NCBI RefSeq assembly: GCF_003815975.1
Contig: NZ_CP033932.1
Location: 2,023,001 to 2,087,000 of the forward strand
Direction of reading: 5' to 3'
Length of the DNA stretch: 64,000 nt
Source: Chryseobacterium bernardetii
GTDB lineage: Bacteria > Bacteroidota > Bacteroidia > Flavobacteriales > Weeksellaceae
The translations under genes were made by a program, and so were the position numbers. The notes under the pieces were generated by a model. That model searched no databases, was not told the DNA's origin, and saw only the letters and a list, made by a program, of their open reading frames with translations. The first letter of the stretch is position 1. Each line of letters begins with the position of its first letter. Below are positions 1 to 64,000 of the stretch, one piece after another.

Positions 1-38
1 AAATATAGCTGTGAGGCCAATTAAAGTACTAATTTATG

Positions 39-776
39 TTATTTTTTTTGAAAATTCCAAATTTCCCAAGCTTTTTCTGCTTGCTGCTCAAGCATATAAT
101 AACCGTTTACTGTTTTTGCTCCTTTTTCGGAAGCATTGATGATAAACTGTGTATAGTTTGGGTTGTAAATTAAATCGATAACTAAATGTTCCGGGGAAAG
201 CGCATCGAAAGGAAAAGCCAGGCAGTCTTCAACATTCGGGAAGGTCCCTACTGGAGTACATTGAATAATAATCTTATGCTCCTGTACAGTTTCCTTATCC
301 AGATTTTCAAAATTGATTTCGGTACTTCTTGAAATGGTTTGGGATTGGATATTATGTTTGTCTAAAACATACTTTACTGCTTTTGCAGCTCCTCCGTTTC
401 CTAAGATCAGTGCTTTATCCTGTGATGGTTTTTTGTGAAGAAGAAGGGTCTTTTCAAAACCGAAAGCATCTGTATTATATCCGGTTTTTTTACCGTTTTG
501 AATTAAAACACAGTTTACAGCGCCAATTTTTTCAGCCTCATCACTTAATTCATCAAGATAATTGATGATCTGCTCTTTATAGGGAATGGTAACGTTGAAG
601 CCTAATAATTCAGGTGAAGAAAAAAGGTTTTCTACTTCATTGATTTCGTTTAAATCAAAAATATCATAGGAGAACCCTTTAAGCATAAGCTTTTGAAACT
701 TATTTTCGAAGAATTTTTTAGAAAAGGAATAGGAAATATTTCGTCCTATCAATCCTAATTTTTTATTGGAATCCAT
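39..776 (-). CDS. aroE: shikimate dehydrogenase
   Basis: Reduces 3-dehydroshikimate to shikimate with NADPH in the cytosolic aromatic amino acid pathway. Visible motifs in order: the N-terminal substrate-binding serines in SYSFS, NVTIPYKE with the catalytic lysine, GAVN, NTDAFGF, the nucleotide-binding loop LGNGGAAKA, a CTPVG segment, and the C-terminal GYYMLEQQAEKAW helix. At 245 aa it is slightly shorter than the common ~270 aa but has every core motif. It starts at the ATG at 776 and is separated from the endonuclease gene by a terminator. Identification is secure. Confidence 0.95.
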   Translation of the reverse strand: MDSNKKLGLIGRNISYSFSKKFFENKFQKLMLKGFSYDIFDLNEINEVENLFSSPELLGFNVTIPYKEQIINYLDELSDEAEKIGAVNCVLIQNGKKTGYNTDAFGFEKTLLLHKKPSQDKALILGNGGAAKAVKYVLDKHNIQSQTISRSTEINFENLDKETVQEHKIIIQCTPVGTFPNVEDCLAFPFDALSPEHLVIDLIYNPNYTQFIINASEKGAKTVNGYYMLEQQAEKAWEIWNFQKK

Positions 777-794
777 ACATCAAAATTATAAAAA

Positions 795-822
795 AAGACC
801 GGAAAAATCCGGCCTTTAGTTT
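795..822 (-). terminator. Rho-independent terminator after endonuclease I gene
   Basis: Read on the minus strand, GGCCGGATTTTTCCGGTC forms a hairpin followed by a run of T. It lies just past the stop codon of the endonuclease gene at 840 and before aroE. Confidence 0.7.
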
Positions 823-839
823 GAAATATTTTATATTAA

Positions 840-2627
840 TTATTCTACGATAAATTTAGTAGAGAAATTATCTGTTTTTAAGATGTAAGTTCCTTTCAAT
901 AAACCTTTAAGGTTAATTTTATTGGCGCTTTTGAAAGGATTGGCAAGCGTTTCAATTACTTTTCCTGAAAGATCATAGATCTCAGCTTTTGAGATTTTGC
1001 TAAGGTTTTCCCCTTTTACATGCAGTTCATTGTTTCTTACCGGGTTAGGGTAGATTGTAAATTCAGGCTTGTCTTTTTTAATTTCAGAAGTTGCTAATGA
1101 TCCGCTATAGCATGTCCAGCTTAAATCATCCAGTGTAGGTCTGTTTGAAGTTGTGCTTGTAATTTTGATAATTATATCCCCACTGATGTTAATATTATCA
1201 AGTGTTGTAGTTGTAGCTGCAGAAGTATATGGAATAGTACCTACAGTAGTTCCGTTAATGATGACATTTAAATTGCCATTTGAGCCTGAGAGTTTTCTTT
1301 GAGTAGTCAGCGTTAAACTTTTTATACCACCTGCAATGGAAGAACTTGTAAGGTCTCCGGTTCTCAAAGTGATTGCTCTTGTAGTATTGATTGGTTCATC
1401 CACTTTTGCGTTTGTTGCGGTCCAGGTGATACCATTATTAGTCCAAACTCTTTCAATATAGCCATTATCTGTACCAGGTACATTGTTAAAGTTTTCAGTT
1501 CCACAGCTTCCACCTCCTACAGGTCCGTCAAGGGTAGTTCCTGATGCTACATTACTTTGCGGAGAGGCATTGCCAAATGCATCTTTAGCTATTACATAGA
1601 AGTTATATGAAGTAAGCGGAGATAATCCTGTTACAGTAGCTGTTGTTGATGTTCCTGAAACAGTGGTTTTTAATGTAGTACCTACATAAATATCATAGGC
1701 TGTTACCCCAACATTATCTGTTGCAGCAGTCCAGCTTAGGCCCATTGTGTTAGCAGTAGGATTGTTAGCAACAAGATTTGTAGGAGCTGTAGGGGCTTGG
1801 TTGTCTACAACTGGTGATCCCCAGATTAAATCAACATAAGAAGGGTTATCAATGAAGGGATTCCTGTTTCCCTGGAATGCATAGGATGCATTATTTCTCG
1901 CAATTTCTGCAGCAGATACAGGATCCATAGCATGCCATTGTAAAAGTTGTTGAAGTTCCCAAGGCTGAAGACCTGGAAAAGCAGATCCTCCAAGTATATT
2001 ACCAGTAGTGAACGTAGAAAGTCTATCTTCATATCTTGTTACAAAATAAAAGATCATTCTGGCCACATCTCCTTTGAAGGCATCAATAGGTTCAAATACG
2101 GTTCCTCCATAGCCTGCAGATACTGAGTTCCCCAGTTTGGAACCATTTTTAGAAAGAAAACTAGTAGACCCTACTTTACCGAATGGGTAATTTGATCTCA
2201 TGCCATTTACTTTTCCGTCAGTAGCACGAATAAAGTGAACATCTGCCACCATTGGTGATTGTTGTCCAAATAAACTCTGAGGAACGATATGTTCACGATT
2301 ATAGCAGTCACCTTCATTGGAATAGTTTCCACATTTTTTTAAACCCGGTGTATAATTATATGGATCCGGGCCTATAGGATTTTCGGAGTAAATATCTAAA
2401 ACGGTACCGTCATTTTCATAAGAAGTGTCAATATCTGTAGTATTGTAAGCAGTCCATAATCCGTCATATCCATGGTCCACATGTCCGTTTTCTATGATTC
2501 CTTTAAGGGCTGTTTTAAGAGCGGCACCTGTAAAACCGTTTGCTGCATTATAATAACCAGCAGGTGCTTGAGCAAATGCATTAGCAAATGCAATGCTTAG
2601 TAGAAAAAAAGATAAAATTCGTTTCAT
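840..2627 (-). CDS. secreted endonuclease I with FN3 domain and T9SS sorting tail
   Basis: A signal peptide (about residues 1-19) precedes an EndA/NucM-type nuclease domain with the beta-beta-alpha-metal core NREHIVPQS (residues 110-118) and the conserved ADVHFIRATDGKVNGMRSN stretch. A fibronectin type III domain (about 275-365) follows, then a beta-rich domain, and a C-terminal type IX secretion sorting domain beginning YPNPVRNNELHVKG. This is the usual build of an exported Flavobacteriia nuclease that degrades extracellular DNA or RNA. The 595-aa length fits these multi-domain versions. Function is inferred from the family; secretion is well supported by the tail. Confidence 0.9.
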   Translation of the reverse strand: MKRILSFFLLSIAFANAFAQAPAGYYNAANGFTGAALKTALKGIIENGHVDHGYDGLWTAYNTTDIDTSYENDGTVLDIYSENPIGPDPYNYTPGLKKCGNYSNEGDCYNREHIVPQSLFGQQSPMVADVHFIRATDGKVNGMRSNYPFGKVGSTSFLSKNGSKLGNSVSAGYGGTVFEPIDAFKGDVARMIFYFVTRYEDRLSTFTTGNILGGSAFPGLQPWELQQLLQWHAMDPVSAAEIARNNASYAFQGNRNPFIDNPSYVDLIWGSPVVDNQAPTAPTNLVANNPTANTMGLSWTAATDNVGVTAYDIYVGTTLKTTVSGTSTTATVTGLSPLTSYNFYVIAKDAFGNASPQSNVASGTTLDGPVGGGSCGTENFNNVPGTDNGYIERVWTNNGITWTATNAKVDEPINTTRAITLRTGDLTSSSIAGGIKSLTLTTQRKLSGSNGNLNVIINGTTVGTIPYTSAATTTTLDNINISGDIIIKITSTTSNRPTLDDLSWTCYSGSLATSEIKKDKPEFTIYPNPVRNNELHVKGENLSKISKAEIYDLSGKVIETLANPFKSANKINLKGLLKGTYILKTDNFSTKFIVE

Positions 2628-2707
2628 TTTTTTAAAATTGGGGCGTAAAGGTACAAAAAAATGAAACCCTAAAAGTTTATTTCGGTTAAATATATAAAGT
2701 TAATATA

Positions 2708-3913
2708 TTAATTTTTAGTAATATACTCTTTGCTGATTTTTGAGAAGAACCATGAGATGGCAATTCCGAATACTGATGCAGTAAGAGCAACGATAAGATA
2801 GTTTTTACCAACGATTTTTACAGGGAACGGCAATACTTCATTTGCTCTGAAAAATTCTGTGTAAAGCTGGAAATAGCACAAGGCTGTTCCGAAGATTAAA
2901 CCGGTAATTACTCCGGAAATAACAATAAGAATTCCGGTATAGAAATAGGTCATTCTCAAATGGCTTAGAGGAAAGCCTAATGAAATAAGAGATTTAGCCT
3001 GTTCTTTCTTGTCAAGCTGTAAAATAATAATTGCTCCGGCGAGGTTGAAAGTAGTAATGAAAATAACCAGTGCGAAAATAAGGTAGATGAATAATTTTTC
3101 AGTATTAATCATCTTCCAGAATGCTGCATTTTCCTCTTCCTTCGTCTTGATTTCAATATTTTTACCAAGAGAAGACAGCAGGTTTTGTTTTACAACATCA
3201 GCATTTTCAGGATTTTTTAATTTAATAACAATCTGATAAGCTGAATTTTTCGGAAGGCTTAATAATTCTTCAGTAAGTTCAATAGGAGAAATAATGTAAT
3301 TGTCCAGTTGATCTTTTCCAGGGAAAACGCCCGTTACCAGAATATCTCTTTTATTATAAATATCTTCTTCTTTACTGATGATTCCGGTTCCCGGCTTTGG
3401 CATGAAAACGGTTGCATAATGATTGGAAGAATCTACAGGAATTGATAATCGGTTATCAAGACTGTTTTCCATCAAAACTTCATTCGAGTATTTGAAACTT
3501 GGATAAGTTCCATAAAATATCTCTTTATTGATGGGATTTACTTTTATATATGCAGAATCAACGCCTCGTAAATAAGCAATATCACCTTTTCCATTGAAAC
3601 TGATATATACTTTTTCTTCAATAACCCGGGAATAGCTGCTAATTTCCTTATTACTGTTTAAAATCTTATTAACCTGATCCAGGTTTTTAATGGTTTTGCC
3701 TGATGTGCTTTTTAAGGTCAGGTCTGCATGAAGATTAGAGATTAAGTCCTTGTTCAGATCTTCAAGTCCTGAGAATACTGAAATAATAACGAACATTGCA
3801 GCCACAGCAACCGTCATGGCACCTACTGCCAGCCATGTAATAAATGTTACAGCGGTACTGCCTTTTTTTGCCAAAAGGTATCTGGATGCTATGTAAAATG
3901 CAATATTCTTCAA
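2708..3913 (-). CDS. ABC transporter permease, LolC/LolE (MacB/FtsX) type
   Basis: 401-aa inner-membrane protein with one N-terminal transmembrane helix (about residues 22-48), a large periplasmic domain, and three C-terminal helices (about 275-395), the FtsX/LolE arrangement. The family works with an ATPase to pass lipoproteins from the inner membrane to the carrier LolA. The gene sits 3 bases from rbfA on the same strand, so the two are probably co-transcribed, a pairing common in Flavobacteriia. The ATPase partner is not in this window. Exact substrate is inferred. Confidence 0.85.
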   Translation of the reverse strand: MKNIAFYIASRYLLAKKGSTAVTFITWLAVGAMTVAVAAMFVIISVFSGLEDLNKDLISNLHADLTLKSTSGKTIKNLDQVNKILNSNKEISSYSRVIEEKVYISFNGKGDIAYLRGVDSAYIKVNPINKEIFYGTYPSFKYSNEVLMENSLDNRLSIPVDSSNHYATVFMPKPGTGIISKEEDIYNKRDILVTGVFPGKDQLDNYIISPIELTEELLSLPKNSAYQIVIKLKNPENADVVKQNLLSSLGKNIEIKTKEEENAAFWKMINTEKLFIYLIFALVIFITTFNLAGAIIILQLDKKEQAKSLISLGFPLSHLRMTYFYTGILIVISGVITGLIFGTALCYFQLYTEFFRANEVLPFPVKIVGKNYLIVALTASVFGIAISWFFSKISKEYITKN

Positions 3914-3916
3914 GGT

Positions 3917-4276
3917 CTATAGAACAGGGTTGTCGCCTTCGCCTCTTAATTCTCTTTCTAATCTTTCTACGTCATCAAGAGCTGTATCTAAGTAAAAGTT
4001 AAGCTGCGGAATGATACGTACCTGTTTTGCCATTTTCTGGCCGATGAAATTTCTGTACTGAGGTTTGTTTTCTTCAATCTCCTTCATTACTGCTGTACGG
4101 TATTCCTGAGGGAAGATGCTTAAATAAATCTTCGCAATACCTAAATCTGCCGTTACTTTTACATCTGAAACGGATACCAATATACTTTGTTTGCTTTCAG
4201 CAGCCTGCTTGCGGAAAAGTTCTGCGAAGTCCTCCTGAATGATCTGTGCTACTTTTCTTTGTCTGTTACTTTCCAT
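3917..4276 (-). CDS. rbfA: 30S ribosome-binding factor A
   Basis: 119-aa KH-fold ribosome maturation factor that acts on 16S rRNA 5' helix processing and late 30S assembly. The N-terminal SNRQRKVAQIIQEDFAEL helix, the VSVSDVKVTADLGIAKIYLS strand block, and the closing IIPQLNFYLDTALDDVERLE segment are typical of RbfA. Length is normal. It is tightly linked to the downstream permease gene. Confidence 0.93.
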   Translation of the reverse strand: MESNRQRKVAQIIQEDFAELFRKQAAESKQSILVSVSDVKVTADLGIAKIYLSIFPQEYRTAVMKEIEENKPQYRNFIGQKMAKQVRIIPQLNFYLDTALDDVERLERELRGEGDNPVL

Positions 4277-4369
4277 AATTTATGCAAATTTAGTACTTTT
4301 GTTTGAATTGATACTTTGAAATTCAGCGATCGTATCAAATTTACGAATTAATTATATTTATTAGTATTT

Positions 4370-4768
4370 ATGAAGCTAGAACATATCGGTATTGCCGTAA
4401 AGTCTTTAGGTGTTTCTGACGAACTTTTTGCTAAATTATTAGGAAAAGAATCCTATAAGCAGGAAACTGTAGAAAGGGAAGGAGTGATAACTTCTTTCTA
4501 TGAAACCGGAGAAAGTAAAATTGAACTTCTTGAAGCGAGTAATCCTGAAAGTCCGATCTCAAAATTCATTGAAAAAAAGGGTGAAGGGATCCATCATTTA
4601 GCATTTGGGGTAGAAAATATTCTGGAGGAAGTAAAAAGATTAAAAAAAGAAGGATTTCAATTTATCTCTGAAGAACCGAAAGAAGGTGCTGATAACAAAT
4701 TAGTTGTGTTCCTTCATCCAAAATCTACAAACGGCGTGCTGGTAGAACTTTGCCAAGAAAAGCAATAA
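4370..4768 (+). CDS. mce: methylmalonyl-CoA epimerase
   Basis: 132-aa vicinal-oxygen-chelate protein. It interconverts the R and S forms of methylmalonyl-CoA between propionate and succinate metabolism. Metal-ligand positions are visible as HIGIAV near the N terminus, EGIHHLAFGV in the middle, and GVLVELCQ at the end. The ATG at 4370 places the HIGIAV motif directly at the start as in homologues. It is transcribed away from rbfA and ends shortly before the tRNA gene. Confidence 0.9.
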   Translation: MKLEHIGIAVKSLGVSDELFAKLLGKESYKQETVEREGVITSFYETGESKIELLEASNPESPISKFIEKKGEGIHHLAFGVENILEEVKRLKKEGFQFISEEPKEGADNKLVVFLHPKSTNGVLVELCQEKQ

Positions 4769-4774
4769 AAAATT

Positions 4775-4803
4775 TTGTAGTGAAAGAAATTTTACTATTT
4801 TTG
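4775..4803 (+). promoter_or_regulatory. promoter of the tRNA gene
   Basis: TTG at 4775-4777 and TATTTTTG at 4796-4803 are separated by 18 nt, matching the Bacteroidota TTG/TAnnTTTG promoter pattern, and lie 28 nt upstream of the tRNA. Confidence 0.6.
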
Positions 4804-4830
4804 CAAACACAAAATTTAACCAAGTTTTGA

Positions 4831-4904
4831 GGTCCTATAGCTCAGTTGGTTAGAGCACCTGACTCATAATCAGGTGGTCCCTGGTTCGAGCCCAGGTGGG
4901 ACCA
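4831..4904 (+). tRNA. tRNA with CAU anticodon (Ile2 or elongator Met), island integration site
   Basis: A complete cloverleaf: acceptor GGTCCTA/TGGGACC, D-arm GCTC/GAGC, anticodon stem CCTGA/TCAGG with loop CTCATAA, and T-arm CTGG/CCAG. No CCA is encoded; discriminator A at 4904. GGNCC at the 5' end suggests the Ile2 type whose C34 becomes lysidine, but Met cannot be excluded by eye. The 3' part is duplicated at 24333-24379, so the last 46 nt here probably came with the inserted island. Confidence 0.92.
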
Positions 4905-4905
4905 C
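4859..4905 (+). repeat. left attachment-site repeat (47 bp)
   Basis: Identical over 47 bp to 24333-24379. It covers the anticodon arm to the 3' end of the tRNA. The two copies bracket the recombinase-bearing island, as expected of att sites for a tRNA-targeting tyrosine recombinase. Confidence 0.93.
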
Positions 4906-4915
4906 TCTTAAAATC

Positions 4916-4950
4916 AAGCACTTACAGAAATGTAGGTGCTTTTTTTATTT
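4916..4950 (+). terminator. island-borne terminator behind the tRNA
   Basis: AAGCACTTACA and TGTAGGTGCTT form a hairpin followed by TTTTTTT. It resembles the terminator at 24388-24420 behind the displaced tRNA end, so the island seems to carry its own tRNA 3' end plus terminator. Confidence 0.75.
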
Positions 4951-4955
4951 TTTGA

Positions 4956-4977
4956 CTGCAACAATACTGCAACATTT
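4956..4977 (+). repeat. left copy of a 22-bp end repeat, candidate recombinase arm site
   Basis: CTGCAACA occurs twice with an 11-bp period inside a 22-bp block that is repeated exactly at 24202-24223 near the other end of the island. Phased short direct repeats inside both att regions are what integrase or excisionase arm-type sites look like. Confidence 0.6.
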
Positions 4978-4992
4978 TATTATTTTTATGTT

Positions 4993-5862
4993 GTGAATAA
5001 TGAACTGCTATATCCATTCAAAAACCTTGAGCTTTATCTTCAAAAGATAGATGCCAACTTAAATAGTTTTTACAATTCTTTTAAACTTGATTCGATTGCA
5101 CCAAGGATTGTACCTAATGGTATTGATAAAGAAAAAATGCAGGTTTCCATACTAAAAGACTACTATACAGATGATGAAAACCCTGTACAAACCTTTGCTT
5201 TTAGTGAAGAAGCCGGAAATATGGTTCTCAATCTGTTAAATAAGGGGTTTAGTAATGTAAATAAAGCTCTTGAACTTCAACGAAAACTAAGCAAAAATAA
5301 AGTTCTGATTTACCTAAACAGCCTTAATATCCAACTAACAGAAATCTTCACAAAAGCCTTAATTGATAAGTACACGTTTCTGGATCAATATAGAACAATA
5401 GCTTTTCAAAACATAGAAGAGCTTGTTTTTCAAGAAAAGGAACAATTTCCCAGTTTCCCTCCTCTTCATTTTATTGTAAAAGAAGGAGAAAACGTAATCT
5501 CTAAACTAGAAACGCTGTATTCCCTATTAATTGATCATTCTCTCATTTATTGTACTAAAGAAGATTTTATCAAAGCATTTACAGGTCAGAAAATAGATAA
5601 AGGAATCCACTGGATCGCAAAAAGCCCTAAAAATAATACAACAAATAAGCCTTTACTGGTGTACTTTTTCAGGCAATTAATAGATAACAGACGTATTGAA
5701 GCTTCTTATCTTAATGATGAGAATTATTATCTCCCTGCTCTATTCAGAAATAAAGACGGATCAGAATTTACTTCAAAGCAACTGTCTTCAGCCAAGTACG
5801 GTATGTCTGGTAATAAATCATCACAGCAAGAACTTATAGACGATATTATTTCTCAACTATAA
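4993..5862 (+). CDS. island protein, possibly RteC-like
   Basis: About 290 aa, mostly helical. I place the start at the GTG at 4993 because the upstream in-frame ATG at 4936 lies inside the terminator hairpin. The C-terminal third (a PLLVYFFRQLIDNRR helix, then YYLPALFRNKDG and a final DDIISQL) resembles the C-terminal part of RteC-type proteins found in Bacteroidota mobile elements, where RteC regulates excision and transfer functions. The match is from memory of the pattern and weak. It is the first gene inside the left end of the island, before the excisionase-like gene. Confidence 0.5.
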   Translation: MNNELLYPFKNLELYLQKIDANLNSFYNSFKLDSIAPRIVPNGIDKEKMQVSILKDYYTDDENPVQTFAFSEEAGNMVLNLLNKGFSNVNKALELQRKLSKNKVLIYLNSLNIQLTEIFTKALIDKYTFLDQYRTIAFQNIEELVFQEKEQFPSFPPLHFIVKEGENVISKLETLYSLLIDHSLIYCTKEDFIKAFTGQKIDKGIHWIAKSPKNNTTNKPLLVYFFRQLIDNRRIEASYLNDENYYLPALFRNKDGSEFTSKQLSSAKYGMSGNKSSQQELIDDIISQL

Positions 5863-6008
5863 TTCTATAAACATACACTAATATACCCTGATATACTCTG
5901 ATGTCAGGGTAATTCTATTGATTATAAGGGTATTCCTTACTTTTCTTTGCATCGAAAATTTGAAGTCCAAATTGAATGAGCTCAGGGCTTCTATAAAATT
6001 AATTTCAG

Positions 6009-6293
6009 ATGCAAAAAAATAATTTAAATCAGAATTTTCCTCTACAGCCTATAATGGTTGAAAAGGAAATCTTAAGCTTTAAAGAAGCTCTCGGATACTT
6101 GGATGTATCAAAAAGCTTCCTTTATAAGCAAACCTCACAGAGAGCAATCCGGTATTTCAAACCCAATGGCGGAAAGATCTATTTCAAGAAAACAGATTTG
6201 GATAGCTGGATGCTTCAAAATGAGAACAAAAGTGTAGCGAGTTTAGAAGAAGAATTATTAACAAAAATAAGAAATGAGAAAAGATATGTGTAA
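6009..6293 (+). CDS. excisionase-family helix-turn-helix protein
   Basis: 94-aa small DNA-binding protein. FKEALGYLDVSKSFLYK followed by IRYFKPNGGKIYFKKTDLDSW is the winged HTH_17/MerR-like fold of Bacteroidota excisionase-type proteins. In such islands these proteins bind near the att sites or regulate the integrase. It stands about 2 kb upstream of the recombinase and overlaps the next ORF by 20 nt, indicating co-transcription. Confidence 0.8.
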   Translation: MQKNNLNQNFPLQPIMVEKEILSFKEALGYLDVSKSFLYKQTSQRAIRYFKPNGGKIYFKKTDLDSWMLQNENKSVASLEEELLTKIRNEKRYV

Positions 6294-6657
6294 TTATTGT
6301 AATGTATATTCAATATATTTTGAAAGAAGTATAGATGTTTCAGAGTTTAACAAAAGAATTCTGAAGATAATAAAGAATCTTACAATTGTAGAGTTTGAAG
6401 ATAATATGTTTAACTATGAAATAAAAGATAAGACCTATCGTGGAGTAAGTATTATTTGTTATACTGATTCAATTGATATTATAACTCCCATTTTCAGTAA
6501 TAGTTACGATAATCAGTTGGAATTTTTATTGCTAAATTATTTAGCTTTTTTCACAAACGGAATTATCCACGACCATCTTGTTAATTCTAAGTATTATCCA
6601 TATGATGATAGAATGGAAATTAAGGACGATGCATCTGTTAAATTAAGTAATTGGTAA
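6274..6657 (+). CDS. hypothetical protein, island
   Basis: 127-aa protein with no family I recognise. It begins MRKDMCNYCNVYSIYF, carries an early Cys-x2-Cys pair, and is rich in Asp, Ile and Tyr with no membrane segment. It overlaps the HTH gene upstream by 20 nt and the primase-like ORF downstream, so it belongs to the replication/excision operon of the island. Confidence 0.55.
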   Translation: MRKDMCNYCNVYSIYFERSIDVSEFNKRILKIIKNLTIVEFEDNMFNYEIKDKTYRGVSIICYTDSIDIITPIFSNSYDNQLEFLLLNYLAFFTNGIIHDHLVNSKYYPYDDRMEIKDDASVKLSNW

Positions 6658-6674
6658 TGATAAGGCGTTTAAAT

Positions 6675-8003
6675 ATGGAAAAAATTAAAATAAATGGTGG
6701 TATCACCAATGATTTAATAGAAGGAGGAGTATATTATCGTTTACCTCAAATATTACAAAATATTACGAAGCCATTTACAGGACGTGAAAGAGATATTGTA
6801 TTAACATCAGCTCTGGGAGTATTGAGCACTTGTTTGCCCAATATTTATGGGACCTATGATGGAGATAAGATTTATCCTAATCTGTATGTACTGATTAGTG
6901 CTCCGGCAGCATCAGGCAAAGGAGTAATGAATAAATCAAGGATTTTAATTGATAGAATTCATGATCAGACATTGAAAAATAGTATTAAGGCAGAAAAAGA
7001 GTGTAAAGAGAAAAAGAAAGATTCTAAAGATAAGGATGACGTTCCATGCCCATCAATAGAGATTAAAACAATGCCTGCAAATATTTCCACTGCTGAAATG
7101 TATACCTATATGGGATCGTCTAAATATGGATTACTTATTATGGAATCGGAGGCGGATACTATGAGCAATATGCTTAATAATGACTGGAGTAATTATTCTG
7201 ATATATTGAGAAAGTGCTTCCATCACGAACCTATATCTATAAGTAGAAAAATAGAGAAGATATTTGAAGATATTAAAGAACCGAAGTTGTCTTTAGTGAT
7301 GAGTGGGACACCAGAGCAATTAAAAACATTGATTCAGTCTAAGGAAAATGGTTTGTATTCGAGATTTATAGTTTATACGTTTGATGAAATCAGTCAGTTT
7401 AAGAATGTTTTCTCGACAGGTACCAGGAACAATAATGCTGTATTTGAAGAAGAAGCGAAAAAAGTGTTTGATCTCTATGCAGCGTTGTCACATCCTGGTA
7501 GACAAGAAATCGAGTTTAAATTCACTAAAAATCAAGTGGGAAAATTTCTCAAAGCACTTACTGCTATGCATGGAGTGATATTAGATTCTCATCCGCAGTC
7601 CTTTATCTCTAACCTTAATAGGCATGGACTTATTCTATTCAGAGTAGCCATGATATTAACTGCTCTACGTAATATAGATGATATTTTAGCTCCTGGTATG
7701 AATTGTCCAGAATTAATATGCTCCAATCTGGATTTTATGTTGGCATTAAGAATAACAAAAACATTTTTAAAACATTCATTGGTTACTTATAACTCATTTG
7801 ATGACGGTATATTGTCAGAAAATGATGAAAAGTTATTGTTTGAATTAAGTAATCCATTTACCAGAGCGCAAGCTGTTGAATTAGGAAAGAAACATGATAT
7901 ACCGGAAAGAACTATAGATGATAAGCTTCGGCAATGGAAAAAAAGAAAGGTCATCATTCCAGTAAAACATGGACTTTATAGAAGAACCAGAAATTTCATG
8001 TAA
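6675..8003 (+). CDS. DUF3987-like primase/helicase-type protein
   Basis: About 443 aa. A P-loop-like APAASGKGVMNK lies near residue 80 and an LLIMESEADTM strand (Walker-B-like) near 155. LSLVMSGTPEQL follows, and a C-terminal winged-helix region ends in GLYRRTRNFM. This matches the DUF3987 family of Bacteroidota elements, thought to act in element replication. I use the ATG at 6675, since upstream TTG (6651) and ATG (6657) overlap the previous stop. A strong terminator follows at 8055. Confidence 0.7.
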   Translation: MEKIKINGGITNDLIEGGVYYRLPQILQNITKPFTGRERDIVLTSALGVLSTCLPNIYGTYDGDKIYPNLYVLISAPAASGKGVMNKSRILIDRIHDQTLKNSIKAEKECKEKKKDSKDKDDVPCPSIEIKTMPANISTAEMYTYMGSSKYGLLIMESEADTMSNMLNNDWSNYSDILRKCFHHEPISISRKIEKIFEDIKEPKLSLVMSGTPEQLKTLIQSKENGLYSRFIVYTFDEISQFKNVFSTGTRNNNAVFEEEAKKVFDLYAALSHPGRQEIEFKFTKNQVGKFLKALTAMHGVILDSHPQSFISNLNRHGLILFRVAMILTALRNIDDILAPGMNCPELICSNLDFMLALRITKTFLKHSLVTYNSFDDGILSENDEKLLFELSNPFTRAQAVELGKKHDIPERTIDDKLRQWKKRKVIIPVKHGLYRRTRNFM

Positions 8004-8006
8004 AGG

Positions 8007-8024
8007 ATGTAAAAGTTGCAGTTT
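8007..8024 (-). repeat. 18-bp element, inverted copy of 24152-24169
   Basis: The complement reads AAACTGCAACTTTTACAT, identical to the plus strand at 24152-24169. It contains the CTGCAAC core of the end repeats, so the same protein may bind here, between the primase-like gene and the recombinase. Confidence 0.5.
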
Positions 8025-8054
8025 CTGCAAATTCAAACACATTTAAATTAATCT

Positions 8055-8094
8055 AACTGCCCAATATAACCAATGTCCCATTGGGCAGTTATTT
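8055..8094 (+). terminator. terminator after the primase-like gene
   Basis: AACTGCCCAAT and ATTGGGCAGTT form an 11-bp perfect stem followed by ATTTCTTC. The weak U-tract leaves open some readthrough into the recombinase gene. Confidence 0.7.
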
Positions 8095-8118
8095 CTTCAA
8101 TTTTAAAATTAATAAATT

Positions 8119-9327
8119 ATGAACACAAGTATCAAATTTATACTTGACAGTAGACCTATGTCTAATAATTTGTACACAGTATACCTTAGAATTATCAAGG
8201 ATAGAAAAAGAAAAAATATCGCTTTAGGCTTAAAATGTAAGAAAGAACACTTTGAAAATGAGCAGTTCCTGAAAGGGCATCCAGACTATAAAGTTGAAAA
8301 TAACCTACTTATTAGCTTCAAGGCAAGGGCTAATAAGATTATAAGAGACTTTCAGAACGAGGACAAAAACTTCGATCTTGATGAGTTTGAATATAAATTC
8401 AAGAATAGAACAATGGAACAGAATGTCCTTGTAGCTGGGTTCTTTGATGAAATTATTGATGAACTAACTCGGTCAGGAAGGATTGGAAATGCGAAGGCAT
8501 ATAAAGATACCAAAGATTCCTTCGTGAGTTTTGGAGGTAAGAAATTAAGACTTAGGGATATTACCCCTGTTTTGCTGGAAAAGTATGAAGTCAGTTTAAG
8601 AGAGAGAGGGAACGGTAACGGTGGAATAAGCTTTAAGATGAGACATTTAAGAGCATTGGTCAACAAGGCTATAAAACGTAAGCTTATCACGAAAGAAAAT
8701 TACCCATTTGAGACTTATAAAGTTTCAAAGCTCAAATCAGTAAATAATAAAAAGGCGCTCAGTATAGAGGAGTTTAAAAAGCTCCGAGATGTTGATTTAT
8801 CCAAGTCTCCACATCTACTTGAAGCATACAACTATTTTATGTTTTCTATTTACGCAAGGGGAATGAACTTTATTGATATTATGAAGCTTAAATGGACAGA
8901 TATTCAGGACGGTAGGATTTATTACGTAAGGTCTAAAACTAAAGCCAGTTTTAGTATCGAGATTAATCCTACCATGCAGGAGATAATAGATCTATACAAA
9001 GCTCAGGGAAGAAACAGTCAATATGTATTTCCGATTCTACTGAAAGATGATTTGACACCTGTCCAGATTGCTAATAGGAAACATAAGGTATTAAGCAGGT
9101 ACAATTCCAAATTAAAAGAAATTGGAAAATTGGCAGGTATTGAAAAATCTGTTACCTCTTACGTTGCCAGACATAGTTTTGCAACTATACTGAAATATTT
9201 AGGAACAAGTGTTTCAAAGATTTCAGAGATGATGGGCCATAGTGACGTTCAAATTACGATGACCTATCTTAAAGATTTTGAAAATGAAGATTTGGACCAG
9301 GAAATAAACAAACTAATAGAATTATAA
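8119..9327 (+). CDS. tyrosine recombinase (island integrase)
   Basis: 402-aa site-specific recombinase. An N-terminal arm-binding domain (VYLRIIKDRKRKNIALG) precedes a SAM-like core-binding domain (about 100-205) and the catalytic domain. In the latter YARGMNFIDIMKLKW carries box I (Bacteroidota R-G-M-N-F type), VRSKTKASFSIEI the beta-hairpin lysine, SYVARHSFAT box II (Tyr in place of the first His), and GHSDVQITMTYL the terminal His and nucleophile Tyr. It should cut and rejoin the 47-bp tRNA core at 4859/24333. It has its own terminator. Confidence 0.93.
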   Translation: MNTSIKFILDSRPMSNNLYTVYLRIIKDRKRKNIALGLKCKKEHFENEQFLKGHPDYKVENNLLISFKARANKIIRDFQNEDKNFDLDEFEYKFKNRTMEQNVLVAGFFDEIIDELTRSGRIGNAKAYKDTKDSFVSFGGKKLRLRDITPVLLEKYEVSLRERGNGNGGISFKMRHLRALVNKAIKRKLITKENYPFETYKVSKLKSVNNKKALSIEEFKKLRDVDLSKSPHLLEAYNYFMFSIYARGMNFIDIMKLKWTDIQDGRIYYVRSKTKASFSIEINPTMQEIIDLYKAQGRNSQYVFPILLKDDLTPVQIANRKHKVLSRYNSKLKEIGKLAGIEKSVTSYVARHSFATILKYLGTSVSKISEMMGHSDVQITMTYLKDFENEDLDQEINKLIEL

Positions 9328-9357
9328 GATTAGATACAAAAGAATCAATAATAGCCG

Positions 9358-9390
9358 AAGGTTAATTTCAATATGAGATTAACCTTTTTT
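9358..9390 (+). terminator. terminator after the recombinase
   Basis: AAGGTTAATTTC and GAGATTAACCTT form a hairpin followed by TTTTTT. Confidence 0.7.
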
Positions 9391-9445
9391 CATTTAAAAA
9401 ATTAACATTTAAACAAAGAATATTAACCATTAAATTTTAAAACGT

Positions 9446-10423
9446 ATGCAATTAAAACAATCACAAAGACAACAAGTAAAGCTCAGATTAGGACTATCAG
9501 GAGCTTCGGGATTCGGTAAAACGAAGTCAGCACTTCTACTAGCCTATGGAATGACACAGGATTGGAGCAGAATAGCTGTTATAGATACAGAAAACTCCTC
9601 TGCTTCTCTTTATTCAGACTTAGGAAATTATAATGTACTTGATCTACAAGCTCCTTACTCTCCTGAAAGATATATTCAGGCTATTGAATTGTGTGAGAAA
9701 TCAGGAATTGAAGTCATTATCATAGATTCAGCAAGCCATGAATGGAATGGTAGTGGTGGATGTCTTGATATTCACGAGAAACTGGGTGGTAGATTTCAGG
9801 ACTGGGCTAATGTTACTCCAAGGCATCAAGCATTTATCAATAAAATCCTGCAATCAAGCTGTCATATCATTACCACTACCAGGAGAAAAATAGACTATTC
9901 TTTAGATGTTGGAAGCAATGGCAAAACCCAAGTAGTGAAACATGGAACAAAAGAGATTACTAGAGATGGTTTTGAGTATGAATTAACCATAAATTTTGAG
10001 CTAGTCAATGAAAACCATTTAGCTAAGGCAAGTAAGGACCGCACAGGGTTATTTATGAACAAACCTGAATTTATTATCACTTCTGAAACAGGGAGAATGA
10101 TTTTAGACTGGTGTAATTCCGGTATTGCAGAAACTGCAAGTTTTGCAACCTCTTCTGAACCTTCTATTGATCCTCCAAATTCAACAGATTATTTTGGTCC
10201 TGGTAATGAGCGCTTCCCTAAAGAATATGGTATTAACAGTAATACCAGTAAGGAAAGTATTCTCAATAGAATCAGCACCAGCAATACGATTGCAGAACTT
10301 TTGGCTATTTACAAACAGTACCCGGAATATCAGCAGGAATTAAAGCCTGAGTATGAAGCCATAAAATCATTCTTAATCAAATTATCCAACCCACAAAACT
10401 TTTCAACCAATGGACACCATTAA
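9446..10423 (+). CDS. RecA-like phage-type AAA ATPase
   Basis: 325-aa ATPase with Walker A GASGFGKTKSALLLAYG near residue 20, IAVIDTENSSA as the next strand, and Walker B VIIIDSASHEW near residue 95. The layout is that of the AAA_24/RecA-like nucleotide-binding proteins of phages and integrated elements, used in recombination or replication. The last 12 codons overlap the start of the DUF3871 gene, so the two are translationally coupled. Confidence 0.8.
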   Translation: MQLKQSQRQQVKLRLGLSGASGFGKTKSALLLAYGMTQDWSRIAVIDTENSSASLYSDLGNYNVLDLQAPYSPERYIQAIELCEKSGIEVIIIDSASHEWNGSGGCLDIHEKLGGRFQDWANVTPRHQAFINKILQSSCHIITTTRRKIDYSLDVGSNGKTQVVKHGTKEITRDGFEYELTINFELVNENHLAKASKDRTGLFMNKPEFIITSETGRMILDWCNSGIAETASFATSSEPSIDPPNSTDYFGPGNERFPKEYGINSNTSKESILNRISTSNTIAELLAIYKQYPEYQQELKPEYEAIKSFLIKLSNPQNFSTNGHH

Positions 10424-11609
10424 TAAAATCAGGCCAGCTACATTAGAAGAAGCATTTGAACTCAGACCAGCGCATAATATCAAAGAAATTTCTTTGTATG
10501 AAAGCAGGATGAATAGTGATACTGCCCACCATTCAAATCAGGATTATTTTATTCCTGGTTCTGTTGCAATTGAAACAAAATCAAAAGAACAAGTAAAATC
10601 AGAACAAAGTGATGATTATCAGGATTTTAATAGTTCTCTTCAAAGAATTAAAGTTCACCAGGAACACAAACCAATGGAAGTGATACAATATGAACACAAG
10701 CCCTTCATTGAAGCCAATACACAAGCGGTCAATCTTTACCATTTAAAGAATGACTGTATTATCCCGGTTTTCAGTAAAGATAATGAAAAAACAATTGCTC
10801 ATCAGGAATTTATTGATGTGGTGATGAATGCTGCACAAAAGGTATTTCCCATGCAGAGCATTACAGAACCAGAAATAAGGGTATCACATCAGATTAAAGG
10901 CAGGACACCGGATGCCATACACCTAAGTGTAAAAGACCTATTGGATCATCAAAAAACAATTTATTATGAAAGAATGGCATTTATTATCAGGATTCCTTGT
11001 ATAACAGATATAGTAAATGGAAATAGACTATCACTCACAATAGGTGGTGTCAGAAGCTATAATTTGGAGAATCTTTATAATAAGAAGACATTGGAACGAA
11101 TGAAGTTTTTCATCGGTTTTCAGAATCAGGTATGCTGTAATTTATGTGTATCAACAGATGGATTCAAGGAAGATATGAGGGTATCCGGTACTCAGGAGTT
11201 GTATTCCAAAGCATTGGATGTTATGCAGAATTATGATGCAGAGCTTCATTTAAAGGAGATGAAGGAGCTTACCCATGATTCTCTCTCTGAACATCAGTTC
11301 GCACAGCTTATAGGTAGAAGCAGGTTGTATCAACATTTACCAAAGTCAGAGAAACAGAATATTCCTCTGCTTCACTTCAATGACAGCCATATTAATACGA
11401 TGGCAAAGGATTATTACGAAGATAAGAACTTTTGCAGGCAGGAAGATGGAAATATCAATTTATGGTCAGTGTATAACCTCTTCACACAGGCCAATAAGTC
11501 TTCATATATAGATACTTTCCTGGATAGGAATCTGAACGCTTTTGATTTTACCAAAGGTATTCAGAAAACGCTCAATGGTAATTCTGATTACTGTTGGTTT
11601 TTGAGCTAG
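10410..11609 (+). CDS. DUF3871 family protein
   Basis: 399 aa. IRVSHQIKGRTPDAIHLSV, YYERMAFIIRIPCI, NGNRLSLTIGGVRSYNLENL and FIGFQNQVCCNLCVSTDGFK are the hallmark blocks of DUF3871, a family confined to Bacteroidota mobile elements with no established activity. It is always near RecA-like ATPases in such elements, and that is the case here, with a 14-nt overlap. A plausible role is element DNA metabolism, which is an inference from context only. Confidence 0.85.
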   Translation: MDTINKIRPATLEEAFELRPAHNIKEISLYESRMNSDTAHHSNQDYFIPGSVAIETKSKEQVKSEQSDDYQDFNSSLQRIKVHQEHKPMEVIQYEHKPFIEANTQAVNLYHLKNDCIIPVFSKDNEKTIAHQEFIDVVMNAAQKVFPMQSITEPEIRVSHQIKGRTPDAIHLSVKDLLDHQKTIYYERMAFIIRIPCITDIVNGNRLSLTIGGVRSYNLENLYNKKTLERMKFFIGFQNQVCCNLCVSTDGFKEDMRVSGTQELYSKALDVMQNYDAELHLKEMKELTHDSLSEHQFAQLIGRSRLYQHLPKSEKQNIPLLHFNDSHINTMAKDYYEDKNFCRQEDGNINLWSVYNLFTQANKSSYIDTFLDRNLNAFDFTKGIQKTLNGNSDYCWFLS

Positions 11610-11613
11610 ATAG

Positions 11614-11640
11614 ACTGCCCCTTAATTGGGGTAGTTTTTT
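11614..11640 (+). terminator. terminator after DUF3871 gene
   Basis: ACTGCCCC, loop TTAATT, GGGGTAGT, then a T run. Confidence 0.75.
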
Positions 11641-11824
11641 TACATGCAATACAAGTAGTAGAACATTGTAAACAAAAAGCAAATCTATTTTTTTATACGT
11701 CAAGTTTTGTCGCTTTGTTGTGATAGCTTTGCACTATAACTGCTAAAGAATAGATAAAAAGTAAGATTAAGAATGTTCATACTAAATCCATTAAATAACT
11801 CTTTATCATGTGAAAAAAAATATA

Positions 11825-11832
11825 TACTTTTG
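11825..11832 (+). promoter_or_regulatory. -7 box of the RHS cargo operon
   Basis: TACTTTTG matches TAnnTTTG and lies 41 nt before the ATG at 11874. The 11641-11824 stretch upstream shows no gene. Confidence 0.45.
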
Positions 11833-11873
11833 TGGGAAAACCTAAAACATAAATATTTAATACATACACAATT

Positions 11874-12695
11874 ATGAAAACACAATTATTTTCGCTGACA
11901 TTATTAGTGTCATCATTTACATTTGCACAATCATGGAATTTAAACGGAAATACTGGGATTAATCCAGCAACTAATTTTATCGGGACTACAGATAATCAAC
12001 CTTTAGTGTTGAAGTCTAATAATAATGCGGGATTTCGTTTATTGCCAGCAGGAGATGCAAGAATAGGTTTGAATGATATTGATACAGCTTCTCCGGCAGA
12101 GCTAAGAGTTTATAATAGTGAAAGTACTCTTGTTGAAGTTGCCAATTCATTAGGAAGATTTCAAATTGCTAAGGCTGGATGTGATGGTTGCTACTCGGAA
12201 AAAGCTGGAGATACAGTGCTTAGAAACTTAGGAAAAACCCATAATATCATACTAGCTCTTCCCAACGATAATAATGATGGTACATCTTACATTGGTATCA
12301 ATGATGGCACTCGTGGTACATGGATTAAATTTTTCAATAACGGAATTGCAAGATTTGACGGCAAAATATATGCTAAAGAAGTTGAGGTAAAAATTAATGT
12401 TTGGGCAGATTATGTATTCAGAAAAGACTATAAGCTTCGTCCCCTAGAAGATGTTGAACAGCATATTACAGAAAAAGGACATTTACCCAATATTCCATCT
12501 GCAAAAGATGTAGAGAAAGAGGGAATAAATCTTGGTGAAATGGATGCAAAACTTTTGGAAAAGATTGAAGAACTGACTCTTTACTCCATTGAACAGAATA
12601 AGCAGATCAAATCCCAGAAAGAACAACTTAGACAACAATCTGAAGATTTAGAACAGTTGAAACAACAAGTTCAGAAATTATTATTAATTAAATAG
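11874..12695 (+). CDS. secreted tail-fibre-like protein with C-terminal coiled coil
   Basis: 273 aa. A signal peptide (MKTQLFSLTLLVSSFTFAQ) is followed by a repeat-poor beta region (NLNGNTGINPATNFIGTTDN), then DYVFRKDYKLRPLEDVEQHI and HLPNIPSAKDV. This block is typical of Bacteroidota cell-surface proteins related to phage tail fibres. A Gln/Glu-rich coiled coil spans about residues 225-270. It is the first gene of a three-gene cargo operon with the RHS protein and probably assists its surface display. Role is inferred. Confidence 0.65.
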   Translation: MKTQLFSLTLLVSSFTFAQSWNLNGNTGINPATNFIGTTDNQPLVLKSNNNAGFRLLPAGDARIGLNDIDTASPAELRVYNSESTLVEVANSLGRFQIAKAGCDGCYSEKAGDTVLRNLGKTHNIILALPNDNNDGTSYIGINDGTRGTWIKFFNNGIARFDGKIYAKEVEVKINVWADYVFRKDYKLRPLEDVEQHITEKGHLPNIPSAKDVEKEGINLGEMDAKLLEKIEELTLYSIEQNKQIKSQKEQLRQQSEDLEQLKQQVQKLLLIK

Positions 12696-12701
12696 CCACA
12701 A

Positions 12702-13184
12702 ATGAAAACAAAACTACTTTCGATATTCTCTTTATTTATAGGTTTCCTAGGTTATTCCCAAACTGAAGTGTATTTTAAGTACGATGAAGCAGGAAATCAA
12801 AGATACAGAGGAACAAATTCAGCAGGAAAAACAGCACAGGAGCCTACAAAAACAGAAGCTAAAACTGTTGCTGTAGCCCAAAGTGAACCTGCTCCTCAAT
12901 CTCAAATTATGGATGAAGCAACTTTCTGGAAACAGATAAGGCTGTATCCTGTTCCTGTAAATGATGTTTTGACCATAGACTGGACAGAACAAGTAGATGG
13001 ATTGATAGAATCTGTCTCTCTTTATCAGCACAGCACTGTACACTGGAAATTCCAGCAGCAGAATACACCTGATTTGAACAAGCAGATCAAAATCAATATG
13101 ACAGGCTATGATTGGGGTGTATATGTATTACGCTTTACCCTAAAAGATGGAAGGGTATTCAGCAGAAATATCACAAAACGATAA
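12702..13184 (+). CDS. small secreted protein with T9SS-type C-terminal domain
   Basis: 160 aa. A signal peptide is followed by a short YFKYDEAGNQRYRG segment, an Ala/Pro/Lys/Thr-rich linker, and a C-terminal sorting-like domain (IRLYPVPVNDVLTIDW, then DWGVYVLRFTLKDGRVFSRN). It is 6 nt downstream of the tail-fibre-like gene and 36 nt before the RHS gene. Such short partners often precede RHS/SpvB genes in Flavobacteriia. The exact role is unknown. Confidence 0.6.
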   Translation: MKTKLLSIFSLFIGFLGYSQTEVYFKYDEAGNQRYRGTNSAGKTAQEPTKTEAKTVAVAQSEPAPQSQIMDEATFWKQIRLYPVPVNDVLTIDWTEQVDGLIESVSLYQHSTVHWKFQQQNTPDLNKQIKINMTGYDWGVYVLRFTLKDGRVFSRNITKR

Positions 13185-13220
13185 ACTTTTAACCAGAACA
13201 ATTTACAAAAAACAACAAAT

Positions 13221-16200
13221 ATGAAATTATTTTTACCATTTATACTGTCCTTGTGCTCGGTATTGGGCTTTTCACAGACCATACTGTATCAGGCAGAAAG
13301 CACATCCCGTACAGTTCAGGATCCACAAACAGTGGTTCTGGCGCAGGGATTTCATGCTAAATCTGATGTTTCCAATCCTTTTATAGCTAAAATTGGCCCT
13401 TCTACAGAAAGCTCAGGAGGAGGACCTGTGGATTCAGGAGCAGGAGCAAGTAACCCATCAGGAACTACTGCTCCTGATGGAAAAAGCTTCCATGATACTA
13501 AAGGAAATATCGACGTAAATGGAGCCGGACAATTGCAGTTTACTTTACCCATTGCATTACCACCAGGGGTAAAATCTATAGCACCACAGATCAACCTTGT
13601 TTATACCAGTGGCGCAGGAAATGGAATTGCTGGCTATGCCTGGAATTTATCTGGTATTACAGCTATTTCAAGAATAGGAAAGAATATTGAAAAAGATGGG
13701 GATGTCAAAGAAATTCAGCTTGACTACTCTGATTATTACAGCTTCAATGGGCAGAGATTAATTCTTAAATCCGGTGAATATGGTAAAGATGGGGCAGAAT
13801 ATGTTACTGAAAAATATTCCAATATTAAAATAAAATCTGTTGGAGCAATTACAGGACAAACATGGCAGGGACCTGAATACTGGGAAGTAACCTTTGAAGA
13901 CGGCTCTCAGGCCTGGTATGGAGGAACTACATCCGGAGCCAATGCGGCAAGGACACCCTTAGATTATAATATTGTGAAATGGAGGGATCCCAAAGGAAAT
14001 TATATCACCTATGATTATACACAGTCCAGTAATGTTGCAGTGATTTCAAACATAAATTGGGGAGGTAATGATGTCTTAAGTAAGCCTCGTTTTAACACCA
14101 TTCAGTTTATCTACTTTGATGAAAGAACATTAAAGGAAATTAATTACATGAACGGAGTTGAATTTATACAAAATAGATTACTAAAGGAAATTAAGGTAAG
14201 TTCAAATGGAAAACAATTTAAAAGATATGCTGTAGAATATACTAATAATGGTTCAAGTTACCAGTTTGCTAACGGCATTACAGAGTATAATACAGATGAT
14301 CAGCCAGCTAACCCTGTTAAATTTGAATATGAGACAGATCCATCGTTTTCCAATACATTTAGACAGGATGCAAGGTTTGATGATATTTATGGTAATTATG
14401 TTATTCCTGGGGATTTTAATGGAGATGGAAAATTGGATTTTATACGGTTCAGTAAATTAACATTAAGTAGGCTAGATAACAGTAACGATTTTTATTCAAT
14501 TAATTACGAAGGAGCAGCAGCAGGAAAAGGAACATATTATGATTTAAATGGGATAATTCCTTCTAAAAATATATTTTTCACATTTAATGCAGGAACCAGC
14601 AGTTTTAAAATGAGAGGTTATTCGTTCAATAACAGCTCAATGCAGGAAATAATGAATAAAAGTTTTGATATATCAAATAGTGGTTTATCTAGTACCGACG
14701 GCTTTGAAAATAATATTCCTAATGGGGGGTATGTTAGTATTAATCTTTCCAATCATATTTTTACAGAAGGCGATTTTAATGGAGATGGATTGTCAGAATT
14801 TATTTATACTGTTGAAAAAAAAATCGTACATAAAATATATAGAGCAAATCAGGTAAGAGAAGTAATAAAAAAGAGAGGTGTTTATACTTTCTATATAGAC
14901 CTTAAAAATAATACTGCAAAACTACTTGATGTAAAATCATCACCTGGAAATGAGCTGCTTAAATATAAGATTCCAAAAGTTGCAGATTTTAATGGTAATA
15001 GTAAAACAGATTTTTTAAAGATTGAAGATGACGGAAGTATTGGAGTATATGAATTAGATAGTCAAAACAATTTTATAAAATTGTTTTCCACCGCAAAAGA
15101 AAGTCTGGATGATATTCTGTACATGGGAGATTTCAATGGAGATGGTAAAACAGACATAATTGCCCCAATAGCAGAAGATTCATCAGATTGGAGGATGTAT
15201 ATTTCTACTGGTACTGGCTTTAAAAAAGAATATTATTCTAATCTATTCTTATACAAACCAGATTATACAGGATCAGGAACAAAATATAGAAATACAGTCA
15301 GAACGTATGCAACTCCTGATTTAAATAAAGACGGTAAAAGTGATTTTCTTCAATTCCAATCTGAAGTATGGTTTAGAGAATGGGCTATCAATAATCCGGA
15401 TTCTAGCTATGGTTTTAATTATTTGAGAAATGATGGAATAGATACTAATGGAAAACCTATATTTACTAATGTTTATAGCCTTGCTCCAAAAGAGGCCACC
15501 GAAAGTGGTGATGCTGATTCCGAGGACATTAATTATTCCATGTATGGAGAGCATTACCTTCCATTATTTGGTACATTCCGTGTAGCCCAGCTTAATACAG
15601 AATTTGTTATAACCCATAAAACCAAATTAATAATCTGGGATTTTGGAAGCAAAATTAATACGATTTCAAGGATAAAATCAGTTGCACAAGGAGGATTGAC
15701 TACAAGTGTTGAATATTCCAGTTTAGTTAATGATAAAAATGTTTATAAATCTTATTATAACACCAATGCTATTGCATATCCTTATGTAAATATCGGGGAA
15801 AGCATTAATTATAATGTAGTTTCCAAGCTTATTCAGGGAGAAAGAATACAAGAATTTAGATATAGAGACCTGATTGGGCATTTACATGGCAAAGGGACGA
15901 TTGGCTTTAGACAAACAGCCAGATCAACATTCTTTGCCAGTGGTTTTGAGAACACAAAAATCTGGAGTGGCTCTGAAATAAACCCTACTAATGAAGGATT
16001 ACCCTATAAGGATTGGTCTATAAGAACTACGGACGAAACGAAAATATTTCCGAATGATATTTCTTTAGACAATACCCAGTTATTGTCATTTAAACAATAT
16101 CAATACAAAATAGATAAACTTCTCAACGGGAATGTAGTGACAACAGTTACAGATGCTGATAAACCTAAAATTGTTCTTGCTGTCAACCCATATATTACTA

Positions 16201-19200
16201 CATCCAAAGACTTTCTAAAAAATGTAAAGACAGTCCATACTGTTGAAGAATATGATAATTTATATCTTCCTAAAAAGTCTGTAACAAACGTTAACGATGG
16301 CTTTTCTATTATTAGATCAGAACTGGAATACTATCCACCTAATATTACTCCGGGAAATAACTACAGCATCGGTAAACCAAAAATCAAAACCGATATTGTA
16401 CAAGCCTATGGGGATACCAAATCGACCAAGGAAGAATATATATATGAAGATAATCTGCTTAAGAGCTTCAAAACATGGAACAGAGATAATACAGGCTATT
16501 TACAGGAAACCTACGAATATGATGGTTTTGGAAATATCACTCAAAAAGTAACCACCAATAGTGTAGATTCCCAAACACAAACCTTAAAAACAGAATATGA
16601 TCCAAAAGGAAGGTTTGCAGTCAAGAAAACGGATAATTTAGGACTGGAAACTCATATTAGCTATAATGATCAGGGCCAGATTGAGAAGCAAACAGATCCT
16701 CTGGGAAATACTCTTAGCAATACTTATGACAATTGGGGTAAGCTCCTCACTTCTAAGACCAATCTGACAGGGATAACCACCTACCAGTATGAAAGGGATA
16801 ATAATTCTAACATCATTGTTATCCAGTACGATCCAGATGGTGATATCACCAAAAAGTTTACCAACAGGTTTGGGCAGGAATACAGAACATCCACCAAGGC
16901 GTTTGGGCAAGGTCAGTTTATTTCTCAGGATGCTCGGTATGATGTATTGGGTAGAAAAACATTTGAAAGTGAGCCTTATTTTGAGGGGCAAAATCCAAGC
17001 TTGTGGAACGCATTGAAATATGATGATACCATTTTCCCTACTAAAATAACATCTATATCACTTGTTAACTCATTTGATTTGGGAGGGACAATACATTCCT
17101 TTCTGGGTAAAAAAATAGAAACTACCGTTACCGGCTTAACAACAACCGTTAAGGAAATCAACGGTTATCAAAGGACAACTTCTAAAACAGCAGATGCATT
17201 AGGAAATATAGTATCAACTATAGATAAAGGAGGAACAATCCAGTTTTCCTATAATGCTGCAGGAGAGCAAATTAAAGCTCAATATGCTGAAAATATTGTT
17301 ACCACCAAATATGATTCATGGGGAAGAAAATCAGAATTTAATGATCCTTCCAATGGATTGTATAAATATGAATATGATGGTTTGGGGCAGCCTAAGAAGA
17401 TCATCAGCCCAAAAGGGACGAAGGAATATACTTATAATAATCTAGGACAGCTAACCTCTCAAAAAGAACTTTCTACTACCGATGGTGGACAGGTAACGAA
17501 TAAGACGATTTCTTTTACTTATGATAATAAAGGAAGAGTTATTACCAAGTCAGGAACTTCTAAAAGCCAGGCATATAGTAATAATGTTTCCTATGATCCA
17601 CAAGGAAGATTATTATCTGCATCTGAAAGCAGCAATGGCAAGTATTTTATTCAGAAAGGGATAACTTATGATGATAAAGCAAGGGTAATATCCTATGAGA
17701 AACAACTATATTCTTCCGGTACTTTAACCAAAGTACAAATAGAAAATGTGTACAATGCCTGGAATGGTGAACTCAGCCAGGTAAAGGATAAAAACTCAGG
17801 AAAAGTTCTGTGGGAACTCAAAGAGACCAATGCAAAAGGCCAGGTACTGAAAGCCAAATTAGGAGCTGCGGATATTAACAACACCTATGATACAAGTGGT
17901 TTCTTAACTAATGTCAGCCACTCTTCACAGGTAAAACCAGGTATCCTGCAACTTTCTTATTCTTTTGACGGGATTAAAAACGAGCTAAAAAGCAGAACAA
18001 CCGGAGGTGATTTCAATATTGTAGAATCATTTGATTATGATGATAACAATAGACTTGTTAACTGGACTAATCCGGTAACAGGAGTTAAAGTACAAAATGC
18101 AACCCGTAACGTTTATGATGTAAAAGGAAGAATCCTGGAAAACGATCAGGTAGGAAAGATTAAGTTTGAAAATTCTGCAAAAATCTACCAGCCAACTGGT
18201 ATGACATTAAATGCTGCTGGAATCCAGAACTACAACAATGATCTAATTCAAAGCATTACGTATAACGAAAACAATGATCCTGTATTCATCGATGGTGAAA
18301 AAGGAGATGTTGCCTTTCAGTATGGCTTGACCGCCATGAGACAAAGGGTTACTTATGGAGGTAACTTCAGTACAGATGGAGAAGGAAAGTTTACCAAATA
18401 TTATAGTGAAGACGGAAGCTATGAAATTGCAAAAGACAATACTACCGGAAAAGAAAAGCATATCATTTATATAGGTGGAACACCATATGAATCAAATATT
18501 GTATATTTAAAAAACTTTACAGAGAGCAGCGGTTCTTACAAATTTTTACATAAAGATTATATTGGAAGTATCTTAGCCATCAGTGATGAAGCAGGAAATA
18601 AATTAGAGCAGAGACATTTTGATGCATGGGGTAATTTTACTCATTTGCAAATTGGAAACGGAGCCATTATCACCGATAAAAATATAATTGATAATGCTTC
18701 GTTATTAGTAGACAGGTGCTACACAAGCCATGAACATTTTGTAGAGGTTGGAATCATCCACATGAATGGTAGATTGTATGATCCTTTATTGAGAAGGTTC
18801 TTAAATGCGGATGAAAATATTCAGGACCCGACCAATACCCAGAACTATAACAAATATGGGTATGTAATGAATAATCCATTGATGTACAATGACCCAAGTG
18901 GAGAGTTTATTTGGTGGATTCCAGCTGTAGCAGCTATAGTTTCAGAGATATTCACGATGTATTATACCCAAGCTCCTTTTGATTTATCTCGTTTTACAGG
19001 TAACCTTATTATTTCGTATGCCAGTGCGGGAATAGCAAATGGTATTGGGGAAATTTTCCAGATCGGAAGTCAGGCTGCCAACTCTTTAGGAACTACCTGG
19101 ACAATTGTGGCCAAGGCGGGCGCCCATTCTTTAACACAGGGAGTAATGTCGTTCATACAAGGAGGAAATTTCTGGGGTGGTGCTTTAAGTGGTGCTTTTA

Positions 19201-19907
19201 CGAGTGTGTCTAATGATCTATTAGGATTGGCAACAGATAAGCTTGGAGACAACAGCATACTAAGAAGTGATGGTTTTGCTTTATTTAATGGAGCAGTAAG
19301 TGGAGGGGTTGGATCTGTACTGGGAGGAGGAAATTTCTGGATGGGCGCAGGGCAAGGATTGATTGTAACGGCTTTTAATTATTTAAACCATAAACCTGAT
19401 TCAACATTTAAGATATATGATAAAGATGGGGAATACATTGGTGTAATGAAAGTACAAAAATATAAGAAAACAGATAATGGCCTTGAAATATACTTAAGAT
19501 TCAAAGCTGTCTCTAAAAAATATTCAAATTATAACTTTGTACAAACAATTAGAACAAATAGTCATGTTGATTCTGTTATTTTTAGTGCGCCAAGATTTTA
19601 TAAATACAATGACCCCACAGGTTCTGCTAAAGATGATTTATCTCCATATTATTATACAAATGAAGAATATAAATTAATGTCAAATAAAGGACCTTATACA
19701 TTGGATTTTGTCGACAGTCCTAGTAGATCTTTTAGGTTTTATAAACAATTTTGGAGAGCTGAACTATCTTTGGTTGGGATAAAAAATAATACAGCATATG
19801 AAATTTCTACATTTTGGTATGGATTTAATAAAACTGTAGGAGGAAATATTTATTTAATGAATTTTGAAACTAGAAAAACAACAAAACCATATAATTGGAT
19901 TAAATAA
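13221..19907 (+). CDS. SpvB/RHS-repeat polymorphic toxin
   Basis: 2228-aa secreted protein. In order: signal peptide (1-19); SpvB-type domain (about 90-400; QLQFTLPIALPPGVKSIAPQ); FG-GAP/VCBS repeats with GDFNGDGKLDF, GDFNGDGLSEF, ADFNGNSKTDF, GDFNGDGKTDI and DLNKDGKSDF (about 395-710); RHS/YD repeats (about 1100-1750); and the RHS core GRLYDPLLRRFLNADENIQ to NNPLMYNDPSGE (about 1850-1896). After the core come a hydrophobic Gly/Ala-rich segment and a C-terminal domain of about 170 residues that I do not recognise, presumably the toxin tip. Two or three small genes downstream are immunity candidates. It is the main cargo of the island. Confidence 0.9.
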   Translation: MKLFLPFILSLCSVLGFSQTILYQAESTSRTVQDPQTVVLAQGFHAKSDVSNPFIAKIGPSTESSGGGPVDSGAGASNPSGTTAPDGKSFHDTKGNIDVNGAGQLQFTLPIALPPGVKSIAPQINLVYTSGAGNGIAGYAWNLSGITAISRIGKNIEKDGDVKEIQLDYSDYYSFNGQRLILKSGEYGKDGAEYVTEKYSNIKIKSVGAITGQTWQGPEYWEVTFEDGSQAWYGGTTSGANAARTPLDYNIVKWRDPKGNYITYDYTQSSNVAVISNINWGGNDVLSKPRFNTIQFIYFDERTLKEINYMNGVEFIQNRLLKEIKVSSNGKQFKRYAVEYTNNGSSYQFANGITEYNTDDQPANPVKFEYETDPSFSNTFRQDARFDDIYGNYVIPGDFNGDGKLDFIRFSKLTLSRLDNSNDFYSINYEGAAAGKGTYYDLNGIIPSKNIFFTFNAGTSSFKMRGYSFNNSSMQEIMNKSFDISNSGLSSTDGFENNIPNGGYVSINLSNHIFTEGDFNGDGLSEFIYTVEKKIVHKIYRANQVREVIKKRGVYTFYIDLKNNTAKLLDVKSSPGNELLKYKIPKVADFNGNSKTDFLKIEDDGSIGVYELDSQNNFIKLFSTAKESLDDILYMGDFNGDGKTDIIAPIAEDSSDWRMYISTGTGFKKEYYSNLFLYKPDYTGSGTKYRNTVRTYATPDLNKDGKSDFLQFQSEVWFREWAINNPDSSYGFNYLRNDGIDTNGKPIFTNVYSLAPKEATESGDADSEDINYSMYGEHYLPLFGTFRVAQLNTEFVITHKTKLIIWDFGSKINTISRIKSVAQGGLTTSVEYSSLVNDKNVYKSYYNTNAIAYPYVNIGESINYNVVSKLIQGERIQEFRYRDLIGHLHGKGTIGFRQTARSTFFASGFENTKIWSGSEINPTNEGLPYKDWSIRTTDETKIFPNDISLDNTQLLSFKQYQYKIDKLLNGNVVTTVTDADKPKIVLAVNPYITTSKDFLKNVKTVHTVEEYDNLYLPKKSVTNVNDGFSIIRSELEYYPPNITPGNNYSIGKPKIKTDIVQAYGDTKSTKEEYIYEDNLLKSFKTWNRDNTGYLQETYEYDGFGNITQKVTTNSVDSQTQTLKTEYDPKGRFAVKKTDNLGLETHISYNDQGQIEKQTDPLGNTLSNTYDNWGKLLTSKTNLTGITTYQYERDNNSNIIVIQYDPDGDITKKFTNRFGQEYRTSTKAFGQGQFISQDARYDVLGRKTFESEPYFEGQNPSLWNALKYDDTIFPTKITSISLVNSFDLGGTIHSFLGKKIETTVTGLTTTVKEINGYQRTTSKTADALGNIVSTIDKGGTIQFSYNAAGEQIKAQYAENIVTTKYDSWGRKSEFNDPSNGLYKYEYDGLGQPKKIISPKGTKEYTYNNLGQLTSQKELSTTDGGQVTNKTISFTYDNKGRVITKSGTSKSQAYSNNVSYDPQGRLLSASESSNGKYFIQKGITYDDKARVISYEKQLYSSGTLTKVQIENVYNAWNGELSQVKDKNSGKVLWELKETNAKGQVLKAKLGAADINNTYDTSGFLTNVSHSSQVKPGILQLSYSFDGIKNELKSRTTGGDFNIVESFDYDDNNRLVNWTNPVTGVKVQNATRNVYDVKGRILENDQVGKIKFENSAKIYQPTGMTLNAAGIQNYNNDLIQSITYNENNDPVFIDGEKGDVAFQYGLTAMRQRVTYGGNFSTDGEGKFTKYYSEDGSYEIAKDNTTGKEKHIIYIGGTPYESNIVYLKNFTESSGSYKFLHKDYIGSILAISDEAGNKLEQRHFDAWGNFTHLQIGNGAIITDKNIIDNASLLVDRCYTSHEHFVEVGIIHMNGRLYDPLLRRFLNADENIQDPTNTQNYNKYGYVMNNPLMYNDPSGEFIWWIPAVAAIVSEIFTMYYTQAPFDLSRFTGNLIISYASAGIANGIGEIFQIGSQAANSLGTTWTIVAKAGAHSLTQGVMSFIQGGNFWGGALSGAFTSVSNDLLGLATDKLGDNSILRSDGFALFNGAVSGGVGSVLGGGNFWMGAGQGLIVTAFNYLNHKPDSTFKIYDKDGEYIGVMKVQKYKKTDNGLEIYLRFKAVSKKYSNYNFVQTIRTNSHVDSVIFSAPRFYKYNDPTGSAKDDLSPYYYTNEEYKLMSNKGPYTLDFVDSPSRSFRFYKQFWRAELSLVGIKNNTAYEISTFWYGFNKTVGGNIYLMNFETRKTTKPYNWIK

Positions 19908-19913
19908 CACGGT

Positions 19914-20363
19914 ATGAAAAATAATAATATAATAATAATTTTCAGAAAATACATTGTTGGTTTGATAATTTTCTTTTCATTGTTTTCTTGTGAAAAAAGG
20001 CAAATTGATAATATTGATTATCTAAAAGTATGTTTTATAGGTAATAGAGATAAATCATATCCTTGTGTAAAATTTTCATCAATCAATCAACCAAATGATG
20101 ATGCTTTTATTTATAATGAAAAATTAGATAAGGAGAAATTAATGAGCCTAGGAGAGATATGTCTAAATGATACATCATTACACAGTTTTATAGGTGAGAA
20201 ATTTATTGAAATTGAAATATCCTCCTATAAGCATAATGAGCATATATTATTAAATAAAAAAGATGGCATACTCTTTTTAAGTGAAATTTTATCTCATATT
20301 AATGAACAGTCTAATTCATATTTCTACATAAATTCAATGAAAAATATTTTACAAAAAAAATAA
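19914..20363 (+). CDS. putative immunity lipoprotein
   Basis: 149 aa, beginning 7 nt after the RHS stop. A hydrophobic N-terminal segment (YIVGLIIFFSLFSCEKR) ends in a lipobox-like LFSC, so it is probably a lipoprotein. No family is recognised. Position directly behind a polymorphic toxin, its small size and very AT-rich sequence make it the best candidate for the cognate immunity protein of the current tip. A membrane-anchored immunity protein would suit a toxin acting at the envelope. Confidence 0.55.
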   Translation: MKNNNIIIIFRKYIVGLIIFFSLFSCEKRQIDNIDYLKVCFIGNRDKSYPCVKFSSINQPNDDAFIYNEKLDKEKLMSLGEICLNDTSLHSFIGEKFIEIEISSYKHNEHILLNKKDGILFLSEILSHINEQSNSYFYINSMKNILQKK

Positions 20364-20442
20364 AATTATAGAACTAGAAATGTACCCAGTGGACTTCATG
20401 ATAAGCTGTTGATTTTATTTTTAAACAATGATAGAAATTTGA

Positions 20443-20547
20443 TATAATAGATCCACAGGTGAGTTCCTAACATATATTAAAACCTTTTTTCGCCCTAAAG
20501 GAGGTATGGATTATTATTTAAAACAAGTACAATTATATGGACACTAA
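20443..20547 (+). pseudogene. orphan RHS C-terminal tip remnant
   Basis: An open stretch with no start reads RSTGEFLTYIKTFFRPKGG and onwards to a stop at 20545-20547, overlapping the ATG of the CPCC gene by 11 nt. About 70 nt upstream, in another frame, the plus strand still encodes PSGLHD, like the PSG motif that ends RHS cores. This looks like a displaced older toxin tip left beside its immunity gene. Confidence 0.45.
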
Positions 20548-20797
20548 CAAATATGGAGAATTCCCGTGCCCTTGTTGCGGATATTATACTCTTAAATATA
20601 AAGCTGATAATACATTTCAAATATGTCCAGTTTGTTATTGGGAAGATGATGGGGTTCAACTTCACGATATCGACTATAATGGCGGAGCAAATACTGTAAG
20701 TTTAAGAGAAGCAAAAATTAATTTTGAAAAATTCGGAGTAATAGAAAGGCAATTTATAGAATTTGTTCGACCTTCTCTACAAGATGAAAAAAAATGA
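20537..20797 (+). CDS. CPCC-family cysteine-rich protein, probable immunity protein
   Basis: 86 aa. FPCPCCGYYTL, then CPVCYWEDDGVQ and NGGANTVSLREAKINF are the conserved blocks of the Cys_rich_CPCC family; the two CxxC pairs probably bind zinc. The family is frequent in polymorphic toxin loci as predicted immunity proteins. Its ATG overlaps the tail of the orphan tip, which is the usual toxin-immunity junction. It overlaps the next gene by 14 nt. Confidence 0.8.
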   Translation: MDTNKYGEFPCPCCGYYTLKYKADNTFQICPVCYWEDDGVQLHDIDYNGGANTVSLREAKINFEKFGVIERQFIEFVRPSLQDEKK

Positions 20798-21044
20798 TAT
20801 TAGAATAGAAGAAGTTGGAGATATTAATTCAGAATATCCCTATTTAGAGGTTTTTTTTAATGATAATAAATCTCCTTTTTTAGAGATTGCTATTTATAAT
20901 AGAGAATTATCATTTAAAATCTATAATGTTGAAAAAGAGATAATCTTGAAATATGAACAATGGGTACATATTCAAAAGACAGCTGGTGATTTTTTACCGC
21001 GAGCTTTAAAAGATGAAGATGATTACAATAATTATTATTCATGA
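20784..21044 (+). CDS. small immunity-like hypothetical protein
   Basis: 86 aa from the ATG at 20784, which overlaps the end of the CPCC gene; a TTG 21 nt upstream is a less likely start. Acidic (KNDIRIEEVGDINSEYPYLE and so on), with no membrane segment and no family I recognise. The overlap and the acidic composition suggest an immunity protein or its partner. Confidence 0.5.
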   Translation: MKKNDIRIEEVGDINSEYPYLEVFFNDNKSPFLEIAIYNRELSFKIYNVEKEIILKYEQWVHIQKTAGDFLPRALKDEDDYNNYYS

Positions 21045-21424
21045 GAAATTATGAATAATTTTGGAATTGCTTCCATTTTGAGACAAAAATGTTTACACTT
21101 TTTGTCCACTGATAATATTACCAGATTCCTGCGATAAATGTTGCAGGAATTTTTATTGTATTTCAGTATATAAACGTAAGGGATTACAACATGCATTGTA
21201 TGGAGAAAAATTTTTTTAGAAAAAAAATTTAACAATATGCATTTATTTGTGATTCCGCCTATACAATACACCCCCACGAGTTCTGAGCAGGGAAGTACCC
21301 GCCCCACCAGTAATAATAAAGAAAAATTTCGCAGGCAGTAATACAATCAAGGTGATAGCTGATGTACTATTGTTCATAGTTCTTTTGTTCCTGGTGCTTT
21401 ATCTAACTCAAAAATCAAAAAACA
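21045..21424. other. non-coding stretch with terminator
   Basis: ATTCCTGC and GCAGGAAT at 21125-21150 followed by TTTTA form a terminator for the immunity genes. The rest holds no clear gene. A short hydrophobic reading frame at about 21347-21400 (VLLFIVLLFLVLYL) overlaps the next gene and is doubtful. Confidence 0.5.
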
Positions 21425-21823
21425 ATGGTAACAATTATCAACTACAAACAAAGACAAAAAGAAGATGGAACTGCATTCTATGTACTAGAAGTTCAGGGAG
21501 GAATTGAAATGGTTATGAGCCAAACTACAAATCAGTTCTATGCAACATCCAAGAAGGCTTCCATTTCATCGACATTTGATGAACTTACTTGCCAAGCTCT
21601 TATTGGAACACAAATGCAGGGAAGCATCGTTAAGCAGGAATGTGAACCCTACGAATATACAGTTAAGGATACAGGAGAAGTGATTGTCCTTCATCACCGA
21701 TTTGTGTACTCACCACAGGAACCAGGAGCAAAGAATACTGTTAACAGGCAGGTAAGCGATAGCTTTGCTACTGATATGGAATCCTTTTCAAGAAATGGAA
21801 GACATGTACTAACAGAAGCATAA
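21425..21823 (+). CDS. hypothetical island protein
   Basis: 132 aa; VTIINYKQRQKEDGTAFYVL, GIEMVMSQTTNQFYATSKKA, LHHRFVYSPQEPGA. Similar small proteins recur in Bacteroidota islands next to RadC-like genes, but no function is known to me. Cytoplasmic by composition. The 180 nt after it contain no gene. Confidence 0.6.
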   Translation: MVTIINYKQRQKEDGTAFYVLEVQGGIEMVMSQTTNQFYATSKKASISSTFDELTCQALIGTQMQGSIVKQECEPYEYTVKDTGEVIVLHHRFVYSPQEPGAKNTVNRQVSDSFATDMESFSRNGRHVLTEA

Positions 21824-22004
21824 CAGCTTCTTTCAACATACAAAGTGCCAAAGTGCCGAATTTTTGTAAAACTTTAAAATTTTCAGAATCACATAATCCG
21901 CTCAAATCAACCAGAGTAGATTTATGAAGATCGAAAAAAAATAGTTTTCAGATATTCCGGCACTTTGTCACTTTTTTACTCTTCACCAACAAATCTATTT
22001 TATA

Positions 22005-22442
22005 ATGAATAAATTAATGGAAATATCTGTTACATATAATACAGGTAATCTTGAAAAAATAAGAATAAACAGCCATAAGGAAGCCTACAATCTGATTATT
22101 GAAAACTGGAACATGGGTACTATTGAATTTCAGGAGGAATGTAAGGTAATTATGATGAATAAAGGAAACTTCGTATTAGGCATCTATAACGTCTCAAAAG
22201 GCGGTATTGACAGTTCTGTAGTAGACATAAGGATTATTCTGGCTGTAGCTCTTAAGTGCAACGCTACTCAACTGATACTGGTACATAATCATCCTAGTGG
22301 AAACCTTAATCCCAGCAGTTCAGACCAAACAATAACCAAGAACTTAAAGAATGCGTGTGAATTATTGAATATATCACTTTTAGACCATTTGATTATCACT
22401 AGGAAAGGTTATTATAGTTTTAATGAAGAGAATGGATTTTAA
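22005..22442 (+). CDS. RadC-like JAB-domain protein
   Basis: 145 aa, the MPN/JAB part only. FVLGIYNVSKGG and LVHNHPSGNLNPSSSDQTIT carry the HxHPSG...D zinc site of JAMM-like RadC proteins, and DHLIITRKGYYSFNEE closes the domain. The N-terminal helix-hairpin-helix of chromosomal RadC is absent, as in mobile-element versions. Common cargo of phages and islands, with a suspected role in recombination or defence evasion that is unproven. Confidence 0.85.
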   Translation: MNKLMEISVTYNTGNLEKIRINSHKEAYNLIIENWNMGTIEFQEECKVIMMNKGNFVLGIYNVSKGGIDSSVVDIRIILAVALKCNATQLILVHNHPSGNLNPSSSDQTITKNLKNACELLNISLLDHLIITRKGYYSFNEENGF

Positions 22443-22538
22443 ATATGTTGCTTCAATGCATTCCTGCATAATACACTACAAACTTCTTTATATTCCTGGT
22501 ATCTGAAATTCAGTAAGATTAGTATTAATAGCCAAAAT

Positions 22539-22775
22539 TTATTCTTTCGGCAGTTCAAAATCTAGGAAATCTTTCATCGGAATTTCTAAGGCTTCACTAA
22601 GTCTATATAACTGATAAATTGTAATATTAGTTTTGCCGGATTCCATTCTGGAAATATTAGTAGGATCAATTTCACCTCTCATTCTGCCCACCAATTCAAC
22701 CTGAGTAATACCTTTTTGTATTCTCAATTCCTTAATTCTTTTTCCTACGATTATTTGAATCTCAGATTTTTCCAA
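22539..22775 (-). CDS. XRE-family transcriptional repressor
   Basis: 78 aa, a single Cro/C1-type HTH: KRIKELRIQKGITQVELVGR, then PTNISRMESGKTNITIYQLY and LSEALEIPMKDFLD. Divergent from the next genes, with palindromic sites in the intergenic region, so it probably represses itself and the small genes at 22868 onwards. Confidence 0.88.
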   Translation of the reverse strand: MEKSEIQIIVGKRIKELRIQKGITQVELVGRMRGEIDPTNISRMESGKTNITIYQLYRLSEALEIPMKDFLDFELPKE

Positions 22776-22784
22776 CTTGACTTA

Positions 22785-22798
22785 TTTGACAAGTCAAA
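22785..22798. promoter_or_regulatory. operator 1 of the XRE repressor
   Basis: TTTGACAAGTCAAA is an inverted repeat of 6-bp arms 10 bp from the start codon of the repressor gene. Confidence 0.6.
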
Positions 22799-22807
22799 GA
22801 AACTGGA

Positions 22808-22839
22808 TATATTTGCCTATGTAAATGTCATATATGACA
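22808..22839 (+). promoter_or_regulatory. -7 box and operator 2
   Basis: TATATTTG (22808-22815) matches TAnnTTTG for the 22868 gene. TGTCATATATGACA (22826-22839) is a perfect 14-bp palindrome followed by AGT, sharing the TGACAAGT sequence with operator 1. Confidence 0.55.
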
Positions 22840-22867
22840 AGTTTTAATTTAACATTTAAATGCACTT

Positions 22868-23335
22868 ATGAAAAAACTACTATTTATTACAGTTTTATTA
22901 TTATCAATTCCTATACTTAGTCAACAGGGAGTTGATTCAATATATATTCCTCAATACGATAAATCGTTTGATGACCAAGGTTTTCAATATGTAACCACAT
23001 CTGTAGATGGTAAAAGGTATTATGTAAAAATTGACAAGACCCAGAAGCTATTTGATAAGACCATCATGTCTGTAGATGTTTGGGTGAAGTATAACTATAC
23101 CTCTAAAACAAAGGGTAAGAATGGAAAATCAAAGAAAATCGATACCGGGCATTATTTGGAGTATATGAACTTTGATTGCAGTGGAAAAACCTACACAGGA
23201 GGAGAAATATTACAGTATAACTCTACCGGGAAACTTATTAATCGAGATCAAAAGTTCTCGAATATTACAAGAAGAATTGTACCAGGTTCAGTAAGTGAAG
23301 GGCTATTTGAAGCAGTTTGTCGTAAAACCAATTAA
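22868..23335 (+). CDS. hypothetical secreted protein
   Basis: 155 aa with a signal peptide (MKKLLFITVLLLSIPILSQ). The mature part is beta-rich and ends in the region RRIVPGSVSEGLFEAVCRKTN. It resembles the surface-adhesin-like or lipocalin-sized secreted proteins of Flavobacteriia but no family is certain. First gene under the XRE-controlled promoter. Confidence 0.55.
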   Translation: MKKLLFITVLLLSIPILSQQGVDSIYIPQYDKSFDDQGFQYVTTSVDGKRYYVKIDKTQKLFDKTIMSVDVWVKYNYTSKTKGKNGKSKKIDTGHYLEYMNFDCSGKTYTGGEILQYNSTGKLINRDQKFSNITRRIVPGSVSEGLFEAVCRKTN

Positions 23336-23347
23336 TCTATATCAAAT

Positions 23348-23590
23348 ATGAAATATTTACTCCTGGTAATCATAACACCAGTATTGATCATAGTTTCTGT
23401 ATTGTTGAGCTTATTCTTTGGTAGCCTTATTCGTTTTATCAATGAAGGAGACCGTTTTAAAAGCCCTTTAGATGACCATAGACCAATGCCCATAGCTCTC
23501 AAAGATAAGGAATTCTGGAAAACGTTTTTAACAGGCTTTTTCGTCTTCTTTACTTTGTTAATCGTGGTAAAGTACTTATCAGGAGAATAA
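23348..23590 (+). CDS. small membrane protein
   Basis: 80 aa with two predicted transmembrane helices (about residues 3-25 and 58-75) joined by a short loop. Thirteen nt behind the secreted protein gene, so same operon. No family recognised. Confidence 0.5.
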   Translation: MKYLLLVIITPVLIIVSVLLSLFFGSLIRFINEGDRFKSPLDDHRPMPIALKDKEFWKTFLTGFFVFFTLLIVVKYLSGE

Positions 23591-23630
23591 ATGAAGCAGA
23601 GAACCTGAAAATAACCAAATATCAACCATT

Positions 23631-23655
23631 AACCACCTCAAAGTAGGTGGTTTTT
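23631..23655 (+). terminator. terminator after small membrane protein gene
   Basis: AACCACCT and AGGTGGTT with a short loop, followed by TTTTT. Confidence 0.75.
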
Positions 23656-23672
23656 ACTATTAAAATCAAATC

Positions 23673-24098
23673 ATGAAACCACGAATACCATTTAGAATAG
23701 GTTATCAGTATGATAATTGGGAATTTAGCTTAATAACACTGCCGGACAGAATCCCGGAGAATGATTTATATATCAGTTACCTTTGGGTTGGAAGTGAGGT
23801 CAAGAAGTTTCTGGGCTTTATTCCCCATAGAACAGAGCTTATATTTTATTGGGATAGACTGGAAGCTGTGATATTGGAGTTTGACAATAAATCAGAATAC
23901 TATTACAACAGGATGAATAAAGCTTTATCAGAAAGGTTCCCGGAATTTACTTCTGAAACTCTTCCAGATAGTACTGTCATATTCAAGTTTACATCTGAAA
24001 AAGTAACCTACTGGAATATCTATTATGTCCCATCGAGGGAAATAAAGTTGATGTACTTTGCTAATAGGTTTGTATATGTCAACCGAATATTTGAATAA
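23673..24098 (+). CDS. hypothetical island protein
   Basis: 141 aa, aromatic-rich (FRIGYQYDNWEF, ELIFYWDRLEAVILEF, YYNRMNKALSERFPEF). No signal peptide or membrane segment, no family recognised. Last gene before the right attachment region. Confidence 0.5.
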   Translation: MKPRIPFRIGYQYDNWEFSLITLPDRIPENDLYISYLWVGSEVKKFLGFIPHRTELIFYWDRLEAVILEFDNKSEYYYNRMNKALSERFPEFTSETLPDSTVIFKFTSEKVTYWNIYYVPSREIKLMYFANRFVYVNRIFE

Positions 24099-24151
24099 CT
24101 GATTTTTGGAAAGCTTGTTTTTGTAGAGAGTGATTCGAATCTAATTTACAT

Positions 24152-24169
24152 AAACTGCAACTTTTACAT
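24152..24169 (+). repeat. 18-bp element, inverted partner of 8007-8024
   Basis: AAACTGCAACTTTTACAT; see 8007-8024. It sits 33 bp before the 22-bp end repeat. Confidence 0.5.
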
Positions 24170-24201
24170 ACTTACATACCAAATTATAGATTTAAATTCT
24201 G

Positions 24202-24223
24202 CTGCAACAATACTGCAACATTT
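24202..24223 (+). repeat. right copy of the 22-bp end repeat
   Basis: Exact copy of 4956-4977, with the CTGCAACA unit twice at an 11-bp period. Lies 110 bp inside the right att core. Confidence 0.6.
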
Positions 24224-24332
24224 CGTATAAAAGGATGAAAATGATTGAAAATAAATGAAGATTGAAATCTGATTAAAATATTGATAATCAACTAAATGAA
24301 AATAAATGAAATTAATTGATAAACATACTGGA

Positions 24333-24379
24333 CTGACTCATAATCAGGTGGTCCCTGGTTCGAGCCCAGGTGGGACCAC
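24333..24379 (+). repeat. right attachment-site repeat (displaced tRNA 3' end)
   Basis: Identical to 4859-4905. No tRNA 5' half precedes it, so it is the original 3' end of the target tRNA pushed 19.4 kb away by the insertion. A hairpin with T run at 24388-24420 follows it. Confidence 0.93.
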
Positions 24380-24387
24380 AGAAAATC

Positions 24388-24420
24388 AACCGCTTACATA
24401 ATGTGAGCGGTTTTTTATTT
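24388..24420 (+). terminator. original tRNA terminator
   Basis: AACCGCTTACA and TGTGAGCGGTT form the stem, followed by TTTTTATTT. Confidence 0.75.
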
Positions 24421-24552
24421 ATTAGAACATATATTTTGTATATAGATTTATTATACATGGCATTAAACGTATGTTTAAAAAATCATAAAAAATAATTAAA
24501 ACACAGTTAACAGCCTTCTTCCACGGATACCGTTGCTTTGCAGAAAAAAGTA

Positions 24553-26307
24553 ATGATGGAAAATAACAATCTACTTAACAGAAGGCGATTTCTTAAAAAT
24601 TCACTGTTAGCAGCTGGAGGAATTTTCATTGCTCCCTTGATTATAAGTTGTAGTGATGATAACTTTACCGAAGGTGGAGCGGCTCCTGACGATCTTAAAA
24701 AATCAGGTTTTGATACCGGAGTTGCAAGTTTTGACCCTACAGCAACAGGAGTCATTCTCTGGACAAGATATTCTGGAGGAGCAGAAGCGGAAATCACTTG
24801 GGAAATAAGTAGAAACAGCGACTTTTCCACTGTTTTAAGAAGAGGAAAAGCAAATGCCTCACTGATTAATGATTTTACAGTGGCAATAGATGTACAGGAT
24901 ATTCCATCTAATACCAAATATTACTATAGATTTTATAACCTCGCCACTAAGGAAATTAGCGTGATAGGTGAAACTATTACCTTACCGTCTAAAACTGATT
25001 CTGTAAATGATGTTAAAATGGCAGTAGTATCCTGTTCCAACTTTCCTGCAGGGCTTTTCAATGTATACGGAGCTGTTGCCCAATCTGAAGCAGATGTAGT
25101 AGTACACCTTGGTGATTACATCTACGAATATGCTCCGGGACAATACGGAACAAACCCTTATACCAATCAGCTTGGAAGAGCTCACAAACCAGCAAAGGAA
25201 ATCCTGAATCTAAATGATTACAGAGAAAGATACAGGCAATACAGAGGCGATAAAAATCTTCAGTTGGCTCATCAGAAAAAGCCTTTTATCTGTGTATGGG
25301 ACGATCACGAATTTGCAAATGATACCTATAAATCCGGGGCAGAGAACCATCAGCCGGACGAAGGTGATTTTGAGTTAAGAAAAAAAGCAGCCTTCCAGGC
25401 ATACAGTGAATATATTCCTCTTAAGACAGGAAAAGACCTTAAAATCTACAGAAGTTTCAGCTTCGGAAATATTGTTTCTCTGTATATGATGGATACAAGA
25501 GTAATTGCAAGAGATAAACAATTAGAATATTCTGATTATCTTGATACTGCAGGAAACTTCGACCAGGTGAAGTTTAAAACTGCTTTTTTAGATCCAAATA
25601 GAAAATTAATCGGAAACGAGCAGATGGCATGGTTAGGATCTCAGATCAATGCCGATACTGCTAAATGGAAAGTATTGGGACAACAGATCCTCATGACCAA
25701 GATGATGGTACCCGCAGAATTATTGATGCTCCTGAATCAGATTTTAGCTGAAATCAAAAAATTAGGAAGTGCACAGCCAGCTACTATGCAGGCGCTTCAA
25801 AGTACAATTGCTCAACTGATGGTCTTAAAAGCCAGACACAAAGCTCAGGATCCTACTCTTACTCCACAGGAAATAGCAAGAATTACCACTACCTTACCTT
25901 ATAATCTGGATGCGTGGGACGGATATTTCATGGAAAGAGAGCAGCTATATTCTATCCTTGCAGGTAAAAAAGTAGTAGTATTGGCAGGAGATACACATAA
26001 TGCATGGTTGGGGACACTCACCAATGCACAGGGGAAAGTCATCGGAACCGAATTAGCATGCAGCTCTGTTTCCTCACCAGGTCTTGAAGGTTATCTTGGC
26101 ATCACATCAGACCCTGGCCAGGCCATTGCATTGGCTCAGGCATTTTCATCATTAATTGATGATCTGGAGTATGCCAATCTTTATAAAAGAGGCTATCTGC
26201 ATGTAAAATTTACGGCAGGAGAATCCCATGCAGAATGGAGGTTTGTAGACAACATTACCTCAGAAGTTTACACTACAATAACAGAAAAAACACATGTAAT
26301 GTCATAG
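24553..26307 (+). CDS. phoD: PhoD-family alkaline phosphatase / phosphodiesterase
   Basis: About 584 aa. The start is the ATG pair at 24553/24556, ahead of a twin-arginine-like signal (NRRRFLKNSLLAAGG) that ends in a lipobox-like IISC. An N-terminal Fn3-like PhoD domain (FDPTATGVILWTRYSG) is followed by the metallophosphatase core with SCSNFPAGLFNVYG, VVHLGDYIYEY, WDDHEFANDTYK and VLAGDTHNAWLG. Exported calcium/iron phosphatases of this family release phosphate from organic phosphoesters. First chromosomal gene right of the island. Confidence 0.9.
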   Translation: MMENNNLLNRRRFLKNSLLAAGGIFIAPLIISCSDDNFTEGGAAPDDLKKSGFDTGVASFDPTATGVILWTRYSGGAEAEITWEISRNSDFSTVLRRGKANASLINDFTVAIDVQDIPSNTKYYYRFYNLATKEISVIGETITLPSKTDSVNDVKMAVVSCSNFPAGLFNVYGAVAQSEADVVVHLGDYIYEYAPGQYGTNPYTNQLGRAHKPAKEILNLNDYRERYRQYRGDKNLQLAHQKKPFICVWDDHEFANDTYKSGAENHQPDEGDFELRKKAAFQAYSEYIPLKTGKDLKIYRSFSFGNIVSLYMMDTRVIARDKQLEYSDYLDTAGNFDQVKFKTAFLDPNRKLIGNEQMAWLGSQINADTAKWKVLGQQILMTKMMVPAELLMLLNQILAEIKKLGSAQPATMQALQSTIAQLMVLKARHKAQDPTLTPQEIARITTTLPYNLDAWDGYFMEREQLYSILAGKKVVVLAGDTHNAWLGTLTNAQGKVIGTELACSSVSSPGLEGYLGITSDPGQAIALAQAFSSLIDDLEYANLYKRGYLHVKFTAGESHAEWRFVDNITSEVYTTITEKTHVMS

Positions 26308-26343
26308 TTTTAAAGAACATATCTTAGTTTCAATTTTGTACAG

Positions 26344-26370
26344 AGCTGCGGTAACACTGCGGCTTTTTTT
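26344..26370 (+). terminator. terminator after phoD
   Basis: AGCTGCGGT, loop AAC, ACTGCGGCT, then a T run: a nine-pair stem. Confidence 0.8.
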
Positions 26371-26700
26371 ATTATCCTGAACAGATGTATGTTCCGGAAA
26401 GTACTGCTCGGTAGAAATCTTTACTATTGGAGAGCGGGGTGCTGACCTTTTTACTATAATGATAATAAAATAGTAAATCTAGCCGTTTTCCTAAATATCT
26501 ATCCTAAAGATACTGCTTAAAAGATATAATTTTATCATTATTGTAAGTCCGTACAACGAGCATGAAAACCTTAAGTGCCCCAAGAATCTACCGATAAGAG
26601 GAAATATAGATATTTGTCGGTTAAGTTTGAAAACCAGACAAAAAGCAATCGTATTTCTTAAAAATTATATAAATTGGTTTAAAAATTAACTGAGAAACAG
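26371..26700. other. intergenic region without a recognised gene
   Basis: 330 nt. I see no coding frame with Flavobacteriia codon use, no tRNA-like fold and no obvious repeat. It probably contains the antiporter promoter, but no convincing TAnnTTTG box stands out. Confidence 0.4.
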
Positions 26701-28281
26701 ATGGTGGAAAATTTTATTTATTACCTGGGACTGGTTTTGGTGATCATTGGAGCCATTATGCTGGCCAATCGATTAAAAGTAGCCTATCCCATTATATTGG
26801 TGATTGCGGGCTTGCTCATTAGCTTTATCCCTGGCCTGCCTCCAGTAAAAATTGATCCCGAACTTATATTTATCATTTTTTTGCCGCCGTTATTATACGA
26901 AGCCGCCTTTGCGGTTTCTTGGAAAGAAATCTGGAAAATGAGACGCATCATTACCAGTTTTGCTTTTATTGTGGTATTTCTTACAGCTGTATCGGTAGCA
27001 TTTGTTGCCAACTCCTATATTCCCGGCTTTTCATTAGCATTAGGTTTTGTATTGGGGGGAATTGTTTCTCCGCCGGATGCGGTGAGTGCGGGTGCCATTT
27101 TAAAATTTGTAAAAGTTCCAAAAAACCTGTCTACTGTTTTAGAAGGTGAAAGCTTATTCAATGATGCCTCTTCTCTGATTATTTTCAGATTTGCAATGGT
27201 AGCTGTAGCAACCGGACAATTTATCTGGCAGGATGCAGTTGTGAGCTTTGGTTGGATGGTATTCGGAGGATTGGCAATAGGGGTTGTACTTGCATATATT
27301 TTTCTCAAAATTGAAAAAATATTCCCTACCGATGTCAATATGGATGCTATTCTCAGCTTAGTGGCTCCGTATGTGATGTATATTGCCGCAGAAGAAGTTC
27401 ATTCCTCTGGTGTTTTGGCAGTAGTGAGCGGCGGATTATTCCTTTCCGTCAGAAGACATGAAATTTTCAGAACCTCAGAATCAAGGCTCAAAGGTTCCAA
27501 TGTATGGGAAAGCTTTGTATTTCTGATTAATGGAATTGTGTTCCTGTTAATAGGATTGGATCTTCCTGAGATTATGGTAGGGTTAGATAAAGAAGGAATA
27601 AGTCTTTCAGATGCCATCACATATGGCTTACTCATTACAGCTGTTTTGATTATTGTACGTTTTTTATCCTCTTTTGGAGCAGTCTTCGTTACCCTGATTA
27701 TGAGAAACTTCATTAATGTAGCAGATAGAAATCCCGGGATGAAGGCTCCTGTACTCATGAGCTGGACAGGAATGCGTGGAGTGGTTTCGTTAGCAGCCGC
27801 TTTATCAATTCCTGTAGTGATGGAAAACGGGCAGCCTTTTCCTCATCGTGATCTCATCCTCTTTATTACCTTTATCGTGATTTTAGCAACTCTTATTATT
27901 CAAGGGCTTACATTGCCGGCACTTATTACAAAACTCAATGTATCGGATACGGGAGGCGGATATCTTTCTGAAGAAGAATCAGAATACTTTCTAAGGAAAG
28001 AGATGAGACGTGTTGCCCTGAAATATCTTAATGAAAATTATAAAGAAAGAAGAAACGAAAACGAATATTTCAACAAACTGATGGACCGCTGGGAACAGGA
28101 GGATAAAGAAAATTCAGTGCATAAGATGTCTGATGAAGCCAAAGAAATTTATTTTGAAACCCTGGAGCAGCAAAGGATCTGGCTTAGGGAAGAAAACAGA
28201 CGCAATCCGAATATTGACGAAGAATATATAAGACATTATTTAACAAGGCTGGATCTTGAAGAAGAAAGGCTGAGAATGTAA
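26701..28281 (+). CDS. Na+/H+ antiporter, CPA1 family
   Basis: 526-aa inner-membrane antiporter exporting sodium for protons. Twelve or so hydrophobic helices fill residues 1-410. Family motifs include FIIFLPPLLYEAAF, GGIVSPPDAVSAG (transport-site aspartate) and LEGESLFNDASSLIIFR, plus SWTGMRGVVSLAAAL. A charged cytosolic tail (about 420-526) is rich in Glu/Arg. Followed after 12 nt by the metallo-hydrolase gene. It resembles NhaP/YjcE-type proteins. Confidence 0.9.
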   Translation: MVENFIYYLGLVLVIIGAIMLANRLKVAYPIILVIAGLLISFIPGLPPVKIDPELIFIIFLPPLLYEAAFAVSWKEIWKMRRIITSFAFIVVFLTAVSVAFVANSYIPGFSLALGFVLGGIVSPPDAVSAGAILKFVKVPKNLSTVLEGESLFNDASSLIIFRFAMVAVATGQFIWQDAVVSFGWMVFGGLAIGVVLAYIFLKIEKIFPTDVNMDAILSLVAPYVMYIAAEEVHSSGVLAVVSGGLFLSVRRHEIFRTSESRLKGSNVWESFVFLINGIVFLLIGLDLPEIMVGLDKEGISLSDAITYGLLITAVLIIVRFLSSFGAVFVTLIMRNFINVADRNPGMKAPVLMSWTGMRGVVSLAAALSIPVVMENGQPFPHRDLILFITFIVILATLIIQGLTLPALITKLNVSDTGGGYLSEEESEYFLRKEMRRVALKYLNENYKERRNENEYFNKLMDRWEQEDKENSVHKMSDEAKEIYFETLEQQRIWLREENRRNPNIDEEYIRHYLTRLDLEEERLRM

Positions 28282-28293
28282 AAAAATAAAGAA

Positions 28294-29340
28294 ATGAATT
28301 TAGTAAAACAGCTCGGGCAGTTCCCTGATGAAAAAAGAAAGGAATACTTCAGTACACTTCCCAACTATGCCAATGGGAGATTTCAGAACATACTTGCCAC
28401 TCCAGCTTTACTGGAAGGTGAAAGTATGACCAAAGCCCTTTTTAACAGTTTGTGTAAAGTGGAAAACACTTCTCCGAAATCTGCCCTTCCATTTGTTATC
28501 ACAGATTTAAAAAAACTTTCTCCGGAAGAAAATGTCCTGATATGGTTCGGGCACAGTTCATATTTTATACAGGTTGATGGTAAAAAAATTCTCATAGATC
28601 CTGTTTTCAGTGGAAATGCGTCTCCAATGCCTGGATCTATAAAAGCATTTCCGGGAGCAGATTACTATAAACCGCAACATATGCCGGATATAGACTTCCT
28701 TTTGATTTCCCATGATCATTGGGATCATCTGGATTATAAAACCATACAGGAATTAAAAAACAGGGTAGGAAAGGTAATTTGCGGATTGGGAACAGGCCAG
28801 CATTTTGAATATTGGGGTTGGAATCCGGAAAAAATTATCGAGAAAAACTGGTGGGAAAGTATCGATATTGCAGAAGGTTTCAGAATTACCCTTACGCCGG
28901 CAAGACATTTTTCCGGAAGGTTATTGAACAGAAATATTTCCCTCTGGACTTCTTTTGTACTGAAAACACCAACCAAAAATTTATTTTTAGGAGGCGACAG
29001 TGGCTATGGAAACCATTTTACAGAAATTGGCGAAAAATACGGACCTTTTGATCTTGCCGTAATGGAATGCGGACAATATAACGAAAAATGGCCCTACATT
29101 CATACGCTGCCAGATCAGCTAATAACAGAAGTGCAGGAATTAAAAGCAAAAAACTTTATCCCCGTACATCATTCAAAATTTAAGCTTTCCCAGCACGCAT
29201 GGTTTGAGCCTGTAGAATTGGCGGCTAAAAATGCAGAAGATAATAATCAGTCTATTACTTTACCTGTCATAGGAGAAAAAGTAGATCTGGATCAGTTAGA
29301 AAATGTTACCTGGGAAAAATGGTGGGAAGAATATTGGTAA
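28294..29340 (+). CDS. MBL-fold metallo-hydrolase, UlaG/NAPE-PLD-like
   Basis: 348 aa. WFGHSSYFIQVDGKKILIDP opens the metallo-beta-lactamase fold, LISHDHWDHLDY provides the HxHxDH zinc site, and FLGGDSGYGNHF and FIPVHHSKFKLS supply further ligands. The N-terminal NYANGRFQN segment is typical of the bacterial proteins related to N-acyl-phosphatidylethanolamine phospholipase D. Substrate unknown. Co-transcribed with the antiporter. Confidence 0.85.
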   Translation: MNLVKQLGQFPDEKRKEYFSTLPNYANGRFQNILATPALLEGESMTKALFNSLCKVENTSPKSALPFVITDLKKLSPEENVLIWFGHSSYFIQVDGKKILIDPVFSGNASPMPGSIKAFPGADYYKPQHMPDIDFLLISHDHWDHLDYKTIQELKNRVGKVICGLGTGQHFEYWGWNPEKIIEKNWWESIDIAEGFRITLTPARHFSGRLLNRNISLWTSFVLKTPTKNLFLGGDSGYGNHFTEIGEKYGPFDLAVMECGQYNEKWPYIHTLPDQLITEVQELKAKNFIPVHHSKFKLSQHAWFEPVELAAKNAEDNNQSITLPVIGEKVDLDQLENVTWEKWWEEYW

Positions 29341-29451
29341 AAATCAATTCCATTGCCATTCTGAGCAGAGACTGAAGCTCTGTGAATACAGTTCAATAAT
29401 AGGAATGAAGAAACTCTTTCTTCTTCAATCTCCAGGATGAACAATAAAAAT

Positions 29452-29478
29452 AAACCTGCCCATATTGAGCAGGTTTTC
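29452..29478. terminator. terminator between convergent genes
   Basis: AAACCTGC and GCAGGTTT flank a short loop, with A/T runs on both sides; it can serve both strands. Confidence 0.65.
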
Positions 29479-29500
29479 CTTATTATAAAAAAAATAATCA

Positions 29501-30358
29501 TTACTGAGGTTCCATGTGAGAATCCTTAGTATGAATGATGTCGTAAAATACAGTTGGCTGGGCAGCATCAGGAGTAATTCTGTAGGTAAATGTAGTTTCG
29601 TTCAGAACAAGAATCTCTACAGTACGGGTAAAAATCACATTGCCGTTTGCATCTAAAGCAACAAGAGTTCTTGTTTTTCCATCAGGAGAAATAGACCATG
29701 TTCCCTGAGATCTTAATACATCATTTAGTCCGAAGATTCTAAAAGTTCCGTTAGCTTTGAAGTAAGAATAACCTACATAACCTGCTACACTGGCATTGTC
29801 CAAAGCAACAGCGGCTCCGGTATTATCTTTGGCACCTGTTGTTTTCCATGGAGTGGAAGCCAGGGTAAGTTGTCCGTTTTTAGGCTCTGCATGAGCCGTT
29901 CTTGTATGGATAATATCATAATAAATAGATGGGTCAGCAGCATTAGGCCTGATTCTGTAGGTGAATTCATTTCTGTTTAAAACAAGAATTTCAACATCAC
30001 GTTTGAAGATCGTTGTTCCATCGGGGTTTAAAGCTGCAATAGTTCTCGTTTTTCCCTGAGCATCTACAGACCATGTTCCTCTTGACCTCAATACATCAGT
30101 TAAACTGTAAATAGCAAAGTTTCCATCTGCTTTGAAGTAAGCAAACCCTACGTATCCGGCTACGCTGGCATCTGTTAACGCTACATTGGCCCCGTTTTTA
30201 TCTTTAGCTCCTGTAGTTTCCCATGGAGTAGAGGACAGAACCTGTGAGGGAGTCTGCTGCTCAATCACAATCTCGTTATCATCGCTGGAACACGAAACGA
30301 AAGAAGCAGATAAAAGTATTGCTGCAGACAGATAACATAATTTTTTCAGTGTATTCAT
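29501..30358 (-). CDS. lipoprotein with two tandem DUF4822 domains
   Basis: About 285 aa from the ATG at 30358. A lipoprotein signal (LSAAILLSASFVSC) is followed by two near-identical domains of about 115 residues. Each runs from STPWETTGAKD or STPWKTTGAKD through SVAGYVGFAYFKADG and VLRSRGTWS to a YDIIHT end. The two repeats are a recent internal duplication. The domain matches what I know as DUF4822; its function is unknown. Likely outer-membrane anchored. Confidence 0.75.
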   Translation of the reverse strand: MNTLKKLCYLSAAILLSASFVSCSSDDNEIVIEQQTPSQVLSSTPWETTGAKDKNGANVALTDASVAGYVGFAYFKADGNFAIYSLTDVLRSRGTWSVDAQGKTRTIAALNPDGTTIFKRDVEILVLNRNEFTYRIRPNAADPSIYYDIIHTRTAHAEPKNGQLTLASTPWKTTGAKDNTGAAVALDNASVAGYVGYSYFKANGTFRIFGLNDVLRSQGTWSISPDGKTRTLVALDANGNVIFTRTVEILVLNETTFTYRITPDAAQPTVFYDIIHTKDSHMEPQ

Positions 30359-30557
30359 AAGGGTATTTTTAAGTCTTTGCAAACTTATCCCTAATGCATC
30401 ATAAAACTGTTGTATAAAATATCTCTTTTGTTGTAAAAAATATAACCGGTACCCGTTGATTTGAATAATATGATATTACAGTCTACAGCCGAAAAGGGTT
30501 ATGATGGAAAAGTTTGCGTAATCTGCATAATCTGCGGGTACTTATGTTTAAAAAATT

Positions 30558-30565
30558 TATTTTTG
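30558..30565 (+). promoter_or_regulatory. -7 box of the DUF434 gene
   Basis: TATTTTTG three nt before the ATG at 30569 fits TAnnTTTG and would give a leaderless or nearly leaderless mRNA. Confidence 0.4.
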
Positions 30566-30568
30566 AGT

Positions 30569-31288
30569 ATGAATAACAGAAACCGCGGAAAAAATACAGG
30601 GGATGACATGCTCTTTGGTCTGGAAAAGCAAATCAGCAAGATAAAACTGGCTGTTCAGGATATGCAGTATTTACTCACAAGAGGATATGCAGAAAAAGCA
30701 GCATCTGATCTTGTTGGGAACAGATACAGATTAAAAACCCGACAGGTACAGGCATTACGTGGAGCTTCAGCATCTGATGAACAAATTCAGCACAGAAAAC
30801 AGAAAGAACAGAATATTTCAGATCTGAGAGGCAGAACCGTTTATCTTGATGGTTTTAATGTGTTGATTTTATTAGAAAGCCTGTTGTCAGAAGCTTACAT
30901 TTTTGAAGGCGTTGATGGCTGTTTCCGGGATCTTTCAGGAGTTCATGGAACTTATAAAAGAGTAAACCAGACTCAGAGAGCAATAGAGCTTGTAGCTGAA
31001 TTCTTCCAGAAAGCCGAGGTTCGGAAATTGATCTGGATTTTTGACCAGCCAGTTTCCAATAGCGGAAGAATTAAACAGATTGTTCTGGATTTTGCTGTTG
31101 AGAACCAGTTGAATTGGGATATTGAATTACAGTTCAGTCCGGATAAATTCCTTGCAGAAAGTTCAGAGGTCATTATTTCTTCAGATGCCTGGATTCTGGA
31201 TCATTGTAAAGAATGGTTTAATCTCATAGGCTATTTGCTTAAAGACAAAAGCCTATTCGTTAACCTGGTAAAATGTTATGATGAATAA
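30569..31288 (+). CDS. DUF434/DUF5616 domain protein
   Basis: About 239 aa from the ATG at 30569; a more upstream in-frame ATG exists but lies before the likely promoter. The N-terminal part (KLAVQDMQYLLTRGYAEKAA, VGNRYRLKTRQVQALRGA) is DUF434. The C-terminal part (GRTVYLDGFNVLILLESLL, then FDQPVSNSGRIK and VIISSDAWILDHC) has the pattern of a PIN-like/NYN nuclease fold. An RNA-related role is possible given the neighbourhood but not shown. Overlaps the next gene by 11 nt. Confidence 0.75.
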   Translation: MNNRNRGKNTGDDMLFGLEKQISKIKLAVQDMQYLLTRGYAEKAASDLVGNRYRLKTRQVQALRGASASDEQIQHRKQKEQNISDLRGRTVYLDGFNVLILLESLLSEAYIFEGVDGCFRDLSGVHGTYKRVNQTQRAIELVAEFFQKAEVRKLIWIFDQPVSNSGRIKQIVLDFAVENQLNWDIELQFSPDKFLAESSEVIISSDAWILDHCKEWFNLIGYLLKDKSLFVNLVKCYDE

Positions 31289-31934
31289 GTTTGAACAATA
31301 TATTCCATGGATCTCCGAAAGCTGGAAAGACGAATATGGAGCTATTTTAGCTGAAGAACACTTGAAACAACTGTCTGAGAACATTCAAAAGTTTCAGGAT
31401 AAAACGCTGGAATGGAACCTTCCTTATTTTAATGAAGAAATTGAGATCAACAGGGGTGAAATCTTTAATATGTTTAACAGCATTCTTAACAGCAATGATA
31501 CTGATGAGGTTAAAGCAAAACATTTGGAATCCATACCGTTTGAAGAGTGGTTGGTTGTTTTAGGACAAAGGCTTACTTCTGCCAGTATTCGGGATAAAAA
31601 TGCAGTGCCACCACTGAACTCTGTGTTGATAGAAGCCTGTAAAGAACCATTTAACGAAGAAATTACTATTGCCCAACGCGCCTGGGAAAAGCATACCGGA
31701 AGAATGAACGGTGATGATTTCTGGGGCGAAGTAAAAGGAAATAACCAGCAGAAGCAGGAAAAAGTGATTCAAAAAATTCAGGATATCCTTGAAAATAAGA
31801 CATGGTGGAATGTCTTCTTTCATTATAAACATGAACTCGTTTTTGAAGTCAGAGAAAAGGAAGGACATGGCATCCGCTGGAGCCACGGCGGAAAAAAGCT
31901 GATAGGTTTCCTGGAAAAATTTATCAATGAATAG
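31278..31934 (+). CDS. hypothetical protein
   Basis: 218 aa, soluble, Glu/Lys/Trp-rich. No family recognised; PWISESWKDEYGAILAEEHL, PFEEWLVVLGQRL and HGIRWSHGGKKLIGFLEKF are the most distinctive segments. The overlap with the DUF434 gene suggests a joint function. Confidence 0.55.
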   Translation: MMNKFEQYIPWISESWKDEYGAILAEEHLKQLSENIQKFQDKTLEWNLPYFNEEIEINRGEIFNMFNSILNSNDTDEVKAKHLESIPFEEWLVVLGQRLTSASIRDKNAVPPLNSVLIEACKEPFNEEITIAQRAWEKHTGRMNGDDFWGEVKGNNQQKQEKVIQKIQDILENKTWWNVFFHYKHELVFEVREKEGHGIRWSHGGKKLIGFLEKFINE

Positions 31935-32006
31935 AAGACTGGAAGAAGGAGTTTGGGAGTCACTCTTTGTATTGTAATTTCGGGTAATTACCCAATACTT
32001 CCTCTG

Positions 32007-32043
32007 CTGCGCAAAAAGACTGCGTTTTAAGGAGGTAATTTTG
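32007..32043 (+). promoter_or_regulatory. tatD promoter with shared 18-nt element
   Basis: CTGCGCAAAAAGACTGCG (32007-32024), exactly 11 nt, then TAATTTTG (32036-32043). The same element and spacing occur before the Ro60 gene and twice in the Y RNA region. Confidence 0.8.
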
Positions 32044-32072
32044 TCCGTAAACAGTATAAAAAATTAAAACAA

Positions 32073-32858
32073 ATGAACACATACATCGATATTGGCATTA
32101 ACCTGACCAATAAACAGTTCTACAATGAACATGAAGAAATTATTAACCGCGCTATGGATAATGGAGTAGACTATATGATCCTCACAGGAACGAGCATACG
32201 CGGAAGCAGAGAATCTGCGGCAATAGCAGAAGATTATCCTGATATTTTATTTTCAACAGCAGGAATTCATCCCCATGATGCAAAATCTTTTAATAACGAA
32301 AGTGTAAATGAACTTAAAAAACTGTTGAAGCAGGATCAAGTGATTTCAGTAGGAGAATGCGGATTGGATTTTGATCGTGATTTTTCACCAAGACCCGTTC
32401 AGGAAAAATGCTATAAAGCTCAATTGGAACTGGCAATAGAAGTAAACAAACCTCTTTTCCTCCATGAAAGATCAGCCTTTAAAAGATTCAATGAAATTAC
32501 AGATGAGTATCTTTCCAAATTACCGGAAGTCGTTGTACACTGTTTTACAGGAACGTTAAATGAAGCAAAAACATATTTGGACAAAGGATTTTATTTAGGC
32601 TTTACAGGAGCCATCAGTGATGAAAAAAGATTTAAACATTTAGAAGAAGTTATCCGATACGTTCCGATAGACAGGATGATGATTGAAACAGATGCCCCTT
32701 TCATGCTGCCGAAGAATATGCGGGGAATGCAGAACAGAAGAAATGAACCGGCCTTTCTGCCCTATGTGGCACAGACTATTGCCCATTTAAAGAAGATCAG
32801 TATTTCTGAAGTAGCGGATGAAACTACAGAAACTGCTAAAAACTTTTTCAGAATATAA
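32073..32858 (+). CDS. tatD: TatD-type metal-dependent nuclease
   Basis: 261 aa. YIDIGINLTNKQF at the start, STAGIHPHDAKSF, VGECGLDFDRDFSPRP, HERSAFKRF, VVHCFTG and METDAPFMLP-like TDAPFMLP at the end follow E. coli TatD closely rather than YcfH/YjjV. TatD is a 3'-5' exonuclease and takes part in nucleic acid quality control. Its promoter shares the element found before the Ro60 and Y RNA genes (see findings). The start is the ATG at 32073, 30 nt after the -7 box. Confidence 0.9.
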   Translation: MNTYIDIGINLTNKQFYNEHEEIINRAMDNGVDYMILTGTSIRGSRESAAIAEDYPDILFSTAGIHPHDAKSFNNESVNELKKLLKQDQVISVGECGLDFDRDFSPRPVQEKCYKAQLELAIEVNKPLFLHERSAFKRFNEITDEYLSKLPEVVVHCFTGTLNEAKTYLDKGFYLGFTGAISDEKRFKHLEEVIRYVPIDRMMIETDAPFMLPKNMRGMQNRRNEPAFLPYVAQTIAHLKKISISEVADETTETAKNFFRI

Positions 32859-32892
32859 AAAAGAGCTCTACTGAATCAGTAAAGCTCTTTTT
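32857..32892. terminator. bidirectional terminator between tatD and deoD
   Basis: AAAAAAGAGCT and AGCTCTTTTT flank a loop with an inner TACTGA/TCAGTA pairing. Confidence 0.8.
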
Positions 32893-32935
32893 AATTATGT
32901 AGAAAGATAAGCAAATTTGCCTTTATTCTTTTTTT

Positions 32936-33646
32936 TTATAAACTTTTGACAGCAGATTCTAAAGCCAGCTCCATCATTGGCTTTAAAGCAGTTTCTCTTT
33001 CATCAGCAGAGATCTTTTCATGAGTAGGGATAATATCAGTTACCGTTAGAATCGTAGCTGCATTTTTACCTAAGTGCTGAGCATTTGCAAACAGTCCGAA
33101 AGCCTCCATTTCCACTGCTGGACAGTTGTATCTTGTAGCAATTTCAGGAGTGTTAGGATCTTTTCTGTAGAAGATATCACTACTGTGGATATTGATCGCT
33201 TTAGCGTCTATAGATAATTCTTTAGAAGTTTCATTGATGATGTTGAAGATATTTCCCTGGTGAGGAAGAATGTCTTCTTCAATTCCCCATGCGTATTTGG
33301 CATATGTACTTTCGCTGGCAGCATTTTCAATATTTAAAATATCAAAAAGCTTAAGGTCTGTATTGTAAGCCCCACATGTTCCGATTCTGATGATCGTATC
33401 TACTTCATATTCTGTAAATAGTTCAAAAGAATAGATTCCGATGCTTGGGAATCCCATTCCACTAGCTCCTACAGTGATTTCTTTCCCCTTGTAAAGTCCT
33501 GTATAATAAAAGATACCTCTGGTTTTACTTACCAGTTTTGCATTTTCTAAATAATTTTCAGCAATATACTGTGCGCGAAGCGGATCCCCCGGCTGCAATA
33601 CTACTTTAGCAATTTCTCCTTTTTTTGCACTGATGTGAATACTCAT
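32936..33646 (-). CDS. deoD: purine-nucleoside phosphorylase, DeoD type
   Basis: 236 aa. Phosphorolysis of purine (deoxy)nucleosides in salvage. VLQPGDPLRAQYIAENYL, VGASGMGFPSIGIYSFEL, IRIGTCGAYN, VEMEAFGLF and the ILTVTD strand with catalytic Asp are all present. Length is exactly that of the hexameric DeoD class. Confidence 0.93.
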   Translation of the reverse strand: MSIHISAKKGEIAKVVLQPGDPLRAQYIAENYLENAKLVSKTRGIFYYTGLYKGKEITVGASGMGFPSIGIYSFELFTEYEVDTIIRIGTCGAYNTDLKLFDILNIENAASESTYAKYAWGIEEDILPHQGNIFNIINETSKELSIDAKAINIHSSDIFYRKDPNTPEIATRYNCPAVEMEAFGLFANAQHLGKNAATILTVTDIIPTHEKISADERETALKPMMELALESAVKSL

Positions 33647-33899
33647 AATTTTATTTTGAATGGCACAAAGATAATAACTTTTATATTGACCCCATCATTT
33701 GAGAAGTGAAAAGAGAATGTTGCTATTTAAGAATATAATAAGTAAATAATTGTATATAAGTATTTTGTTTAATGTCTTCCAGCCTTGGCCTTCCTTCCGG
33801 GAAAAACAGGTAAATACAGAACAAAGATAGAATAACAGAGAGCGGAAATCCCATCGCTGAGCAGGCTACTTTTGCAATAGTAATCATATAAATTAAAAA

Positions 33900-34289
33900 A
33901 TGAAAATAGAACATATTGCCGTTTGGGTAAGAGATCTGGAGAAAATCAGAACATTTTATCAAAAATATTTTGGAGCAGTTTCCAATGAAAAATACACCAA
34001 TCCCGTCAGAAATTTTGAATCTTACTTTCTCAGTTTTGAGAATGGATGCCGCCTTGAAATCATGACCATGCCGAATATTAGAGAAAATGGAAGTTCTTAT
34101 GAGTTTCAGCAGTTTGGAATCATTCATTTTGCATTTTCTGCAGGAAGTAAGCAAAAAGTGGATGAGCTTACAGAAACTTTAAGAAAAGATGGCTATACTA
34201 TTGCCGGAGAACCAAGAACAACAGGCGACGGATATTATGAAAGCGTTATCCTTGATCCGGAAAACAATATCATTGAAATAGTAGCTTAG
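33900..34289 (+). CDS. VOC (glyoxalase/bleomycin-resistance-like) family protein
   Basis: 129 aa with two beta-alpha-beta-beta-beta modules: MKIEHIAVWVRDLEKIRTFY, FIHFAFS-like IIHFAFSAG and VILDPENNIIEIV. Metal ligands His, His and Glu are in place. Substrate unknown; it could be a lyase or dioxygenase-like enzyme. Confidence 0.85.
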   Translation: MKIEHIAVWVRDLEKIRTFYQKYFGAVSNEKYTNPVRNFESYFLSFENGCRLEIMTMPNIRENGSSYEFQQFGIIHFAFSAGSKQKVDELTETLRKDGYTIAGEPRTTGDGYYESVILDPENNIIEIVA

Positions 34290-34292
34290 CCA

Positions 34293-34326
34293 GTCATTGC
34301 GAGGAACGAAGCCACGAAGCAATCTC
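34293..34326. repeat. dispersed intergenic repeat
   Basis: CATTGCGAGGAACGAAGCCA followed by CGAAGCAATCTC is a partly palindromic repeat type seen in many bacterial genomes. Single copy in this window. Confidence 0.5.
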
Positions 34327-34686
34327 TAAACTTTTTTGTTGGAAAACGCAAGGGCGAAAGATTTTGATTAACGTTATGCACATTTTAAGGCGCAAGAGTA
34401 AGGATATTGCTTTATTTTTTTACCACGAATACATGAATAAAAAAAGAATTCGTGGCAATTATTAGCAGTAACCAATTTATCGCAGATAAAATCCTAGTGC
34501 CTTAAAACATGTGAAAAGAAAAAACTTGTGCCTTTGCATTTTCCAACATAATAATTTCATCAGTTTTTAATTGAAATTTGCACTTTTAAATCTGTAAAGA
34601 CCACATTTTCTCATCAACAGCATAATTTAACATCAATCCTCTTCTTAAAAATTTTATTCTCAATGAAATAATTCTATTTTTGTTAG
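34327..34686. other. non-coding stretch with a CCACGAAT hairpin repeat
   Basis: CCACGAAT (34423-34430) and ATTCGTGG (34448-34455) form a hairpin of the same type as GCCACGGATGAA/TTCATCCGTGGC at 58543-58584. The rest shows no gene. TATTTTTG at 34675-34682 is a likely -7 box 4 nt before the next ATG. Confidence 0.55.
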
Positions 34687-35337
34687 ATGATGGAAACCAA
34701 ATCACCATTTTTAGATACAGTATTTTTGCTGAGGAAAAATGAATGCATTACTCTTTTTTCCAATATCCGGGCTATTTCGTTAACGGAAGAGCAGGAAGCA
34801 GAAGTGTATTTTGAAGCAGAATTTGAAAAAGAGAGACTGGAATTTCTGTCCGATCAGCTAACATGTAATAAAACAACAGCGGTCTGGGCTGCAAAAGTGC
34901 TGTACTATAGTGCTCAACTCTATCTGGTAAGGGAAAAAACTGCTGATAATTTGGATAATTTAATTCCGGAATTTAAAGGAACGCGAGATATTTCCTCCAT
35001 CTTATCTGCTGATTTATCATTGAGATTTCTACCGGAAATTATTTTTGCTCTGAACTCAGCAGATCCCGAAGATCCACTCATTAAAATACTTGAAGAAATT
35101 CTCACAGAATTTCATTATTCAGGAGTTGGATATGATCTGGATCTGGGAAAAGTAAACTGGGAAGAAGAGCTGAAAGACAAAACCTACCGGAAATTATACC
35201 TGGAAAGAATTGTTGAAAAAAAAGATTATAAACTTGCGGAAATTCCGTTCATCAATAAACTGCTTATGGCAGAATTTGGAATGCATAAAGAAGCATTTTG
35301 GAGAGAATTAAAAATAATAACTGAAGAAAATCAATGA
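34687..35337 (+). CDS. ternary-system accessory protein (upstream of MoxR)
   Basis: 216-aa soluble helical protein. No catalytic motif is visible; KTTAVWAAKVLYYSAQLYLV and DPLIKILEEILTEFHYSGVG are the clearest blocks. It is the first gene of a six-gene overlapping operon with the MoxR ATPase, a vWA/propeller protein and membrane partners. Comparable genes at this place are classed as bpX-type domains of MoxR-vWA-beta-propeller ternary systems; I cannot assign a number. The ATG lies 4 nt after TATTTTTG, so the mRNA may be leaderless. Confidence 0.6.
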   Translation: MMETKSPFLDTVFLLRKNECITLFSNIRAISLTEEQEAEVYFEAEFEKERLEFLSDQLTCNKTTAVWAAKVLYYSAQLYLVREKTADNLDNLIPEFKGTRDISSILSADLSLRFLPEIIFALNSADPEDPLIKILEEILTEFHYSGVGYDLDLGKVNWEEELKDKTYRKLYLERIVEKKDYKLAEIPFINKLLMAEFGMHKEAFWRELKIITEENQ

Positions 35338-36467
35338 TGCAGCATATCAATACACTCAATACAGTTCTGAACTACGTAAAAGATACCTTTGTTGGTAAAA
35401 ATGATGTTGTAGATCTACTGGGAATCTGCCTTTTGGCAAGAGAAAATGCCTTTTTATACGGTCCTCCCGGTACTGCAAAATCAGCTATTGTAAGAACTTT
35501 GGCCAAAACTGTAAAAGACGGGAAGAATTTCGAGTATCTTTTAACCCGTTTTACAGAGCCGAACGAAATATTTGGTCCTTTTGATATCAGAAAATTAAAA
35601 GAAGGTGAACTTTTGACCAATACCGAAGGGATGATGCCTGAAGCTTCCATGGTTTTCCTGGATGAGATCTTCAATGCCAATTCCGCTATTTTGAATTCTC
35701 TTCTGATGGCTCTTAATGAAAAGATATTCAAAAGAGGAAAAGAAACAAAACATTTACCTGCTTTAATGTTCGTGGGAGCGAGTAACGTCCTTCCGGAAGA
35801 TGAAGCATTGAATGCATTATTCGACCGTTTTCTGGTAAGGATCAATGTTGATTATGTGAATCCTGAACTTTTACAGCAAGTACTTTTGGCAGGAAGAAAA
35901 CTGGAAAACGAAGAAGAAACAGAATTTCCGGAAATTCATGCCAATGAGATCAGAGAATTACAGAATCTGTGCAGAACAGTAGATTTAAAACCAATTTATG
36001 AAGTCTATCTGAATACCATCATGAGCCTGCGAAATACCGGAATTGCCATTTCGGACCGTAGAGCAGTAAAACTTCAGAACCTCATTGCTGCAAGTGCCCT
36101 TATTTGTGGAAGAAATGAAGCCATTCTTTCGGATCTTTGGGTTTTAAAACATATCTGGGATACCGAAGAACAGATTGAAATTCTGGAAGGGATCATTAAC
36201 CGGACCATTGAGAAAGATAATCATCCGGACTCTCATCCACAAGCCATGCAGAACAAAACTCCCAATCCGGAAGAAGTGATGAAGGATGTAAAAATCCTTG
36301 TAGATAAATGGAACCAGGGATCACTAAGCTTTGAAGAGCAAAACGTAATCAAAGATAAACTCAGATACCTGCAGACACGCTGCGACTGGATCAGAAATCC
36401 TGAACAAAAGCAATACATCCAACAGGAAATTGAAAGCTTATGGCAGAAAATCCTTCAGACAATATAA
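35334..36467 (+). CDS. MoxR-family AAA+ ATPase (RavA-like)
   Basis: 377 aa. Walker A YGPPGTAKSAIVRTL near residue 40, FTEPNEIFGPFD, Walker B MVFLDEIFNANSAILNSLL near residue 105, sensor-1 FVGASNVLP, and FDRFLVRI with the arginine finger. The C-terminal 100 residues are a helical lid plus a linker. MoxR ATPases act as chaperones that load or remodel vWA partners. Overlaps its neighbours by 4 nt upstream and 28 nt downstream, so it is the motor of this operon. Confidence 0.88.
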   Translation: MMQHINTLNTVLNYVKDTFVGKNDVVDLLGICLLARENAFLYGPPGTAKSAIVRTLAKTVKDGKNFEYLLTRFTEPNEIFGPFDIRKLKEGELLTNTEGMMPEASMVFLDEIFNANSAILNSLLMALNEKIFKRGKETKHLPALMFVGASNVLPEDEALNALFDRFLVRINVDYVNPELLQQVLLAGRKLENEEETEFPEIHANEIRELQNLCRTVDLKPIYEVYLNTIMSLRNTGIAISDRRAVKLQNLIAASALICGRNEAILSDLWVLKHIWDTEEQIEILEGIINRTIEKDNHPDSHPQAMQNKTPNPEEVMKDVKILVDKWNQGSLSFEEQNVIKDKLRYLQTRCDWIRNPEQKQYIQQEIESLWQKILQTI

Positions 36468-37183
36468 AAGAATTCTGGGCAGAAATCCCGCGGGCCGATG
36501 AAGATTATCTGGGCTCTATCCGTGACTGGAAAAATGTTCAGATCTCAACGGACGAAGAAATTCTATGGCTTAAAGGCTTTACGGAAGAACAGGTATGCGC
36601 TTCAGAACTTCATCAGCTACCCAATTTTTTGCTGTATGAGCTGCGGGATGGGCTGTTATTTAAAAAAGAAGCATTAGTTCCCAGTAAAAAAGTGAGAACA
36701 GCATTGCTTTGGATGCCGATTGATAAGGCACTGCGCCTAAGTTTTCCGGCTTCCAATCAAAACTATTTCGGGATCAGTGAAAAAGTTAGGGTCAGAATAA
36801 AAGAAAGTAACGAAGAACACCCGGTCATTGCTTTGGTAAGCAAAATTAAAGACATTAAAGAGAGTATTGCAGCGTTGCCAAAGTTCAGACTGGAAAAATT
36901 AGAATGGACTGTGATAGAAGATAAAGCTCTTTTTTTAGGAACCCCATTATTAAGTCTGCCGGGAAAAACATATTGGGCAAAAGACGGACATCTTTTGCCA
37001 TCCGGTTTTGATTTTGAGTTTAAAAATCTGAGTACATTTTTACAGCAAAAATATAATGAAGAATCAGATGGTTGGCTGTTATGGGATGAGAACGGAAATT
37101 ACCTTGCCATTAAAAAAACAGATTTTCGTCCCTTGTCCGTAAGTTCGTTCCGTCTTACTGAAAAATCAAGAGAATGGAATTAA
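36440..37183 (+). CDS. ternary-system protein (bpX-type)
   Basis: 247 aa, soluble. AEIPRADEDYLGSIRDWKNV near the N terminus, then a beta-rich body with VRTALLWMPIDKALRLSFP and GWLLWDENGNYLAIKK. No enzyme motif. Context between MoxR and the vWA protein, with overlaps on both sides, assigns it to the same complex. The bpX class label is inferred from context and general pattern. Confidence 0.6.
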   Translation: MAENPSDNIKEFWAEIPRADEDYLGSIRDWKNVQISTDEEILWLKGFTEEQVCASELHQLPNFLLYELRDGLLFKKEALVPSKKVRTALLWMPIDKALRLSFPASNQNYFGISEKVRVRIKESNEEHPVIALVSKIKDIKESIAALPKFRLEKLEWTVIEDKALFLGTPLLSLPGKTYWAKDGHLLPSGFDFEFKNLSTFLQQKYNEESDGWLLWDENGNYLAIKKTDFRPLSVSSFRLTEKSREWN

Positions 37184-39552
37184 AGGTATATTTTCAATCC
37201 TATGAAAACTATTTCTGGGAGTGGAAAACCGATGAAGACGTTCCCGGAGATTCCGGGTATCATGAAAATAACCTCCTCTCCATCCCGGGAGTGGGGGCAA
37301 TTGCTTACAGGCCTTATGTGATAGAAATTCTTAAAGAACTCCTGCCACAGGGATGGCCGCCGTTCGGAGCTTTACTGATGGCTGTATATGCAATGCAGGA
37401 AGGGTATACAGACTTTGCCGGCCCTCTAAGACATACCGCAAAAATTTACAGCATTGGAAACTTTGAGTTCAATGCAGAAAGAGCAATTGAATTTCTCGAA
37501 AAAATAAAATCACTTCCTAAAGTCTACAAACAAAAGCAGAATAAGATTGTACTGCTGCAGACTTTATTTAAAGATATTCACAACGGAGTATCTTCTGCTA
37601 ATGCTGAATCTTATCTCAGAATTTATTATAAAAGAACTCACGAACTGTCTGTCTGTGCAGAAAAACAACCTGCTCAACAAAGTGTTTTAAGCAGAGACTT
37701 AAAAGCGCTGGACCTTAATGATAGATTTCCAACCGCACAATCCATCATTGATGCCATGAAAGGGTTAATTGAAGAGCCAGAACTGGATGATGAGGTGGTA
37801 GAGGAAGAAGCTACCGCGGATACAGATAAAGATTTTATCAGGGAATTGATTGAAGAACCTAAAACATTCCAGGTGGGAAGCCTTATCAAAAGGATTTGGA
37901 GCGGACTAAAAATTCCTATGCGCCATCTTTCTCCGGGAGAGCAGCCCATTGGTGGAATTTCTGATATGACCAATAAGGGAGATTTTCACAGAATGCTTCT
38001 GTCAGAATTTGCCAATGAAGATGAGGTATTCATAAACCGTGTAGCCAATAATGAAGCCTTATACATCCAGAGAGAAATACCCCCTGAAGAAAATATCTTT
38101 GAAAGAATCATCCTGATTGACACTTCCTTAAGAAACTGGGGAACACCAAAAGTACTGGCTTTTGCATCTGCGATTGCCATAATTAAGCATCCAAAGGCCC
38201 ATTCGGAATGTAAAGTGATGGCATTGGGGCAGGCTGCAATTCCTATTTCCCTGGATCAGGTGGAAAATGTAATTGAAAACCTTAATCAAGTGAGTCCGGT
38301 GCTGGAAGTTTCCGATGCATTGGAAAAATTTTTTAATGAAGAGTATCCACAAAAAGATATGGAAGTCTTTTTTATAACTCATCAGGAAAACCTTGAAGAC
38401 GAAAAAATCCAAAAGGTCGTTCATCAAAACAGAGACAGACTTAAGTTTTTGGTAACCACCCTTTCAGATGGGGAAATTAATTTTTATAAACATCATAAAG
38501 GAGCAAGAAAGCATATACAGAAAATAAAACTTCCTCTTCAGGAATTATGGGCCAATCCGCCACAGCAGAAAAGAGCAGAAATCAATCTGAATGGAAAGAA
38601 AACTGATCTTCCATTGAACTACCCAATCCTGTTTCCTGTCCCTGTTAACCAGATGGCCAGGTTTTTATACGAGGGTGAATTTTTTATCCTGAGTTCAAAA
38701 AAACAATTGTTGAAAACTTATCTTTCTGATAATTATTATGACAGGCATTCCTATGATTATTATAAGACTTTTCATGGCTGCGAAGTAATGATTCAGAATA
38801 TTTCCGTAAAGCCAGCCGGACAGTTTGCACTCGCCAAAAATAAACAGCAGCATTTTATTCTCTGTCAATATCAGCCTGCTAAAAAATTAGTATCGAAGCT
38901 TAATCTGAATACAAGAGAATATTCTGAGATGAATGTCACCGGGCTGAATATTCCGGAAAACTATGCGTTAATCTATTTTGGAAAAAGCTTTTATCTTCAT
39001 CAGTTTGACAATCCTTTACTTTATAAGATCAATATTGAAGGAAATACCTCTGTAGAACCTCTTGATAATAAATATGATGATATAGATAAAAATACCACAA
39101 AAGTGAATACGGAAGTAGCCAAGCTAAACCGAAGTGGATTAAAAATTATAGGTAATTTTAATAAAATAGGTATTAACGCTAAAGACAATCTGGTTTTTTC
39201 AGGATGTGAAATAAATAGTGTTTATGAGAACACCATGAGCCTTTATAAAAACAGATTCGAGATCAAAATTTTTGCAGAGCAGAACAAAAATAAATATACC
39301 TTCCCGGATGGGAGTGAAATCATCACAGATTCCCGCGGAATGCTGACATTCAGAAGCAGTAATAAAGGCATAGAAGAATTTTATATGCCCACTACAACAT
39401 ACGGATTTCTTGCCCTGGCTACCCATACAGAATTCGGAGGATCGGAATATTATCTTCCGGAACAGACCTTATTGAAAATAAGAACCATGGAAGAAATGTA
39501 TAACCAATACTTAACGCCGTTTATAAGTCAGATTTTGGATTATGGAGCTTAG
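37174..39552 (+). CDS. vWA plus beta-propeller protein of the MoxR ternary system
   Basis: 792 aa. An N-terminal helical domain (PGVGAIAYRPYVIEILKELL, PPFGALLMAVYAMQ) is followed by an acidic linker (about 205-225), then a von Willebrand A domain at about 305-440 starting IILIDTSLRNWGTPKVLAFA. Its MIDAS reads DTSLR rather than DxSxS, so metal binding may be altered. The C-terminal ~330 residues are repeated beta strands consistent with a propeller (FILCQYQPAKKLVSKLNL, ENYALIYFGKSFYLHQF). It is the expected partner of the MoxR ATPase. Confidence 0.75.
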   Translation: MELKVYFQSYENYFWEWKTDEDVPGDSGYHENNLLSIPGVGAIAYRPYVIEILKELLPQGWPPFGALLMAVYAMQEGYTDFAGPLRHTAKIYSIGNFEFNAERAIEFLEKIKSLPKVYKQKQNKIVLLQTLFKDIHNGVSSANAESYLRIYYKRTHELSVCAEKQPAQQSVLSRDLKALDLNDRFPTAQSIIDAMKGLIEEPELDDEVVEEEATADTDKDFIRELIEEPKTFQVGSLIKRIWSGLKIPMRHLSPGEQPIGGISDMTNKGDFHRMLLSEFANEDEVFINRVANNEALYIQREIPPEENIFERIILIDTSLRNWGTPKVLAFASAIAIIKHPKAHSECKVMALGQAAIPISLDQVENVIENLNQVSPVLEVSDALEKFFNEEYPQKDMEVFFITHQENLEDEKIQKVVHQNRDRLKFLVTTLSDGEINFYKHHKGARKHIQKIKLPLQELWANPPQQKRAEINLNGKKTDLPLNYPILFPVPVNQMARFLYEGEFFILSSKKQLLKTYLSDNYYDRHSYDYYKTFHGCEVMIQNISVKPAGQFALAKNKQQHFILCQYQPAKKLVSKLNLNTREYSEMNVTGLNIPENYALIYFGKSFYLHQFDNPLLYKINIEGNTSVEPLDNKYDDIDKNTTKVNTEVAKLNRSGLKIIGNFNKIGINAKDNLVFSGCEINSVYENTMSLYKNRFEIKIFAEQNKNKYTFPDGSEIITDSRGMLTFRSSNKGIEEFYMPTTTYGFLALATHTEFGGSEYYLPEQTLLKIRTMEEMYNQYLTPFISQILDYGA

Positions 39553-41239
39553 AATAAAACCTTTCCCGAAAAACAGCTATCCTAAAAAAGGACTTTTAAT
39601 AAAAGGTTCTTCACCTGTGATATGGCTTCAGGAAATGGAAACACTGAGAATAAATCTGGATATGGTAAAGTCCTATGCTGTTCCGGCTGACAGTCCCAAT
39701 ATACTGTACGGCTGCTTTCTTATATTCAGCGATCATGCTCCACAGGAAATAGGAAGAAATGCTTATTTTCAATGTGTAGACAACAGATTATTTATTCCGG
39801 AAAATACAGCGTTTTATCCAAAAGTTAACCCTGAAGATTGGGACACGGTAGATTCAGATTTTCTCATCATGCATCCTGAATTCGGACTGGTGAAATTATC
39901 AGAACAGATTGATTGGCTGGAGCTGATCCAGGAGCTAGGAAAAATAGAAGAAACTATCAAAAAACCATCGAACGGTGTTAAAATCCCCCAAACCATAAAA
40001 AGTTATACGGTTGAAATGGATGAGGAAAAAATGCTCGAAGCATTACAGAAACCTCAAACCGAAGAAGAATGGATGAACAGCCTGCCATTTGACCTGAAAA
40101 AAGTAATGGCGGGAAACAAAAAAGAAATTGAAAAATATTTAAAATACATAGAAAAATATCCTGAAAGAGCTATTGAATTAGGTGTGCCTTTGGATATTAT
40201 GGGGACTTCCAGAGGAAATGGATTTGGGAAATTTACATGGCTGGAACAATTATTCGGCGGTGGATCTGGTGGAAAACAAGAAACGGCGGGTTCCCGGAAT
40301 TTCCGTAGAATATTTTGGGCTGTTATTGTTATTGCAATTGTTTTAAAAATAGTCTTACCAGCTGATGATAGAATTCTTCAGGAAGAAAATACTGTTTCTT
40401 CAGGAAAGATTGTAGCAGATGCCGTAAAAACTCCTTCAGATATGATTGCTTTTCACTCCGGGGTTTCTGAAATTGACCAAAAGATAGACTCCATGTATTT
40501 TGGTGAAAGAAAAAGCCTGTCTAATGAACTTTTGAATGCCGGGCTGCAGGAAAGCAAAACGGAAAAAGAAAAAGAAGAATATAAAAAGAAAGGCGGAAGG
40601 AATGTAGGGGAAATTGGCCATGATATTCAAAAGCTCAGCAATAAAGAGCAGAAAAGCAGAGATTCCCTTAAAATAATTTATACCAAAAGGATAACCAGGC
40701 ATATTCAGGAAAGAAGTGAAGTGCTGAAACGTAAAATTTCAGATTCCTTAAAACAATATACCAAAGGAAAACCGGTAAATGGAGATGTTGTTAAGTATCT
40801 TTTAAAGAGAAAACAGGTTCTGATGCAGGATTCTTTGGGAAAACTCTATGGAACCATTGATATGGCAGATATGGCTTCTCCTTCAGCCATTAAAGATTCA
40901 AAAATAAAAGGAGTGGAATCTGGTAATGGCTCATTAAAAAAAGAGCCCCCTGTTTCCGATATTGTATACATGGTTATTCTGATGATTGCAGGAGTTGGAT
41001 TATATTCCTTCCTTTTTAAAAATAAATCATTAAATCTGGGCGGAGATAATGTTCCGGCTTGGGTGAAATTGCTTTTGATTGCTATTCTGGTTGTGATGCT
41101 GGTCTATCTGTTTTATCCATTAGTTAAAATGTTTGGCTATAACTGGTTCGTTTGGGTACTGGCTGTTGGAGTCATGTTATTACTTTACCGTTTGTTCAGA
41201 GAAGACAAAACCATTTTAAAATCCGATGATGATGAATAA
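39542..41239 (+). CDS. membrane-anchored ternary-system protein
   Basis: 565 aa. The N terminus (LIKGSSPVIWLQEMETLRIN) resembles bpX-type domains. A transmembrane helix lies near residues 258-278 (FWAVIVIAIVLKIVLPA), then a long Lys/Glu-rich coiled segment, and three more helices after residue 475 (IVYMVILMIAGVGLYSFLF, LLLIAILVVMLVYLFYPL, WFVWVLAVGVMLLLYRLF). It overlaps neighbours on both sides and probably anchors the complex to the membrane. Confidence 0.65.
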   Translation: MELRIKPFPKNSYPKKGLLIKGSSPVIWLQEMETLRINLDMVKSYAVPADSPNILYGCFLIFSDHAPQEIGRNAYFQCVDNRLFIPENTAFYPKVNPEDWDTVDSDFLIMHPEFGLVKLSEQIDWLELIQELGKIEETIKKPSNGVKIPQTIKSYTVEMDEEKMLEALQKPQTEEEWMNSLPFDLKKVMAGNKKEIEKYLKYIEKYPERAIELGVPLDIMGTSRGNGFGKFTWLEQLFGGGSGGKQETAGSRNFRRIFWAVIVIAIVLKIVLPADDRILQEENTVSSGKIVADAVKTPSDMIAFHSGVSEIDQKIDSMYFGERKSLSNELLNAGLQESKTEKEKEEYKKKGGRNVGEIGHDIQKLSNKEQKSRDSLKIIYTKRITRHIQERSEVLKRKISDSLKQYTKGKPVNGDVVKYLLKRKQVLMQDSLGKLYGTIDMADMASPSAIKDSKIKGVESGNGSLKKEPPVSDIVYMVILMIAGVGLYSFLFKNKSLNLGGDNVPAWVKLLLIAILVVMLVYLFYPLVKMFGYNWFVWVLAVGVMLLLYRLFREDKTILKSDDDE

Positions 41240-42251
41240 ACAGAAATTTATAGACAAGTTTATGGCTGCCTTTGTATTGCTGGCCATGTTTAAAGTCATC
41301 GGAATCGTGGCCCAGCTGTTTCATGAGAGTTTTTGGAGCGTCATCGGAACTTTAGCCATTTTTCTGATTGTAGCATTTATTATCCTGATGGTAATTGCTT
41401 CCTTGAAAGATAAAGAACAAAATAAGCAGAATTCCAGAAGAGGACGAGCAGCCGGAGGAAATTTCTATCTGGAAAACTCCCTGTTTGACAGGATCAGGAG
41501 CAAATACGAAGATCTTGCCCAAAAATATATTGAAGAAAAAGATTACAAAAAAGCAGCAAAAGTTTATATGAACCTGTTGCAGGATTATTATAGAGGAGCA
41601 AAAACACTGGAAGATGGTGAATTTTATAATGAAGCAGCAGCAGTATATCTTAAAAAGCTAAAAAGTAAATCAGATGCTGCCCATTGCTATGAAAAAGCTA
41701 AACAGTACAAAAAAGCTATTGATCTTTACAAAGAAATGGAGCAGAAAGAAAAAGTGGGTGATCTTTACAGGGAAATCAATGACGTGAAAAATGCCCATAT
41801 CTATTACCAGATGGTTGCGGATGATTATACCTCCAATAATCAGATGGTAAAAGCTTCTTTAGTATACCGGAAGAAAATGGAAAAGCCGGAAGAAGCCCAA
41901 AAAGTACTATTAAAAGGCTGGGAAGAAGATAAAGATACTTTCAACTGTCTGAATAACTACTTTGCCAATATTTTTGATGTTAAAAAACTGGAATCAGAAA
42001 TACAGAGAATGTATGAAAAAACTCCGGCTCATAAAAAAATCATCTATTTGGAAGCTATGAAGCTTGAGTTTAAAAAAGATCCTCAGTTACAGTCTGCCAC
42101 CAAAGAAATTGCATACAGGATCATAGCTGAAAAAGTAGAAAGCCGTTCAGAAATTGTTAACGAGCTGAAACATTTTAATCCTGACGATGAAGTGATCCTT
42201 AAAGATATTTCAAGGTTTAAAACAGGAAGAAATAAAATGTTTAAACATTAA
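41226..42251 (+). CDS. membrane-anchored TPR-like protein of the ternary system
   Basis: 341 aa. Two N-terminal transmembrane helices (about 8-28 and 34-58) precede TPR/SEL1-like helical repeats: YIEEKDYKKAAKVYMNLLQD, YNEAAAVYLKKLKSKSDAAH, CYEKAKQYKKAIDLYKEM, LYREINDVKNAHIYYQMV. The solenoid likely recruits partners in the cytosol. Last gene of the operon, overlapping the previous one by 14 nt. Confidence 0.7.
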   Translation: MMMNKQKFIDKFMAAFVLLAMFKVIGIVAQLFHESFWSVIGTLAIFLIVAFIILMVIASLKDKEQNKQNSRRGRAAGGNFYLENSLFDRIRSKYEDLAQKYIEEKDYKKAAKVYMNLLQDYYRGAKTLEDGEFYNEAAAVYLKKLKSKSDAAHCYEKAKQYKKAIDLYKEMEQKEKVGDLYREINDVKNAHIYYQMVADDYTSNNQMVKASLVYRKKMEKPEEAQKVLLKGWEEDKDTFNCLNNYFANIFDVKKLESEIQRMYEKTPAHKKIIYLEAMKLEFKKDPQLQSATKEIAYRIIAEKVESRSEIVNELKHFNPDDEVILKDISRFKTGRNKMFKH

Positions 42252-42367
42252 ATGATGTTGGAAGAGGAGAATGAATATTGACCTTTTAGTAGTGGAATTT
42301 TAGATACGGTTTCTTCAATTACTTCCTGCTTCAAGGCTTTTTTCCCCTGTAGAAAAACAATTTTTTA

Positions 42368-42375
42368 TATCTTTG
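42368..42375 (+). promoter_or_regulatory. -7 box of leader ORF 1
   Basis: TATCTTTG matches TAnnTTTG, 12 nt before the ATG. Confidence 0.55.
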
Positions 42376-42387
42376 CGCCAGAAAATT

Positions 42388-42516
42388 ATGACAATACAAA
42401 GAGCACATATCAATGCAGAACTATGCAAAAGCCCATCAATATTGGGATTATTTGCATATGATGAGGTGATATGGAATGAGGCGAAATGTGCTGACTTTGG
42501 AAATTATTTACAGTAA
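42388..42516 (+). CDS. 42-aa leader ORF 1 containing all 20 amino acids
   Basis: A short frame from ATG 42388 to TAA 42514. Its 42 residues include every one of the 20 amino acids, with 30 different codons, and both Cys codons, Trp, His and AGA/AGC/GCG codons. It has no resemblance to a known protein. A -7 box lies directly upstream and a strong terminator 31 nt downstream. Codons 31-32 (GAG GCG, with the preceding T) can pair over 7 bp with the terminator's 5' arm at 42550-42556. I infer a ribosome-stalling leader that senses loss of any charged tRNA. Confidence 0.6.
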   Translation: MTIQRAHINAELCKSPSILGLFAYDEVIWNEAKCADFGNYLQ

Positions 42517-42546
42517 ACCCGTAAAAAATTAATCAAAATATTGCAG

Positions 42547-42582
42547 AAACGTCTCGAAAAATCGAGGCGTTTTTTGTTTTTT
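42547..42582 (+). terminator. attenuator-type terminator 1
   Basis: AAACGTCTCG, loop AAAAAT, CGAGGCGTTT, then T-rich: a ten-pair stem. Its 5' arm CGTCTCG can alternatively pair with TGAGGCG at 42477-42483 inside leader ORF 1. Confidence 0.8.
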
Positions 42583-42684
42583 AGGTCAGAAATTATTTAG
42601 AATGAAAAAAAATAACCATAAACATGAAAAATTTTTAATCAACAATGCAACTTTAATACAATAAAATAGAGTGATAGACAAACC

Positions 42685-42749
42685 AATGAGAGACAGTCAT
42701 TTAGGTAATTAAGATATCTGCAAAATATTGCGGACGGAAATCTCTTATT
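42685..42749 (+). ncRNA. armless tRNA-like hairpin with Cys (GCA) anticodon loop
   Basis: AATGAGAGA and TCTCTTATT form a nine-pair outer stem (one G-U). Inside, GATAT-CTGCAAA-ATATT has exactly the form of a tRNA anticodon stem-loop with anticodon GCA. There are no recognisable D- or T-arms. It lies behind terminator 1, where readthrough from leader ORF 1 would transcribe it. Confidence 0.4.
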
Positions 42750-42802
42750 TTTAACTTAAGGTGTAATTATCTGATTTTCAGTAGTTTGATTTAAAAATTT
42801 AT

Positions 42803-42833
42803 TTGCAGGTTCCAAAAATTCATATTTACTTTG
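42803..42833 (+). promoter_or_regulatory. promoter of leader ORF 2 and the tRNA-like array
   Basis: TTG at 42803-42805, 20-nt spacer, TTACTTTG at 42826-42833. The 42583-42802 region holds the Cys-like hairpin and nothing else evident. Confidence 0.6.
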
Positions 42834-42903
42834 CAACCGAAAATTGAAAGCAACAGTTTTCAGGATTCAACAAAAAATAATTTAAAAACAAAACAAAAAT
42901 AAA

Positions 42904-43029
42904 ATGAAACAATTGCATAACATACTTAATCAGTATTCAGAACTATTCGGACAGGAGCCGGCAGGTACTGTGTGTGCTTATGATCGTGAAATTGTGAATA
43001 AAAGGTGCTTATATACGTGGGTCAGCTAA
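42904..43029 (+). CDS. 41-aa leader ORF 2 containing all 20 amino acids
   Basis: ATG 42904 to TAA 43027 with the A-rich translation start region usual in this group. The 41 residues contain all 20 amino acids and 34 different codons, including CCG, ACG, AGG, GTC, AGC, CTA and GAG, which are uncommon in AT-rich Flavobacteriia genes. It has no sequence similarity to leader ORF 1 beyond this property. It precedes terminator 2 and the tRNA-like array. AGGTGCTT in codons 34-36 can pair with the terminator 5' arm. Read as a pan-tRNA sensor; the role is inference. Confidence 0.6.
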   Translation: MKQLHNILNQYSELFGQEPAGTVCAYDREIVNKRCLYTWVS

Positions 43030-43052
43030 TGATCTATCACGTCAGAATATAA

Positions 43053-43084
43053 ACAAGCGCCTCCCAAAAAGAGGCGCTTGTTTT
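43053..43084 (+). terminator. attenuator-type terminator 2
   Basis: ACAAGCGCCTC and GAGGCGCTTGT form an 11-bp perfect stem with T tail. The 5' arm AAGCGCCT can pair with AGGTGCTT at 43003-43010 in leader ORF 2 (eight pairs, one G-U). The tRNA-like array starts 3 nt after it. Confidence 0.85.
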
Positions 43085-43086
43085 AT

Positions 43087-43159
43087 GGTTTCTTTAGCTT
43101 ATTTGGTAAAGCGCCGGTCTGTGGAACCGGAGAACAGGGTTCGATCCCCGGAGATACCC
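43087..43159 (+). tRNA. degenerate tRNA-like, His (GTG)
   Basis: Acceptor GGTTTCT/AGATACC with one T-T mismatch, D-stem GCTT/AAGC, anticodon loop CTGTGGA in a perfect CCGGT/ACCGG stem, T-stem with an A-G mismatch. The discriminator is C, as in tRNA-His, but the extra G at -1 is missing. Confidence 0.7.
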
Positions 43160-43168
43160 CAAACATAA

Positions 43169-43242
43169 AATCTCATAGCTCAAATGGTTAGAGCACCGGT
43201 CTTTTAAACCGGGGGTTGAAAGTTCAAATCTTTCTGGGATTA
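43169..43242 (+). tRNA. tRNA-like, Lys (TTT)
   Basis: All arms pair: acceptor AATCTCA/TGGGATT (unusual A1-U72 start), D-stem GCTC/GAGC, anticodon loop CTTTTAA, T-stem GAAAG/CTTTC with loop TTCAAAT, discriminator A. Confidence 0.8.
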
Positions 43243-43249
43243 CTAAAAC

Positions 43250-43323
43250 GGTTCCGTAGCTCAACCGGATAGAGCATGGGTTTTCTAAACCCAGTGTTAC
43301 AGGTTCGAATCCTGTTGAGGTCA
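43250..43323 (+). tRNA. degenerate tRNA-like, Arg (TCT)
   Basis: D-, anticodon (TGGGT/ACCCA, loop TTTCTAA) and T-arms (ACAGG/CCTGT) are sound, but the acceptor GGTTCCG/TGAGGTC has four G-U pairs and a C-A mismatch. Charging seems doubtful. Confidence 0.65.
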
Positions 43324-43329
43324 AAAAAA

Positions 43330-43400
43330 GGTCTATTGAGGTAACGGTAACCTGCCCGACTGTCTCTTGGGTACTGCGAGTTCGATTCTCGCATAGACCG
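43330..43400 (+). tRNA. tRNA-like, Asp (GTC)
   Basis: Perfect acceptor GGTCTAT/ATAGACC, anticodon loop CTGTCTC, T-arm GCGAG/CTCGC, discriminator G as in tRNA-Asp. The D-arm is reduced to three pairs (GGT/ACC) and the whole is only 71 nt. Confidence 0.75.
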
Positions 43401-43403
43401 CAA

Positions 43404-43463
43404 AGATTCATGGAACATTTCTGCTCCGGCTGTCTCCCGGAAAAAGATGTTGAAGTGAATCTG
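43404..43463 (+). tRNA. armless tRNA-like, Asp (GTC)
   Basis: Only 60 nt: perfect acceptor AGATTCA/TGAATCT, perfect anticodon stem TCCGG/CCGGA with loop CTGTCTC, discriminator G, but no canonical D-arm and no T-loop. It resembles the reduced tRNAs of some mitochondria. It directly follows the other Asp-like gene. Confidence 0.55.
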
Positions 43464-43468
43464 CAAAG

Positions 43469-43540
43469 CTGGAAAGATAACGGTGGTTGTTTACCCGTCT
43501 TGGACGCGGGAGGTCGCAAGTTCGAATCTTGCTTTCCAGA
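43469..43540 (+). tRNA. tRNA-like, Pro (TGG)
   Basis: Acceptor CTGGAAA/TTTCCAG starting with the C1-G72 pair characteristic of bacterial tRNA-Pro, anticodon loop CTTGGAC, T-arm GCAAG/CTTGC, discriminator A. D-arm reduced (AAC/GTT). Confidence 0.7.
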
Positions 43541-43550
43541 CAGGATGATA

Positions 43551-43632
43551 AGCAATGAGTAATCAGTAATTATAGATTGAAAAAGTAGTTTTCATCATCA
43601 TTATTCATCACTAATTACTCATTACTTATTAA
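43551..43632. repeat. inverted repeat of the AATGAGTAAT type
   Basis: TAAGCAATGAGTAAT near 43550 and ATTACTCATTACTTA near 43614 can form a long hairpin. Related hairpins lie at 44675-44738 and 44832-44916, and a half copy near 44028-44056. They separate the tRNA-like genes. Confidence 0.6.
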
Positions 43633-43640
43633 AAGAGGCC

Positions 43641-43713
43641 GCGGGAATGGTGGAACGGTAGACACACTTGATTTAGGATCAAGGCGCTGAGGGTTCGAAT
43701 CCCTCTTCCCGTA
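43641..43713 (+). tRNA. tRNA-like, Leu (TAG) with short variable loop
   Basis: Acceptor GCGGGAA/TTCCCGT (G-U end pair), Leu-type D-arm GGTGGAACGGTAGACAC, anticodon loop TTTAGGA, T-arm GAGGG/CCCTC, discriminator A. A normal tRNA-Leu has a long variable arm; here only GCGCT remains. Confidence 0.75.
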
Positions 43714-43718
43714 CAAAC

Positions 43719-43790
43719 GATTTTGTAGCTCAATGGTAGAGCGCTGGTCTGTTAAACCAGAAGTTGAAAGTTCGAATCTTTCCGGAATCG
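43719..43790 (+). tRNA. tRNA-like, Asn (GTT)
   Basis: Acceptor GATTTTG/CGGAATC with two G-U pairs, D-stem GCTC/GAGC, anticodon loop CTGTTAA, T-arm GAAAG/CTTTC, discriminator G as in tRNA-Asn. Confidence 0.78.
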
Positions 43791-43825
43791 CAGTAACTAA
43801 ATGTTAATTGTTTCAGGAGAAAAGT

Positions 43826-43890
43826 AAAAGTTTGTCGAGAGCAGAAGATCTTTACGCCAAAACACGAAAAATACAGACAGACTTTTTCTT
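43826..43890 (+). ncRNA. hairpin RNA family, copy A
   Basis: AAAAGTTTGTC and GACAGACTTTT form an 11-pair stem; the loop carries GAGAGCAGAAGATC and then TTTACGCCAAAA. Ends in a T run. One of four related elements in the array. Confidence 0.6.
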
Positions 43891-43948
43891 TCTCAATACA
43901 GCAGTTAGAATTTAATGCAAATATGATTAATAAATTTTAGGTAAAAAT

Positions 43949-44006
43949 AAAGTCTGTCTAGCGCAGAAGTTCAAACAAAAAATTGGGACAGACTTTGTTT
44001 TTTTTT
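43949..44006 (+). ncRNA. hairpin RNA family, copy B
   Basis: AAAGTCTGTC and GACAGACTTT form a perfect stem; loop begins TAGCGCAGAAGTTC; followed by a nine-T run, so it is also a terminator. Confidence 0.65.
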
Positions 44007-44066
44007 GAATAATAGGCAGTAAAAAAATTACTCAATATCCATTGCTTATTACTCATATTTAAATCT

Positions 44067-44148
44067 GATGGTTCGCCGAAGTGGAAGAGTCGGGGCGGTC
44101 TGCAAAACCGTTGCGTAAGCTGAGTGGGTTTGAATCCCATAGCCATCT
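44067..44148 (+). tRNA. tRNA-like, Cys (GCA) with class II variable arm
   Basis: Acceptor GATGGTT/AGCCATC, anticodon stem GCGGT/ACCGT with loop CTGCAAA, T-arm GTGGG/CCCAT, discriminator T as required for tRNA-Cys. The D-arm (GCCGAAGTGGAAGAGTCGGG) and a 13-nt variable arm with GC/GC pairing are of the Tyr/Ser type, unlike normal tRNA-Cys. Confidence 0.75.
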
Positions 44149-44223
44149 CAAAATAAAGCTTGAAATTGAAATGTAGGGTATCATTCATCAATTATAGCTA
44201 AAAATATCCTTTATTAAGAAAAG

Positions 44224-44290
44224 AAAACGTCTGTCAGGAGCAGAAGATCTTTAAGCCAAAAACACAAATACAGACAGGCTTTTTCTTTTT
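44224..44290 (+). ncRNA. hairpin RNA family, copy C
   Basis: GTCTGTC and GACAGGC form the stem; loop AGGAGCAGAAGATCTTTAAG is nearly that of copy A; T-rich tail. Confidence 0.6.
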
Positions 44291-44351
44291 AAAAGAGGAA
44301 CTAAGGATGGAGCAGAGATTGTTTATCTCTTATCATTCATCATTAATATTT

Positions 44352-44486
44352 GGAAGTACGCCGAAGTTGGAGAGTCGGGGCAGACTGATATGAGGAACGA
44401 ATTGAACGATTCCTTAAAAAAATGAAAAAGACAGAGTTAAAATCTGTTGCTTCATTGCTGAGTAGGTTCGAATCCTGCTGCTTTCA
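44352..44486 (+). tRNA. tRNA-Tyr-like gene interrupted in the anticodon loop
   Basis: Aligned with the Tyr-like gene at 44745-44828 the two match throughout, but here a 51-nt insertion follows CAGACTG (44381-44387) and precedes the AAAATCTG 3' side. The insertion contains its own hairpin (AGGAA/TTCCT near 44393-44413). Acceptor GGAAGTA/TGCTTTC and the T-arm keep pairing by compensating changes. Removing 51 nt would give a 7-nt loop with anticodon GAA or GAT rather than GTA, depending on the junction. No group I intron features are evident in so short a piece. Confidence 0.7.
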
Positions 44487-44491
44487 CAAAA

Positions 44492-44562
44492 CCGCTGATA
44501 ATGTAATGGCAGCATGCAGGAAATGTACTCTTGTTGTTTAGGTTCGATTCCTGGTCAGTTGG
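44492..44562 (+). tRNA. degenerate tRNA-like, possibly Thr (TGT)
   Basis: Acceptor CCGCTGA/TCAGTTG with one mismatch, D-region AATGTAATGGCAGCA shared with the Gln- and Trp-like genes, anticodon stem CAGGA/TCTTG with loop AATGTAC (U33 replaced by A), T-arm TTAGG/CCTGG. The most decayed full-length member. Confidence 0.5.
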
Positions 44563-44604
44563 TCAAAGAAAAAAGAAAATATAAAATGCTCAATATAATT
44601 TTCT

Positions 44605-44672
44605 GAAGAAAGGCTTGTCAAGCGTAGAAGTTCTTTTTGTTAAGCAAATTTTAAAGACAAGCTTCTTCTTTT
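44605..44672 (+). ncRNA. hairpin RNA family, copy D
   Basis: GGCTTGTC and GACAAGCT form the stem, extended by GAAGAA/TTCTTC; loop AAGCGTAGAAGTTCTTTT; T-rich tail. Confidence 0.6.
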
Positions 44673-44674
44673 AT

Positions 44675-44738
44675 CATGAATAATGAGCAATAAGTAATCA
44701 ATGATAGAAGAGTCATTTTATTAGTACTCATTACTCAT
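44675..44738. repeat. inverted repeat of the AATGAGTAAT type
   Basis: ATGAATAATGAGCAATAAGT on the left and ACTCATTACTCAT on the right; same family as 43551-43632. Confidence 0.5.
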
Positions 44739-44744
44739 AAACAG

Positions 44745-44828
44745 GGAAGTACGCCGGAGTTGGAGAGTCGGGGCAGACTGTAAATCTGTTGCTTTATTGC
44801 TGAGTAGGTTCGAATCCTACTACTTCCA
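44745..44828 (+). tRNA. tRNA-like, Tyr (GTA)
   Basis: Class II: acceptor GGAAGTA/TACTTCC, anticodon CAGA-CTGTAAA-TCTG, long variable arm TTGCTTTATTGCTGA, T-arm GTAGG/CCTAC, discriminator A. The best-preserved member of the array. Confidence 0.85.
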
Positions 44829-44831
44829 CAA

Positions 44832-44916
44832 TAAATGAATGATAAGCAATAAGTAATGAATAATAGAAAAACAGTTTTAATCATTACTCATTACCAATTA
44901 CTTATTACTCATTCAT
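44832..44916. repeat. inverted repeat of the AATGAGTAAT type
   Basis: ATGAATGATAAGCAATAAGT left and ACTTATTACTCATTCAT right form a long hairpin between the Tyr- and Gln-like genes. Confidence 0.6.
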
Positions 44917-44923
44917 TTAAATC

Positions 44924-44995
44924 TGATTCATAGTGTAATGGGCAGCACACAAGATTTTGATTCTTGGAGTTCAGGTTCGAGTCCTGATGAATTAA
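44924..44995 (+). tRNA. tRNA-like, Gln (TTG)
   Basis: Acceptor TGATTCA/TGAATTA with the U1-A72 pair typical of tRNA-Gln, D-region TAGTGTAATGGGCAGCA, anticodon stem CAAGA/TCTTG with loop TTTTGAT, T-arm TCAGG/CCTGA. Discriminator is A, not the usual G. Confidence 0.78.
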
Positions 44996-45003
44996 CAGCA
45001 TTT

Positions 45004-45073
45004 ACTCTGATATTGTAATGGCAGTATCCCAGTCTCCAAAACTGATGTACTGGTTTGAGCCCGGGTCGGAGTG
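45004..45073 (+). tRNA. tRNA-like, Trp (CCA)
   Basis: Acceptor ACTCTGA/TCGGAGT with A1-U72 and discriminator G as in bacterial tRNA-Trp, anticodon CAGT-CTCCAAA-ACTG, one mismatch in the T-stem. Last of the array, 50 nt before the RNA repair genes. Confidence 0.75.
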
Positions 45074-45123
45074 CAGAAAATGAATAGTCAATAATCATTT
45101 ATCAATTAAAATATGTAGAAAAA

Positions 45124-45609
45124 ATGGAAACGCAACAACAAACATGGCAGAATATGAATGGAAAAATTTTCCAGGATTCTATCACACAGCTGGTAGAAAA
45201 AGCCATTATTCGCGAACAGGCAAACGGACACCGTCTGAAAGTATGTGTGGGATCAGACTCTCACGTATATGGAGATGCTATTAATTATGCTACGGCAGTA
45301 GTATTTATTCGTGAGGGAAAAGGAGCGTTTACCTTTATCAGAAAAGAAAGAGAAATACAGACCATCAGTATTAAAGAGCGAATGCTGAACGAAGTCAACA
45401 AATCCGTTGAGATTGCTTATGCGATTTGTGCTGTATTGGACACTTATGGAGTAGAAATGGAGGTACACGCAGATATTAATACCGATCCGGATTTTAAATC
45501 CAATGTAGCATTAAAAGATGCCATGGGATATATTCTGGGGATGGGATATGTATTTAAAGCAAAACCTTTTGCCTTCGCAAGTTCCAATTGTGCCGATATG
45601 ATGGTGTAA
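45124..45609 (+). CDS. YkuK/DUF458 ribonuclease H-like protein
   Basis: 161 aa. LKVCVGSDSHVYGDAINYAT is the first strand block with the putative catalytic Asp, and VEMEVHADINTDPDFKSNVA and ILGMGYVFKAKPFAFASSNC-like AFASSNCAD complete the RNase H fold of the YkuK family. No activity is established. It is the first protein gene behind the tRNA-like array and may share its transcript; an RNA-processing role is an inference from that. Confidence 0.8.
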   Translation: METQQQTWQNMNGKIFQDSITQLVEKAIIREQANGHRLKVCVGSDSHVYGDAINYATAVVFIREGKGAFTFIRKEREIQTISIKERMLNEVNKSVEIAYAICAVLDTYGVEMEVHADINTDPDFKSNVALKDAMGYILGMGYVFKAKPFAFASSNCADMMV

Positions 45610-45682
45610 GGAAGCTAGAAGTTTTATAATTATAATATGAACTTCCTTTGCCTCCAAAAGATAAAAAATTAAACCAATAACC

Positions 45683-46054
45683 ATGGAAATGACCAAAAGA
45701 CTATTGTTTCTGGATGATATAAGATATCCTATTGAAGCTTATCATTATACCAAACAGGACATATTCCTCAGAAGAGACTGGCATATTGTTCGGAATTACG
45801 ATCAATTTGTCAATAGAATCCTGGAAAAAGGACTTCCGGAAATGATTTCTTTTGATCATGACCTTGCCGATGAGCACTATCTGAACCAGGATACGAAAGA
45901 ATTTGTTGAAAAAACAGGATATGATTGTGCAAAATGGCTGGTAGAATACTGTATGGATCATTATTTAGACATACCGAACTTCTATTGCCACTCTATGAAT
46001 CCTGTAGGAAAGGAGAATATTGAAAGACTTTTAAAAAACTTTAAAAAATTATAA
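45683..46054 (+). CDS. cyclic-phosphate-processing receiver-domain protein (cREC)
   Basis: 123 aa. RLLFLDDIRYPIEA, PEMISFDHDLADEHYL and NFYCHSMNPVGKENIERLL define the cREC family, a receiver-like fold with extra His/Asp residues predicted in comparative genomics to resolve 2',3'-cyclic phosphates at RNA ends. The stop overlaps the start of the next gene (TAATG), and the gene is two positions from an RNA ligase: the expected order for an RNA end-healing and sealing unit. Confidence 0.82.
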   Translation: MEMTKRLLFLDDIRYPIEAYHYTKQDIFLRRDWHIVRNYDQFVNRILEKGLPEMISFDHDLADEHYLNQDTKEFVEKTGYDCAKWLVEYCMDHYLDIPNFYCHSMNPVGKENIERLLKNFKKL

Positions 46055-46626
46055 TGGACATTTTCAGATTCATTCAGGATATTAAAAATCATCTTAACTT
46101 CAGCTTTAATGAAGTAGACAAATGGTTTGAAAAAAACAGTACAATTCTGAACTATCAGCCATCAAAAGGAGGCTGGACGGTTCAGCAGATTTTAGAGCAC
46201 ATCTATCTTACGAATTTCTATTTACTGATTCTCATTGAAAAGGGGGCAAAAAAAGCAATGCGGAACTCTTTAGAACTTAACCTCGAATCTGAAATTAAAA
46301 ATTATAATTTCAATAAAGAAAACTTTGAAAAAGTAGGTGAATATGGTGCTTTCGAATGGATAAGACCGGAGCATATGGAGCCAAAAGGACAGCAGGATCT
46401 AAAAGAAATCAGAGAGATAATTGCTCAACAATATCATCAATGTCTGAACTATTTGGAATTGATGAAAAATGGCGAAGGTTTACTCTATAAAACAACCATG
46501 ACAGTAAATGATCTGGGTAAAATTAATGTATATGAGTACATTTATTTTCTCTCACTTCATGCGAAAAGACATATCACCCAAATGGAAAGCAACCAATCAG
46601 AAATGATTAAAAACCAAAAAAAATGA
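46054..46626 (+). CDS. DinB-family protein
   Basis: 190 aa. GGWTVQQILEHIYLTNFYLL and YIYFLSLHAKRHITQME hold the His ligands of the DinB/YfiT four-helix metal site. Family members include thiol transferases and stress proteins. It overlaps the RNA ligase gene by 4 nt, so it is part of the repair operon, but its job there is unknown. Confidence 0.8.
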   Translation: MDIFRFIQDIKNHLNFSFNEVDKWFEKNSTILNYQPSKGGWTVQQILEHIYLTNFYLLILIEKGAKKAMRNSLELNLESEIKNYNFNKENFEKVGEYGAFEWIRPEHMEPKGQQDLKEIREIIAQQYHQCLNYLELMKNGEGLLYKTTMTVNDLGKINVYEYIYFLSLHAKRHITQMESNQSEMIKNQKK

Positions 46627-47636
46627 TTTTCAAAACATATAATTCAATAGAAAATGCTTACCAAACCCGCGTGATCGATCAGATCAGGCTGCAGGGTTTT
46701 GGGGATGAGGTTTTCATCGTACAGGAGAAAGTTCATGGTGCCAATTTCTCTTTCTTTACCGACGGAAAGGAAATTAAGATTGCCAAAAGAACAGCTTTCA
46801 TTGAGAAAGATGAAAAATTTTACAATGCACATCAGATTTTGGAACAATACAGAAAAAATGTAATTAATTTGTTTCAAAAAGTGAAAACAATATACCCGGA
46901 TGTTGAAACAGTAGTAATCTATGGTGAATTGTTCGGCGGCGGTTACAAACATAAAGAAGTAGAGCCCGTAAAAGGAGCGGTAAGAGTGCAGGCAGGTATT
47001 GAATATGCCCCTTACAATGATTTTTATGCATTTGATATTAAGTTGAATGGGGTTACTTATTTGGATACGGATATCATCAACTCAATTTTTGAGGAGACAG
47101 GATTTTTCTATGCTAAAACCTTATTTGAAGGTACTTTAGAAGAAGCTTTGAGATTCCCGAATGTTTTCAATTCTAAAATCCCAGCGTGGTTAGGGTTGCC
47201 GGAAATGAACAATATGTGTGAAGGAACCATTATCAAGACCTTAAAAACCAGGTATTTCGGAAACGGAGCCAGAGTCATTCTTAAAAACAAAAATGAAAAA
47301 TGGATCGAAAGGTCTAAAGTAGTTAGAAAACAAGAGAAGACAGTTCAAAAAACAGTTCGTTTTGGTGAAAAGGCTCAAAATATCTGGGAAGAAATTCAAG
47401 CATATATAACAGCCAACAGATTGAATAATGTGATGAGCAAAATAGGTGAATTTGAACCCAGAATGTTGGGCAAAGTCGTAGGCCTTTTTGCGCAGGATAT
47501 TTTGGAAGATTTTGAAAAAGATTTTCCGTCAGCTTTCACTGCAATAGAAAAAGATGAACAGAAGAAGATCAATAAAAAGTTGAATTCTGCAGTCATAGAT
47601 TGTGTAAAAGAAGAGTTGATGACTCTTAAAGTATAG
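46623..47636 (+). CDS. Rnl2-type RNA ligase
   Basis: 337 aa. FIVQEKVHGANFSFF holds the adenylated lysine (motif I, KxHGxN), VIYGELFGGGYKH is motif III, MCEGTIIKTLKTRYF motif IV and RVILKNKNEKWIE motif V. A C-terminal helical domain (about 245-337) matches T4 Rnl2-like ligases, which seal nicks in structured RNA such as cleaved tRNAs. Together with cREC and the adjacent tRNA-like array it forms the core of a predicted tRNA repair operon. A hairpin terminator follows at once. Confidence 0.9.
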   Translation: MIFKTYNSIENAYQTRVIDQIRLQGFGDEVFIVQEKVHGANFSFFTDGKEIKIAKRTAFIEKDEKFYNAHQILEQYRKNVINLFQKVKTIYPDVETVVIYGELFGGGYKHKEVEPVKGAVRVQAGIEYAPYNDFYAFDIKLNGVTYLDTDIINSIFEETGFFYAKTLFEGTLEEALRFPNVFNSKIPAWLGLPEMNNMCEGTIIKTLKTRYFGNGARVILKNKNEKWIERSKVVRKQEKTVQKTVRFGEKAQNIWEEIQAYITANRLNNVMSKIGEFEPRMLGKVVGLFAQDILEDFEKDFPSAFTAIEKDEQKKINKKLNSAVIDCVKEELMTLKV

Positions 47637-47637
47637 T

Positions 47638-47665
47638 TTCGGTAAATTTTTACCGGAACTTTTTT
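47638..47665 (+). terminator. terminator after RNA ligase gene
   Basis: GTTTCGGTAAA/TTTACCGGAAC hairpin followed by six T. Confidence 0.8.
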
Positions 47666-47832
47666 ATGTATAAACCCAACCACAAATAAAGTGTTTTTTG
47701 TCCCATTTGAGAATTTGAAAACTCACTTTAGATAACTGGTTTGTCGTTCCGTAGGAATCTCTACGGTTATAAATTTAGATTCTTACAGCATGACAAAGAA
47801 ACTGTTTTTGTGGTTTTAAAAAGAAAAAAACA

Positions 47833-48774
47833 ATGTTACAGGCAGAAATAAAAAGTCTATTAAACGAAGACATCAGTATATTAATAAAAGTTTCCAACTC
47901 ACCAAAACATTATTTATGTGATTGCGGGGAAGCAAGTTTATTGACGGTAAAAGAAGTGCAAATGGTATCAGCAATATTCATCAGCCATACCCATATTGAT
48001 CACTTTGCCAATTTTGACGGAATTTTCAGACACCAGATTGGAAGCGGAGAAAAAGTAACCATCTGTGGACCTAAAAATATTCACCAGCAAATTGAAGCCA
48101 GATTAAAATCCTACACATGGAATTTAATAGCAGAAAATGCAATTGAATATGAAATTCATGAGATTGTTTCCAAAGAAGAAATCAATGTTTATACTCTTCG
48201 TCCTCCTTACTGGACACAGGAGTTTGTAAACACTCAGAATTTCCTTTTTGCAGATGAATATGTAGATGTTGATTTTGCTATTCTGGATCACAAAACAGAT
48301 TCCATTGCGTATCTGTTTAAAGAAAAAGATTCAGTGACTTTTCATGAAAATGCTTCTGATTTTAAGAAAGGAAAATGGATCAGCGAACTGAAAAAAGCCT
48401 TTGAAAATAATGATGCAGACAAGGAAATTGAAATTGAAAAAATGGGGTATAAAGCATCAGAACTGTTCCATTTGTTAACCCGGAATGAAGGCTATAAATT
48501 AGGAGTCATTATGGATCATGCCGTAGATGAAGACAATTATGAAAAGATAAAAACGGTTTTCGCTCAGGCTGATATGGTTTATATTGAAACCTTTTATAAG
48601 GATACGGATCAAGAATTTGCAAAGATTAATTATCACAGTTTTGCTTCTGCATCAGGGAAAATTATGAGTGAATGTAGAGTGAAAGAAGCCGTTCCAATCC
48701 ATTTTTCAAGAAGATATACTGAGAATGACCAACAGGAAATTGAAACCGCTTTTTATAAAGCATTTCGAAAGTAA
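47833..48774 (+). CDS. RNase Z-like MBL-fold protein
   Basis: 313 aa. FISHTHIDHFANFDGIF has the HxHxDH zinc motif, LGVIMDHAVDEDNY and YIETFYKDTD supply further ligands, and INYHSFASASGKIM with VKEAVPIHFSRRY are the late His motifs of the ribonuclease Z group. Sequence differs from the housekeeping RNase Z, which is longer-conserved at the active site arm. In this place it probably trims or quality-checks tRNA 3' ends; that is inference. Confidence 0.82.
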   Translation: MLQAEIKSLLNEDISILIKVSNSPKHYLCDCGEASLLTVKEVQMVSAIFISHTHIDHFANFDGIFRHQIGSGEKVTICGPKNIHQQIEARLKSYTWNLIAENAIEYEIHEIVSKEEINVYTLRPPYWTQEFVNTQNFLFADEYVDVDFAILDHKTDSIAYLFKEKDSVTFHENASDFKKGKWISELKKAFENNDADKEIEIEKMGYKASELFHLLTRNEGYKLGVIMDHAVDEDNYEKIKTVFAQADMVYIETFYKDTDQEFAKINYHSFASASGKIMSECRVKEAVPIHFSRRYTENDQQEIETAFYKAFRK

Positions 48775-48775
48775 A

Positions 48776-48925
48776 ACCTAAAAATTCCACTCTTCACAAA
48801 AATCTCATTTGGAGAGTCCCGGTTTCCTACGAAGAAGTAAAGGAAATTATGAAAAAGAAAGGTGGACACCACCATTGGCAGACGATGCTTATAACACGGC
48901 CAAAATTCTCAATAAGATTTTGGAG
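48776..48925 (+). pseudogene. exonuclease remnant
   Basis: A decayed stretch encodes VSYEEVKEIMKKKGG in one frame and, after a frame change, ADDAYNTAKILNKILE ending at 48925-48927. The second piece matches the C-terminal exonuclease III motif (DDAxNxAKIL) of ERI1/KapD-like proteins, the same family as the intact gene just downstream. The 5' part is missing. Confidence 0.45.
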
Positions 48926-48995
48926 TAATAATCTGGATGGAAATGAATATTAAGAAAATAACTCACATCCATCCTTTAATTTTAAATAAAAAACA

Positions 48996-49547
48996 ATGAA
49001 AACAACAGAAAATATACTTATTATAGACCTTGAAGCCACGTGTTGGGAAAACCGTCCGCCAAGAGGTCAGGAAAGCGAGATTATAGAAATCGGAGTTTGT
49101 ATTATGAATGCAAAAACCGGTAAGATCTCAAAAAATGAAGGAATCTTAATAAAACCCCAACATTCAAAGGTGAGTCCGTTCTGTACGGAACTTACCACTC
49201 TTACCCAAAATATGCTGGATAGTGAGGGAATTATGCTGGATGATGCCTTTGATATTCTGAGAGCAGAATACGATTCAGAAGAATTAACCTGGGCAAGCTA
49301 CGGAAACTATGATCTGAATATGCTTCAGAACCAGTCCAGAAGATTTTATGTGGATTATCCGTTAAGTGATGACCACATCAATGTCAAAACCTTATTCGGA
49401 GAAATTCATCCTACAATAAGAAAGAGTGTAGGCATGCAAAGAGCCTTGAACGAACTTGGATTTAAATTAGACGGAACCCATCACCGAGGTGTGGATGATG
49501 CCCGAAATATTGCCAAGATTTTGCATTGGTGCATTCAGAATAAGTAA
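48996..49547 (+). CDS. DEDDh 3'-5' exonuclease, ERI1/KapD-like
   Basis: 183 aa, single domain. NILIIDLEATCWENRPP gives the first Asp-Glu pair, SEIIEIGVCIMNAKTG the next strand, and HHRGVDDARNIAKIL the His-Asp of motif III. Members of this branch trim RNA 3' ends in eukaryotes; the bacterial ones are little studied. Its place behind the RNA ligase and RNase Z-like genes fits an RNA 3'-end role. Confidence 0.87.
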   Translation: MKTTENILIIDLEATCWENRPPRGQESEIIEIGVCIMNAKTGKISKNEGILIKPQHSKVSPFCTELTTLTQNMLDSEGIMLDDAFDILRAEYDSEELTWASYGNYDLNMLQNQSRRFYVDYPLSDDHINVKTLFGEIHPTIRKSVGMQRALNELGFKLDGTHHRGVDDARNIAKILHWCIQNK

Positions 49548-49579
49548 ACTGCAGTACATAGAATATAATTGATGCTGAG

Positions 49580-49610
49580 AGACTGTTCCAAAAGGTTCAG
49601 TCTTTTTTTT
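49580..49610 (+). terminator. terminator after exonuclease gene
   Basis: AGACTG...CAGTCT hairpin followed by eight T. Confidence 0.75.
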
Positions 49611-49624
49611 ATATTTTTATGATT

Positions 49625-49632
49625 TACCTTTG
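49625..49632 (+). promoter_or_regulatory. -7 box of the helicase gene
   Basis: TACCTTTG matches TAnnTTTG, 17 nt before the TTG start codon. Confidence 0.5.
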
Positions 49633-49648
49633 ATAAAAATTATATCCT

Positions 49649-51181
49649 TTGGAGGAGCTCACCGGATTACTGGAACATACCAACAGAAGTGTATTCTTAA
49701 CAGGAAAAGCAGGAACAGGAAAGACTACCTTTCTCAATAATTTTGTAAAGACAACACGTAAAAAGCATATCATTGTTGCTCCCACAGGGATTGCAGCGAT
49801 TAATGCTGGTGGAGTAACTATACATTCGCTGTTTGCCATCCCTTCGCGTACATTTGTTCCTACTACAGAACCCGTTGATCCTAACCTTGCAATGAATATC
49901 AATGAGCTGTTTCCTCACTTTAAATACAGAAAAGAAAAACTTGATCTTTTTCGGGAGATAGAATTGATTATCATTGATGAAGGATCCATGCTGAGAGCTG
50001 ATTTATTAGATATGATAGATCATTCATTAAGAAGAGTGAGGCGGAACCAGTTGCCGTTTGGAGGAGTACAGTTATTGTTAATTGGTGACTTATATCAATT
50101 GCCACCCGTGGTAAGAGATGATTCAGAAAGGATTTTATCAAAATTCTATGAAACTCCGTTTTTCTTTTCAGCCAAAGCATTACAGAATGTAAGATTAATT
50201 ACAGTAGAATTAACGACAGTATACCGCCAGCAGGATGAAGAATTTTTGGAAATACTTAATGCTGTCCGTAATGCAGATTTCCATAATTTGGATTTTGAAA
50301 AGCTGAATGCCAGATACAATCCTGATTTTGAACCTGAAAATGAAACCTACATTCATTTATGTTCCCATAACCGCATCGCAGATCATATCAATCAGAAAAA
50401 GCTGTCTGAGCTGGAGGGAGAGTCTCTGTTTTATAAAGCCTCAGTGATTGGTGAATTTAAAGAAACTCAATATCCGATGGAGGAAACACTGGAACTTAAA
50501 GTAGGTGCCCAGATTATGTTTATCAGAAATGATTCCTCACCAGAAAAAAACTTTTATAATGGGAAGTTAGCTGAAATTTCTTATCTCGATGAAGACATCA
50601 TAAAGGTCGTACTGGATGAAAGTAAGAAAGAAATTATTGTGACTACCGAAGTCTGGGAGCAGAAAAGATACACGCTGGATTCAGAAAAAAATATTAAAAC
50701 AGAAGTATTGGGCAGCTTTGAACAATATCCCATACGGCTGGCATGGGCCGTTACCATTCATAAAAGTCAGGGATTGACGTTTGACCGCGTAATTATTGAT
50801 GCCGGAAGATCTTTTGCGAGTGGACAGGTGTACGTGGCATTAAGCCGCTGCCGTACCCTGAATGGAATTGTTCTGAAATCTGAAATTTCACAGAATGCCA
50901 TATTCAAAGACCGCAGAATTGAAGATTTTCAGGATTCTACCAATGCTAACGAAAATCTACTCCAGATCATTGACCATGAAAAATATGATTATACACTGCA
51001 TAAAGTTCACATGGCAGTAGATGCAGACTGGTTAAAAGAAGCTGTAATGAACTGGAAAGAGATTCTCTTTACTGTAGGAATACCAGATGCAGAGAAATCG
51101 AATACTCTATCTGATGATTTAGAAAGAGAAAGTGAATATCTGTTTAGAATATCTCAAAAATTTAAAAGGTCACCCGTTTGA
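49649..51181 (+). CDS. Pif1/RecD2-like superfamily 1 helicase
   Basis: 510 aa. FLTGKAGTGKTTFLNNFV (Walker A), IVAPTGIAAINAGGVTIHS (Ia), LIIIDEGSMLRADLLD (II), LLIGDLYQLPPV (III), VYRQQDEEFLEIL, and RLAWAVTIHKSQGLTFDRV with GQVYVALSRCR (V and VI). The only possible start is the TTG at 49649, because a stop lies 13 nt upstream in frame. Homologues I know are often longer and end in an HTH_40 domain, which here is a separate ORF downstream. Acts on DNA or RNA-DNA; role in the locus unknown. Confidence 0.88.
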   Translation: MEELTGLLEHTNRSVFLTGKAGTGKTTFLNNFVKTTRKKHIIVAPTGIAAINAGGVTIHSLFAIPSRTFVPTTEPVDPNLAMNINELFPHFKYRKEKLDLFREIELIIIDEGSMLRADLLDMIDHSLRRVRRNQLPFGGVQLLLIGDLYQLPPVVRDDSERILSKFYETPFFFSAKALQNVRLITVELTTVYRQQDEEFLEILNAVRNADFHNLDFEKLNARYNPDFEPENETYIHLCSHNRIADHINQKKLSELEGESLFYKASVIGEFKETQYPMEETLELKVGAQIMFIRNDSSPEKNFYNGKLAEISYLDEDIIKVVLDESKKEIIVTTEVWEQKRYTLDSEKNIKTEVLGSFEQYPIRLAWAVTIHKSQGLTFDRVIIDAGRSFASGQVYVALSRCRTLNGIVLKSEISQNAIFKDRRIEDFQDSTNANENLLQIIDHEKYDYTLHKVHMAVDADWLKEAVMNWKEILFTVGIPDAEKSNTLSDDLERESEYLFRISQKFKRSPV

Positions 51182-51621
51182 AATTAACAGATTTTATATC
51201 CGGAGAAATTCAATGGAGTGAACTAGAAGAAAAATGCCGTGGTGCCGTAAACTTTTTCTATAAAAATGTTGCAGAAAAGATCTTATTACCTTTAAAAAAG
51301 CTTTATTCAGAAACCATAGGGACCAAAGGTTTGAAAACTTTTAATGAAGAAACAAAAATGCTTCTGCATGATCTGGAAGAATATATTGAGAAGCTTAAAA
51401 CCTGTTACCTGTTGGATGTACCTTTATTTGATAAAGAAATTGAAATGGATACTTCCACAACAATTGTTAAAAAGCCAACCCACATGATCACATTTGAGAT
51501 GTTTGATGAAGGAATGCCCCCTTTTGAAATTGCTGAGAAACGAAACCTTACCCTGGCAACTGTTTACAGACACCTTGCGAAAATGGGGTTGACAGAAGTA
51601 GAAAGAACTTTTAAGCAATAA
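51178..51621 (+). CDS. HTH_40-type protein, detached C-terminus of the helicase
   Basis: 147 aa beginning at a TTG that overlaps the helicase stop (TTGA). The C-terminal block HMITFEMFDEGMPPFEIAEK followed by RNLTLATVYRHLAKMG is the helix-turn-helix domain found at the end of RecQ- and Pif1-like helicases. It may be a translationally coupled subunit or the product of an old frameshift in a fused gene. Confidence 0.65.
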   Translation: MKLTDFISGEIQWSELEEKCRGAVNFFYKNVAEKILLPLKKLYSETIGTKGLKTFNEETKMLLHDLEEYIEKLKTCYLLDVPLFDKEIEMDTSTTIVKKPTHMITFEMFDEGMPPFEIAEKRNLTLATVYRHLAKMGLTEVERTFKQ

Positions 51622-51910
51622 TGGTTTGTAGTACAGTATTTTTTTAATTATTTTTGAAGTATAGAAGGTTAATAGTATCCACTTCCCGGTTTCTGATTTT
51701 ACAAAATCTACGTTAAAGAAATTCCAATTATAAATGAACTCTTCTGATATTTTATTTCATATTATCTTAACAAAGAGAACTTAAATATGGACTGAAATAG
51801 CATTAGAAACCGTTTTATTAACTTAAAATTTGTTAAAAAAATTCACTTTTTAGGGATAATTAACTGCCTGTCGGGCATTTTTTTTTATTTTAGCCGGCAA
51901 GAGTGAAATT
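51622..51910. other. intergenic region
   Basis: 289 nt without a gene. A short GCCTGTCGGGC hairpin followed by a nine-T run at about 51869-51888 looks like a terminator just before the DUF6493 operon. Confidence 0.45.
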
Positions 51911-54445
51911 ATGCTAATTGACGAAGAGTTTAAAACAATATACTTAAACTATAAAATCAAGGAAATCATTCCTTTTCTGAAGAAACTTACGCCTAAAGAT
52001 AAAAAAGAAGTTGCTGCCATTTTAAAGAAAAAGATCAATAAAGAATGGGGGCATAATACAATATCGGTGTTAGCTGCTTTAGCATGCAGTAATACGAAGG
52101 ATGAATATGAAAAGATGAGACCGGGATTTTATTCCATTCCGGTAGAACTTGTTGATGAGCTTTTTGAAACCTATGTTCCCGATTGGATTGGAGAAAGCTA
52201 TTTATTTCTCGAAGGCTTTGATTATTTAAAAGTCTTGGAGTGGGAAAAGAAGGGCTATATTACCCTTCATAATGAAACCTGGGCTGCATTACTTTCATTA
52301 TCATCAAGGACCGGCGAAACACTGTTTACGCATCCGGTAACACTGGAATCTCACATCTGGCTTTTGTTTGAACATGAATGCAATATAACATCCATTTATC
52401 GTGGCGGAAGCTGGAAAGATGTATTGAAAAACCTGGTTCAGGAAAAGAAAATAGATCGTTCCAGAGTACTTAAGGCAAGCCTTGCTGCAATCAACTTTAA
52501 TTTCTCAAAAGAACATAATACATGGTTCCTGGAATTTTTTGCTTATCTGGAGCCTACAGGTAGAGAAGTTCTGGAATTACAGGAAGAATTGTTTATGATA
52601 TTTCATTCCACCCAACATTCACTGTTCCCGGGAGTATTAAAGATTATCAATCCGGTTATTACGGAAAAAAACTTTAAAACAGAGATCTTTTTACAGTCTG
52701 CCGCGTCTTTAATGACCCTCCCGACAAAGAATATTGTGGGGGCTATGCTCCAGATTCTGGAAAAAATAGCGAAAGACAATAAGGAATATCATGAAGCAAT
52801 ATGTCTGTTTCTAATGCCTGTATTTCTGAATAAGGATAAGACACTTCAGTCCAAAGGAGCAAAAATCATTGTCAAATACGGAAATACACAATCAGGAAAT
52901 ATAAAAGGAGAACTCTCATTTTACAGGGGATCTCTTCTTTCTGATGCTGAGACCCTGTTGGAGAAATTCCTTATAGAAAATGAAGTCACTGAAAATAAAG
53001 AAGAACAGAGCTTTGAAGCAATGCGCTGGTATACACCACAACCTATTGCTTCTGTAGAATCTATAGATGATCTTATTTTTCTGGCTTCTCAGGTTTTTAA
53101 TAATAATGAAACCTACCATCTTGGTTTGTTTCTGGACGCACTTATTAAATTCAATGATGAATTTGATGATGAACATTTTAACAAACTTGAACCTGCCTTT
53201 AATGCAGCATTGAAAAGAAAAGATGCAGTAGGTTTTCAACATCTGCTGGCAACTTTTGTTATTAATTATGGCTTACTGAAGCAAAAAAATAAATCAAAAG
53301 TATTATCAGAGGCTTATTTAGGGTTCCCTGCACTTGAAAACTGGAGTGAAAAAAGAACACCCTTTATTTTCAAAGCTTATCACCAGCTTTTATTGGGAGT
53401 ATTTGAATTCCTGAAAGAGAAGAAACAACTTCCATTACTTTCTGTTCCGGAATATACACCATGCTGGATTACTATTACTACCCTTGTAGATAAATTAAAA
53501 ACCTACCAGCAGCAAGGCGAGAAACCTATTCCTTTTGATCTGGAAATAGCTCTGCTCCGGGTGGAAAAAGTGAACCTGGAAAATGCAGAGCAATACGCAA
53601 AAGAACAGCTTGACGAAAAATATTTCGATCTCCTAAAACCGGTTTTTGAACAGAATTATTTTAAAAACCATTATGAAAAAGAATTTCTGGATGGTAGTTT
53701 CGACTGGAAATTAGGGTACAAGAAAATCTATAAATGGAATAGCACAGAAGAAGTTCCGGAATCATTAATATCCATTGAAAATAAAAAAGAACTTCCTGAA
53801 AATGCTACGTTTTTGGATCATCTGTTCAACTCTTATCATACGATGCACCAGAATGATCTGATTCGTGCTTTATATACAGCACCTTATTTTTCAGGATCCT
53901 TGGCTGCCAGAAAATACAATGGAGATTTGTCCTGTTCTGCCTATCAGTATGACATAAAAGGAAATATAGAATTCCTGAATTCTTGGATGAAACTGAATCT
54001 CCCGTTTCAGCCCGCACATTATTTAGTATTGTCTGCCGGGTTGTTTCATAAAGATAAAACATTCTCTGGTATAGCTTTTGAAGCCCTTATTAACAAGGCT
54101 GTTTCAGAAGATTTTAATATTCAGGAACTGGGGATTATCATTGGGAAAAAGATCAATTTCGAATGGGCTCCTGTAAAAAGATTTACAGATGGTTTATCCG
54201 GATTTATCAATCTGACTACCAATCATAACAAGGCCTTTGAAAAACTGCTGATATCCATTCTTACAGCAGTTGAAAAACCGGTTTTTAATCTTAAAAAGCT
54301 GTTGGAGCTTTATTATGAACTGCTGAATCAGAACAGAACCAATGTAGATGAAAAACTAGTTGAAGCTCTTAAAGAATGGGAAAATGAAAATAACCTGAAA
54401 AAAATCATACATCAAATTAAAACCCATGAAAGAAAGACTTTATGA
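51911..54445 (+). CDS. DUF6493-type giant solenoid protein, paralogue 1
   Basis: 844 aa, all helical. Opens with KIKEIIPFLKKLTPKDKKEV, has HEAT-like helices throughout (LKASLAAINFNFSKEHNTWF, LFMIFHSTQHSLFPGVLKII), and near the end EWAPVKRFTDGLSGF and KPVFNLKKLLELYYELLNQN. The same blocks in the same order occur in the next protein, so the two are tandem paralogues. I know the family as DUF6493, encoded near SWIM, MoxR and vWA genes in other bacteria. No catalytic motif seen. Overlaps the next gene by 20 nt. Confidence 0.75.
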   Translation: MLIDEEFKTIYLNYKIKEIIPFLKKLTPKDKKEVAAILKKKINKEWGHNTISVLAALACSNTKDEYEKMRPGFYSIPVELVDELFETYVPDWIGESYLFLEGFDYLKVLEWEKKGYITLHNETWAALLSLSSRTGETLFTHPVTLESHIWLLFEHECNITSIYRGGSWKDVLKNLVQEKKIDRSRVLKASLAAINFNFSKEHNTWFLEFFAYLEPTGREVLELQEELFMIFHSTQHSLFPGVLKIINPVITEKNFKTEIFLQSAASLMTLPTKNIVGAMLQILEKIAKDNKEYHEAICLFLMPVFLNKDKTLQSKGAKIIVKYGNTQSGNIKGELSFYRGSLLSDAETLLEKFLIENEVTENKEEQSFEAMRWYTPQPIASVESIDDLIFLASQVFNNNETYHLGLFLDALIKFNDEFDDEHFNKLEPAFNAALKRKDAVGFQHLLATFVINYGLLKQKNKSKVLSEAYLGFPALENWSEKRTPFIFKAYHQLLLGVFEFLKEKKQLPLLSVPEYTPCWITITTLVDKLKTYQQQGEKPIPFDLEIALLRVEKVNLENAEQYAKEQLDEKYFDLLKPVFEQNYFKNHYEKEFLDGSFDWKLGYKKIYKWNSTEEVPESLISIENKKELPENATFLDHLFNSYHTMHQNDLIRALYTAPYFSGSLAARKYNGDLSCSAYQYDIKGNIEFLNSWMKLNLPFQPAHYLVLSAGLFHKDKTFSGIAFEALINKAVSEDFNIQELGIIIGKKINFEWAPVKRFTDGLSGFINLTTNHNKAFEKLLISILTAVEKPVFNLKKLLELYYELLNQNRTNVDEKLVEALKEWENENNLKKIIHQIKTHERKTL

Positions 54446-57122
54446 GATCCTTAATGAGGAAAAAATACATGAGATCGTCCCTTTTCTGAAACAGCTTACC
54501 ACAGAAGAAAAGAAAGCATTAGTACCTACGATAAAAAAAATGGATCGTGAGATTAATAAGATCATCATGACCAAAAATTCCTATCATACAGCAGGTTCTG
54601 CGAATCAGCACTCCATTATTGATATTGCATCGTTTGTCTGTATGGATCAAAAGAACTTTGGTAAAAATTACTGGAGTCTTTTCCGGAATATAGAGCAGGC
54701 AGAACAGATACTGGAATGGGGATGCCCTGATTGGTTTTCCGACTTTATCAACGATTCTATTGATGCCGAGTTTACCGCTTTTAATTACAAACATATTCTG
54801 GGATGGACAGAAAAAGGGTACATTCAGCCTAAACCGGAATTACTGGGACACCACCTGTGTAATTACCCTACTGACCTGGACCAGCATCCCGAAACACTCA
54901 GAACTCACTTTTGGTATCTGTGTGAATACCCATCAAAATCATTACCTTTTCAGAGAGAATGGTTTCCATTGGTACAAAAGCTTGTTGCAGAACAGAAAAT
55001 TGAAAGAAAAAGGTTCTTAAAGGAATGTCTTCTGGCTTCCAACAGAAATTTCAATAAAAATGTGACGGGCTGGTTTATGGATGCCTTTACGGCTTTAAAA
55101 CCTACAGAAGGAGAGTTGATAGAGCTTCAGGACGAATTAATGGCCGGGTTAACATCTGTACAGTCTAAAGCAGTCAATACCATTCTTATACATTTGAAGA
55201 AAATAGTAGGAAGTACTGCTTTCAAAAATGATGAATTTGCCCATTATCTTCCCAATCTTCTAAGCATGGAAGTGAAAACCGTAGTGATGGCCACCCTTAC
55301 TTTAACTGAAAAAATCTTCCAGCATAAAAAAGTTAATCCTGAGATATTAGGGCTGGCTCTAACGTCTGCATTTGTAAGTAAAGATGATGGAATACAATCA
55401 AAAGCCGCCAAAATTATCCTGAAATATATTCCGCCATCCGAGGCGGTGAAAGAATCTCTTTCCCATTATTCAGACAATATATTGACCAATGTGCGTTCTC
55501 TTCTGGAAACTTATATAGAAGAAAAACCACAGGAGCTGGAAGCCATAGTTTCAGAAAAAGTATTCCTTACTACCGAAGAAAATAAAGTCAAAGTACTTGA
55601 AAGTTTCGAAGATTTAATGTTCTTCCTTCCAATGGCTATAGAAGATCCATATAGCCACCACTGTGATATTGCTTTGGCCGGATTTTCCCGTTTTGCCAAT
55701 GACGTCAATGAAGAATCCGTGAAACTGATAGAACCGGTATTCCTTAAAGCCTGTAAAACCATAGCTAAATGGGAAGTACCATATCTGAACGTCCTGTTAT
55801 GTAACGTTATCATTAATTATGGGCTGAGTTTATTGGAAAAGTATCCTGTTCAGCTTAAGAATCTGACCAAAATATACGAGAAAACCAGTAATGAAGAGGC
55901 TGCAAGGGAAATATATACAAATTATCAAAAAAAATTAGGGCCAATAACGAAAGTCGGAGCAGGAAGCCCTGTTATGAAAGCATTTAAAGAGCTTGCCATA
56001 TATATTTATGAAAAAATAAAAGCAGGAGACAGCGTTCCTTTGCTGTTTGCCATCACCCATGCTCCTTGTTGGATCTCTCCGGTTACTTTAGTGGAAAGAC
56101 TGGAAGTGTATCAGAATAAAAATATAGAACCTCATCATTTGGATATGCAGCTGGCAATACAACGATGTGCGCTGGATAACACATCTGAAGCATTACAGCT
56201 TGCCGAAAAAAAATTAAAAGGAGAGTTTAAAGACCTGTTGCTTTTCTTCTTTGGTAAAAATACAGAGCCAAAAGGGAAATTTGAACATCCTGCATGGTGG
56301 ATGACAGCAGGAATTACACGGTCTCCGGGAACCATTTTCAAAGAGTTCGGTAATTTTGGATATGAAACTATTCCGGCAGAATTCTTTTCAGGAGTTTATG
56401 CATGGAAAACCATTGACAGTAAGAAAAATTCATATTATCCGGCGGAGCTGAATATCACTATTCCCAAATATCATTTCACAAAAAGAAAATATCCTCTGCT
56501 TCTGGAATATTTTATTGCAGAGCCAAGAGAACTTTCAGAAACCATTGGTATGATGTGGTGTTTTCCGAATACCCTGGGCAATGCTCTCGCAAAAGTAATC
56601 AAAAGCTGTCTTTTTTACTCCGGTATTGCCGAGGTTTACGAAAGAAATATGGTTTTGAATACAGCACAGGCCCTTTACCAGATTAAAAGACCATTGGATG
56701 AAATGGGATATCTGTTTTTGGGAACTATTTTCCTGGACGGAGATAAAACAATCCGTGGAACAGCTGCTGAAATCTGGCTGGAACATGTTTCCCATAAGAT
56801 GATAGACAATGCCAGGCTTGGGAGAGTGATCGGAACCCATGAAAAACTGGAGTGGGCACCTGTAAAAAGGTTTACAGATCTTATCCAGCACCAGATGCTG
56901 AGTGTAAGTAAAAATCATAATAGTGCACTTGAAGAATTAATCACCAATATTCTGCTTCAGATGGATAAACCTGTTACCAATCTGAAGAAGCTGCTGGAAG
57001 TGTATCACGAGGTATTGGCACTCAACCAATCGGCAGCCAATAAAAAAGTAATTGAAAAACTCGATGAATGGAAAGACAACTCGAGTCTGAAGAAAATCTG
57101 TAATCATCTTATAAAAAATTAA
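54426..57122 (+). CDS. DUF6493-type giant solenoid protein, paralogue 2
   Basis: 898 aa. KIHEIVPFLKQLTTEEKKAL at the start, LKECLLASNRNFNKNVTGWF in the middle, EWAPVKRFTDLIQHQ and KPVTNLKKLLEVYHEVLALN near the end parallel paralogue 1. Probably a scaffold of two related subunits with the SWIM protein, whose gene begins right after the stop codon. Confidence 0.75.
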   Translation: MKERLYEILNEEKIHEIVPFLKQLTTEEKKALVPTIKKMDREINKIIMTKNSYHTAGSANQHSIIDIASFVCMDQKNFGKNYWSLFRNIEQAEQILEWGCPDWFSDFINDSIDAEFTAFNYKHILGWTEKGYIQPKPELLGHHLCNYPTDLDQHPETLRTHFWYLCEYPSKSLPFQREWFPLVQKLVAEQKIERKRFLKECLLASNRNFNKNVTGWFMDAFTALKPTEGELIELQDELMAGLTSVQSKAVNTILIHLKKIVGSTAFKNDEFAHYLPNLLSMEVKTVVMATLTLTEKIFQHKKVNPEILGLALTSAFVSKDDGIQSKAAKIILKYIPPSEAVKESLSHYSDNILTNVRSLLETYIEEKPQELEAIVSEKVFLTTEENKVKVLESFEDLMFFLPMAIEDPYSHHCDIALAGFSRFANDVNEESVKLIEPVFLKACKTIAKWEVPYLNVLLCNVIINYGLSLLEKYPVQLKNLTKIYEKTSNEEAAREIYTNYQKKLGPITKVGAGSPVMKAFKELAIYIYEKIKAGDSVPLLFAITHAPCWISPVTLVERLEVYQNKNIEPHHLDMQLAIQRCALDNTSEALQLAEKKLKGEFKDLLLFFFGKNTEPKGKFEHPAWWMTAGITRSPGTIFKEFGNFGYETIPAEFFSGVYAWKTIDSKKNSYYPAELNITIPKYHFTKRKYPLLLEYFIAEPRELSETIGMMWCFPNTLGNALAKVIKSCLFYSGIAEVYERNMVLNTAQALYQIKRPLDEMGYLFLGTIFLDGDKTIRGTAAEIWLEHVSHKMIDNARLGRVIGTHEKLEWAPVKRFTDLIQHQMLSVSKNHNSALEELITNILLQMDKPVTNLKKLLEVYHEVLALNQSAANKKVIEKLDEWKDNSSLKKICNHLIKN

Positions 57123-58484
57123 ATGATGGAGGATCTGCTTACTTATAATTATTCAAGCTCATCATCTTTTGTAAAGAAAGACGCTGTTGAAGAACTGTTT
57201 CTTGCCCAATACAGCGAGATACAGAAAAAAACGGATGTTCCCTGTTTTTTCTGGGGAAATGTAGGCCAGCCTTTTATATTGGCCCGCTGTCTGATTACCC
57301 TTTCCAATATTGTAAAATCCAGTTTCAATTTGTCGCCATTTCAGATGGCGCTTCTGAAAGATCCGATTGTAACTGCCGGAAATGAAAAGCTGCGTTTTGA
57401 AGGCTTTTCTCATTGTGCCGGAGTCTATGCCCGTGTAGATGTTCTTCCGGACGGATTACATGGAGAATTTCTGGAAAACGGAACTACTAACGTAGACTTT
57501 AATCAGCCTATGATAACCGCTTTGGGAAGTATTCGTCCGAACGAAAAAATGATGCTTTCTATAGGAGAAAAAGAGGTTGGGCTGTATAGAGAAGAAAAAA
57601 AAGTAGTAGAAAGAAAAGTTCCTTTGCCTGTAAAATGGATCAAAGGTCTCGGAACCGTTCAGATCTATCTCTCAGAATCAGAAAAACAGCATACATTTAA
57701 TAAGATTCAAACCCAACAGTTATTCAGGGGAATGCCGAAAGGAGTGGTGAAATCGGATTATTACCTTATTGTAAGAGGAAATAAACCTATGTTTTCTCCG
57801 GTAAAATCTGCCGGTGCAGTTTGTATTGGAGGACTTCACAGACTGCGATTGCTGGAACCTCTTCTTCCTTATATTGATTCTATGCAGGTTTTTCCACATC
57901 CTAATATGCAGTCTACAACCTGGCAGCTTTATATGGGAAATATAAGGTTCAGTTTCTCCTTATCGAGAGAAAGCTGGCGCGGGTTTTCCGGAGAAGGAGC
58001 CTTATTGAATAGCCTTACTACTGAGATTCCGGACGAATGGATCGATGCCTTGGATAAATATGCTTACGCTAATCAGTCATTCAATGCAACCGTTCTCGCA
58101 CTGGAAGAAAACCTTAGTTTGAATACAACAGAAAATCTGACAGCTAGGCTTGCTGCGATGGGATTACTGGGGTATGATCTTGATGAAAATGAATTTTTCT
58201 ACCGCAGATTACCTTTTAAACTGAACCGTATTTTAGAGCTGAATCCCCGTATGAAAAATGCTGAAAAGCTGATTGAAGGAGGAAAAGTGGAAATTTTAAA
58301 CAACACTAAAGAAAGAACGGAAGCCAGAGTAGAAGGTAGCGGAGTACATCATACAGTAATTCTGGAAGAAGATAAAGAACGCTGTACCTGCGAATGGTTT
58401 AGTAAATACCAGGGCGAAAGAGGTCCTTGTAAACATGTTCTGGCAGTGAAGAAGCTTGTTAATAATGAATTGCAGATCATGTAA
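57123..58484 (+). CDS. SWIM zinc-finger protein
   Basis: 453 aa. The C-terminal ERCTCEWFSKYQGERG followed by PCKHVLAVKKL is a complete SWIM finger (CxC...CxH), expected to bind nucleic acid or protein. The N-terminal 380 residues are of unknown fold. Starts one nt after the DUF6493 stop. Genes of this kind accompany MoxR-vWA systems elsewhere, which ties this operon to the 34.7-42.2 kb genes. Confidence 0.82.
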   Translation: MMEDLLTYNYSSSSSFVKKDAVEELFLAQYSEIQKKTDVPCFFWGNVGQPFILARCLITLSNIVKSSFNLSPFQMALLKDPIVTAGNEKLRFEGFSHCAGVYARVDVLPDGLHGEFLENGTTNVDFNQPMITALGSIRPNEKMMLSIGEKEVGLYREEKKVVERKVPLPVKWIKGLGTVQIYLSESEKQHTFNKIQTQQLFRGMPKGVVKSDYYLIVRGNKPMFSPVKSAGAVCIGGLHRLRLLEPLLPYIDSMQVFPHPNMQSTTWQLYMGNIRFSFSLSRESWRGFSGEGALLNSLTTEIPDEWIDALDKYAYANQSFNATVLALEENLSLNTTENLTARLAAMGLLGYDLDENEFFYRRLPFKLNRILELNPRMKNAEKLIEGGKVEILNNTKERTEARVEGSGVHHTVILEEDKERCTCEWFSKYQGERGPCKHVLAVKKLVNNELQIM

Positions 58485-58542
58485 AAACAGGTTATGAAAT
58501 ATTTTTATATGAAGTATTTAGTCATAAATTTGAAGTCTTTTT

Positions 58543-58584
58543 GCCACGGATGAATGCATAATAAAAGAATTGTTCATCCGTGGC
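58543..58584. repeat. GCCACGGATGAA hairpin repeat
   Basis: GCCACGGATGAA and TTCATCCGTGGC flank a short loop. Related to the hairpin at 34423-34455; a dispersed intergenic repeat that can also act as a terminator for the SWIM operon. Confidence 0.55.
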
Positions 58585-58595
58585 TCTATAAATAA

Positions 58596-59047
58596 TTAAT
58601 TTTGTGCTTGTAGCATCCAATCTTCATAGGAAAGAACACCCAATTCAGGCTTTCCTTCACCTTCAAGAATAGAAATGAATTCCAGCTGGTTGCCGTCAGG
58701 ATCATTAAAATAAATGGCCAGCGCAGGCATCCATGCAAATACCATCGGCTCTGTACTACCGTTTTTCAGAAAGTTGTAAGGTTTTAAATTGTTATTCTCT
58801 AAAAACTTACTGAATAATTCAGGATATCTTCTTTTGTACTGGTAAAAGCAAAGTGTCTTGTCTGAAGATTTTCTTTCTGCTCCCATAATCCAAGCATAAA
58901 CTCCTTTTCTTCCCCAATCCACATAAAGGCTATAGGTCTTGTCTCATCCCTATGGGCCAATCTCAAGCCCAGTATTTCTGTATAAAACTGAATTGCACTT
59001 TCCAGATCACTTACCTGAACATGGGTTTCATATAATCCTTTAATCAT
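58596..59047 (-). pseudogene. VOC-family protein broken by a frameshift
   Basis: From ATG 59047 one frame reads MIKGLYETHVQVSDLESAIQ to HFAFTSTKED; from there the homologous sequence continues in another frame as PELFSKFLENNNLKPYNFLK and IYFNDPDGNQLEFISIL. The shift lies near 58815. Either a recent inactivation or a sequencing error at an A-rich site. Confidence 0.75.
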
Positions 59048-59380
59048 AGTTTTAATTTTAATACAGACAAAGCTAGGAAACCTCCATGTAAAAGCCTGAT
59101 AATACTGATTTCTTTCGTAAAAATAAATGATAGAAGGAAAGTATGGAGGATTAAGGGACAAGTAAAAAGTTTATGTTGTTAAACAATAATTATCTATGCG
59201 GATATCAATATCAATAGCGGCGGGCTTTAGCCTGCCTTTATAAATCAAAATTCAATTGGCTTTAGCCAAAACATAAATAAAAGCACCAAAAAACCTGCGT
59301 CATCAGCAAAATCTGCGAGAGTTTTAAGCCGTATTATATCAAGCTATTGAAAATATAAAAACAATTTTTTTCAAAAAAAT
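59048..59380. other. intergenic region with GGCTTTAGCC hairpins
   Basis: GGCGGGCTTTAGCCTGCC near 59218 and TTGGCTTTAGCCAA near 59258 are short palindromes of a dispersed type. No gene found. Confidence 0.45.
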
Positions 59381-59383
59381 AAT

Positions 59384-59420
59384 CTACGCAAAAAGATTAC
59401 GTAATACCATCCTTACTTTG
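59384..59420 (+). promoter_or_regulatory. Ro60 promoter with shared 18-nt element
   Basis: CTACGCAAAAAGATTACG (59384-59401), 11 nt, then TTACTTTG (59413-59420). Confidence 0.8.
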
Positions 59421-59482
59421 CATCAGAAATCTGAGAGGAAGCAACAACTCTTCCTAATGTTTAACAATAAAAACAGTAACTC

Positions 59483-61000
59483 ATGAAATTTAACTTTCTA
59501 AAAAAAGAAAAAATAATGGTCACTAACCACGAAGGTGCAAAAGCATATGTGATGACACCTGCAGAAGAATTGTATAGTGCTGTGGTTACAACAGGACTGT
59601 CAGATATTACTTACGAAAAAGGAAATGACAGATTACAGAGAATACAGTCTCTGATTCAGAAAAATGACCCTGAATTTGTGGCAAAGCTTGCTGTATATGC
59701 AAGAAAAGAGATGCATTTGCGTTCTATTCCGTTGGTTTTGGCAGCAGAATTGGCCAAGGAGACTTCCGGTACCGATCTGGTGAGCAGAACGGTAGATGGC
59801 GTTGTTCAAAGAGCAGATGAAATTACTGAACTGCTGGCATATTATCAGCTTACGAACGAAAGAACAGAAACCAAAAAACTGAACAAATTATCAAAACAGA
59901 TCCAGAAAGGTCTGGTAAAATCCTTCAATAAATTTGATGAATACCAGTTCGCCAAATACAACAGAAAAGGAGAGGTAACCTTTAAAGATGCTTTGTTTCT
60001 TGTTCACCCAAAAGCAAAGGATGAAGGCCAGCAGACAATTTTCAATAAGATTGCCTATGATATATTAGAAACCCCTTATACATGGGAGGTTGAACTTTCT
60101 GTATTGGGGCAGAAAAAATTTGCTGATGAAACAGAAAAGAAACAGGCTTTCAAAAATAAATGGGAAGAACTGATCTTCAGCAATAAATTAGGCTATATGG
60201 CCACCTTGCGAAACCTGAGGAATATCCTGGAAGCCGGAGTATCTCCGGAGGCAATGAGTAAAGTATGCAATGATCTGTCAGATGAAAGAGCGGTATTAAA
60301 TTCAAAACAATTGCCATTCCGTTTCCTGGCAGCATATAGGGAATTGAAAAAAGTTGATTCCCCTTATCTGTCCTCCGTTTGGGGTGCCCTGGAAGAAGCT
60401 GTAGTGGCAAGTGCCCAAAACATCAAAGGTTTCGGATTCAATACCTCGGTACTGATTGCGGCAGATGTTTCAGGTTCTATGCAGAAGCCGGTTTCTCCAA
60501 AAAGTAAAATCCTTTTGTATGATATCGGTTTGCTGATGTCTATGATTTTGCAGGCAAAATGCCGGAATGTGATTACCGGAATGTTCGGTGGTCGTTGGCT
60601 GAGAACTCCTATGCCTAAACAAGGGATTCTGCGAAATGTAGATGCATTATACAAAAGAGAAGGTGAAGTAGGCTACTCTACTAATGGCTATCTGGTGATT
60701 GAAGATCTTATCAAAAGAAAAGAAATTGTAGACAAAGTAATGTTGTTTACAGATACTCAAATGTATGATAGCAATGGAAGAGGAAACTCTTTTGAAAATA
60801 CATGGAACAGATATAAAGTGATTGCACCCAATGCTAAGCTCTATCTTTTTGATTTGGCAGGTTATGGAAAGCAGCCAATTGATGTCAGAAGAAATGATGT
60901 ATACCTTATTGCAGGTTGGTCAGATAAAATTTTTGATGTATTGAATGCATTGGAAGATCAGAAATCAGCCATAAAAGTAATTGAAAAAGTAGTGCTGTAA
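59483..61000 (+). CDS. rsr: TROVE-domain protein, bacterial Ro60 (Rsr)
   Basis: 505 aa. The N-terminal HEAT-ring TROVE domain (about 20-325) includes LQRIQSLIQKNDPEFVAKLA, YARKEMHLRSIPLVLAAELA and LRNLRNILEAGVSPEAMSKV. The C-terminal vWA-like domain has the MIDAS IAADVSGSMQKP and a VMLFTDTQMYD strand. Ro60 rings bind misfolded RNA ends in the central hole and Y RNAs on the outer face, and work with nucleases in RNA quality control. The Y-RNA-like genes lie 1.5 kb downstream and share its promoter element, which supports the call. Confidence 0.92.
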   Translation: MKFNFLKKEKIMVTNHEGAKAYVMTPAEELYSAVVTTGLSDITYEKGNDRLQRIQSLIQKNDPEFVAKLAVYARKEMHLRSIPLVLAAELAKETSGTDLVSRTVDGVVQRADEITELLAYYQLTNERTETKKLNKLSKQIQKGLVKSFNKFDEYQFAKYNRKGEVTFKDALFLVHPKAKDEGQQTIFNKIAYDILETPYTWEVELSVLGQKKFADETEKKQAFKNKWEELIFSNKLGYMATLRNLRNILEAGVSPEAMSKVCNDLSDERAVLNSKQLPFRFLAAYRELKKVDSPYLSSVWGALEEAVVASAQNIKGFGFNTSVLIAADVSGSMQKPVSPKSKILLYDIGLLMSMILQAKCRNVITGMFGGRWLRTPMPKQGILRNVDALYKREGEVGYSTNGYLVIEDLIKRKEIVDKVMLFTDTQMYDSNGRGNSFENTWNRYKVIAPNAKLYLFDLAGYGKQPIDVRRNDVYLIAGWSDKIFDVLNALEDQKSAIKVIEKVVL

Positions 61001-61173
61001 GAAGCACTGCTTTCTTTTGAATGTAAGATAAAATATAAAGTTCACTGTTATTAGCTAGGGGGTCTTATAAATCATTAGTATATTTAGGAGCTTATTCCCG
61101 CTTTTCGCTATATCTTTTTCGCCTGCTTGAGGCCGGTTCAGAAAAAGGATGCCGCTGCAATCGGGGCTGGAAA
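61001..61173. other. intergenic repeat-like sequence
   Basis: CCCGCTTTTCGCTATATC through AAAAAGGATGCCGCTGCAAT resembles a common Chryseobacterium intergenic repeat. No gene. Confidence 0.35.
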
Positions 61174-61851
61174 ATGAAGAGATATACTATGACAGAGCTT
61201 ATTAACACCATTGAAATTAATCCTTTAAAATATTCCAAAGAAGACTTCGAATTACCCGGAATCGCTGATTATCCTGATCCTGAAGAATGGTTTTTGAAAT
61301 ATACGGAAACAGCTTCCCGCCTTACTCTTAATTGTAATGAAATCCGGAAAGGTTCTAATCTGGTCAATATTGAAAACATTGATGATGAAAGTTTACAAAT
61401 GATTGTAGCCGCAAAACTCACTGAAGTAGAATTTAATGCCCCTGAGGAAAGAGGATTTGTACTCTCTTTTGATGGCGGAATCGTAGTAAAAAAAGAGGAT
61501 GAGGTTCTTATTGAGCCAAGTTGCTGCGGAGATCTGGAGAATATAGAAAATTGGGAGAAAGTATTGGAGAAAAGATCTTCCGGATGGACAGAAATATGGA
61601 TCGGACATCCCTGGATTTTCTATAAAAAAGAAAACGGAATCATTAGTTTTTCAGACTATACAGAAGCCAATATGAATGAAGTGAAAGATCTGAAAACAAA
61701 ATTTGACGTTAAAGAATCAGTATTTCAAGCCGGGTTAGAAAAAGTGATACACCATCAGATCCGTTTTAAAAATAGAATTTTAAATATTTTGAAAAATATG
61801 AATATCGACAATGCCGAAACCATTTCAGAATTCATGTCCGGGATTAAATAA
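61174..61851 (+). CDS. hypothetical protein
   Basis: 225 aa, soluble, acidic. FVLSFDGGIVVKKEDEVLIE, PSCCGDLENIENWEKVLEK and GWTEIWIGHPWIFYKKENG suggest an SMI1/SUKH-like fold, which is a weak impression. Located between Ro60 and the DUF6584-like gene, 12 nt before the latter. Confidence 0.5.
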   Translation: MKRYTMTELINTIEINPLKYSKEDFELPGIADYPDPEEWFLKYTETASRLTLNCNEIRKGSNLVNIENIDDESLQMIVAAKLTEVEFNAPEERGFVLSFDGGIVVKKEDEVLIEPSCCGDLENIENWEKVLEKRSSGWTEIWIGHPWIFYKKENGIISFSDYTEANMNEVKDLKTKFDVKESVFQAGLEKVIHHQIRFKNRILNILKNMNIDNAETISEFMSGIK

Positions 61852-61863
61852 AAATATAAAAAA

Positions 61864-62397
61864 ATGGGAAATCTGTTTGATAAGATAGAACAGGACCTGA
61901 AAGAAGGAAAAAAGAAAAAAGCATGTGATAGGTTAAGAAATTTAATCAATCAGTTTCCGGATGACCTTTCTCTAAGAAAGAAATTAGGACAGATTTATTA
62001 TGAAGCAGGTTTTATAGATGAAGCCGGAAAGTACTTGATTTTGTCTCAACCTGAAAATAAGGAAATGGAAAAAGCCGTTGCGCTTTACAGAAAAACATTA
62101 GGCAATTCCGGAAATGCTATTTTGAAAGATATTGTTTTCAGAGGAAATAAAGCTCAGCTTAATGAATATGCCATGAATGTTTTTACTGAACTTGAAAAAG
62201 ACAGCCTTAAGAAAACTAAGTATATTCCTGATTTTAAACCTAAAACCAGAGAAAAAGGAAATTACTCAGAAGGGAAAGACTCAAGAGGATTTCTAAATAA
62301 AATATTCATTGTGGTACTGATTGTATTTTTAATATCGCTTCCTATTTTAGGTATTTTCAAATTTTTAGAACTGATAAACGCATTATTTTCTAACTAA
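61864..62397 (+). CDS. DUF6584-like TPR protein with membrane anchor
   Basis: 177 aa. Helical repeats (DLKEGKKKKACDRLRNLINQ, LRKKLGQIYYEAGFIDEAGK) are followed by a linker and one C-terminal transmembrane helix (about 146-170, FIVVLIVFLISLPILGIF). The N-terminal half matches what I recall as DUF6584. Function unknown. Confidence 0.65.
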   Translation: MGNLFDKIEQDLKEGKKKKACDRLRNLINQFPDDLSLRKKLGQIYYEAGFIDEAGKYLILSQPENKEMEKAVALYRKTLGNSGNAILKDIVFRGNKAQLNEYAMNVFTELEKDSLKKTKYIPDFKPKTREKGNYSEGKDSRGFLNKIFIVVLIVFLISLPILGIFKFLELINALFSN

Positions 62398-62408
62398 AAA
62401 AAAATAAA

Positions 62409-62445
62409 CTGCGTAAAAAGAATGCGTACTTAGCGTATAATTTTG
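62409..62445 (+). promoter_or_regulatory. Y RNA promoter 1 with shared 18-nt element
   Basis: CTGCGTAAAAAGAATGCG (62409-62426), 11 nt, TAATTTTG (62438-62445); the expected transcription start is just before the first Y-RNA-like gene. Confidence 0.82.
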
Positions 62446-62458
62446 CAGTGTTAATAAT

Positions 62459-62524
62459 ACCGGTGTCGTAAGAAAGGCCTACTTCGATTCCAAACTGACA
62501 GAGCCTTTCGCCAAATTACCCGGT
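62459..62524 (+). ncRNA. Y-RNA-like 1 (short form)
   Basis: Outer stem ACCGG/CCGGT, an asymmetric internal loop opening with GTGTCGTAA on the 5' strand, inner stem GAAAGGC/GCCTTTC, and ACTTC in the apical part. No tRNA module. Confidence 0.6.
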
Positions 62525-62530
62525 AAAAAT

Positions 62531-62609
62531 AACCAATGCCGTCCGTAAGAGTTTCATCGTCAACTTCCAATTGAAACTAATTACTCTTACAATATATTGC
62601 TTGGTTTTT
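62531..62609 (+). ncRNA. Y-RNA-like 2 (short form)
   Basis: Outer stem AACCAA/TTGGTT, TGCCGT in the 5' internal loop, inner stems GTAAGAG/CTCTTAC and TTTCA/TGAAA, apical CAACTTCC. Ends in a T run, so it terminates the first Y RNA transcript. Confidence 0.6.
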
Positions 62610-62621
62610 ATAAAAAATGAA

Positions 62622-62658
62622 CTGCGTAAAAAGAATGCGCAGTAATCATATAAATTTG
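62622..62658 (+). promoter_or_regulatory. Y RNA promoter 2 with shared 18-nt element
   Basis: CTGCGTAAAAAGAATGCG (62622-62639), identical to promoter 1 over 18 nt, then 11 nt and TAAATTTG (62651-62658). Confidence 0.82.
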
Positions 62659-62736
62659 TAACATCAACTGATAACCATGAATAACTATAAAACAGATCTT
62701 AAAGAAGCAGTGTATTGAGGTTAATACTCAATACTC

Positions 62737-62958
62737 ATGAAAAAAATTAAAAAATTAAAACAAACCTTCGGAACCAATGAATATGAATTGATTGATTTTC
62801 CGAAGAAAATTTCCGGAGTACAGGTTTCCAGGCTCCAATATGGAAATGATTTGGGCTGTTCATATTGTTTTCCACATGGCTTAGAAGTATTGAATGCAAA
62901 GGAAACTAAATTTCAGCGATGCTGGAAGAAACACAGAAAAACCCAATGGAAAAGCTAA
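62737..62958 (+). CDS. small CxxC protein in the Y RNA operon
   Basis: 73 aa, very basic. GCSYCFPHGLEVLNAKETKF followed by QRCWKKHRKTQWKS gives Cys-x2-Cys...His...Cys in a probable zinc-binding arrangement and an Arg/Lys/Trp-rich end. The compact layout suggests an RNA-binding protein. Same transcript as the Y-RNA-like genes 3-6; its stop codon overlaps the first base of number 3. Confidence 0.6.
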   Translation: MKKIKKLKQTFGTNEYELIDFPKKISGVQVSRLQYGNDLGCSYCFPHGLEVLNAKETKFQRCWKKHRKTQWKS

Positions 62959-63095
62959 GCAAGTGCCGTAAAACAGAATTACTTCATGGGGTAACAGAGG
63001 TACAGGTGCAAGTCCTGTTCTGCGGAAGCAGGTAGTGTAAAGATAGCACACCGTTAATATGAGTCTGTTTTAGCTGATTGCCTTGCTCTTTTTTT
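62958..63095 (+). ncRNA. Y-RNA-like 3 with permuted tRNA module
   Basis: Outer stem AGCAAG/CTTGCT, 5' loop TGCCGT, inner stem AAAACAGA/TCTGTTTT, then TTACTTC. The enclosed module has a T-arm (ACAGG-TGCAAGT-CCTGT), a CTGC-GGAA-GCAG mini-acceptor and a D-arm-like TAGTGTAAAGATAGCACA, in permuted order. T run after the outer stem. Confidence 0.75.
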
Positions 63096-63231
63096 CAAGT
63101 GTCGTTCAGGAATCATACTTCGAACACGTCATCCGGTTGCAGGTTCAACTCCTGTCATTCCTGTTGTAAACGGAATGTAGCTCAAATGGATAGAGCAGAT
63201 GAAATGAAAGGATTCCGTATTGGTAACCTTG
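63096..63231 (+). ncRNA. Y-RNA-like 4 with permuted tRNA module
   Basis: Outer stem CAAG/CTTG, 5' loop GTGTCGT, inner stem GGAATC/GATTCC, ATACTTC. Module: T-arm GCAGG-TTCAACT-CCTGT, acceptor CATTCC/GGAATG closed by a short loop, D-arm GCTC/GAGC. Confidence 0.75.
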
Positions 63232-63236
63232 ATGAT

Positions 63237-63338
63237 AAGAGTGCCGTAGAAAAGACTTACTTCGGTTTATTTGGTTCGATTCCAGAAGATCACGAAAATG
63301 ATCTGTAAATGTCTTTTCAAACTTTGCCTCTTTTTTTT
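63237..63338 (+). ncRNA. Y-RNA-like 5
   Basis: Outer stem AAGAG/CTCTT, 5' loop GTGCCGTA, inner stem GAAAAGAC/GTCTTTTC, TTACTTC. The module keeps a T-arm-like TTTGG-TTCGATT-CCAGA and an AGATCA/TGATCT hairpin; no D-arm. Strong T run at the end. Confidence 0.7.
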
Positions 63339-63343
63339 AAGCA

Positions 63344-63482
63344 AACAAGTGCCGTAAAATAGTGCTACTTCATTCATTACGACGGTGTCACGGGTTCGAA
63401 TCCCGTCTCTTCCACTGCAAAACACAGGAAGAGTAGCTCAGGTGGTTAGAGCACGACATCACTATTTGCCTGTTGCCTTGTT
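63344..63482 (+). ncRNA. Y-RNA-like 6 with complete permuted tRNA module
   Basis: Outer stem AACAAG/CTTGTT, 5' loop TGCCGT, inner stem AAATAGTG/CACTATTT, CTACTTC. The module is T-arm ACGGG-TTCGAAT-CCCGT, acceptor CTCTTCC/GGAAGAG (7 perfect pairs joined by ACTGCAAAACACA), then D-arm GCTC/GAGC: a tRNA with its ends swapped and the anticodon arm replaced by the Ro60-type stem. Confidence 0.82.
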
Positions 63483-63504
63483 ATGATAAAATGAAGCCGA
63501 TAAA

Positions 63505-63855
63505 CTATTTATCGGCTTTCTTCATAATCTTTTCCAGCTCCTCTTCAAACATCACTTTCCATTTTGAAAGAGTAGTTCTGCTGATTTTATATTTTTTAGA
63601 CATATAACTGGTAGAATGCCCATGCTTCTTTTGGTACTCAAGAAGTTTAAGCATCGTTTTTTTATCATAAGTCTTCAGTTTTTGATTGTTCCTCTGGCTC
63701 TCTCTTGAAGGCTTGAAAAGCCTGTCATTGAACTTCAGTATATCTTCGCTTGTATCCAGCTTGCCAAGAAGTTCTTTTATTTTAGGATCTTTTAGCTTAT
63801 CCGGATATTCCAGTTTAAGCATGTCCTGGTATATCTTTTTATAATTGGGACGCAT
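63505..63855 (-). CDS. HTH protein, transposase orfA-like
   Basis: 116 aa, basic. The C-terminal KHGHSTSYMSKKYKISRTTL with SKWKVMFEEELEKIMKK is a helix-turn-helix of the type found in IS3-like orfA products. The N-terminal half is a charged helical region. It lies 11 nt downstream of another HTH ORF on the same strand; no catalytic transposase part is in view. Confidence 0.6.
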   Translation of the reverse strand: MRPNYKKIYQDMLKLEYPDKLKDPKIKELLGKLDTSEDILKFNDRLFKPSRESQRNNQKLKTYDKKTMLKLLEYQKKHGHSTSYMSKKYKISRTTLSKWKVMFEEELEKIMKKADK

Positions 63856-63866
63856 CTTTTGTTAGT

Positions 63867-64000
63867 TTATCCGTTAATATCACTTTTCTGAAGCCATCTG
63901 TGAAGGGTACTTTTAGGAATGGAGTATTCTTTAATTACTTCACTTTGGGTCATATCTCCTGAAAGAATTCTTTTCATAATGAATTCCTTAATTTCCTGGG
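63867..64000 (-). CDS. partial HTH protein, runs off the window
   Basis: The C-terminal 43 codons are visible. MKRILSGDMTQSEVIKEYSI and STLHRWLQKSDING form a helix-turn-helix, probably the first gene of the pair with the 63505 ORF and possibly part of an insertion element or its remnant. Confidence 0.55.
   Translation of the reverse strand, partial: QEIKEFIMKRILSGDMTQSEVIKEYSIPKSTLHRWLQKSDING

Follow-up and report, generated by a model that had tools for sequence, protein, structure and literature searches.

A leader ORF with codons for nearly all amino acids and a predicted attenuator ahead of a tRNA array and RNA-repair genes in Chryseobacterium

The trp and his amino-acid operons are controlled by ribosome-mediated transcription attenuators, and the attenuators known so far respond to a single amino acid, to a small group of them, or to drugs that target the ribosome. 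The locus described here lies in a stretch of 64,000 nucleotides from Chryseobacterium bernardetii (contig NZ_CP033932.1), referred to below as the window. The ilvB1 attenuator of M. tuberculosis (PMC13236596), likewise ribosome-mediated, has in common with trp, his and the predicted Chryseobacterium switch a short translated leader and mutually exclusive antiterminator and terminator structures, with completion of the leader blocking the antiterminator. Leaders of the trp, his and ilvB1 (PMC13236596) type are built from repeated codons for a single amino acid or a handful, and the genes under their control are biosynthetic, whereas in the Chryseobacterium leader nearly the full set of amino acids is spread out, with tRNA and RNA-repair genes behind it. 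The E. coli toiL (PMC12121999) and whiB7 (PMC13236596) systems resemble the predicted switch in that a short ORF converts ribosome stalling into stress-response expression; toiL differs in acting through translation repression and Rho (PMC12121999), and the available parts of these papers held no statement of selected amino-acid completeness for either system.

In Salmonella, damaged tRNA turns on RNA-repair genes, the rsr-yrlBA-rtcBA operon being induced by tRNA fragments via RtcR; the Salmonella sensor is a CARF-domain protein that binds the fragments (PMC7790460), whereas here a cis-acting leader would sense the absence of usable tRNA and the ligase is of the Rnl2 type. The Anabaena trn operon, 26 tRNA genes that are silent until induced by translation stress, is likewise a normally redundant tRNA array linked to such stress, but it is plasmid-borne and controlled by a transcriptional repressor, TrcR, and the available part of its description mentions no leader or attenuator (PMC10272220). 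The bpMoxR, bpX0 and bpX1 domains encoded just upstream in the window are those of the MoxR-vWA-beta-propeller ternary conflict systems, in whose description, as available, 'tRNA' and 'RNA repair' occur in the reference list only (PMC7159879). No described pan-amino-acid attenuator was found in the literature covered, which left out preprints and most subscription papers. As far as that search reaches, the type of switch is known, and the breadth of tRNAs read and the genes controlled have not been described.

Along the window the locus is arranged as follows.

35334-42251: MoxR-vWA-beta-propeller type conflict cluster (bpMoxR, bpX0, bpX1; assigned with Pfam), directly upstream.
42688-42737, plus strand: upstream cis-element, GAGAGACAGTC ... 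GCGGACGG, from an alignment of the window with ten loci of other genera.
42803-42833, plus strand: promoter-like TTG (-33) and TTACTTTG (-7), picked by eye against the Bacteroidota consensus and conserved in the cross-genus alignment; a candidate promoter.
42904-43029, plus strand: leader ORF of 41 codons with an ATG start, matched genus-wide; sensing part, codons 1-29.
43003-43062, plus strand: antiterminator hairpin of 22 pairs, with the final codons and all stop codons inside it; one of its sides is the terminator 5' arm.
43053-43081, plus strand: intrinsic terminator of 11 pairs (43053-43063 with 43071-43081), between leader and tRNA genes.
43087-44996, plus strand: tRNA array (His, Lys, Arg, Asp, Pro, Leu, Asn, Cys, Tyr, Gln), ten tRNAs by ARAGORN, eight of which also reach the Rfam gathering score.
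45124-45609, plus strand: RNaseH-like protein (PF04308), first gene past the array; downstream in 110/110 loci.
45683-46054, plus strand: cyclic-phosphate-processing receiver-domain protein, cREC (PF20274); downstream in 96/110 loci.
46623-47636, plus strand: T4 Rnl2-type RNA ligase (PF09414, PF18043); within about 9 kb downstream in 80/110 loci.
48996-49547, plus strand: RNase_T-family 3'-5' exonuclease (PF00929); downstream in 87/110 loci.

Downstream genes were counted on the strand of the leader in 110 loci, and in 97 of these the MoxR-type cluster upstream has its final gene within 3 kb. An earlier note on the window had described a 41-codon ORF with all 20 amino acids and 34 different codons, followed by an 11-bp terminator and placed ahead of a tRNA-like array and repair operon. 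Counting over the ORF gave 20/20 amino acids and 34 different codons, the fold contains the terminator with its 11 pairs, and the ten tRNAs together with the RNA-repair genes across the 110 loci bear out the placement. Every downstream protein tested belongs to an RNA-processing type and none is biosynthetic; neither an RtcB ligase nor an RtcA cyclase was present among the ten window proteins run against Pfam. No Rfam leader, the T-box riboswitch included, was detected at the gathering score, the only matches in the window being tRNAs and a Flavo-1 RNA (RF01705; 61090-61172, minus strand, 63.3 bits). Nor does the leader hold a run of codons for one operon-made amino acid; its 20 kinds are spread over 34 codons.

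Our best reading, to which we assign a probability of roughly 0.6, is a ribosome-mediated transcription attenuator whose leader samples many different tRNAs and which lies ahead of the tRNA array and RNA-repair operon. After polymerase leaves the promoter, a ribosome would translate the 41-codon leader. With all needed charged tRNAs present, it would reach the stop codon inside the antiterminator and melt that hairpin; the terminator would then fold and transcription would end ahead of the array. Were a tRNA cleaved, uncharged or missing, the ribosome would stall within codons 1-29, the RNA from codon 34 onward would pair with the terminator 5' arm, and polymerase would continue into the spare tRNAs, presumably functional, and the RNA-repair genes. 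Since the sensing codons hold a near-complete set of amino acids, the loss of almost any tRNA would be a trigger; a tRNA-cleaving toxin or nuclease, starvation, or any other block of translation may be the natural one. A more specific version we regard as evenly poised: that the leader is a pan-tRNA integrity sensor in which selection keeps codons for nearly every amino acid, that loss of almost any tRNA to a toxin, defence nuclease or phage leads by antitermination to back-up tRNAs and RNA repair, and that unrelated leaders in several Bacteroidota genera have converged on completeness. If true, a leader selected for amino-acid completeness would amount to a novel way of sensing that works as an OR-gate across the tRNA pool, and would open two questions to direct test: by what means bacteria detect the cleavage of tRNA regardless of the species attacked, and for what reason diverged tRNA arrays adjoin RNA-repair and MoxR-type conflict genes in some bacteria.

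The leader peptide is MKQLHNILNQYSELFGQEPAGTVCAYDREIVNKRCLYTWVS (41 residues). The chance of 20 kinds in 41 codons, a calculation raised in the earlier note, is low: random 41-mers drawn with the amino-acid usage of the window contain a mean of 16.4 kinds, with P(20)=0.0042, and stretches of 41 residues from real window proteins give P(20)=0.0018. The probability of at least 34 different codons is 0.001, or 0.037 given the peptide. Codons 1-29 cover 19 kinds, all except Trp, whose sole codon (39) is behind the antiterminator arm; for this reason no more than 19 amino acids could be reported by stalls on this leader. In the folding model Trp39 comes too late for sensing, and the label 'pan-amino-acid' is slightly overstated. 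The arm codons AGG, TGC and TTA (Arg-Cys-Leu, RCL) are minority codons, with usages of 0.18, 0.36 and 0.28 in the window.

The antiterminator was evaluated by RNA folding. AGGTGCTT in codons 34-36 pairs with AAGCGCCT in the terminator 5' arm. The earlier note had proposed this as an 8-pair switch; the fold bears the pairing out, but its extent was underestimated, as these pairs form the base of the 22-pair antiterminator hairpin. RNA that extends only to the terminator 5' arm folds into the single hairpin 43003-43062 at -18.5 kcal/mol, which none of 200 shuffles equalled, and inclusion of the terminator 3' arm favours the terminator plus a smaller hairpin (-29.3). In silico, antiterminator and terminator cannot form together, and the antiterminator takes in the final part of the leader ORF. 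To represent a stalled ribosome, as that note had suggested, RNA was treated as free from 15 nt past the first base of the A-site codon. Modelled stalls at ten tested codons within 1-29 left the outer helix with a mean pair probability of 0.94-0.95; a stall at codon 30 reduced it to 0.64 with four pairs left, and at codon 31 it was 0. Codons 1-29 were taken as the sensing part because the antiterminator survives modelled stalls there and is gone at codon 31.

The antiterminator is part of the minimum-energy fold at 110/110 loci. In the alignment, which took in 91 of 92 distinct segments (the divergent L107 was left out), every row pairs along the outer helix of the antiterminator, and this helix barely varies. 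Covariation of the antiterminator, with pairs counted on the named structure over these 91 rows, did not exceed that of shuffles, because the outer pairs hardly vary. Structure prediction from the alignment returned the terminator only, as mutually exclusive folds allow. Within the terminator 97.9% of cells are paired, and 14 sequences carry a G-C to A-U double change at one pair.

Of 118 genomes from the genus, among them the one that holds the window, 112 gave a leader match at E<=1. The 110 loci analysed include the window's own genome; G048 and G102 (L140, L141) enter no count. An ATG start is present in 110/110 loci, 21 leaders terminate early at TAG, and length changes are in-frame and located before the arm only. 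The arm codons are nearly invariant (AGG in 109/109, TGC in 104/109 and TTA in 107/109 loci), with the frame shifted at the arm in L109 and L321. Twenty amino acids are represented in 40 of the 110 leaders, 19 in 36, 18 in 26 and 17 in 8. Sixteen amino acids are each found in at least 108 leaders; those often lost are Ala (present in 85), Thr (77), Val (94) and Trp (79), and ahead of the RCL codons Trp occurs in 5/109 loci and Thr in 40/109. Leaders of 27 further congeners average 18.8 kinds (range 16-20). Six congeners with 99% complete genomes and neither a leader nor an RNA-model match also lack the RNaseH-like gene, and two fragmented congeners without a leader match have that gene near a contig start. 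The dN/dS of the leader ORF is ~0.50 over 5450 pairs, and close pairs differ at codon positions 1, 2 and 3 in 657, 378 and 577 cases, the third position not being the most changed. Judged from these comparisons, single residues appear weakly held, as would be expected if the set matters, and this is not proof of translation.

The arrangement extends beyond the genus. An RNA model of the element matched 113/246 genomes of the family, in 9/33 genera by tally, some of the weak matches being chance ones. Leaders in other genera of the family cover 20 kinds by codon 25 (L249), 19 (L250 and L251), 19 by codon 23 (L317) and 17 (L257, also a weak match to the RNA model and retained for its array and leader). 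In Bizionia (L204), found through an RNA ligase 48% identical to that of the window, 20 kinds are reached by codon 30 at a locus with a list of 15 tRNAs. The leaders of these family genera and Bizionia are dissimilar in sequence and alike in plan, with 17-20 kinds; two g54 genomes carry 19 kinds in 70 codons. Three g9 species (L245, L247, L248) keep leader and terminator with 19-20 kinds, and no tRNA was found in the stretch examined, which at one of them is little over 2 kb downstream. Eight other weak RNA-model matches (L252-L256, L258-L260) were rejected as chance, sharing no arm motif and having no plus-strand tRNA.

Upstream regions share the consensus GAGAGACAGnC ... GCGGACAGG, possibly a regulator site or a structured RNA, and GAGACAGNC precedes the leader in 108/110 loci of the genus. 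The cis-element pattern hit 7 of the 395 genomes searched in the class, against a single control match, and in its loosened form 28/346 of the order, against 0 control matches. Behind each of the nine hits examined outside the family and g54 (seven g35, one f35, one f20) lie a short ORF, a terminator and tRNA genes, and their leaders hold 15-19 kinds. At least five pairs between the last codons and the terminator 5' arm were present in 20/20 leaders, against 5.8 expected from shuffles, the leaders being partly related. Twelve viral contigs with a cis-element match had no tRNA within 3.5 kb or within the shorter stretch examined.

Several null models addressed whether amino-acid coverage is selected. 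Shuffling within alignment columns of 108 of the 110 peptides (L109, which lacks RCL, and the divergent L107 dropped) lowered mean coverage from 17.72 to 17.17 (sd 0.06), and 0/1000 shuffles reached the observed value. The drop was largest for Tyr, Phe, Cys, Ala and Arg, with Val in the opposite direction. Simulating columns on the ligase tree gave 16.75 (sd 0.56) against an observed 17.83, reached by 11/500 simulations; this null used 77 tips (the ligase is present in 80/110 loci; two partial ones and L109 were dropped), and among single residues Tyr alone was clearly above its own null. The tree-based excess is modest, and the site model behind it is crude. Eighteen leaders, hand-chosen as divergent and not fully independent, sum to 323 kinds against 289.3 expected (sd 5.6). 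The seven from the window's family account for 134 against 112.5 (0/50000) and the other eleven for 189 against 176.8 (p=0.003); without Bizionia the remaining ten give 169 against 160.5 (p=0.024), one having 15 kinds only. In this set the inner ATG was taken for L325 and L332-L334; the outer starts would give 18 kinds for L325 and 19 for L333.

These results favour the earlier suggestion that coverage is conserved while sequence changes: the shuffles, the tree null and the 17-20 kinds of the dissimilar leaders all agree with it. Its expectation that coverage is kept in homologous loci holds for the own genus, most other genera of the family and Bizionia, but g35, g54 and two other families are near chance. 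Coverage is not strictly complete: the 110 leaders hold 17-20 kinds, with Ala, Thr, Val and Trp often lost and Trp usually outside the sensing part. The plan is thus older and wider than near-complete coverage, which is marked within the family and in Bizionia and slight in the other groups. Several results count against the attenuator reading: the modest tree-based excess, the near-chance coverage of the distant leaders, the scarcity of Trp and Thr ahead of the RCL codons, antiterminator covariation no higher than in shuffles, a dN/dS no lower than ~0.50, the frame shifts of L109 and L321, and the g9 leaders with no tRNA array found.

The strongest of the alternatives, though an unlikely one, is that the same attenuator is tuned to a vulnerable subset of tRNAs, roughly that of the array, near-complete coverage following from the size of the subset. 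Array content was counted at 80 loci with >5 kb downstream, where tRNA-His is the commonest (71/80 genomes) and, in line with this idea, tRNAs for Ala, Val and Gly never occur. In a post hoc test, the amino acids that leaders retain are served by more frequent array tRNAs than Ala, Thr, Val and Trp are (p=0.008). Array frequency also correlates with how far residues in leaders exceed their proteome level (rho 0.48, p=0.03), the ratios being 4.1 for Cys, 2.1 for His and Gln, 1.75 for Arg and 0.49 for Ala. However, across all 20 amino acids, the frequency of retention shows no correlation with that of the tRNA in arrays (rho 0.22, p=0.35). Gly is always kept in the leaders and never found in those 80 arrays, Glu is common in arrays and depleted in leaders (0.54), and Val tRNA occurs in Bizionia arrays and Gly tRNA in g54 arrays.

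Less likely still is a general sensor of blocked translation, by ribosome-targeting drugs or ribosome damage, resembling toiL or the whiB7 uORF, in which residue identity would be irrelevant and coverage incidental. When folded without any ribosome the antiterminator forms too, so general translation blocks should also induce the operon, and the distant leaders with coverage near chance retain the plan. The toiL uORF senses several drug classes (PMC12121999). Against this explanation, coverage is above chance in the family and Bizionia, and losses are compensated. That the leader instead yields a functional small peptide or small RNA ending at the terminator, with the array under its own control, is very improbable: dN/dS <1 within the genus and the conserved terminator would fit, but peptide similarity is unrecognisable between most genera while the upstream element, the array and the pairing between end codons and terminator all persist, and RNA pairing explains the near-invariant arm codons.

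The array begins with tRNA-His at 43087 (ARAGORN), and more tRNA-like stretches lie between and after its ten tRNAs. Nine array tRNAs were compared with housekeeping tRNAs of the same anticodon: eight are 59-73% identical and Gln 89%; the array tRNA-Cys had no counterpart among the housekeeping tRNAs compared. The array tRNA-Asp (43330-43401) has the loop CTGTCTC in place of the housekeeping CTGTCAC, a change at position 37 that possibly alters cleavage or reading. The spacers between tRNAs contain repeats, GTCTGTC..(A)GCGCAGAAG ... GACAGACTTT, at about 43826-44010, 44212-44290 and 44617-44680, and one was also seen in L245, where a phosphoesterase-like gene (by eye) stands next to leader and terminator.

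The genome encodes a second RNA-ligase-like gene (G000:C1:3851331-3852272), 33% identical to the window's ligase. No tRNAs were found near the RNA-ligase relatives of other genomes (L312, L314-L316), no RNaseH-like relatives were found among viral contigs, and a ligase search of plasmids returned two hits at 25% identity. In genus g11 a Ro60/TROVE-like protein (L249, 5843-7360, by eye) is encoded downstream of the array.

Within the cis-element, GAGAGACAGTC at 42688-42698 is the reverse complement of the anticodon-arm loop and stem of the array tRNA-Asp (near 43360), and also of a stand-alone hairpin with the loop CTGTCTC (43426-43440). A stand-alone hairpin of that type is present in 104/110 loci by a rough rule. 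Exact complements of 10-11 nt between cis-element and array occur in 83/108 loci, and shuffled controls reached at least 10 nt in 18/108; as a match between sequences, this complementarity is no more than suggestive.
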